Positions 1 to 20,828 of a stretch of 20,828 bases of DNA are shown piece after piece. The notes beneath the pieces are model-generated. The model saw only the letters and a list, made by a program, of their open reading frames with translations. It did not search any database and was not told the DNA's origin. The stretch is from assembly GCA_020849725.1 (NCBI GenBank), contig JADLAZ010000235.1:1-20828 (forward strand), written 5' to 3'. The stretch's first letter is position 1. Each line of letters starts with the position of its first letter. The position numbers and the translations under genes are program-made. The DNA comes from Chloroflexota bacterium. Lineage in GTDB: Bacteria > Chloroflexota > Chloroflexia > Thermomicrobiales > JADLAZ01.

Positions 1-128
1 CGGCTGTGTGGGCCGGGTCGCGTCCAGGCCTTCCCGCGCTGGGTCGAGACCCGCCGCCGTCGGCACGAGCTACGGAACGACGACGTGACGCTTCTGCGCG
101 TCGCCATCCAGGCGGAGCAGCGACAGCC

Positions 129-2252
129 ATGCCCTGGCCGCAACTGACCGACTACCAGGAAGCCATTCAGGCGCCGCGGCGCTGCTTCGCCGACCCGGAG
201 TTGCGCCAGGGTACGCCGTTGCTCGACGGTCTGGGCCTGCCACGCCCCGTGACGGGCGGCTTCGCCAGCGTCTATCAGATCGCCAGTGGCGACCGGCGCT
301 TCGCCGTGCGCTGCTTCAATCGGCCCGCGCCGGATGTAGCCCGGCGCTACCACTTGATCGATCAGCACCTGCGCGCCGCCAACCTGCCAGCGACGGTGCT
401 GTTCGAGTATCTGGCGCGCGGCATTCAGGTGCGTGGCGAGTGGTATCCCGTGCTGAAGATGGAGTGGATCGACGGCGACCCGCTCCACATCTACCTGGCC
501 CGCCACCTGGATCGGCCGTGGGCGATCCGGCTGCTGGCCCACCAGTTCGCACACCTGTGCGCCGACCTGGAGCGCCATGGCATTGCCCACGGCGATCTCC
601 AGCACGGCAACATCCTGGTCGTGGACGGCGCGCTGCGCCTGATCGACTACGATGGCATGTACGTGCCGGCGCTGGCCGGACTGCCGAGCCAGGAGCTTGG
701 CCACCGCAACTACCAGCACCCGCGCCGTGACGCGCGCGACTTCGGCCCGCACCTCGACCATTTCGCGTCCTGGGTCATCTACAGCTCGCTGGTCGCGCTC
801 AGCCTGGAGCCGGCGCTGTGGCGGAACCTCCAGGCAGGGGATGAGTGCCTGCTGCTGCGGCGCGAGGACTTCGACCGACCGGCGACGTCGGCCGCGCTGG
901 CCGCCATGAGTGGTCAGCCTGACCCGAGCGTGGCGCGGTTGGCCACCGCACTGCGGGCGTTGCTGGACGTCGACGACCTGACGCGCTTGCCACCACTGGC
1001 GCAGGCAATCGCCGCGCCGGCGACGGCCGCGCGTGGGCCGGCGCCGCGGCCGGAGTGGGCGCGGCCGGAGTACCTGAGCGCGCCCGCGCCGGCGCCGCTG
1101 ACGCCGCCCACCGATGTGCTGATGGGCGCGCTCGCAGTCGCCGGGCCGGTGGAGGTGGCCGCCGCCGACCTGTCGGAGCGGGCGGTTATGGTGCTGGCGG
1201 TGCTGGTCGCGGTGGCGGCCGCGCTGAGCGTCGCGGGTGGTCGGCTGCCGCCAGTGCTGGCGGCGGCGCTGGCCGGGTCATTCGCGCTGGCGGCGCTGGC
1301 GGCGCTCACCTGGCGCTATCATCAGCGCGGCGAGGTCGCGCGCAAGCGCGGGTTGCGGGCCGAGGCGCGGGACCTGACCCGATCGGTCAGTCACCTGGAG
1401 CGGCGGCTGGCGCGGCTGGCCGCCGCCCTCGATGGCGTCAGCCGCGATGAGAACCGCGCGCTGGCTCGGCTGACGCCGAAGCTCCAGGCCGTGGACCAGC
1501 GTCAGGCAACCGAGCTGGCGCGCATCGGGAAGCGCCTGAAGACGGTCACCGACCACGTCGATGGCGAGCGCCAGCGCCTGACGGCGGCCGAGGCGACCGA
1601 GGAGGCCCAGGCGCTGCGGCGCTGGCATGACCAGCTCGTCGACCAGCGCCTCGGCCGCCTCTGGGTCATGACCGCGCCGATCGCCGGCCTGGGCGTCGGC
1701 CTGAAGGCGCGACTGCTGGCCGCCGGCATTCACTCGGCGGCCGACATCGTCCACGTGCGGGCACAGGTCGGCGGCGATAGCGTCGAGATCGTCGTGCGTG
1801 GCATCGGGCCGGTGCGGGTAGCGGGTGTTGGGCCGACGCGAGCGGCGGCGCTGGCCGCCTGGCGGCGCGGCCAGGAGGCCGAAGCACGGGCTTCCCTCCC
1901 GACCACCTTGCCGCCCGCGCAGCGCAACGCCTTGCGTGCTCGCTACGCCAGCCGTCGGTCGGCGCTGGATGCGCGACGCGCGGCGGCCGTCGCGCAGGCG
2001 CAAGCGGGCGGCGATCGGGTGCGGCTAACGGTTGGCCGCCAGCGGGCCGCTCTCGAGCAGCAGGTGACCGCAGTGCGCGAGCGCCACGGGCGCGAGCGGC
2101 AGCGGCTGGAGCGTGACCAGGCCGAGGCCCGGCAGCTCCTGGCCGAGCAGCAGGCGCGGACCATCGTCGTGCGGGGGGAGCTAGCGACCTACCAGGCGGT
2201 GACGGTGCGCGCCTACGTGCGCCAGTTGGTCTGGCTGTCGCATGGCGCCTGA
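129..2252 (+). CDS. YegI-like protein: kinase-fold domain, two membrane segments, coiled coil and helix-hairpin-helix
   Basis: The architecture matches COG4248 (E. coli YegI type), proteins joining a kinase-like domain to a helix-hairpin-helix (HhH) DNA-binding domain; function is poorly known. In the 707-residue product a glycine-rich loop is at 43-49, the catalytic-loop equivalent HGDLQHGN at 154-161 (D156, N161), and the DFG equivalent at 173-175 reads DYD. The usual VAIK lysine is arginine (FAVR, R61), so phosphotransfer may be weak or absent. Hydrophobic segments at about 352-370 and 375-395 precede a charged coiled coil (about 400-500). A GLGVGLKARLLAAGI..GIGPVRVAGVGPTRA region (about 520-575) fits paired HhH motifs, and the C-terminus is again coiled coil. 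I chose ATG 129 because GGAG lies 11 nt upstream and the first kinase strand follows soon after; the frame stays open to GTG at 6. Convergent with the next gene, 13 nt apart. Confidence 0.8.
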   Translation: MPWPQLTDYQEAIQAPRRCFADPELRQGTPLLDGLGLPRPVTGGFASVYQIASGDRRFAVRCFNRPAPDVARRYHLIDQHLRAANLPATVLFEYLARGIQVRGEWYPVLKMEWIDGDPLHIYLARHLDRPWAIRLLAHQFAHLCADLERHGIAHGDLQHGNILVVDGALRLIDYDGMYVPALAGLPSQELGHRNYQHPRRDARDFGPHLDHFASWVIYSSLVALSLEPALWRNLQAGDECLLLRREDFDRPATSAALAAMSGQPDPSVARLATALRALLDVDDLTRLPPLAQAIAAPATAARGPAPRPEWARPEYLSAPAPAPLTPPTDVLMGALAVAGPVEVAAADLSERAVMVLAVLVAVAAALSVAGGRLPPVLAAALAGSFALAALAALTWRYHQRGEVARKRGLRAEARDLTRSVSHLERRLARLAAALDGVSRDENRALARLTPKLQAVDQRQATELARIGKRLKTVTDHVDGERQRLTAAEATEEAQALRRWHDQLVDQRLGRLWVMTAPIAGLGVGLKARLLAAGIHSAADIVHVRAQVGGDSVEIVVRGIGPVRVAGVGPTRAAALAAWRRGQEAEARASLPTTLPPAQRNALRARYASRRSALDARRAAAVAQAQAGGDRVRLTVGRQRAALEQQVTAVRERHGRERQRLERDQAEARQLLAEQQARTIVVRGELATYQAVTVRAYVRQLVWLSHGA

Positions 2253-2265
2253 AGGCTGACGGGCG

Positions 2266-3051
2266 TCACGGGCGCGGCTGACAGTCGTGGCCGAAGCGCA
2301 GGTTGACCGGCGTGCCGCTGATGATGAAAGTGTAGCCGTCGCGGTTGTACTCGATGCGGGCGACGGCGTCGGCCGGTGCACCGCGGGTGCGCGCCTGCTG
2401 CCACAGCGCGGCTGCTGTGCAGACCGGCGGTGGCGCCAGCGCGGTCGCGGTCGCGGTCGGCGCCTCGGTGCGCCGGTCCAGGCCGGTCGTGATGTAGTCG
2501 ATGGCACTGCCGCCGGTGGCGCTGACCCGCCGGCGCTGACCCGGTTCGGAGAAGCGCACGACGACCGGCTCGTACCAGACGCCACTGGCCGACCCCCCGG
2601 CGCCGACCGGCGGCGCGTTCGGCGGCGGCTGGGCCAGCCGGCGCGCGAAGCGGTACTCGGCATCGGGTGTGGGCCGGTAGCTCGCCTGCAAGTCGAGCGT
2701 GCCGTCGCTGCGCACGCCGCCCAGGCGGATCGCGACCAGCTCGGCGCCATCGCCGGCGAACTCACGTGCTGTGGCCAGACCGGCGGCCGGGTCGAAACGG
2801 TGCGGGTCACCTGGAATCGGGCGCTGCTCGATGCCGAACTCCGACTTGAGCAGCCCGTCGGGCCGCAGGATGTCTTCAAGCGAGAGGGACGCCGGTAGAA
2901 AGCGCTCGACCCCCAGGCCGGGCATGAGGCCCAGCGCCAGCCGTGGCACGACGATGCCGGCGACACCGACCAGGACCATCAGGGCGATAAAGCTGCCCAG
3001 GCAGCACCCAAGCCTGCGCCTCGGCGCGCCTCTGACGACCCGGACCTCCAT
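2266..3051 (-). CDS. Membrane-anchored protein of unknown function
   Basis: A 261-residue product I do not recognise. A basic N-terminus (RGAPRRR) is followed by one hydrophobic segment at about 16-40, which predicts a single-pass protein with most of the chain outside the membrane. The rest is proline- and alanine-rich with few cysteines and no motif I can name; a central 60-residue stretch rich in P, T and A (about 145-210) looks like a linker between two small folded parts. ATG 3051 has a good Shine-Dalgarno (GGAGG, 6 nt spacing). It lies 21 nt downstream of the MglA-like gene and is probably cotranscribed with it, so a role as an envelope-side partner of the GTPase module is possible, but nothing in the sequence proves it. 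Confidence 0.7.
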   Translation of the reverse strand: MEVRVVRGAPRRRLGCCLGSFIALMVLVGVAGIVVPRLALGLMPGLGVERFLPASLSLEDILRPDGLLKSEFGIEQRPIPGDPHRFDPAAGLATAREFAGDGAELVAIRLGGVRSDGTLDLQASYRPTPDAEYRFARRLAQPPPNAPPVGAGGSASGVWYEPVVVRFSEPGQRRRVSATGGSAIDYITTGLDRRTEAPTATATALAPPPVCTAAALWQQARTRGAPADAVARIEYNRDGYTFIISGTPVNLRFGHDCQPRP

Positions 3052-3072
3052 GCCTGCCCTCCGTGCTGCCGG

Positions 3073-3663
3073 CTACAGCTTGTTCGTCACCAGCTTGCAG
3101 ATCGCCCGCAGCGTCTCGAAGACGCCGGTGCCGTCGCGCGCGACGGCCTCGAAGCGCGGCACCTTGATCGAGTTCAGGTAGCGGTCCAGGATCGGCACCG
3201 GCAGGGCGGTCGGCACGTCACGCTTGTTGTACTGGAGAACGAGCGGGTAGTCGGTGAAGCGCTTGCCCTGTGATTTGACGTTGTGCGACAGCTCGGTCAA
3301 GCTCTCCAGATTGTCCTTGAGGCGGTCGCGGTTCGAGTCTGCGACAAACACGACGCCGTCGGCGCCATTGAGTACGGCGACGCGGGTGCGCTCGTAGAGT
3401 ACCTGGCCGGGCACAGTGTAGAGGTGGAACCGGATGGTGAAGCCGTGGATCTTACCAAGGTCGAGCGGCAGGAAGTCAAAGAACAGCGTGCGCTCTGTCT
3501 CGGTGGCGATCGACAGCAGGTTGCCCTTGGTCTCCTGCGGGATGCGCTTGTGGATGACCTGTAGATTGGTCGTCTTGCCGCACAGGCCCGGGCCATAGTA
3601 GACAATCTTGCCGTGGATCTCGCGGGCCGCGACGTTGATCAGCGCCATCGTTACATCTGCCAT
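3073..3663 (-). CDS. MglA-like small Ras-superfamily GTPase
   Basis: Cytosolic GTP-binding switch of the MglA family, which in Myxococcus sets cell polarity with a Roadblock-domain partner (MglB) acting as GTPase-activating protein. The 196-residue chain has the P-loop GPGLCGKT (24-31), the MglA-type switch sequence TETERTLFFDFLP (54-66), the PM3 segment TVPGQ (83-87) in place of DxxG, and the guanine-specificity motif NKRD (146-149). Length is normal for the family. The start is uncertain: ATG 3663 gives MADVTMALINVAAREI, while the ATG at 3648 (MALINVAAREI) matches the known N-terminus of Myxococcus MglA better; neither has a strong ribosome-binding site. A Roadblock gene ends 52 nt upstream, consistent with a GTPase/GAP-like pair in one operon. 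Confidence 0.92.
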   Translation of the reverse strand: MADVTMALINVAAREIHGKIVYYGPGLCGKTTNLQVIHKRIPQETKGNLLSIATETERTLFFDFLPLDLGKIHGFTIRFHLYTVPGQVLYERTRVAVLNGADGVVFVADSNRDRLKDNLESLTELSHNVKSQGKRFTDYPLVLQYNKRDVPTALPVPILDRYLNSIKVPRFEAVARDGTGVFETLRAICKLVTNKL

Positions 3664-3715
3664 CCTGGGATGAGCCGGCCAGCGCGCCCCATCCCGCTGC
3701 TCTTGCGTCCCGCGG

Positions 3716-4213
3716 CTACTCCGCCTTAAAGATCAGATCGACGGTGTCACGCCCGACAGTCCGGAGCGTCGGCGCCAGGTCGGCACGCCGCTGGACGTTC
3801 TGCGCCCTGACCATCAGCAGGACGGCCTCAAGCTCTTTGGTCGCCTTGCGCGACAGGATCTTGACCAGGCCAAGGTGGGCTTGTTGCTTGAAGACAACGA
3901 CGAGGATCCACTGATCGTCCACCAACTCGGTGAACAGGTTCTCGTTGCGGCCTTCCTGGAAGAGGACTCGGAAGTCCTTCTCCTTCAGCAGGCGGGCGAC
4001 CTCCCGCGATGAGGCGAAGGTGCCGGCCAGGAGCGCGCCGAGTGGAATGCCTTCGGCGCGGTAGGCGTCGCCCTCGGCGGCGATGATCTGCCCGGCGCGG
4101 TCGAGCACCATGCCGTAGCTGGCCTCAGTGCCGGCGACCAGATGCCCGAGCGTCCGGGAGATCATGCCCCCTTCTTCGGGACCAACGATCAGGCTAGAGA
4201 GATGCGGATCCAT
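3716..4213 (-). CDS. Roadblock/LC7-domain protein, probable MglA partner
   Basis: A 165-residue protein whose central part (about 22-125) has the Roadblock/LC7 pattern: a strand ending in GMVLDRAGQIIAAEG, a helix (LGALLAGTFASSREVARLL), then paired strands ENLFTELVDDQWILVVVFKQQAHLGLVK and a C-terminal helix. Roadblock dimers bind and regulate small GTPases of the MglA type. It lies immediately upstream of the MglA-like gene in the same orientation, so a GTPase-regulator role is likely. ATG 4213 is preceded by GGAGG at 5 nt; the open frame upstream is the tail of an unrelated frame and does not look coding. The C-terminal 40 residues (MVRAQNVQRRADLAPTLRTV) extend beyond a minimal Roadblock fold. 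Confidence 0.85.
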   Translation of the reverse strand: MDPHLSSLIVGPEEGGMISRTLGHLVAGTEASYGMVLDRAGQIIAAEGDAYRAEGIPLGALLAGTFASSREVARLLKEKDFRVLFQEGRNENLFTELVDDQWILVVVFKQQAHLGLVKILSRKATKELEAVLLMVRAQNVQRRADLAPTLRTVGRDTVDLIFKAE

Positions 4214-4319
4214 TACCACCTCCGGCCTGGTCAGCCACTCGACCACGCACGGCCGCGCTGCTTGATTCCGAGGGACTGGGACGATCGATGTGTCGGACCA
4301 CGATGATCGGATCCATCCC

Positions 4320-5006
4320 CTAGCGCACGGTCTGGTCGTGGGGGCCGACACGTGCCGGGTTGGCGGGCGCGCGTTGTTCCAGCCTGACGTGGCGGCCATC
4401 CCGGCGCACGCGGCCTTCGCCGAACCACTGGATGACGGACGGGAGTAGCTCGTGCTCGGCCGCCAGGATGCGCGCGGCCAGGGATTCCTCGGTGTCATCG
4501 TCACGCACTGTCACGGCCTGCTGAGCGATGATGGGACCGCCGTCGACGACGTTGTCGACCAGATGAACCGTGCAGCCGGTAACCTTGACGCCGAACGCCA
4601 GTGCCGCCGCCTGCGCGTGGAGCGTGCCGGCAAAGGCCGGCAGCAGCGAGGGGTGCACGTTGACAATGCGATCCGGAAAGCGAGCAATCACGCCGGGGTC
4701 GAGGATTCGGTTGAAGCCGGCAGTGACGACTAACTCTGCTCCGTGGGCGTCCAACGCGTCGGCAATGGCGGCGTGGTGGGCCGTGCGGTCTGGGTAGTCG
4801 CGCTGGGGAATGCAGATCGCCGGCACACTGGCCTCCGCCGCCCGCGCCAGCGCTGGCGCGTCGCTCCGATTGCTGATCACCACGACCACCTCCGCCGCGG
4901 TCACTCGCCCCGCGACGATCGCGTCCAGAATCGCTTGCAGGTTGCTGCCGCGCCCGGAGACCAGCACGCCAACCCGGAGTCGCGCCTGGCGCTCGCCACC
5001 TGTCAT
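4320..5006 (-). CDS. purN: Phosphoribosylglycinamide formyltransferase
   Basis: Transfers a formyl group from 10-formyl-tetrahydrofolate to GAR, the third step of purine synthesis, in the cytosol. The 228-residue product has the phosphate-binding loop SGRGSNLQAI (17-26), the catalytic NVHPSLLPAF segment with N116 and H118, and DNVVDGGPII with D155, matching N106, H108 and D144 of the E. coli enzyme. The folate-side FMRIL motif reads FNRIL (98-102), a small departure. Length is normal with a short C-terminal extension. ATG 5006 lacks a clear Shine-Dalgarno but overlaps, as ATGA, the stop of a possible 37-codon ORF. The gene sits between two Roadblock genes, an unusual place for a purine gene. 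Next gene downstream is 106 nt away. Confidence 0.95.
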   Translation of the reverse strand: MTGGERQARLRVGVLVSGRGSNLQAILDAIVAGRVTAAEVVVVISNRSDAPALARAAEASVPAICIPQRDYPDRTAHHAAIADALDAHGAELVVTAGFNRILDPGVIARFPDRIVNVHPSLLPAFAGTLHAQAAALAFGVKVTGCTVHLVDNVVDGGPIIAQQAVTVRDDDTEESLAARILAAEHELLPSVIQWFGEGRVRRDGRHVRLEQRAPANPARVGPHDQTVR

Positions 5007-5116
5007 GACTCTATCGTCACCGGTGCGGCCAAATTGAGAGCCTCGACGGCTGTGCCGGCGAAGAGTGCTGTAGACAACGCGGCGCGCACGCCAGCGCGGC
5101 GGCAGCAATCGGCCAT
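5003..5116 (-). CDS. Possible 37-codon ORF translationally coupled to purN
   Basis: A short frame starting MADCCRRAGVRAALST, with GGGAG about 9 nt before its ATG, ends in a TGA that overlaps the purN ATG as ATGA. Since purN has no clear ribosome-binding site of its own, this ORF may act by translational coupling rather than through its product. The middle of the peptide is mildly hydrophobic. Length, lack of recognisable family and the ease with which short frames arise at this GC content make it uncertain. The frame is open further upstream to ATG 5275, but that part is rich in R, P and G as in non-coding frames. Confidence 0.35.
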   Translation of the reverse strand: MADCCRRAGVRAALSTALFAGTAVEALNLAAPVTIES

Positions 5117-5240
5117 CGGTCTCACTCCCTTGCCTCCGCGGCGCCGCGCTTGGCCGCCGGCTGGCTCGCACGATTGCCCCGCGGTCGGTCCCGGTCCGCT
5201 GGTGTGCCGGTTCGGCCGGCCACCTCGCGGCCGGCGGCCA

Positions 5241-5606
5241 TCACGTCGTGGTAACCCGGACCAACTCCTGGGCATAGCGGCGCATCACCAGGCGAAGCCG
5301 GCCGAGGTTAGCGTCGCGCGGCGCGACGATGACAAGCCCGAGGTCGTCGTCGAGCGGCTGCATGAGCAGCAGCCCGTCGTCGAACTCGATGCTGACGAGG
5401 TGCGGCGTGCCGCGCCCCAGTTCCCCGCCGATGGCGCGGGCCATGAGCAGGCCGTTGCAGGCGGCGACGGCGGCGACGCTTGCGTCGATATCAGGGTTGC
5501 CGGCGGCCGCATCGATGAGCAGCCCATCCATGGTAACCACGGCAATGAGGTCCGTCCCATCGGCCGCCTGCAGCTTTCGCAACAACCGTGTCAGTTCCGC
5601 CGTCAT
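5241..5606 (-). CDS. Small Roadblock/LC7-domain protein
   Basis: A 121-residue single-domain protein with the Roadblock/LC7 order: N-terminal helix (TAELTRLLRKLQA), strand DLIAVVTMDGLLIDAA, the long helix DASVAAVAACNGLLMARAIGGEL (about 40-62), strands PHLVSIEFDDGLLLMQPLDDDLGLVIVA, and a final helix (LGRLRLVMRRYAQELV). Such proteins dimerise and bind MglA/Ras-like GTPases. ATG 5606 is preceded by GGGGGAG at suitable spacing and the Roadblock fold begins directly after it; an upstream in-frame start at 5681 would add an arginine-rich tail and is rejected. It is the first gene of the minus-strand series that also holds purN, the second Roadblock gene and the MglA-like gene. Confidence 0.82.
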   Translation of the reverse strand: MTAELTRLLRKLQAADGTDLIAVVTMDGLLIDAAAGNPDIDASVAAVAACNGLLMARAIGGELGRGTPHLVSIEFDDGLLLMQPLDDDLGLVIVAPRDANLGRLRLVMRRYAQELVRVTTT

Positions 5607-5648
5607 CGCTCTCCCCCGCCTGCCGTCGCTCCGATAGGATCTACGTCG

Positions 5649-5678
5649 AGTATACGCTGCCGCGTGGGCGGCACCTAG
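5649..5678 (-). promoter_or_regulatory. Probable promoter of the Roadblock/purN/mglA-like series
   Basis: A good -10 hexamer TATACT (5649-5654, read on the minus strand) lies about 43 nt upstream of ATG 5606. The -35 side (TAGGTG at 17 nt spacing) is poor, so the assignment rests mostly on the -10 and on its place in the gap after the carboxypeptidase gene. Confidence 0.4.
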
Positions 5679-5740
5679 CATCGGGCGCGCTTGTCCCGAC
5701 CAAAGTACTAGCGGTGAACCGCGCGCGCGCCAGAGTGGCT

Positions 5741-6784
5741 TCAGGCGACGGCAGCGCCGTCGATGGCGAACCGGTCGGTGGCGCTGTCAAGCGTTGCCGG
5801 TACACCGTTGGGCAGGCTCCACTTAGGCCAGGAGTGGCCGGTGTCGGCGTCGGCCAGCACCACCGGCGGTGGCACCAGCGCGGCCGTGGCCGCCAGCACT
5901 GCCGCATCGAGCGCAGCCGGCGTGTCACTGCTCGGCCACGGCCGAGCGACGACGATGCCGGCCAGGCCGCTCAGCCGATCGCGCGCCTGCAGCCGGCCGA
6001 GCGTGTCCGCCAGATGATCGGCGCGGTCGCGGTAGGAGTCGAGGCACCAGAGGGCGCCGTCCAGCGTGGGCGCCAGCCCGGCCTCAACCAGCGCCAGCAG
6101 CATGCGCGGGCTGGCGACGACCAGACGGCCGGTGGCGTGGCCGGGCCGGAGCCAGCGCCGTCCACCCATGCGGGGCCGGGCCGGCAGCCCGCGCAGCGAC
6201 TGCGGCGGCACCTGGCTGGCATACCAGGGGTCGGCTGTGGACAGTGGTCCCGTCGCCGCGGCCACGCCCATCACGGCCAGCGCCTGGACCAGCATCGGCT
6301 CGGCCGGCCCGGCGGCCCACTGCAGCGCCGACGGGCCGTCGATCGTGACCAGATCGGCCTGGGTGTGGGCAGCGAGCGCGACGTGGGCGAAGTCGCTGAA
6401 GCCACACAGCAGCTTCGGGTCGCGCCGCAGTGCCGGCCAATCAAGGAGCCCGGCGCGAAGGAGCCGGTCGGCGCCGCCGCCGCCCCAGGCCGCTAGCACC
6501 AGCCGCACCGCCGGGTCGGCAAAGGCCGCGTTCAGGTCGGAGGCCCGCTCCTCGTCGCGGCCGGCCAGCATCACGCCGGCCGGCTCGCCGTCGGCCGCCG
6601 GCGGTGTCCAGCGCGCGCCGACATGCGGGCCGATGCGGACGCGCAGCCCGGCTTGCTCCAGGCCGGCGATCGCGCCGTGAAGGCCGGCCAGCGGCTCGTC
6701 GCCCGGCAGCGCCCGCGACGGATTGACGATCGTCACCAGATCGCCCGCCCGCAGGCGTGGTGGCCGGACAAACGGTGCTGACAC
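5741..6784 (-). CDS. S66-family LD-carboxypeptidase/MccF-like serine peptidase
   Basis: S66 peptidases cleave L,D-bonds of recycled muropeptides (LdcA) or inactivate microcin-C-type adenylated peptides (MccF). The 347-residue product shows LRAGDLVTIVNPSR at the N-terminus, the nucleophile motif CGFSD (S130), the GRLVVASPRMLL segment (219-230) in place of the usual GGNL, and the histidine loop DTGHSWPKWSLPNG (H317). The acidic triad member, normally Glu after a hydrophobic strand (FLET), appears as Asp in LWCLDSYR (D249). The family's GGYG loop reads AWGGGG. Start is GTG 6784 with GGGAGG 4 nt upstream. It lies downstream of the tRNA terminator and is separated by 134 nt from the Roadblock gene. 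Muropeptide recycling is the likelier role; self-immunity is the alternative. Confidence 0.85.
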   Translation of the reverse strand: MSAPFVRPPRLRAGDLVTIVNPSRALPGDEPLAGLHGAIAGLEQAGLRVRIGPHVGARWTPPAADGEPAGVMLAGRDEERASDLNAAFADPAVRLVLAAWGGGGADRLLRAGLLDWPALRRDPKLLCGFSDFAHVALAAHTQADLVTIDGPSALQWAAGPAEPMLVQALAVMGVAAATGPLSTADPWYASQVPPQSLRGLPARPRMGGRRWLRPGHATGRLVVASPRMLLALVEAGLAPTLDGALWCLDSYRDRADHLADTLGRLQARDRLSGLAGIVVARPWPSSDTPAALDAAVLAATAALVPPPVVLADADTGHSWPKWSLPNGVPATLDSATDRFAIDGAAVA

Positions 6785-6806
6785 GACGCCTCCCGCGCTG
6801 GTCCAC

Positions 6807-6836
6807 CGAACGAAAGACCCCGCCGCGGCGGGGTCA
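6807..6836 (-). terminator. Intrinsic terminator of the tRNA-Tyr transcript
   Basis: A perfect 20-bp palindrome at 6816-6835 (GACCCCGCCG and its mirror) is followed, on the minus strand, by TTTCGTTCG. It lies 31 nt after the end of tRNA-Tyr and 31 nt before the GTG of the carboxypeptidase-like gene, so it should end tRNA transcription. Confidence 0.75.
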
Positions 6837-6866
6837 AGCCCGGCCCGGCGGGGCCGCAGGTCGCGA

Positions 6867-6949
6867 TGGGCGGTGGCGGATTCGAACCACCGAAGGCGTA
6901 CGCCAGCTGATTTACAGTCAGCCCCCGTTGGCCACTTGGGTAACCGCCC
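6867..6949 (-). tRNA. trnY: tRNA-Tyr(GTA)
   Basis: An 83-nt class II tRNA. The acceptor stem GGCGGT/ACCGCC, the D-arm, the anticodon stem-loop CTGACTGTAAATCAG with GTA at 6913-6915, a long variable arm (GGCGTACGCC region) and the T-arm GGTTCGAATCC are all present; the discriminator base is A. CCA is not encoded. Confidence 0.95.
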
Positions 6950-7014
6950 GAAAAACGAATGGCGCCGGTGAGGTGGTGCGCGTGCGCGCCGCCGACCCTC
7001 GCCAAGCCCCTCGT
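6950..7014. other. Leader of tRNA-Tyr
   Basis: Part of the 325-nt space between the two tRNA genes (6950-7274). Apart from the tRNA-Tyr promoter I see no gene, repeat or hairpin of note here; short open frames have non-coding composition. Confidence 0.6.
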
Positions 7015-7043
7015 ATTCTGCCGCATCGCGGCGGCGCTGTCAA
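7015..7043 (-). promoter_or_regulatory. Sigma-70-type promoter of tRNA-Tyr
   Basis: TTGACA (7038-7043) and CAGAAT (7015-7020) stand on the minus strand with a 17-nt spacer, predicting a start near 7008, about 60 nt before the mature tRNA. A second TTGACA at 7113-7118 has no -10 at a usable distance. Confidence 0.6.
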
Positions 7044-7274
7044 CGGCCGCCGTGCGCCGCTAGACGAAGATGTCCAGCGGCAGGAGCACAAACCTGCGCA
7101 CTCGCCGCCGAGTGTCAAGGCGTTGCGGGGTGATCAGGGCAGGCGCACGTACCGGCGCACCCGCGCACCAGCCGAGTTCACCCCACTCGCGCGTGAGCGC
7201 GACGCTCTACCTCGATGCGGCGGGCATCAACAGCCAGGGACTGGGCATCAAGCGTGAGAGGCATCATCCGCGGA

Positions 7275-7347
7275 AGCCGACGACAGGAATCGAACCCGCA
7301 ACCTGCTGTTTACAAAACAGCTGCTCTGCCAATTGAGCTACGCCGGC
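7275..7347 (-). tRNA. trnT: tRNA-Thr(TGT)
   Basis: A 73-nt tRNA with acceptor stem GCCGGCG/CGTCGGC (one G-T pair), D-arm TAGCTCAATTGGCAGAGC, anticodon stem GCTGT/ACAGC with loop TTTGTAA giving TGT, and T-arm GGGTTCGATTCC. The discriminator is T. CCA is not encoded. Confidence 0.95.
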
Positions 7348-7462
7348 CCAGAATCATGGCTTCCCGACGGCGAATCTTTGGCCTCGACCTCCGCGATGGG
7401 GTCTGAATTGTCCTGCTGATGCACCTGTGCGGCGCGACACCCTGTCTCCAAACTCCGCCGAA

Positions 7463-7490
7463 AGTATAGCAAAACCCCTCGGGAAGTCCA
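7463..7490 (-). promoter_or_regulatory. Extended -10 promoter of tRNA-Thr
   Basis: On the minus strand TGCTATACT is a perfect extended -10 (TATACT at 7463-7468), with TGGACT (7485-7490) 16 nt upstream as a fair -35. The predicted start near 7456 leaves a leader of about 110 nt before tRNA-Thr. One copy of the AAACCCCTCGG repeat fills the spacer. Confidence 0.6.
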
Positions 7491-7544
7491 GACGCCGCCC
7501 CGCGGACGCGCCGAAACCCCTCGGAAACCCCCGGAAAACTCCCC
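7472..7544. repeat. AAACCCCTCGG repeats at the tRNA/accessory boundary
   Basis: AAACCCCTCGG occurs exactly at 7472-7482 and 7514-7524; a variant AAACCCCCGG follows directly at 7525-7534, and AAAACTCCCC ends the run. The first copy lies in the spacer of the tRNA-Thr promoter. The rest of 7348-7648 shows no gene; composition here is less coding-like than in flanking genes. Confidence 0.6.
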
Positions 7545-7648
7545 AGTACCGCTGCGGCGCCGCTCGCATGACATCATCGACCGCCGATCGAACGTCTATC
7601 AGGCAGGGGGCCGGCGGCGGCCCGATGGGGGAGCGGGAAGGTAAGGCA

Positions 7649-8086
7649 GTGCGTGATCCAGCAGTGACGACCGCTGTCGGTGCGTGGGGGCCGCTGATCG
7701 ACTGGGGCGGCGCGCTGATCGCGCGCGGGGCGCGGCTGGCCGTCGCCGACGGCCGGCTGGTCGTCACCGGCCCGGCCTGGCTGCTGACGCCGCCGATCCG
7801 GGACGCCCTCGACCGCCACGAGCGCGACCTCGCCGGTCTGCTCCTGCGCGCCGACGACCCGGCCGTCGCCTGGCGGTTGGCGGGGATGCTGGCCGATCTC
7901 GCCCGCCGGCCGGGGACGTGGAGCCCGACGGCGTGCCCGGCGACGCCGGTGGGGTCAGGCCGCTGCCGCTCCTGCGGCGACGCGTTGCCCGCGCCGCGCG
8001 GCCCGTCGGGCCGCATCCGCTGCCCCGCCTGCGCCGCCGCGCTCCGGCTCGCGCTCCGCCGGACCCGCGAGGGCGACCTCGGCTGA
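7649..8086 (+). CDS. TubC_N-like plus zinc-ribbon protein
   Basis: A 145-residue product in two parts. Residues about 21-67 (ALIARGARLAVADGRL..TPPIRDALDRHERDLAGLL) follow the pattern of TubC N-terminal docking-like domains, which in bacterial accessory elements often occur in small proteins of unknown role. The C-terminus has a zinc ribbon with C106, C109, C125 and C128 (CRSC..CPAC). The protein may bind nucleic acid or a partner protein. I chose GTG 7649, preceded by GGGAAGG at 7 nt; ATG 7625 is the alternative and adds eight residues but lacks a Shine-Dalgarno. It is the only plus-strand gene of the accessory block and converges on the sliding-clamp gene with a 19-nt gap. Confidence 0.7.
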   Translation: MRDPAVTTAVGAWGPLIDWGGALIARGARLAVADGRLVVTGPAWLLTPPIRDALDRHERDLAGLLLRADDPAVAWRLAGMLADLARRPGTWSPTACPATPVGSGRCRSCGDALPAPRGPSGRIRCPACAAALRLALRRTREGDLG

Positions 8087-8105
8087 GGCCGGCGGGGCCG
8101 ATCGA

Positions 8106-9431
8106 CTACTCGACGCGCGTGAGGTGGACGCCCCGCCGGCCAGCCGTGCTCGCCCGGCGGGGCGGGGCGTCGCCAGGGGCATCGCGCGCCGACGCCTCGG
8201 GCTGCGCGGCGACCACCGGTTCGGGGGCGTCCCGCGCTTCCTTGTCCGCAAGCAGTTCCCGGTCACCCGCCTCGTCCGGTGCCGCGGGTGGCGCCGGGGC
8301 GCCAGCGGGCGCCGTCGGCAGGCACGGCATAAGCAGATAGCGCAGGTCGGCGCCCGTCACCGGCCGGATCAGGCACGGCAGCGCCGGCGATTGGAACCCC
8401 AGCTCGACCTCCAGCCCGCCGGCCGCCGCCAGCAGCTCGTCCAGCAGCACGGCGTCCAGCGCCAGCGTCATCGGCCCGCCGGCGATCGCCGCCTCGAGCT
8501 CGCTGACGCTCTCGCCCGTCTCCCGGCCACGCGCCGCGATCGTGATCAGCCCCGGCCCCCCCTCGCCCGGCGCGACGGCGAGGGTGATGACGTGGCCGTC
8601 CGGGTCGAAGCGCGCGGAGCGGCGCAGCGCCGAGCGGAGCGCGACCCGTTCGACCACGGCCCGGCAGGGCGTCGCGTCGGGCAGCAGTCCCCGATAGTCC
8701 GGGAAGCCGCCCTCGACCAGGCGGGCCGCCCACCGCAGGCCGTCGGGCGTCTCGGCCGTCAGCGCGCCGCGCTCGGCGTCGACGGTCAGCGTCACCCGGC
8801 CGAGGACGCTCCGCAGCAGCCGGGCCAGCTCGGCCAGCGCCCGCCGTGGCACCAGCACGCCCGGCAGGCCGGGCGCCGCCGGCCCGGCCCCGCGCCGCAC
8901 CGCCAGCCGCACGCCATCGGTGGCGGCCAGCGCCGGTGGGTCGAACTCCCAGCGCACGGCGGCCAGGGCGGGCCGGACGTCGTCGCGGTCGCGCGCGGCG
9001 ACGAGCACCTGGCCGAGCATCGGCCGCAGCTCGGCACCGAGCCAGGCGAGGGTCGGGCTACCTGGGCCGGGCGTCGGCGGCAGCGGGAAGTCGTCGGCCG
9101 GCCCGGCGGCGAGCGTGGCGCGCGTGCGGCCGGCGCGGACCGCGAGGGCGCCCCCGGCGTCCACCGCCAGCTCGACGGGGACGCCGGGCAGGCTGGCGGC
9201 CAGCTTCGCCAGCAGTTGGGCCGGGACGGTCAGCGCGCCGGGTGCCCAGATGGTCGCGGCCGCTGGGGCGCTGACGGCGACGGTCAGGTCGGTGGTGGTC
9301 AGCGTCAGCGTCCCGTCGCCGGCGCGCAGGTGAACGTGGTCCAGGTTCGGGACCGGGCTGACGCCGCCGGCGGCCGGGGCGACCAGCGCCAGCGCGTGGG
9401 TCAGGGCGGGTTGCAGGATGGTGACGTGCAT
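8106..9431 (-). CDS. DnaN-like DNA sliding clamp with C-terminal tail
   Basis: Homologue of the DNA polymerase III beta subunit, the ring that holds polymerases and repair enzymes on DNA. Residues 1-372 show the clamp pattern: N-terminal MHVTILQPALTHAL, domain-2 ATDGVRLAVR (170-179), the FPDYRGLLP linker motif (243-251) and the terminal strand ADLRYLLMPC (361-370), where ordinary clamps end in a few residues (MPMRL type). Here 69 residues more follow, rich in A, P, E and R and probably disordered. The sequence is divergent and the gene lies in an accessory operon, so I read it as a second clamp, not the housekeeping dnaN; the rest of the genome is unseen. ATG 9431 has GGAGG at 6 nt. Last gene of the minus-strand block; the preceding gap is 127 nt. 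Confidence 0.9.
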   Translation of the reverse strand: MHVTILQPALTHALALVAPAAGGVSPVPNLDHVHLRAGDGTLTLTTTDLTVAVSAPAAATIWAPGALTVPAQLLAKLAASLPGVPVELAVDAGGALAVRAGRTRATLAAGPADDFPLPPTPGPGSPTLAWLGAELRPMLGQVLVAARDRDDVRPALAAVRWEFDPPALAATDGVRLAVRRGAGPAAPGLPGVLVPRRALAELARLLRSVLGRVTLTVDAERGALTAETPDGLRWAARLVEGGFPDYRGLLPDATPCRAVVERVALRSALRRSARFDPDGHVITLAVAPGEGGPGLITIAARGRETGESVSELEAAIAGGPMTLALDAVLLDELLAAAGGLEVELGFQSPALPCLIRPVTGADLRYLLMPCLPTAPAGAPAPPAAPDEAGDRELLADKEARDAPEPVVAAQPEASARDAPGDAPPRRASTAGRRGVHLTRVE

Positions 9432-9488
9432 GGTGATCCTCCTTCACAGATGCGGAGCGAACGGTGAGGCGCCTTCACGACACCGGCG

Positions 9489-9512
9489 CCCTGGCGACGA
9501 TCGTCGCCGGGG
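9489..9512. promoter_or_regulatory. Palindrome upstream of the clamp gene
   Basis: GGCGACGATCGTCGCC (9493-9508) is a perfect 16-bp palindrome, extended by CCCT/GGGG flanks with one G-T pair. It stands in the 127-nt gap between the 120-aa gene and the clamp gene, about 60 nt before the clamp ATG. It could be an operator or an RNA hairpin; no U-run follows, so a terminator is less likely. Confidence 0.4.
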
Positions 9513-9558
9513 TCTCGACCACTGACCGGATGCGCGGCGGCTGGCGGTTGGGGCGTCG

Positions 9559-9921
9559 TCAGGGTCGGTCGTCATCCGCCTCGATTCGGCCGCCGGCCAC
9601 CGCCAGGTCGAGTTCGGCGGCCGCCGCGCGCACCCGAGCGAGGATGGCGTCGGCCCGGTCGCGCACGGCTCGGTTCTGGCGCTGCTCGAACTCCTCCGGC
9701 CAGAGCTCACCGCACGGGGCACGCAGGACGATGGGGACGACCACCGGCCCGTGCTCCGTCTGATCGACCCGGCGATAGCTCGCCTCGGCGATCAGCAGCG
9801 CGATGGGCGCCAGCTCGGTCGGCCGGACGACCTGGGTGCAGCGGACCAGGCCGTCGACGTTCGGCGGTCGCCGCCGTAGCTCCGCCACGAACTCGTCAAC
9901 GCGCGTGTAGAGAACGATCAT
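9559..9921 (-). CDS. Conserved-looking protein of unknown function, 120 aa
   Basis: I do not recognise this protein. It has a strand-rich N-terminal half (MIVLYTRVDEF; PVVVPIVLRAP) and a helical, charged C-terminal half (EEFEQRQNRAVRDRADAILARVRAAAAEL, about 76-105). No transmembrane segment, signal peptide or metal motif is visible; two cysteines (C28, C70) are not paired in a CxxC. ATG 9921 has a very strong Shine-Dalgarno (AAGGAGG, 7 nt) that overlaps the stop of the gene upstream, so the two are probably translated together. Third-position GC and amino-acid composition are those of a real gene. Its place between two sigma genes and the clamp suggests a role specific to this block. Confidence 0.7.
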   Translation of the reverse strand: MIVLYTRVDEFVAELRRRPPNVDGLVRCTQVVRPTELAPIALLIAEASYRRVDQTEHGPVVVPIVLRAPCGELWPEEFEQRQNRAVRDRADAILARVRAAAAELDLAVAGGRIEADDDRP

Positions 9922-9934
9922 GGCAGGTCCTCCT

Positions 9935-10285
9935 TCATGGTGCGGCTCGATCGGGTCGCGCGTTGCCCCGCTCTGGACACCAGCCAGCCACGGGGTCGAC
10001 GGCGCCGACCGCTGGCCGCGTCACCTGGCAGATCGGGCAGAGCGCTGGGCCCTGCTGCTCGCGCTTCACGCGCGACTCGAGTCCGTCGCCGCCGGGCCAG
10101 CGCCGGGCGACGCGGCTGGGGATGCCGGCAGCGACGGCGGCGGCGACCAGCGTCGAGCCGTTCGCGTGGCCGCCGATGCGCGCGACGAGGCGCACGCTCA
10201 GCCGGCGCGTGGTCGTGCTGAGGTCATGCTGGGTGTGCACAGCCTCGACTGAGCGGGCCCGGATGATCGGCGGTCCCGGCGTCAG
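9935..10285 (-). CDS. Small cysteine-containing protein, possible CTG start
   Basis: An unrecognised protein of 116 residues (from CTG 10285) or 101 residues (from GTG 10240). The frame has coding-like third positions from 10285 to its TGA at 9935. The C-terminal half contains ALCPICQVTRP, a further cysteine in GWCPERG, and many basic residues, so a small metal- or nucleic-acid-binding protein is possible, though a full four-ligand zinc site is not evident. AGGAGG (10291-10296) stands exactly 5 nt before CTG 10285, whereas GTG 10240 has no good Shine-Dalgarno; no ATG, GTG or TTG is placed to use AGGAGG. The gene begins 21 nt after the first sigma gene's stop and ends 13 nt before the next ATG. 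Confidence 0.6.
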   Translation of the reverse strand: MTPGPPIIRARSVEAVHTQHDLSTTTRRLSVRLVARIGGHANGSTLVAAAVAAGIPSRVARRWPGGDGLESRVKREQQGPALCPICQVTRPAVGAVDPVAGWCPERGNARPDRAAP

Positions 10286-10290
10286 CGGCG

Positions 10291-10296
10291 CCTCCT
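10291..10296 (-). promoter_or_regulatory. Shine-Dalgarno AGGAGG ahead of a CTG codon
   Basis: A full AGGAGG on the minus strand, 5 nt before CTG 10285 and 10 nt after the stop of the sigma gene. It is the main evidence for CTG initiation of the small Cys protein. Confidence 0.5.
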
Positions 10297-10305
10297 CCCT
10301 GGCGG

Positions 10306-10896
10306 CTAGGCAGCCGGCTGGGCGCACGACTGCCGCTCGAGTGCCGCCCAGCGGTGCCTGAACTCCAGCCGGGCACGGTAGAGCGTGCTCTTGACGGCCG
10401 CCGGGCTCATGCCCATCACCGCGCCGATCTCCTGGCAGGAGAGCCCGTCGACCTCGCGCAGGATGAGCGCCAGTCGGTGACGCGGCTTCAGTTGGTCGAG
10501 CACGTGCTGAACGCTGACGCGTGCCTCCTGGCTGAGCGCCCGGTGTTCGGGGTCGTCGGCCGGGCCGCTCAGCACCAGGGGGTCGTGTGTCGGCCCGTGC
10601 CAGGGCAGCCACCGCAGCCGCTGGCGGCGGCGCAGCACGTCGAGGCAGGCGTTGGCGGCGATGCGGTGCAGCCAGGCCGAGACGTTGAGTTCGCGGCGGA
10701 TGCGCGGCAACGCCTGGTAGGCCTTGACGAAGCAGTCTTGCGTGAGGTCGCAGGCGTCATCGGCGTCGCCCAGCATGCGATAGACGAAGGCGTAGATCTG
10801 GCGCTCATAGCGCGCCACGATGGCCTCGAAGGCGGCCCGGTCGCCCGCCCTGGCCCGCTCAACCCAGCGCCGTTCGTCGATGGACATCGGACTCAT
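10306..10896 (-). CDS. ECF-type RNA polymerase sigma factor (RpoE/SigW-like)
   Basis: A 196-residue sigma-70-family factor of the extracytoplasmic-function group, which directs RNA polymerase to a small set of promoters. Region 2 (about 20-92) has AFEAIVARYERQIYAFVYRMLGDADDACDLTQDCFVKAYQAL and the SAWLHRIAANACLDVLRRR segment; region 4 (about 128-182) has the helix-turn-helix VDGLSCQEIGAVMGMSPAAVKSTLYRARLEFR. The linker is long and carries two tryptophans (RLRWLPWHG). ATG 10896 is preceded by AAGGA at 9 nt. No anti-sigma gene is adjacent. It follows the other ECF gene by 129 nt, a gap containing a CCCGGC/GCCGGG hairpin (10949-10963). Likely targets include this gene block. Confidence 0.93.
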   Translation of the reverse strand: MSPMSIDERRWVERARAGDRAAFEAIVARYERQIYAFVYRMLGDADDACDLTQDCFVKAYQALPRIRRELNVSAWLHRIAANACLDVLRRRQRLRWLPWHGPTHDPLVLSGPADDPEHRALSQEARVSVQHVLDQLKPRHRLALILREVDGLSCQEIGAVMGMSPAAVKSTLYRARLEFRHRWAALERQSCAQPAA

Positions 10897-11025
10897 CGTG
10901 GTTTCCTTTTCTGTGACGCGCCCGCCGCCGTGCCGACCGGACGCGGCACCCGGCGGAGCCGGGCGCCCTGACTCCGCCGCGGCCGGCAGCAGGCGCGATA
11001 CGAACCCGGTGGCGCGGCGGCCGAC

Positions 11026-11616
11026 CTATCGGCCCGCGCCAGTGAGGCGGGCGTGGCCGAGGTCAGGCGACGGCGCGCGGACCGCCGCGCGCGCCCGCGC
11101 CAGGCGGGTGCGGACGGCCCCCGGCGAGCAGCCGAGCGCGGCGGCGACCTCGGCGACGGTCAGGTCGACGCGGAGCAGGAGCGCCCGGCGCTGCCCGGCC
11201 GGCAGCCGGGCCAGCACCGGCGCGGTGGCGGCGAGCGCCTCGCGGGCGGCGGTGGCAGCCGCCGCTCGTTCGGCCGGGTCGACCGCCACGGGCGGCGACG
11301 CCAGCGCGAGCCGCTCGACGAGCCGGCGCTGGCGGAACCGCCGCCGCCGGGCGTCGAGCGCCAGCCGCATCACCAGCCGCGTCAGCCAGGCGACGACGCC
11401 GGCCTCGTCGGCCCGCCGCAGATGGTGCAGGCGCGACCGGGCGCGCAGGTACGCCTCCTGGAGCACATCGTCGACGGTCTCGGCGCCGTCGTCGCCGGCC
11501 AGCAGGCGGCCGGCGGCGCGGCGCAGCGCCGGGTCGCGCCGCGTCATGAGCTCGGCCAACCGGCCGTCGTCCCAGGCCCCGACCGCCGGCGCCTCGTGCC
11601 GATCATCGGTCCTCAT
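11026..11616 (-). CDS. Divergent ECF-type sigma factor
   Basis: Also 196 residues but of different sequence from its neighbour, so not a recent duplicate. A shortened region 2 (about 25-95) reads ETVDDVLQEAYLRARSRLHHLR..VVAWLTRLVMRLALDARRRR; region 4 (about 130-180) reads LARLPAGQRRALLLRVDLTVAEVAAALGCSPGAVRTRLARARAAVR, a clear sigma-4 helix-turn-helix. Region 2 begins later than usual and lacks the typical aromatic core, so promoter melting may differ. ATG 11616 has GGGAGG at 5 nt and lies inside the end of the radical-SAM gene (14-nt overlap), which points to coupled translation. Two sigma genes in one operon with no visible anti-sigma gene is uncommon. Confidence 0.88.
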   Translation of the reverse strand: MRTDDRHEAPAVGAWDDGRLAELMTRRDPALRRAAGRLLAGDDGAETVDDVLQEAYLRARSRLHHLRRADEAGVVAWLTRLVMRLALDARRRRFRQRRLVERLALASPPVAVDPAERAAAATAAREALAATAPVLARLPAGQRRALLLRVDLTVAEVAAALGCSPGAVRTRLARARAAVRAPSPDLGHARLTGAGR

Positions 11617-12292
11617 GGCCGCCTCCCGCGTTCAGGTCCGACCGGAGGAACCGGCCGGGCCGGCGGATGAAGCGCTGGTTGCGCGAGCCGCGCCAGGCCG
11701 GCGCGCCGGCGGCCAGCGTGACGCGGTACGGCCCATCGATCAGCCAATCGACGGCGGCGAGCAGGTCCCGCAGCGCCGGGCGAGTCGCCGCCCGCCGCGC
11801 CAGCACTGCCAGCGGGTAGCCGGAGTAGAGGCCGATGTCGGCGCAGCCGCGCCGGCGCAGCGCCCGGACGAGCGCCAGCACGCCCTCGGCCTGGAGCGTG
11901 GGCTCGCCACCGAGGAGGGTGACGCCGTCGCGCGGGTGGGCCGGGTCGAGCAGCGCCGCCGCCAGCGCCGCGACGGCGACGCGCCGGCCGCCGCCGGTCG
12001 GGTGGGTCTCGGGGACGTGGCAGCCGGGGCAGCCGATCGGGCAGCCCTGGCAGCGCACGACGCTGCGCCGGCCCGGCCCGTCGACCAGGCTGCCGTGGTA
12101 GTAATCGGTGATGCGCAGGCGCGGCCCGCCCGTGCGGGCGACGGGCGGCGCGAGCGGGGCGAGCGGCCGGGCGCAGCCGAGCGCGCTCCCCGGACCGAGG
12201 CCGGCCGACGCGATGGCAGTCGCGCCGCCGTCGCTGGCGATCAGGAGGTCGCCCGTCACGGTGTCGATGGTCAGCTCGATGTGGTCGGACAT
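11603..12292 (-). CDS. NrdG-like radical-SAM activase
   Basis: Member of the 4Fe-4S single-cluster radical-SAM group related to NrdG, the activator of anaerobic ribonucleotide reductase. In 229 residues: the cluster motif CPIGCPGC (C84, C88, C91; CX3CX2C) in RCQGCPIGCPGCHVPETH, the SAM-binding GGEP (128-131), GLYSGYPLAVL (154-164), LIDGPY (184-189) and the NrdG signature RGSRNQRFI (201-209). It presumably binds a [4Fe-4S] cluster and SAM and makes a glycyl or other radical. No NrdD partner is present here, so its substrate is probably another protein of the block. The first 25 residues resemble the DUF2997 protein encoded just upstream. ATG 12292 follows the DUF2997 stop by 2 nt, with AGGGGG as Shine-Dalgarno. 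Confidence 0.88.
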   Translation of the reverse strand: MSDHIELTIDTVTGDLLIASDGGATAIASAGLGPGSALGCARPLAPLAPPVARTGGPRLRITDYYHGSLVDGPGRRSVVRCQGCPIGCPGCHVPETHPTGGGRRVAVAALAAALLDPAHPRDGVTLLGGEPTLQAEGVLALVRALRRRGCADIGLYSGYPLAVLARRAATRPALRDLLAAVDWLIDGPYRVTLAAGAPAWRGSRNQRFIRRPGRFLRSDLNAGGGHEDR

Positions 12293-12294
12293 GG

Positions 12295-12498
12295 CTAGCC
12301 CCCTTTCCTTCCCCCGGCCCGCGCCGTGGGGACGGGCCGGACCGCATGCTCCGGCTTGCGCTGCGCGATCTCGGGCGGGCGGCCCATGACCGCCGCGATC
12401 AGGCGGGCGGCCTCCTCGCAGGCGGGGCCGCGATAGCCGACGATGTCGACATGCAGCTCGCCGGTCGTCCGATCGATGGTGATGATCAGCTCGGGCAT
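12295..12498 (-). CDS. DUF2997 protein
   Basis: A 67-residue protein of the DUF2997 type. It shows the family pattern: a strand pair IITIDRTTGELHVDIVGYRGPAC (4-26), then a helix CEEAARLIAAVMG (26-38). The C-terminal 25 residues are basic and probably flexible. DUF2997 proteins are commonly found beside DUF1257 and AAA proteins, as here; the biochemical role is unknown. ATG 12498 has AAGGAGGG at 5 nt. It lies 49 nt after the DUF1257 gene and 2 nt before the radical-SAM gene, so cotranslation with the latter is likely. Confidence 0.82.
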   Translation of the reverse strand: MPELIITIDRTTGELHVDIVGYRGPACEEAARLIAAVMGRPPEIAQRKPEHAVRPVPTARAGGRKGG

Positions 12499-12523
12499 GG
12501 ATACCCTCCTTGCGAACGGCGCT

Positions 12524-12560
12524 CGGATCGACGCCGGGCGATTCGGATCAGCGCCGGGCG
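12524..12560. repeat. Imperfect 20-bp-period tandem repeat
   Basis: CGGATCGACGCCGGGCG (12524-12540) and CGGATCAGCGCCGGGCG (12544-12560) differ at two bases. The second copy contains the stop of the DUF1257 gene; the first lies in the gap before DUF2997. Probably a small slippage duplication. Confidence 0.5.
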
Positions 12561-12952
12561 CGGATGACCAGTCGGTCGCCCTCGCGTTGTTGGGTCACCT
12601 GGCCGCCGAAGCGCCGGGCGATCTCCATCGCCTTGCGCGTGTGGACGGCCGTCTTGAGCGCCACCAGGAACGAGGCGTCGCCGACGCGCAGGCGGCGCCG
12701 GTCGTACTCGCTGATGACCGGGACCAACCCGGCCGGCGTGCGGGCGAAGCCGAGGTCGTTGCTGGCCGGCAGCAGGTGGCGGCGGCGGATGACCAGGTCG
12801 GCCGTCTCCGGCCGCCGGTCGCCCTGGTAGCCGAAGAGCGGCAGGTCGCGGCCGCGGTCTAGCGCGTCGGCGCCGAAGCCGATCTCGGCCAGCGCTGCCA
12901 GCAGCGTCGGCTCATCGACGCACAGGTCGGTGTAGAGCGTGTACTTGGACAT
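12548..12952 (-). CDS. DUF1257 (Ycf35-like) protein
   Basis: A 134-residue protein matching the DUF1257/Ycf35 family known from cyanobacteria, plastids and diverse bacteria. The family core is visible as TADLVIRRRHLLPASNDLGFARTPAGLVPVISEYD (about 50-84), preceded by a short ferredoxin-like beta-alpha start (SKYTLYTDLCVDEPTLLAALAEIGF) and followed by a helix (LVALKTAVHTRKAMEIARRFG) and a final strand (RLVIRARR). Its function is not established; it is often linked to a Ycf46-type AAA gene, as here. I chose ATG 12952 because GGAGG lies 5 nt upstream and MSKYTLYT aligns with the usual N-terminus; ATG 12964 would add four residues. The AAA gene stops 75 nt upstream. Confidence 0.85.
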   Translation of the reverse strand: MSKYTLYTDLCVDEPTLLAALAEIGFGADALDRGRDLPLFGYQGDRRPETADLVIRRRHLLPASNDLGFARTPAGLVPVISEYDRRRLRVGDASFLVALKTAVHTRKAMEIARRFGGQVTQQREGDRLVIRARR

Positions 12953-13027
12953 GTCATCCTCCATTCGCGGTGGGTTGGTTGGCCAGTTGGTTCGGTCGGG
13001 TGGGTCACCGGGCGTGGCGGCGGTTGG

Positions 13028-14644
13028 CTAGAGCTCGACCGTGCGCGCGGCCGGGGCCGGCCGGGCCTCGTCCTCCTCGCCGTCGGCGCTGGCGATGCCG
13101 TGGCCGCGCGCCCAGGCCCGCAGCGCCTCGATCTCCTCGGCCCGCACCGCCGACAGCGGCCGGATGCCGCGCGCCGCCCGCACCAGATCGACGGTGTCGA
13201 CCTCGCGCCCGGCGGCGAAGGCCTGTGCCAGCCCCTCCTTGATCGCCGCCGCCAGCTCGGCGCCGCTGAAGCCCGCGGTCAGTTCGGCCAGCGCCGCCAG
13301 GTCGAAGGTTTCCGGCGTGCGGCCCACCCGGCGCAGGTGGACGGCCAGGATCGCCTGCCGCGCCGCCGGGCGCGGCAGGTCGACGAACAGGACGTGGTCG
13401 AAGCGCCCGTGGCGGATCTGCTCCGGGGCCAGCGCGCGCACGTCGTTGGCGGTGGCGAAGACGAGCACCTCCTCCTGGTCGGCCATCCAGGCCAGGAAGC
13501 TGCCGATGGTGCGCGCCGTCTCGCCGCCGTCGCTGGCGTTCGAGGAGGCCAGCCCGCCCAGCGCCTTCTCGAACTCGCTGACGCCGAGGATGCAGCGGAC
13601 GGTGGTGGCGATCTGGAGCGCCTGCTTGACCTCCTGATGGGCTTGGCCGACGACGCCGCCGCGCGCGCCCATGACGGCGGCGAAGTCGAGGTCGAGGAGG
13701 GGGAGCCCCAGCACCGCCGCGGCGACGCGCTTGCACAGGTCCTTGCCGCACCCCGGCAGCCCGACCAGCAGGATGCCCTTCTCACGTGGCAGGCCATAGG
13801 CGCGCGCTTCGGGCGTGAAGCTAGCCGCGACGCGCTCCAGCAACCGGGTGAGCGCCGGGTAGCCGGCGAACCGGTCGGGCGGCTCGGGCTCGACGTAGGT
13901 GAGCGAGCCAGAGCGACGGATGGCATCGCGCTTCTCGCGCAGGAAGAGCGGCACGGCCGCAGCGTCGAGCCGGCGCTGGGCCACCACCGACCGCGCGATC
14001 AGGTTGTCGATCTCGCCCAGCGTCAGGCCGAGCAGCGCCCGGACGATTGGCGCGCGCTCGGCCGGCGACAGTGTCGACTGAGCGATGTCGGGGACGGCGG
14101 CGTAGCGCTCGACCTCGCCGGCCAGGAAGGCGTCGACCTCGGCCCGGTCGGGCAGCGGCAGCGGCAGCACCTTGACCTCGCGCGCCAGCGTCGGCAGGTG
14201 CGGCCAGGCGACGCCGACGAGCACCACCGTCGGGCCGCCCTTGCGCCCCTTAAGCGCGAAGGCCAGCTCGCGCAGCTGGCGGGCGAGCAACGGCTCCTCC
14301 TGGCCGTAGGGGGTCAGGTGAGGCGCGAAGTCGGCCAGGACGAACAGGCCGGCTGACGCGCCGTCGATGTGGGTCAGGATCTCGACCGGGGCGTCGGCGC
14401 CGGCAACGGGCTGCTCGTCGCCGCCGAGTGCCAGGCGGCGCAGGCCGCGCGCGATGCTCCACAGGAAGATCGGCTTGTCGCGCTGGCGCGGCAGGGCGGC
14501 GACGGCCTGGACGAGCGCCAGGGCGCGCTCTTCTTCCGGCGTCTCCAGCGCGATGAGCGGGTAGCGGGCGCGGATGAGCTGGTCGAGCTCGGTCACGAGC
14601 GACGCGAGCTGCGGCAGGTCGTGGGTGACAGTCCCGTCCGTCAT
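13028..14644 (-). CDS. Ycf46-like AAA protein with altered Walker A and B
   Basis: A 538-residue protein with the Ycf46/SpoVK-like AAA layout. The N-terminal half (1-250) is the family's partner domain (RYPLIALETPEEERALALV; a degenerate P-loop-like fold), the AAA core is about 255-440, and the lid is about 440-510. Key positions: the Walker A region reads GLPGCGKD (295-302), with D302 in place of Ser/Thr; Walker B reads CILGVSEFEKAL (351-362), with S356 in place of the Mg-binding Asp and E357 kept. Sensor 1 ATAND (N400) and the arginine-finger motif RHGRFD (411-416) are intact. ATP may be bound but hydrolysed poorly. ATG 14644 has GAGGAG at 9 nt. It sits between the coiled-coil gene and DUF1257. 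Confidence 0.92.
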   Translation of the reverse strand: MTDGTVTHDLPQLASLVTELDQLIRARYPLIALETPEEERALALVQAVAALPRQRDKPIFLWSIARGLRRLALGGDEQPVAGADAPVEILTHIDGASAGLFVLADFAPHLTPYGQEEPLLARQLRELAFALKGRKGGPTVVLVGVAWPHLPTLAREVKVLPLPLPDRAEVDAFLAGEVERYAAVPDIAQSTLSPAERAPIVRALLGLTLGEIDNLIARSVVAQRRLDAAAVPLFLREKRDAIRRSGSLTYVEPEPPDRFAGYPALTRLLERVAASFTPEARAYGLPREKGILLVGLPGCGKDLCKRVAAAVLGLPLLDLDFAAVMGARGGVVGQAHQEVKQALQIATTVRCILGVSEFEKALGGLASSNASDGGETARTIGSFLAWMADQEEVLVFATANDVRALAPEQIRHGRFDHVLFVDLPRPAARQAILAVHLRRVGRTPETFDLAALAELTAGFSGAELAAAIKEGLAQAFAAGREVDTVDLVRAARGIRPLSAVRAEEIEALRAWARGHGIASADGEEDEARPAPAARTVEL

Positions 14645-14718
14645 GCGTGTCTACTCCTCTCGATGTAGCTGTAGCCTCGCCGCCCGACGGCCGGGCGACG
14701 GGCGCGATTGGCTCATCT

Positions 14719-14755
14719 ATGAAATGACCGGACACATCATCCGGACAGCCGGTGG
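14719..14755. promoter_or_regulatory. Possible operator or promoter region before the AAA gene
   Basis: The 116-nt gap between the coiled-coil gene and the AAA gene has a locally AT-rich patch (14719-14740) and two CCGGACA direct repeats (14728-14734, 14741-14747; 13-bp period) flanked by an inverted ACCGG/CCGGT. No convincing -35/-10 pair was found, so the regulatory role is a guess. Confidence 0.3.
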
Positions 14756-14760
14756 CCGCA

Positions 14761-16056
14761 TCACAGCTCGACGGCGCCGGCGCGGCCGCCGTGGAGATCG
14801 GCCAGGCCGCGCGTGTAGGCGACGAGGTCGCTGACGCACCGCTCGATCGCCTCGCCGGCGGCCGCGGTGGCTGTCCTGGGCCGCCGGCGCCGCCCCGTGG
14901 TCGTCGCGGCCCGCTCCTCCAGCGCGGCGATCAGGCGGGCCAGGCCGTCGTCGCCCTCGAAGTTCATTAGTCTCAGGTAGTCAGCCAGCCGGCGCAGCTG
15001 GCGATACGAGGAGGCGGGCAGGCGGCCATGCTTCCGCAGCGCCGCCCCGACCGCCTCGGCGACCGCCGCCGTCTCGCGGTGGAGCTGCTCGGCCGCCTCG
15101 GCCAGCGGCGACAGGCGCTGCTCGACCATCCGCTCGACCAGCCGCCGCTCGGCCTCGACCCGAAGGTGATGCATCAGTCTGGCCGCCTCAGCGTCGCGGG
15201 TCTGCGCCTCCTGCTCGGCGAAGAGCCGCGCCTGGGCGGCCTGGGCCGCGCCGTCGGCCTCGATGCGGGCGATCTCGACCTGCCGGCGGGTCGTGATGGC
15301 CCGCCGCTGCTCCGCCGCCAGCTCACTCCCGAGTTGGAAGACGCCGACCTCCAGCCGCAGGGCGATGCGCTCGCGGATGGCCGCGCGCGTGGGGAGGGCG
15401 GCGTGGAAGGCGGCCGGCAGGCGGCGGTCGAAGTCGGGTGGGACGGCGTGGCCGGTGGCTGCCAGCCGGCGGGCCGAGTCGGCGGCCAGGCGGCCGAGCG
15501 CCAGGCCGGCCTCGCCGACAATCCGGTCGTAGTCGGCGACGACGGCCGCCTTGGCCGCCTCCAGCTCGGCCTGGAGCGCCAGGAACTGCCGGTGGAAGCG
15601 GACGACTGCCGTCGCCGGCACCCAGCGGTAGGCGGCCGTGCCGAGGATGGCCTCGACAAGGGCGAAGCGGAAGCTGTGGCGGCGCAGCAGGTCGTGGCCG
15701 GCGCCGAGCAGGCGGGCGAGCGGGCGGGCGTGGCGCTCCGGCAGCAGCCGGCAGGTCGGCGGGGCGAAGCCGACAGCGGCGTCGGGCGGCAGGACGACGC
15801 CGAGCAGATCCCAGCCGAGTTGGACGGTCAACAGGCCGGCGCCGTGGGCGGTGACGTCGAGGAAGATCCCCTCCTCGGCCAGGATCGACAGGTCGAAGGG
15901 CAGCCGCCGGACGGCAGGCGGCGCCAGCCCGAGCGCGGCGGCGGCCCGCCCGGCGCGCTCGGCGTAGGTGTCCGGGCCGTCGCCGGTGTCCGGCAGCAGC
16001 GTGATCTCGCTGGCCGGCGCGGGCGCCGGCTCGACGATGGGCGAGATGAGCGTCAT
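14761..16056 (-). CDS. Coiled-coil protein, possibly DUF3150-like
   Basis: A 431-residue protein without a sure family. Its middle (about 55-180) has strands and helices followed by GHDLLRRHSFRFALVEAILGTAAYRWVPATAVVRFHRQFLALQAELEAAKAAVVADYDRIV; this order recalls DUF3150 proteins of phages and accessory elements, which are often encoded beside AAA ATPases, but the match is by eye only. Residues about 235-330 are a long charged coiled coil (EIARIEADGAAQAAQARLF..), and the C-terminus is helical. ATG 16056 overlaps the primase stop as ATGA and has AGGAGG at 7 nt. It may be a scaffold or AAA partner. Position directly between primase and AAA genes makes a link to DNA processing plausible. Confidence 0.8.
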   Translation of the reverse strand: MTLISPIVEPAPAPASEITLLPDTGDGPDTYAERAGRAAAALGLAPPAVRRLPFDLSILAEEGIFLDVTAHGAGLLTVQLGWDLLGVVLPPDAAVGFAPPTCRLLPERHARPLARLLGAGHDLLRRHSFRFALVEAILGTAAYRWVPATAVVRFHRQFLALQAELEAAKAAVVADYDRIVGEAGLALGRLAADSARRLAATGHAVPPDFDRRLPAAFHAALPTRAAIRERIALRLEVGVFQLGSELAAEQRRAITTRRQVEIARIEADGAAQAAQARLFAEQEAQTRDAEAARLMHHLRVEAERRLVERMVEQRLSPLAEAAEQLHRETAAVAEAVGAALRKHGRLPASSYRQLRRLADYLRLMNFEGDDGLARLIAALEERAATTTGRRRRPRTATAAAGEAIERCVSDLVAYTRGLADLHGGRAGAVEL

Positions 16057-17207
16057 CGTGATACCTCCTGCAAGGGCGCACGTCCGATGGGCGTGCGCCC
16101 CGCGACGCGGTGGCTGGCCGTGGCGACGGCCAGATCGGGCGGGAGCAGCGCGGCGAGGTGGGCGCGTCCGTCGGGGAGGGTAGCGAGGTCGCCGACGTCC
16201 TTGGCCCCGGCCGGCACGGCGACCGGCGTCGCGCGTTGGCCGAGCGCCGCCGCCAATGCCGCGGTGGCGCGCTGGCCGGCCTCGTCGGCGTCGAAGAGCA
16301 ACCAGACTTGCTGGAAGCGCGCGAGCGCCGCCGCCTGCGCCCGCGTCCAGCCGGCGCCGCCGAGCGCGACGGCCGGCCAGCCCCAGGCGTCGAGCAGCAG
16401 CAGGTCGAAGATGCCTTCGACGACGACCACCCGGTCGCGCTGCGGCGGCAGGCGGCCGAGGCCGAGCAGCGGGCGCGGGCCGGGCAGCGAGTCGAAGCGG
16501 CGGGCGGCGGGATCGGCGGCGCCGGGCAGCAGCCGGCCGGTGAGCCAGGTCGGACGGCCGGCGACGAGGTCCGGGATGACGACGCGACCGGCGAACCGCT
16601 CGCGACCGTCCCGGCCGAGCAGGCCGAGCCGGCGGAAGGGGAGCGACGAGGTGCGTCGCCGGCGCAGCTCGGCGGCCAGCCCGCCGCCCAGGCCGAGCCG
16701 CCAGCGGTCAACGGTCGCCCGGTCGAGGCCGCGGCCGGCCAGGTAGGCGCGGGCGGCCGGGTCGCGCGCCAGCCGGCCGGCGTAGTGGTCGACCGCCAGC
16801 GCCAGCGCCGCGCCGAGCACCGGGTCGGACGCGGCCAGCGGCGTCGCCGGCGACGCCAGCGGCGGCGCGCGCGGGGCAGGGCGGGCCGGTCGCCGGGCCG
16901 CGAGCGGCGGCGGGCCGCCGGTCAGCGCCGCGACCGCCGCCACGAAGGGCAGCCCCTCGATCGCCGCCACCAGGTCGATCACGTCGCCGCCGCTCCGGCA
17001 GCCGAAGCAGTGGTAGCGACCCTGGTCGGCGTAGACGACGAAGGAGGGGTCACGGTCGCGCGCGTGGCCGGGCAGCGGGCAGCGGGCCAGCAGCCGGCCC
17101 CGACCGGCTGGGCGCAGGGCGACGCCGTAGCGCCGGGCGGCGGTCGCCGCCAGCGGGTGGGCGCGCTTGACGGCATCGACGTCGATGCGGGGCAGAGCTC
17201 GGATCAT
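16053..17207 (-). CDS. Short DnaG-like primase (CHC2 zinc finger plus Toprim)
   Basis: Synthesises RNA primers for DNA replication if active. The 384-residue product has a CHC2 zinc-binding domain (C43, H48, C67, C70 in RCPLPGH..YHCFGCRSGGDVIDLV) and a Toprim core: VVVVEGIFDLLLL (E264, D268), then VWLLFDADEAGQRA (D306, D308). It lacks the C-terminal helicase-binding domain of the ~600-residue housekeeping DnaG, so it resembles primases of plasmids and phages. ATG 17207 is chosen for AGGAG at 9 nt and because the next 35 residues are the usual helix before the zinc finger; the frame upstream is rich in R and P. It begins 14 nt after the helicase stop and ends in an ATGA overlap with the next gene. 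Confidence 0.92.
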   Translation of the reverse strand: MIRALPRIDVDAVKRAHPLAATAARRYGVALRPAGRGRLLARCPLPGHARDRDPSFVVYADQGRYHCFGCRSGGDVIDLVAAIEGLPFVAAVAALTGGPPPLAARRPARPAPRAPPLASPATPLAASDPVLGAALALAVDHYAGRLARDPAARAYLAGRGLDRATVDRWRLGLGGGLAAELRRRRTSSLPFRRLGLLGRDGRERFAGRVVIPDLVAGRPTWLTGRLLPGAADPAARRFDSLPGPRPLLGLGRLPPQRDRVVVVEGIFDLLLLDAWGWPAVALGGAGWTRAQAAALARFQQVWLLFDADEAGQRATAALAAALGQRATPVAVPAGAKDVGDLATLPDGRAHLAALLPPDLAVATASHRVAGRTPIGRAPLQEVSR

Positions 17208-17221
17208 GGCACTCGCTCCTT

Positions 17222-19117
17222 TCAGTCGGCATCGATGACGGCGACGGACGCGGGCGGCAGCTGCGCCAGGAAGCGCGACGGGCGCATCGCCGTCGGGCCG
17301 TGCGGGCCGCGCCGGCGCCGGCAGTGGCGGAGGTAGAGGTGGCGGCGGGCGCGGGTGAGGGCGACGTAGGCGATGTGCCGCTCGGCGCGCAGCGCCGCCG
17401 GGTCGGCCAGGGCGCGGGCGTCGGGCAGGACGCCGTCGTCGAGCCCGATCGCGAAGACGACCGCCCACTCCAACCCCTTCGCGGCGTGCACCGTCGACAG
17501 CGTGACCGCATCGGCGCCCCCGTCGGCGGGGAGATCGTCGGCGAGCAGGTCGGCCAGCCAGGCGTCGAGCGGTCCGCCGGCATCGGCCAGCGCCCGCAGG
17601 TCGTCGATCGCCGCCAGTGGCTCGGCCGCCTGGCGGTCGCGGCGCAGCCGGTCGAGGAGGCCCGCGGCGTCCAGCACCGCATCGACCAGTGCCGGCGAAA
17701 CGCGGCCGGCCGCCGTCCGGCAGGGCGCCAGCGCGTCCAGCAGCCGCCGCAAGCCGGCCGCTTGCCCGGTCCCGGCGGCGCCGAGCGCGCGGTCGAGGCG
17801 GTCGGCCAGCGCCGTGATGGCCGCCAGGTCGACCGGCGCGGCGGCGTCGATCGCCTCGGCCAGCAGCCGCAGCCCGTGGTCGGGCTCGGCCAGGACGCGG
17901 CGCCAGGCGGCGACGTCGTCCGGGTCGGCCACCAGCCGCAGGTAGGCCAGCGCCTCAGCCGCCGCGCCAGCGGCGAGCAGGTCGCCGGCCGGCCGGCGCG
18001 CCCGGTGGGGGATGCCCGCCGCGCGCAGGGCGGCGGCGATGGGCTGGCGCTGGGCATGCGCGCGGTAGAGCACGGCCGCCTCGGCCCAAGCGGCTAGCTC
18101 GCCCGCGGCGCGCAGCCGGCCCAACTCGCCGGCGATCCAGGCCGCCTCGTCCGCCTCGTCGCGGCTGCGACGCAGGACCACGGGCGGCCCGGCGCCGCCG
18201 GCCGCCACCTGGGGGTGGGCATAGGGCAGATCGGCCACCAGCGCGTTGGTCGCGGCGACGAGCGGCGCGGTCGCCCGGTAGTTGGCGTCGAGCGCGACGT
18301 GGCATGCACCGGGGAAGGCGGCGGCGAACTCGTCGAGCCGGCGTGGATCGGCGCCGCGGAAGCCGTAGATGCACTGGCAGGCGTCACCGACGACGGTGAG
18401 GTTGCCGTGCGCGCCCGTCAAGAGCCGCGCCAGGCGGAACTGGTCGCGGCAACTGTCCTGGAACTCGTCGACGAGGATGTGGCGGTAGGCGGCCTGCAGC
18501 AGCGCCAGGCCCGCGGGATGCGCCTCGAGGATGCGCGGCGGCAGGGTGACCATGGCCGCGAAGTCGATGGCGTTGCGCCGCCGGAGCAGCTCCTCATAGG
18601 CGCCGGCGAGCGCGGGCAGGTCGAGCGGCAGGCCGTCGGCAGCGTCGGTCACGCCGAGTCGCCAGCGGGCCAGCCGGTCGGCGAGCGCCGCCGGCGGCAG
18701 CGGCGGCGCGGCGATGCCCAGCCGCCGCAGCGCCTCGCCGGCGACGAGCGCGGCGTCGGGGCCGGCGTAGACGGCCAGCCGGCCGGGGCGGTAGCCAGCC
18801 GCCGCCGGCCACTGGAGGATGATGCGGCGGCCGAGGGCGTGGTAGGTGGTGGCGAGGACGCGGCGGCCGTGCTCGGGCAGGCGCGCCGCCAACCGGGCCT
18901 GGAGCTCGGCCCGCGACCGGCGGCTGAAGGCGACCGCCAGGATGGCGTCCGGCGGGACGCCCCGCGCCGTGATCAGGTGGGCGATGCGCTCGACGATGAC
19001 GGTCGTCTTCCCCGCCCCCGGCCCGGCGGCGACGAGCAGCGGCCCGTCGGGGGCCTCGACCGCCGCCCGCTGCCGCTCGTCCAGCGCGAACGGCGGCCGG
19101 TCGTCGCGGGCGGCCAC
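17222..19117 (-). CDS. UvrD/PcrA/Rep-like superfamily 1 DNA helicase
   Basis: An ATP-driven 3'-5' DNA helicase by family. In 631 residues: Q-motif LDERQRAAV (12-20), Walker A GPGAGKTT (32-39), motif Ia AVAFSRRSRAEL (61-72, where FTNKAA is usual), Walker B VDEFQDS (216-222), motif III GDACQCIYGFRGAD (244-257), motif IV NYRAT, motif V TVHAAKGLEW (542-551) and motif VI YVALTRARR (584-592). Motif III has C where Ser is common (QSIYGFRGA). It is about 100 residues shorter than UvrD and lacks the UvrD C-terminal tail. Start is GTG 19117, three bases after the stop of the upstream gene, without a strong Shine-Dalgarno, so translation is probably coupled. Acts with the primase encoded next, by context. 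Confidence 0.94.
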   Translation of the reverse strand: MAARDDRPPFALDERQRAAVEAPDGPLLVAAGPGAGKTTVIVERIAHLITARGVPPDAILAVAFSRRSRAELQARLAARLPEHGRRVLATTYHALGRRIILQWPAAAGYRPGRLAVYAGPDAALVAGEALRRLGIAAPPLPPAALADRLARWRLGVTDAADGLPLDLPALAGAYEELLRRRNAIDFAAMVTLPPRILEAHPAGLALLQAAYRHILVDEFQDSCRDQFRLARLLTGAHGNLTVVGDACQCIYGFRGADPRRLDEFAAAFPGACHVALDANYRATAPLVAATNALVADLPYAHPQVAAGGAGPPVVLRRSRDEADEAAWIAGELGRLRAAGELAAWAEAAVLYRAHAQRQPIAAALRAAGIPHRARRPAGDLLAAGAAAEALAYLRLVADPDDVAAWRRVLAEPDHGLRLLAEAIDAAAPVDLAAITALADRLDRALGAAGTGQAAGLRRLLDALAPCRTAAGRVSPALVDAVLDAAGLLDRLRRDRQAAEPLAAIDDLRALADAGGPLDAWLADLLADDLPADGGADAVTLSTVHAAKGLEWAVVFAIGLDDGVLPDARALADPAALRAERHIAYVALTRARRHLYLRHCRRRRGPHGPTAMRPSRFLAQLPPASVAVIDAD

Positions 19118-19120
19118 CGC

Positions 19121-19771
19121 TCACTGCCCGCCGAGGCCGAGGGGGTCGGCCGGCGACGGGGGCGACGGCACGGGCGGCAGCCCGTTGACGAGGGCGGCGC
19201 CGGCCGGGGACCGCGCCGCCAGGTCTGACCACGATGGGGAGCCGACGGCCGTCCGACGCCCGGCCGCGTCGATCGGCGGCGCGGGGGGCGCGGCGGGCGC
19301 CGGCAGCGTCCAGAGATTGGCGTCGCCCGGCTCCCACCAGGCCAGGTGGTCGAGGGCGGCGGTGAGCGTGGCGATGAGCTCGGCGTCGGCGACCGGCCGG
19401 CCGCGCCAGGTCGCTGCCAGCGTGATCACCGCCCGCGGCCGGCCGGCGATCGGGCGGACGGCGACGGTGGCGAGCAGGTGGCCGAGGTCGGCGAAGGCCG
19501 GCGGCGCGCCGACGAGCGGCAGGACGCGCACGCGGCAGGGGACGGCCGGCAAGCCGTCGTGAACGCGCTCGCTGGCGCGGAGGCCGCGCCGCACGACCCC
19601 GACCAGGCGACGCCGCTGACGGCGGTCGACGCCGGGGACGACGACGAGGACGCGGGCGGCGGCGGGGAAGCACCACTGCGCGAGGGCGCGGACACGCCCG
19701 GCCAGCCAGCGGCCAGCCCGGCAGCAGCCGCGGATCAGGTGGGAGACGTGCGAGCGACAGGTCGGCGTCAT
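19121..19771 (-). CDS. Protein of unknown function, first gene of the accessory operon
   Basis: A 216-residue product that I do not recognise. The N-terminus is basic and cysteine-containing (CRSHVSHLIRGCCRAGRWLAGRVRALAQW), residues 39-125 form alternating strands and helices (AARVLVVVPGVDRRQRRRLVGVVRRGLRASERV; LLATVAVRPIAGRPRAVITLAATWRGRPV), and the last 70 residues are proline-rich and low in complexity. ATG 19771 has AAGGAG at 7 nt. GTG 19912 is an in-frame alternative adding 47 residues, with GAGGAGG 12 nt upstream; third-position GC stays high across that stretch, so the longer form is possible. It ends 3 nt before the helicase GTG, which argues for coupled expression. Confidence 0.7.
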   Translation of the reverse strand: MTPTCRSHVSHLIRGCCRAGRWLAGRVRALAQWCFPAAARVLVVVPGVDRRQRRRLVGVVRRGLRASERVHDGLPAVPCRVRVLPLVGAPPAFADLGHLLATVAVRPIAGRPRAVITLAATWRGRPVADAELIATLTAALDHLAWWEPGDANLWTLPAPAAPPAPPIDAAGRRTAVGSPSWSDLAARSPAGAALVNGLPPVPSPPSPADPLGLGGQ

Positions 19772-20535
19772 GGCGGTCTCCTTCGGGACGATGCGGCGGC
19801 CATCGACGGTCGGTGTGAGCGGGGATGGCGCAGTGATCCGGGCGGAGCGCGCGCCGGCCGGTCGTGATCGGCGGGTGACGCGAACGGGCGTGCTGGCGAA
19901 GGCTGGCGGCACACGGCTGAGTTCCCTCCTCACAGAGAAGGGCGGCGCCCCGCACGAGAGCGCCGCCCTGTGGCGACCTGACGGACTGCATTGACGCGGT
20001 CGGGCAGCCGGCCGTGCACGTCGCCCGGAACGCGGGCGACCGGCCGGGGACGGGCGGCATTGATGACCACGGCGGCGCCCGTTGCCGGCCGCATGGCCAT
20101 GCAGCTGACGTCGACGCGCACTGATCAGCGGCGTCGATCGGTGAGGCGGCTGTCTCTCGCTCAGGCGGGGAGCGAGCGCCCGGCGCTCGTCATCGGGAGC
20201 GGCGCACCGACCTGCCAGGGAGGGCAGGACTCGTCGCATATCGCGCGTAGCCTACCCGGCGGCGTCGACGGCCGTCCGAGCGCCGACCAAGGCCGGGCGA
20301 AGACCGCCGGGGGCGGCGGAGGGGTCGGGCGGTCATCGGATCGCGAGGCCGTCGGATCAGCGCGCTGGCTTGCCATCCGAGCGCACTGGGCATGGTCGGA
20401 ATCGCGCGTCCTCGACGGCGAATCGCGATGCGACTATCCATACAGTAACAAAGGATTCTGGTACCGACGCTGCAGGCTCGGCGGCTCCTCTTATCTACCC
20501 GCGAACGAGCTCGTCCGGAAGTCAACCAGCAGGGA
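19772..20535. other. Non-coding leader and spacer upstream of the accessory operon
   Basis: About 760 nt with no gene I can support. Nearest the operon are the Shine-Dalgarno at 19925-19931 and the hairpin at 19939-19969. Farther out are minor hairpins (CCTGCC/GGCAGG at 20211-20228) and a relatively AT-rich spot at 20430-20460 (CATACAGTAACAAAGG). I found no convincing promoter, although one must lie here if the operon is expressed. Confidence 0.6.
19939..19969 (-). promoter_or_regulatory. Strong hairpin in the operon leader
   Basis: A perfect 10-bp stem AGGGCGGCGC/GCGCCGCCCT with an 11-nt loop. Read on the minus strand it is followed by TCTCTGTGAGGAGG, so it sits about 7 nt before a strong Shine-Dalgarno. 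It could be a weak terminator/attenuator or a structure that controls translation. Confidence 0.5.
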
Positions 20536-20702
20536 GTCGTCGCGGCCACCTTCGCCGACGACAACGGCAGCCGGCTGACTCGCACCGTCGGCGGAGCGAC
20601 GACCACCGGCAGCGGCGGTGCCGAGCACCGGCTGATGGCCCTGGGGCACCACGACTTACGCCTACGCGTCCCAGTGATGCTCGCGCTGTACGGACGCCAC
20701 CA
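20536..20702 (+). pseudogene. Degraded YD/RHS-repeat fragment
   Basis: In one frame 20548-20607 reads TFADDNGSRLTRTVGGATTT, close to the YD-repeat consensus of RHS-type surface or toxin proteins (DxNGNRLTRTVGGTTT). In a second frame, 20645-20677 reads GTTTYAYASQ followed by TGA, the expected next part of such a repeat. No start codon with a Shine-Dalgarno and no long frame joins them. I read this as the frameshifted remnant of an RHS-like gene, cut on the right by the putative insertion sequence. Confidence 0.5.
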
Positions 20703-20828
20703 GAGTTCGCTCAGAATAAGCCTATGGTAAGCTGCCGGCCACGCGCCGGGCGGCGGCGCGGGTGGAGCCAGCGGAGGACGCCATGATCGCGCGCTACGAC
20801 TACCTGAGCCGCCATCCCGACGTCTTCC
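20703..20828 (+). mobile_element. Left end of a putative IS5-type insertion sequence (partial)
   Basis: The likely left end is near GAGTTCGCTCAGAATAAG at 20703, about 80 nt before the transposase-like ATG, a normal distance for an inverted-repeat end. The right end is outside the window, so neither the inverted repeat nor target duplication can be checked. Confidence 0.4.
20783..20828 (+). CDS. N-terminus of a putative IS5-type transposase (partial)
   Basis: Fifteen codons, MIARYDYLSRHPDVF, follow GGAGG at 5 nt and run off the window. A start of the type (Y/L)xxLSRHPxVF is typical of the short N-terminal helix of IS5/ISL2-like DDE transposases before the helix-turn-helix part. With so few residues the identification depends on the resemblance alone and on its context beside degraded DNA. 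Confidence 0.45.
   Translation, partial: MIARYDYLSRHPDVF

Follow-up and report, generated by a model that had tools for sequence, protein, structure and literature searches.

To our knowledge, no function has been assigned to the DUF1257 and DUF2997 protein families in either cyanobacteria or plastids, and the partners of phage DUF3150 proteins are MoxR and vWA proteins. The ubiquitin-like gene set named PRTRC is presumably identical with the type 6d operon that Iyer et al. described in 2006. As far as the available part of that account goes (PMC1779556), no clamp, primase, helicase, AAA, DUF1257, DUF2997 or radical SAM is mentioned with type 6d. The FtsH ternary conflict systems, as portrayed in the portion of Kaur et al. 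2020 on which we rely (PMC7159879), combine an AAA ATPase with a radical SAM enzyme likely acting on a small partner, and include a variant with ubiquitin-like conjugation as well as helical accessory proteins. In cyanobacteria, a cluster DUF2997-ycf35 (DUF1257)-fed7 appears in the consulted part of a further report (PMC4284462). The locus considered here brings pieces of these systems together with genes of DNA replication, a combination that was not described in the titles and abstracts searched, subscription journals being mostly outside the scope of that search.

The window, by which we mean the whole stretch of 20,828 nucleotides of Chloroflexota DNA that was analysed, holds twelve minus-strand ORFs running from 19771 down to 8106 at the coordinates of the ORF listing (Table 1). 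In the direction of reading, u216 is separated from the helicase gene by 3 bp and the helicase gene from the primase gene by 14 bp, while the primase and u431 genes overlap by 4 bp; gaps of 116, 75, 49 and 2 bp then follow at the u431/AAA, AAA/DUF1257, DUF1257/DUF2997 and DUF2997/radical SAM (rSAM) junctions, the rSAM and sigma B genes overlap by 14 bp, and 129, 384 and 127 bp separate sigma B from sigma A, sigma A from u120 and u120 from the clamp gene. The start of the primase was adjusted to the ATG at 17207, and that of DUF1257 is most likely at 12952, where a conserved MSKY start is found, the alternative start of the ORF being at 12964. Eight of the twelve proteins (clamp, primase, helicase, u431, AAA, DUF1257, DUF2997 and rSAM) were recovered at E 1e-15 or better by window-free profiles, that is, profiles built from relatives with the window sequence excluded, and the block is therefore no chance arrangement; its existence, read by the original prediction from the letters alone, is thereby confirmed. 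As that prediction had also stated, no integrase, polymerase, initiator or virion gene is found among the 19 window ORFs (of 130 listed) that were scanned with Pfam. For u431, u120 and u216, searches of Pfam, NCBIfam, PHROGs and PADLOC gave no family. A promoter scan gave two promoter-like sites, both to the left of the block, and a terminator scan gave none.

Table 1. Genes of the block in the order in which they are read, with the evidence for their annotation
Feature	Coordinates	Strand	Evidence or remark
u216, basic protein, unknown family	19121..19771	-	
UvrD/PcrA-like SF1 helicase	17222..19117	-	UvrD-helicase Pfam 171.2 bits; window-free profile 1.5e-168
Short DnaG-like primase, CHC2 zinc finger and Toprim	16053..17207	-	Pfam; window-free profile 1.7e-95
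u431, DUF3150-like, long helix (431 aa)	14761..16056	-	AlphaFold2 model, viral-library matches; window-free profile 3.7e-95
AAA ATPase, Cdc48/Ycf46-like core	13028..14644	-	Pfam AAA and lid; window-free profile 5e-194
DUF1257 (Ycf35-like) protein	12548..12952	-	Homologue Pfam matches; window-free profile 5e-36
DUF2997 small protein, GxxGxxC	12295..12498	-	Window-free profile 9.7e-16
NrdG-like radical SAM (rSAM), DUF2997-like N-terminal domain	11603..12292	-	Fer4_12, Radical_SAM over cut-off; window-free profile 3e-62
ECF sigma factor B	11026..11616	-	Pfam; variable slot, outside conserved core
ECF sigma factor A	10306..10896	-	Pfam; variable slot, outside conserved core
u120, unknown	9559..9921	-	Common to same slot of L006
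Second DnaN-type sliding clamp, 441 aa	8106..9431	-	Three DnaN Pfam domains; window-free profile 3e-59

The block belongs to a real, conserved and patchily distributed gene set, whose carriers are for the most part uncultured bacteria. An AAA alignment of 26 sequences led to 296 relatives in genome contigs, the best 80 of which were kept and correspond to 79 loci; 61 of these were taken as members of the AAA clade of the window, 51 by motif reading and 10, which are fragments or broken frames, by identity. Within this sample (best 80 of 296), the order u431-AAA-DUF1257-DUF2997-rSAM is found in 35 of the 38 loci with enough flank, some slack being allowed for ORF starts, and the proposal that the genes might travel as a unit is borne out for these five. 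The three exceptions are L006, a nested-ORF artefact whose DUF2997 lies in order by tblastn, L066, devoid of u431, and L047, devoid of three genes. Taken singly, and among loci of the window's clade with enough flank, u431 is present in 48/49, DUF1257 in 48/50, and DUF2997 and rSAM in 46/47 each. Relatives from Chloroflexota carry the helicase and primase upstream of this five-gene core and the clamp downstream. Among loci whose flank was long enough to judge, 7 of 33 contained the helicase and 8 of 35 the primase; when loci with shorter flanks are included, the helicase occurs in L001, L003, L004, L005, L007, L009, L041 and L053, and the primase additionally in L047, where its end adjoins the start of u431 as it does in the window. 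All of these loci are from Chloroflexota, counting there L001, which is titled Proteobacteria and whose genome was drawn from the phylum of the L053 genome. Helicase and primase are both absent from the Acidobacteriota loci, of which three (L013, L014 and L060) showed a clamp. The family is thus best seen in Chloroflexota and takes a reduced form in Acidobacteriota.

The interval between rSAM and clamp carries different genes from one locus to another, and this variable slot is where both sigma factors sit. Neither of them matched any ORF of the relatives' loci, and their most plausible role is that of cargo or local regulators outside the system; the suggestion of a self-contained system with its own transcription was not upheld. 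In the same slot, u120 matches a single relative, L006 (4e-7). At the other end of the block, u216 occupies the same position as a protein of about 190 aa of the Chloroflexota relatives. Homology between the two was considered and is not supported: the initial match came from a profile built with the window sequence among its members, and u216 went unmatched by the window-free profile at E<=10.

In the AAA ATPase of the core, Walker A reads GLPGCGKD, and the Walker B position is occupied by ILGVSEFEK. Pfam recognizes the AAA fold itself, and the classical motif pair GxxxxGK[ST] and hhhhDE is not found. Among solved structures, the nearest to its core is p97/Cdc48 (3.4e-40), the best match to a proteasome-activating nucleotidase being at 6e-25. 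In all 120 homologues listed of the 450 found, which were chosen by similarity to the window and describe its clade only, Asp replaces Ser/Thr in Walker A and Walker B is devoid of Asp, the position being taken by Ser (113), Thr (3), Ala (2) or Gly (2). The pair of GKD in Walker A and SE in Walker B was likewise read in 55/55 rows (the window, 51 loci and three repeat extractions), with Q in place of K in the Walker A of L002. Throughout the rows of the clade, the sensor Asn, the arginines and the glutamate of Walker B are conserved. A strict swap of Asp between the two motifs was envisaged and discarded, for Thr, Ala and Gly also occur at the Walker B position; what is constant is that Walker A carries an Asp and that Walker B has lost its own. 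By comparison, 35 outgroup AAA rows from plasmids, phages and other bacteria show Asp in Walker A in none and in Walker B in 34, the remaining one, L067, having neither. Since outgroup AAAs that neighbour DUF1257, DUF2997 or rSAM carry ordinary motifs, the motif change tracks the element clade rather than those partners. Such a clade-wide change poses a clean question for enzymology.

The names DUF1257 and DUF2997 given in the original prediction hold at the level of families. The window copies have no Pfam match at E<0.1; in a mixed set of 25 rows (14 of DUF1257 type and 11 of DUF2997 type, counting the two window copies), DUF1257 is matched by 12 rows and DUF2997 by 11 at E<=1, with best homologue values of 1.4e-8 and 1.1e-10, respectively. 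The GxxGxxC motif of DUF2997 is kept in 54/54 rows and the cysteine of the N-terminal domain of rSAM in 53/53; when the profiles of these two were compared, and only those two, hhalign aligned them over 38 columns with 96% probability. The rSAM sequence contains the CxxxCxxC core of the NrdG activase and scores 92 bits against TIGR02491 (NrdG), whose cut-off is 126.1. Because NrdD was absent from 16 of 18 draft genomes of relatives (NRDD at E<=1e-3, the control being positive in 6 of 14 genomes), rSAM seems unlikely to serve NrdD, and the absence of NrdD from these carriers suggests that its partner most likely lies within the gene set; the DUF2997 protein would be the candidate substrate. The AlphaFold2 models of u431 (mean pLDDT 74.8) and DUF1257 (mean pLDDT 91.3) gave no convincing match to solved structures in the PDB, which should not be taken as evidence of new folds. 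The u431 model has seven viral-library matches at E<=0.001, one of them named DUF3150, and Pfam DUF3150 is touched by 3 of 45 u431 homologues (best E 0.0036) and not by the window copy.

The clamp, primase and helicase all score below the cut-offs of the corresponding family models. The clamp reaches 132.6 bits against TIGR00663 (cut-off 137.65), with the three domains of replicative DnaN over the Pfam cut-off, and is longer than the element clamps of relatives (368-405 aa). The primase obtains 100.6 bits with TIGR01391 (DnaG), whose cut-off of 283.6 marks full-length DnaG, and the helicase 323.7 bits with the pcrA model (cut-off 911.2). Whether a second dnaN and dnaG exist, as the original prediction proposed to check, was addressed in the genomes of relatives. 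A canonical-looking dnaN (241-311 bits) is found in 17 of 18 genomes; in the draft genome G007 the only dnaN found is that of the element (208 bits). An additional second match of 170-224 bits occurs in eight of the 18 (G002, G003, G004, G005, G006, G009, G014 and G015), in G010 and G011 the second match is no more than a fragment scoring about 50 bits, and in seven genomes a single dnaN was found. For dnaG, six of eight genomes (all except G003 and G011) have a match over cut-off, plus lower-scoring primases. In a FastTree phylogeny, the eight full-length Chloroflexota element clamps form one clade (support 0.998), of which the block clamp is the neighbour with a low support of 0.771. The Acidobacteriota element clamps L013, L060 and L178 are placed on the side of the host clamps of that phylum (supports 0.69-0.88); the second dnaN match of G006, L179, groups with the clamp of its own host.

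Some matches of these proteins invite another interpretation. In PADLOC, the helicase matches the GajB and DRT-helicase models, the primase the DRT primase model and the AAA core IetA. One may then imagine a defence or conflict island in which the AAA, the adaptor, the rSAM and the ubiquitin-like conjugation of relatives make up an immune machine, the replication genes serving as effectors that sense or attack DNA; the FtsH ternary conflict systems, in the part of their description available to us, do associate with radical SAM or ubiquitin-like conjugation (PMC7159879). Such PADLOC matches are nevertheless expected from any UvrD helicase, DnaG-like primase or AAA core, and neither vWA nor MoxR domains occur among the window proteins scanned. 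A clamp-primase-helicase set is, moreover, not familiar as an effector, and we know of none. We hold this interpretation to be unlikely.

The distribution of the AAA gene bears on whether the block could be a resident repair operon of the host chromosome, inherited vertically. The window contains no mobility gene, a tRNA and core-metabolism genes adjoin the block, and its GC (0.73-0.81) is not sharply distinct from that of the genes to the left (0.64-0.78), all of which would suit a resident operon. Yet, of 158 genomes searched in the class of the host (that of G011, the genome of L053), only 2 have the AAA at E<=1e-60, at most 9 candidates per genome being scored, and at E<=1e-100 it occurs in 29 of 147 genomes of the class of G017, with one to three copies each, the copies in other lineages lying at different contig positions. 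Vertical inheritance of this kind is, in our opinion, very unlikely. L053 comes from the order of the window's host, Thermomicrobiales, and has a tyrosine recombinase gene beside a tRNA-Val gene; this integrase matched none of the window ORFs of at least 40 aa. No recombinase was found in the window, beyond which the element may extend; neither at the window nor at L053 were att repeats found, only short, chance-like matches. The MglA-like gene of the window is 81-82% identical to those of G031 and G034, which belong to the same order as the L053 genome, so that the host is probably a member of this order; the nearest relatives, identified by the S66 peptidase and MglA-like genes, show no synteny at the window's tRNA-Thr/Tyr site. 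Near L003, a tryptophan-synthase-like ORF and Tad-pilus-like genes were noticed by eye, which fit a chromosomal setting.

A decayed prophage or phage-plasmid that has lost its virion genes would also account for some of the likenesses. The resemblance of u431 to phage DUF3150 proteins speaks for it, as do the PHROGs matches of the AAA (phrog_8638, over nearly its whole length), the clamp (phrog_947) and the helicase (phrog_1967), and the viral contigs L084 and L085, in which an AAA occurs with rSAM, DUF1257 or a u431-like protein. However, identity reaches only 29-36% with the AAA relatives from 13 viral contigs, and their Walker motifs, where readable, are ordinary; the ORFs of the window are intact, and inspection by eye of the window and of the translated flanking sequence of five relatives from Chloroflexota revealed no virion gene. 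When u431, AAA or the clamp was used singly to scan viral contigs, no relatives emerged. We regard a decayed phage as highly improbable.

In relatives, the core is surrounded by genes that the original prediction did not include, namely PRTRC ubiquitin-like genes, SSB, RadC, a methyltransferase and a second helicase; the DUF3150 likeness of u431 and the altered AAA motifs were equally absent from it. Downstream of the clamp, eight Chloroflexota loci (L002, L003+L099, L004+L101, L005+L103, L006/L106, L105, L112 and L115) carry PrC, PrB?, PrA and ThiF in this order; in L005 the clamp is separated from PrC by several kb of other ORFs, and a single ORF encodes both PrC and PrB? in L115. PrC matches Prok_Ub (47.9 bits, over cut-off) and falls just below the PRTRC_C cut-off, ThiF matches Pfam ThiF (63.3 bits, over cut-off) and lies below that of PRTRC_ThiF, and PrA reaches 22.8 bits with Prok-JAB, just under cut-off, being below the PRTRC_A cut-off as well; for PrB? 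there was no family match, nor did an E2-like protein come to light. Further past this set come a DUF6094 methyltransferase (93.2 bits) and a helicase of about 760 aa, and in fuller Chloroflexota loci RadC and SSB follow the primase and precede u431. The Acidobacteriota loci have ThiF on the upstream side of u431 instead, in 23 of 27 loci with 6 kb upstream, these 27 being 35 loci minus the eight from Chloroflexota. The PRTRC_ThiF model gives at least 95 bits in 13 of 18 genomes and nothing above 34 bits in the genomes of L001, L012, L013, L047 and L066; its curated cut-off was passed in none of the 18, and 8 of 14 control genomes also match, as a generic ThiF would. Window ORFs of at least 40 aa matched neither the PrC, PrA nor ThiF profile at E<=1e-3, and the PRTRC part is either missing there or lies outside the window. 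In L012 clamp and PRTRC are jointly absent.

Taken together, the conserved order, the patchiness, the multiple copies and a clamp and primase that are extra to canonical dnaN and dnaG in most of the tested genomes argue for the core of an element. We therefore lean, with some reserve, towards regarding the block as the replication and maintenance core of a horizontally moving element family, the mobility of the window copy itself being putative. Several observations run against this reading: the window has no recombinase or att repeat, the helicase and primase are in a minority of loci, seven of 18 genomes have one dnaN, the clamp tree places the window with weak support and three Acidobacteriota clamps lie among host clamps. 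If the block is such a core, its clamp, primase and helicase might copy or repair the element's own DNA by means of the host polymerase, with help from SSB and RadC where relatives have the fuller set. Together with its DUF3150-like adaptor, the AAA ring could unfold or remodel protein complexes on the element DNA, and rSAM would modify a partner, most likely the DUF2997 protein with which it shares a domain, so as to arm the machine. In many relatives, the ubiquitin-like (PRTRC) set may tag the substrates.

It is tempting to go further and to see a bacterial counterpart of the eukaryotic clearance of proteins from replicating DNA by ubiquitin and Cdc48, in which a mobile element with its own clamp, primase and helicases would, in many relatives, also bring ubiquitin-like tagging, and in which a Cdc48-like ring whose metal site is rewired would be armed by an rSAM that modifies DUF2997. 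We consider this whole picture quite unlikely to hold in all its parts; were the clamp, the Cdc48-like ring and ubiquitin-like tagging functionally linked, bacteria would have a parallel to a pathway regarded as typical of eukaryotes.

Set against the described systems, the block resembles each in part. With type 6d and PRTRC, to the extent that their account is available (PMC1779556), the clusters of relatives share ubiquitin-like, JAB-like and E1-like ThiF proteins, genes that the window does not have. From the FtsH ternary systems, as far as the available part of their description extends (PMC7159879), the block differs in having replication genes and, among the window proteins scanned, neither MoxR, vWA nor a double FtsH module. 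The predicted fold of u431 appears to be like that of phage DUF3150 proteins, with the weak Pfam match of three homologues, whereas the MoxR/vWA partners of the latter are not seen in the block. The rSAM is like NrdG in its motif and its TIGR02491 match and departs from it in scoring below cut-off, in its extra DUF2997-like domain and in the rarity of NrdD in the genomes that carry it. With the cyanobacterial cluster, in the part of its report used here (PMC4284462), the block has the same DUF1257/DUF2997 pair in common. This pair also occurs with an AAA on plasmids of Pseudanabaena and Geminocystis, in regions where no radical SAM was found; the cyanobacterial sets differ in having fed7 as neighbour, or Hsp70 and GrpE genes in Pseudanabaena, and an AAA with ordinary Walker motifs. 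Alongside these cyanobacterial sets, the AAA ring, the DUF3150-like adaptor, the DUF2997-bearing rSAM and the replication proteins of the present block, in their conserved order, offer a concrete biochemical setting for DUF1257 and DUF2997.

Two related loci, L001 and L049, carry a radical SAM (rSAM) gene that is broken within its own CxxxCxxC motif, and in both the cut gene is followed by two recombinase-like genes and then by an intact divergent rSAM copy; in L049, where the family scan covered the first recombinase-like gene, the second is a candidate. The intact copies of L001 and L049 are 57% identical. That a cut gene is accompanied by an intact divergent copy in both loci suggests that rSAM function is under selection. 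Beyond the insert of L001 lies the remainder of the cut gene and, farther along, a group II intron reverse transcriptase; the remainder was looked for in L049 and not found.

In L053, from the probable order of the window's host, the AAA reading frame is split in two. Its clamp ORF is incomplete, with a match to PrB?, the family-less gene of the PRTRC set, as well. This copy of the element, or its assembly, may be damaged. The window ORF beside the clamp was assigned no family by the family scan; the C-terminus of this ORF is zinc-ribbon-like with a score under the cut-offs.

Window ORF and loci with interrupted genes
Feature	Coordinates	Strand	Location
Window ORF	7427-8086	plus	between tRNA-Thr and clamp
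L001	12198-18206		
L049	12218-16493		
L053	9900-14016		

By eye, Tad/Flp-pilus-like genes were seen upstream of the core of L003, L004 and L005 (stretches L100, L102 and L104), and restriction- or defence-like ORFs beyond the ~760-aa helicase downstream of L003 (L099); from the latter, the element may carry defence cargo. On the conjugative Arthrobacter plasmid pZXY22 (L093), small ORFs and a gene annotated as nrdG come after an AAA gene, and this set is a distant relative of the module.
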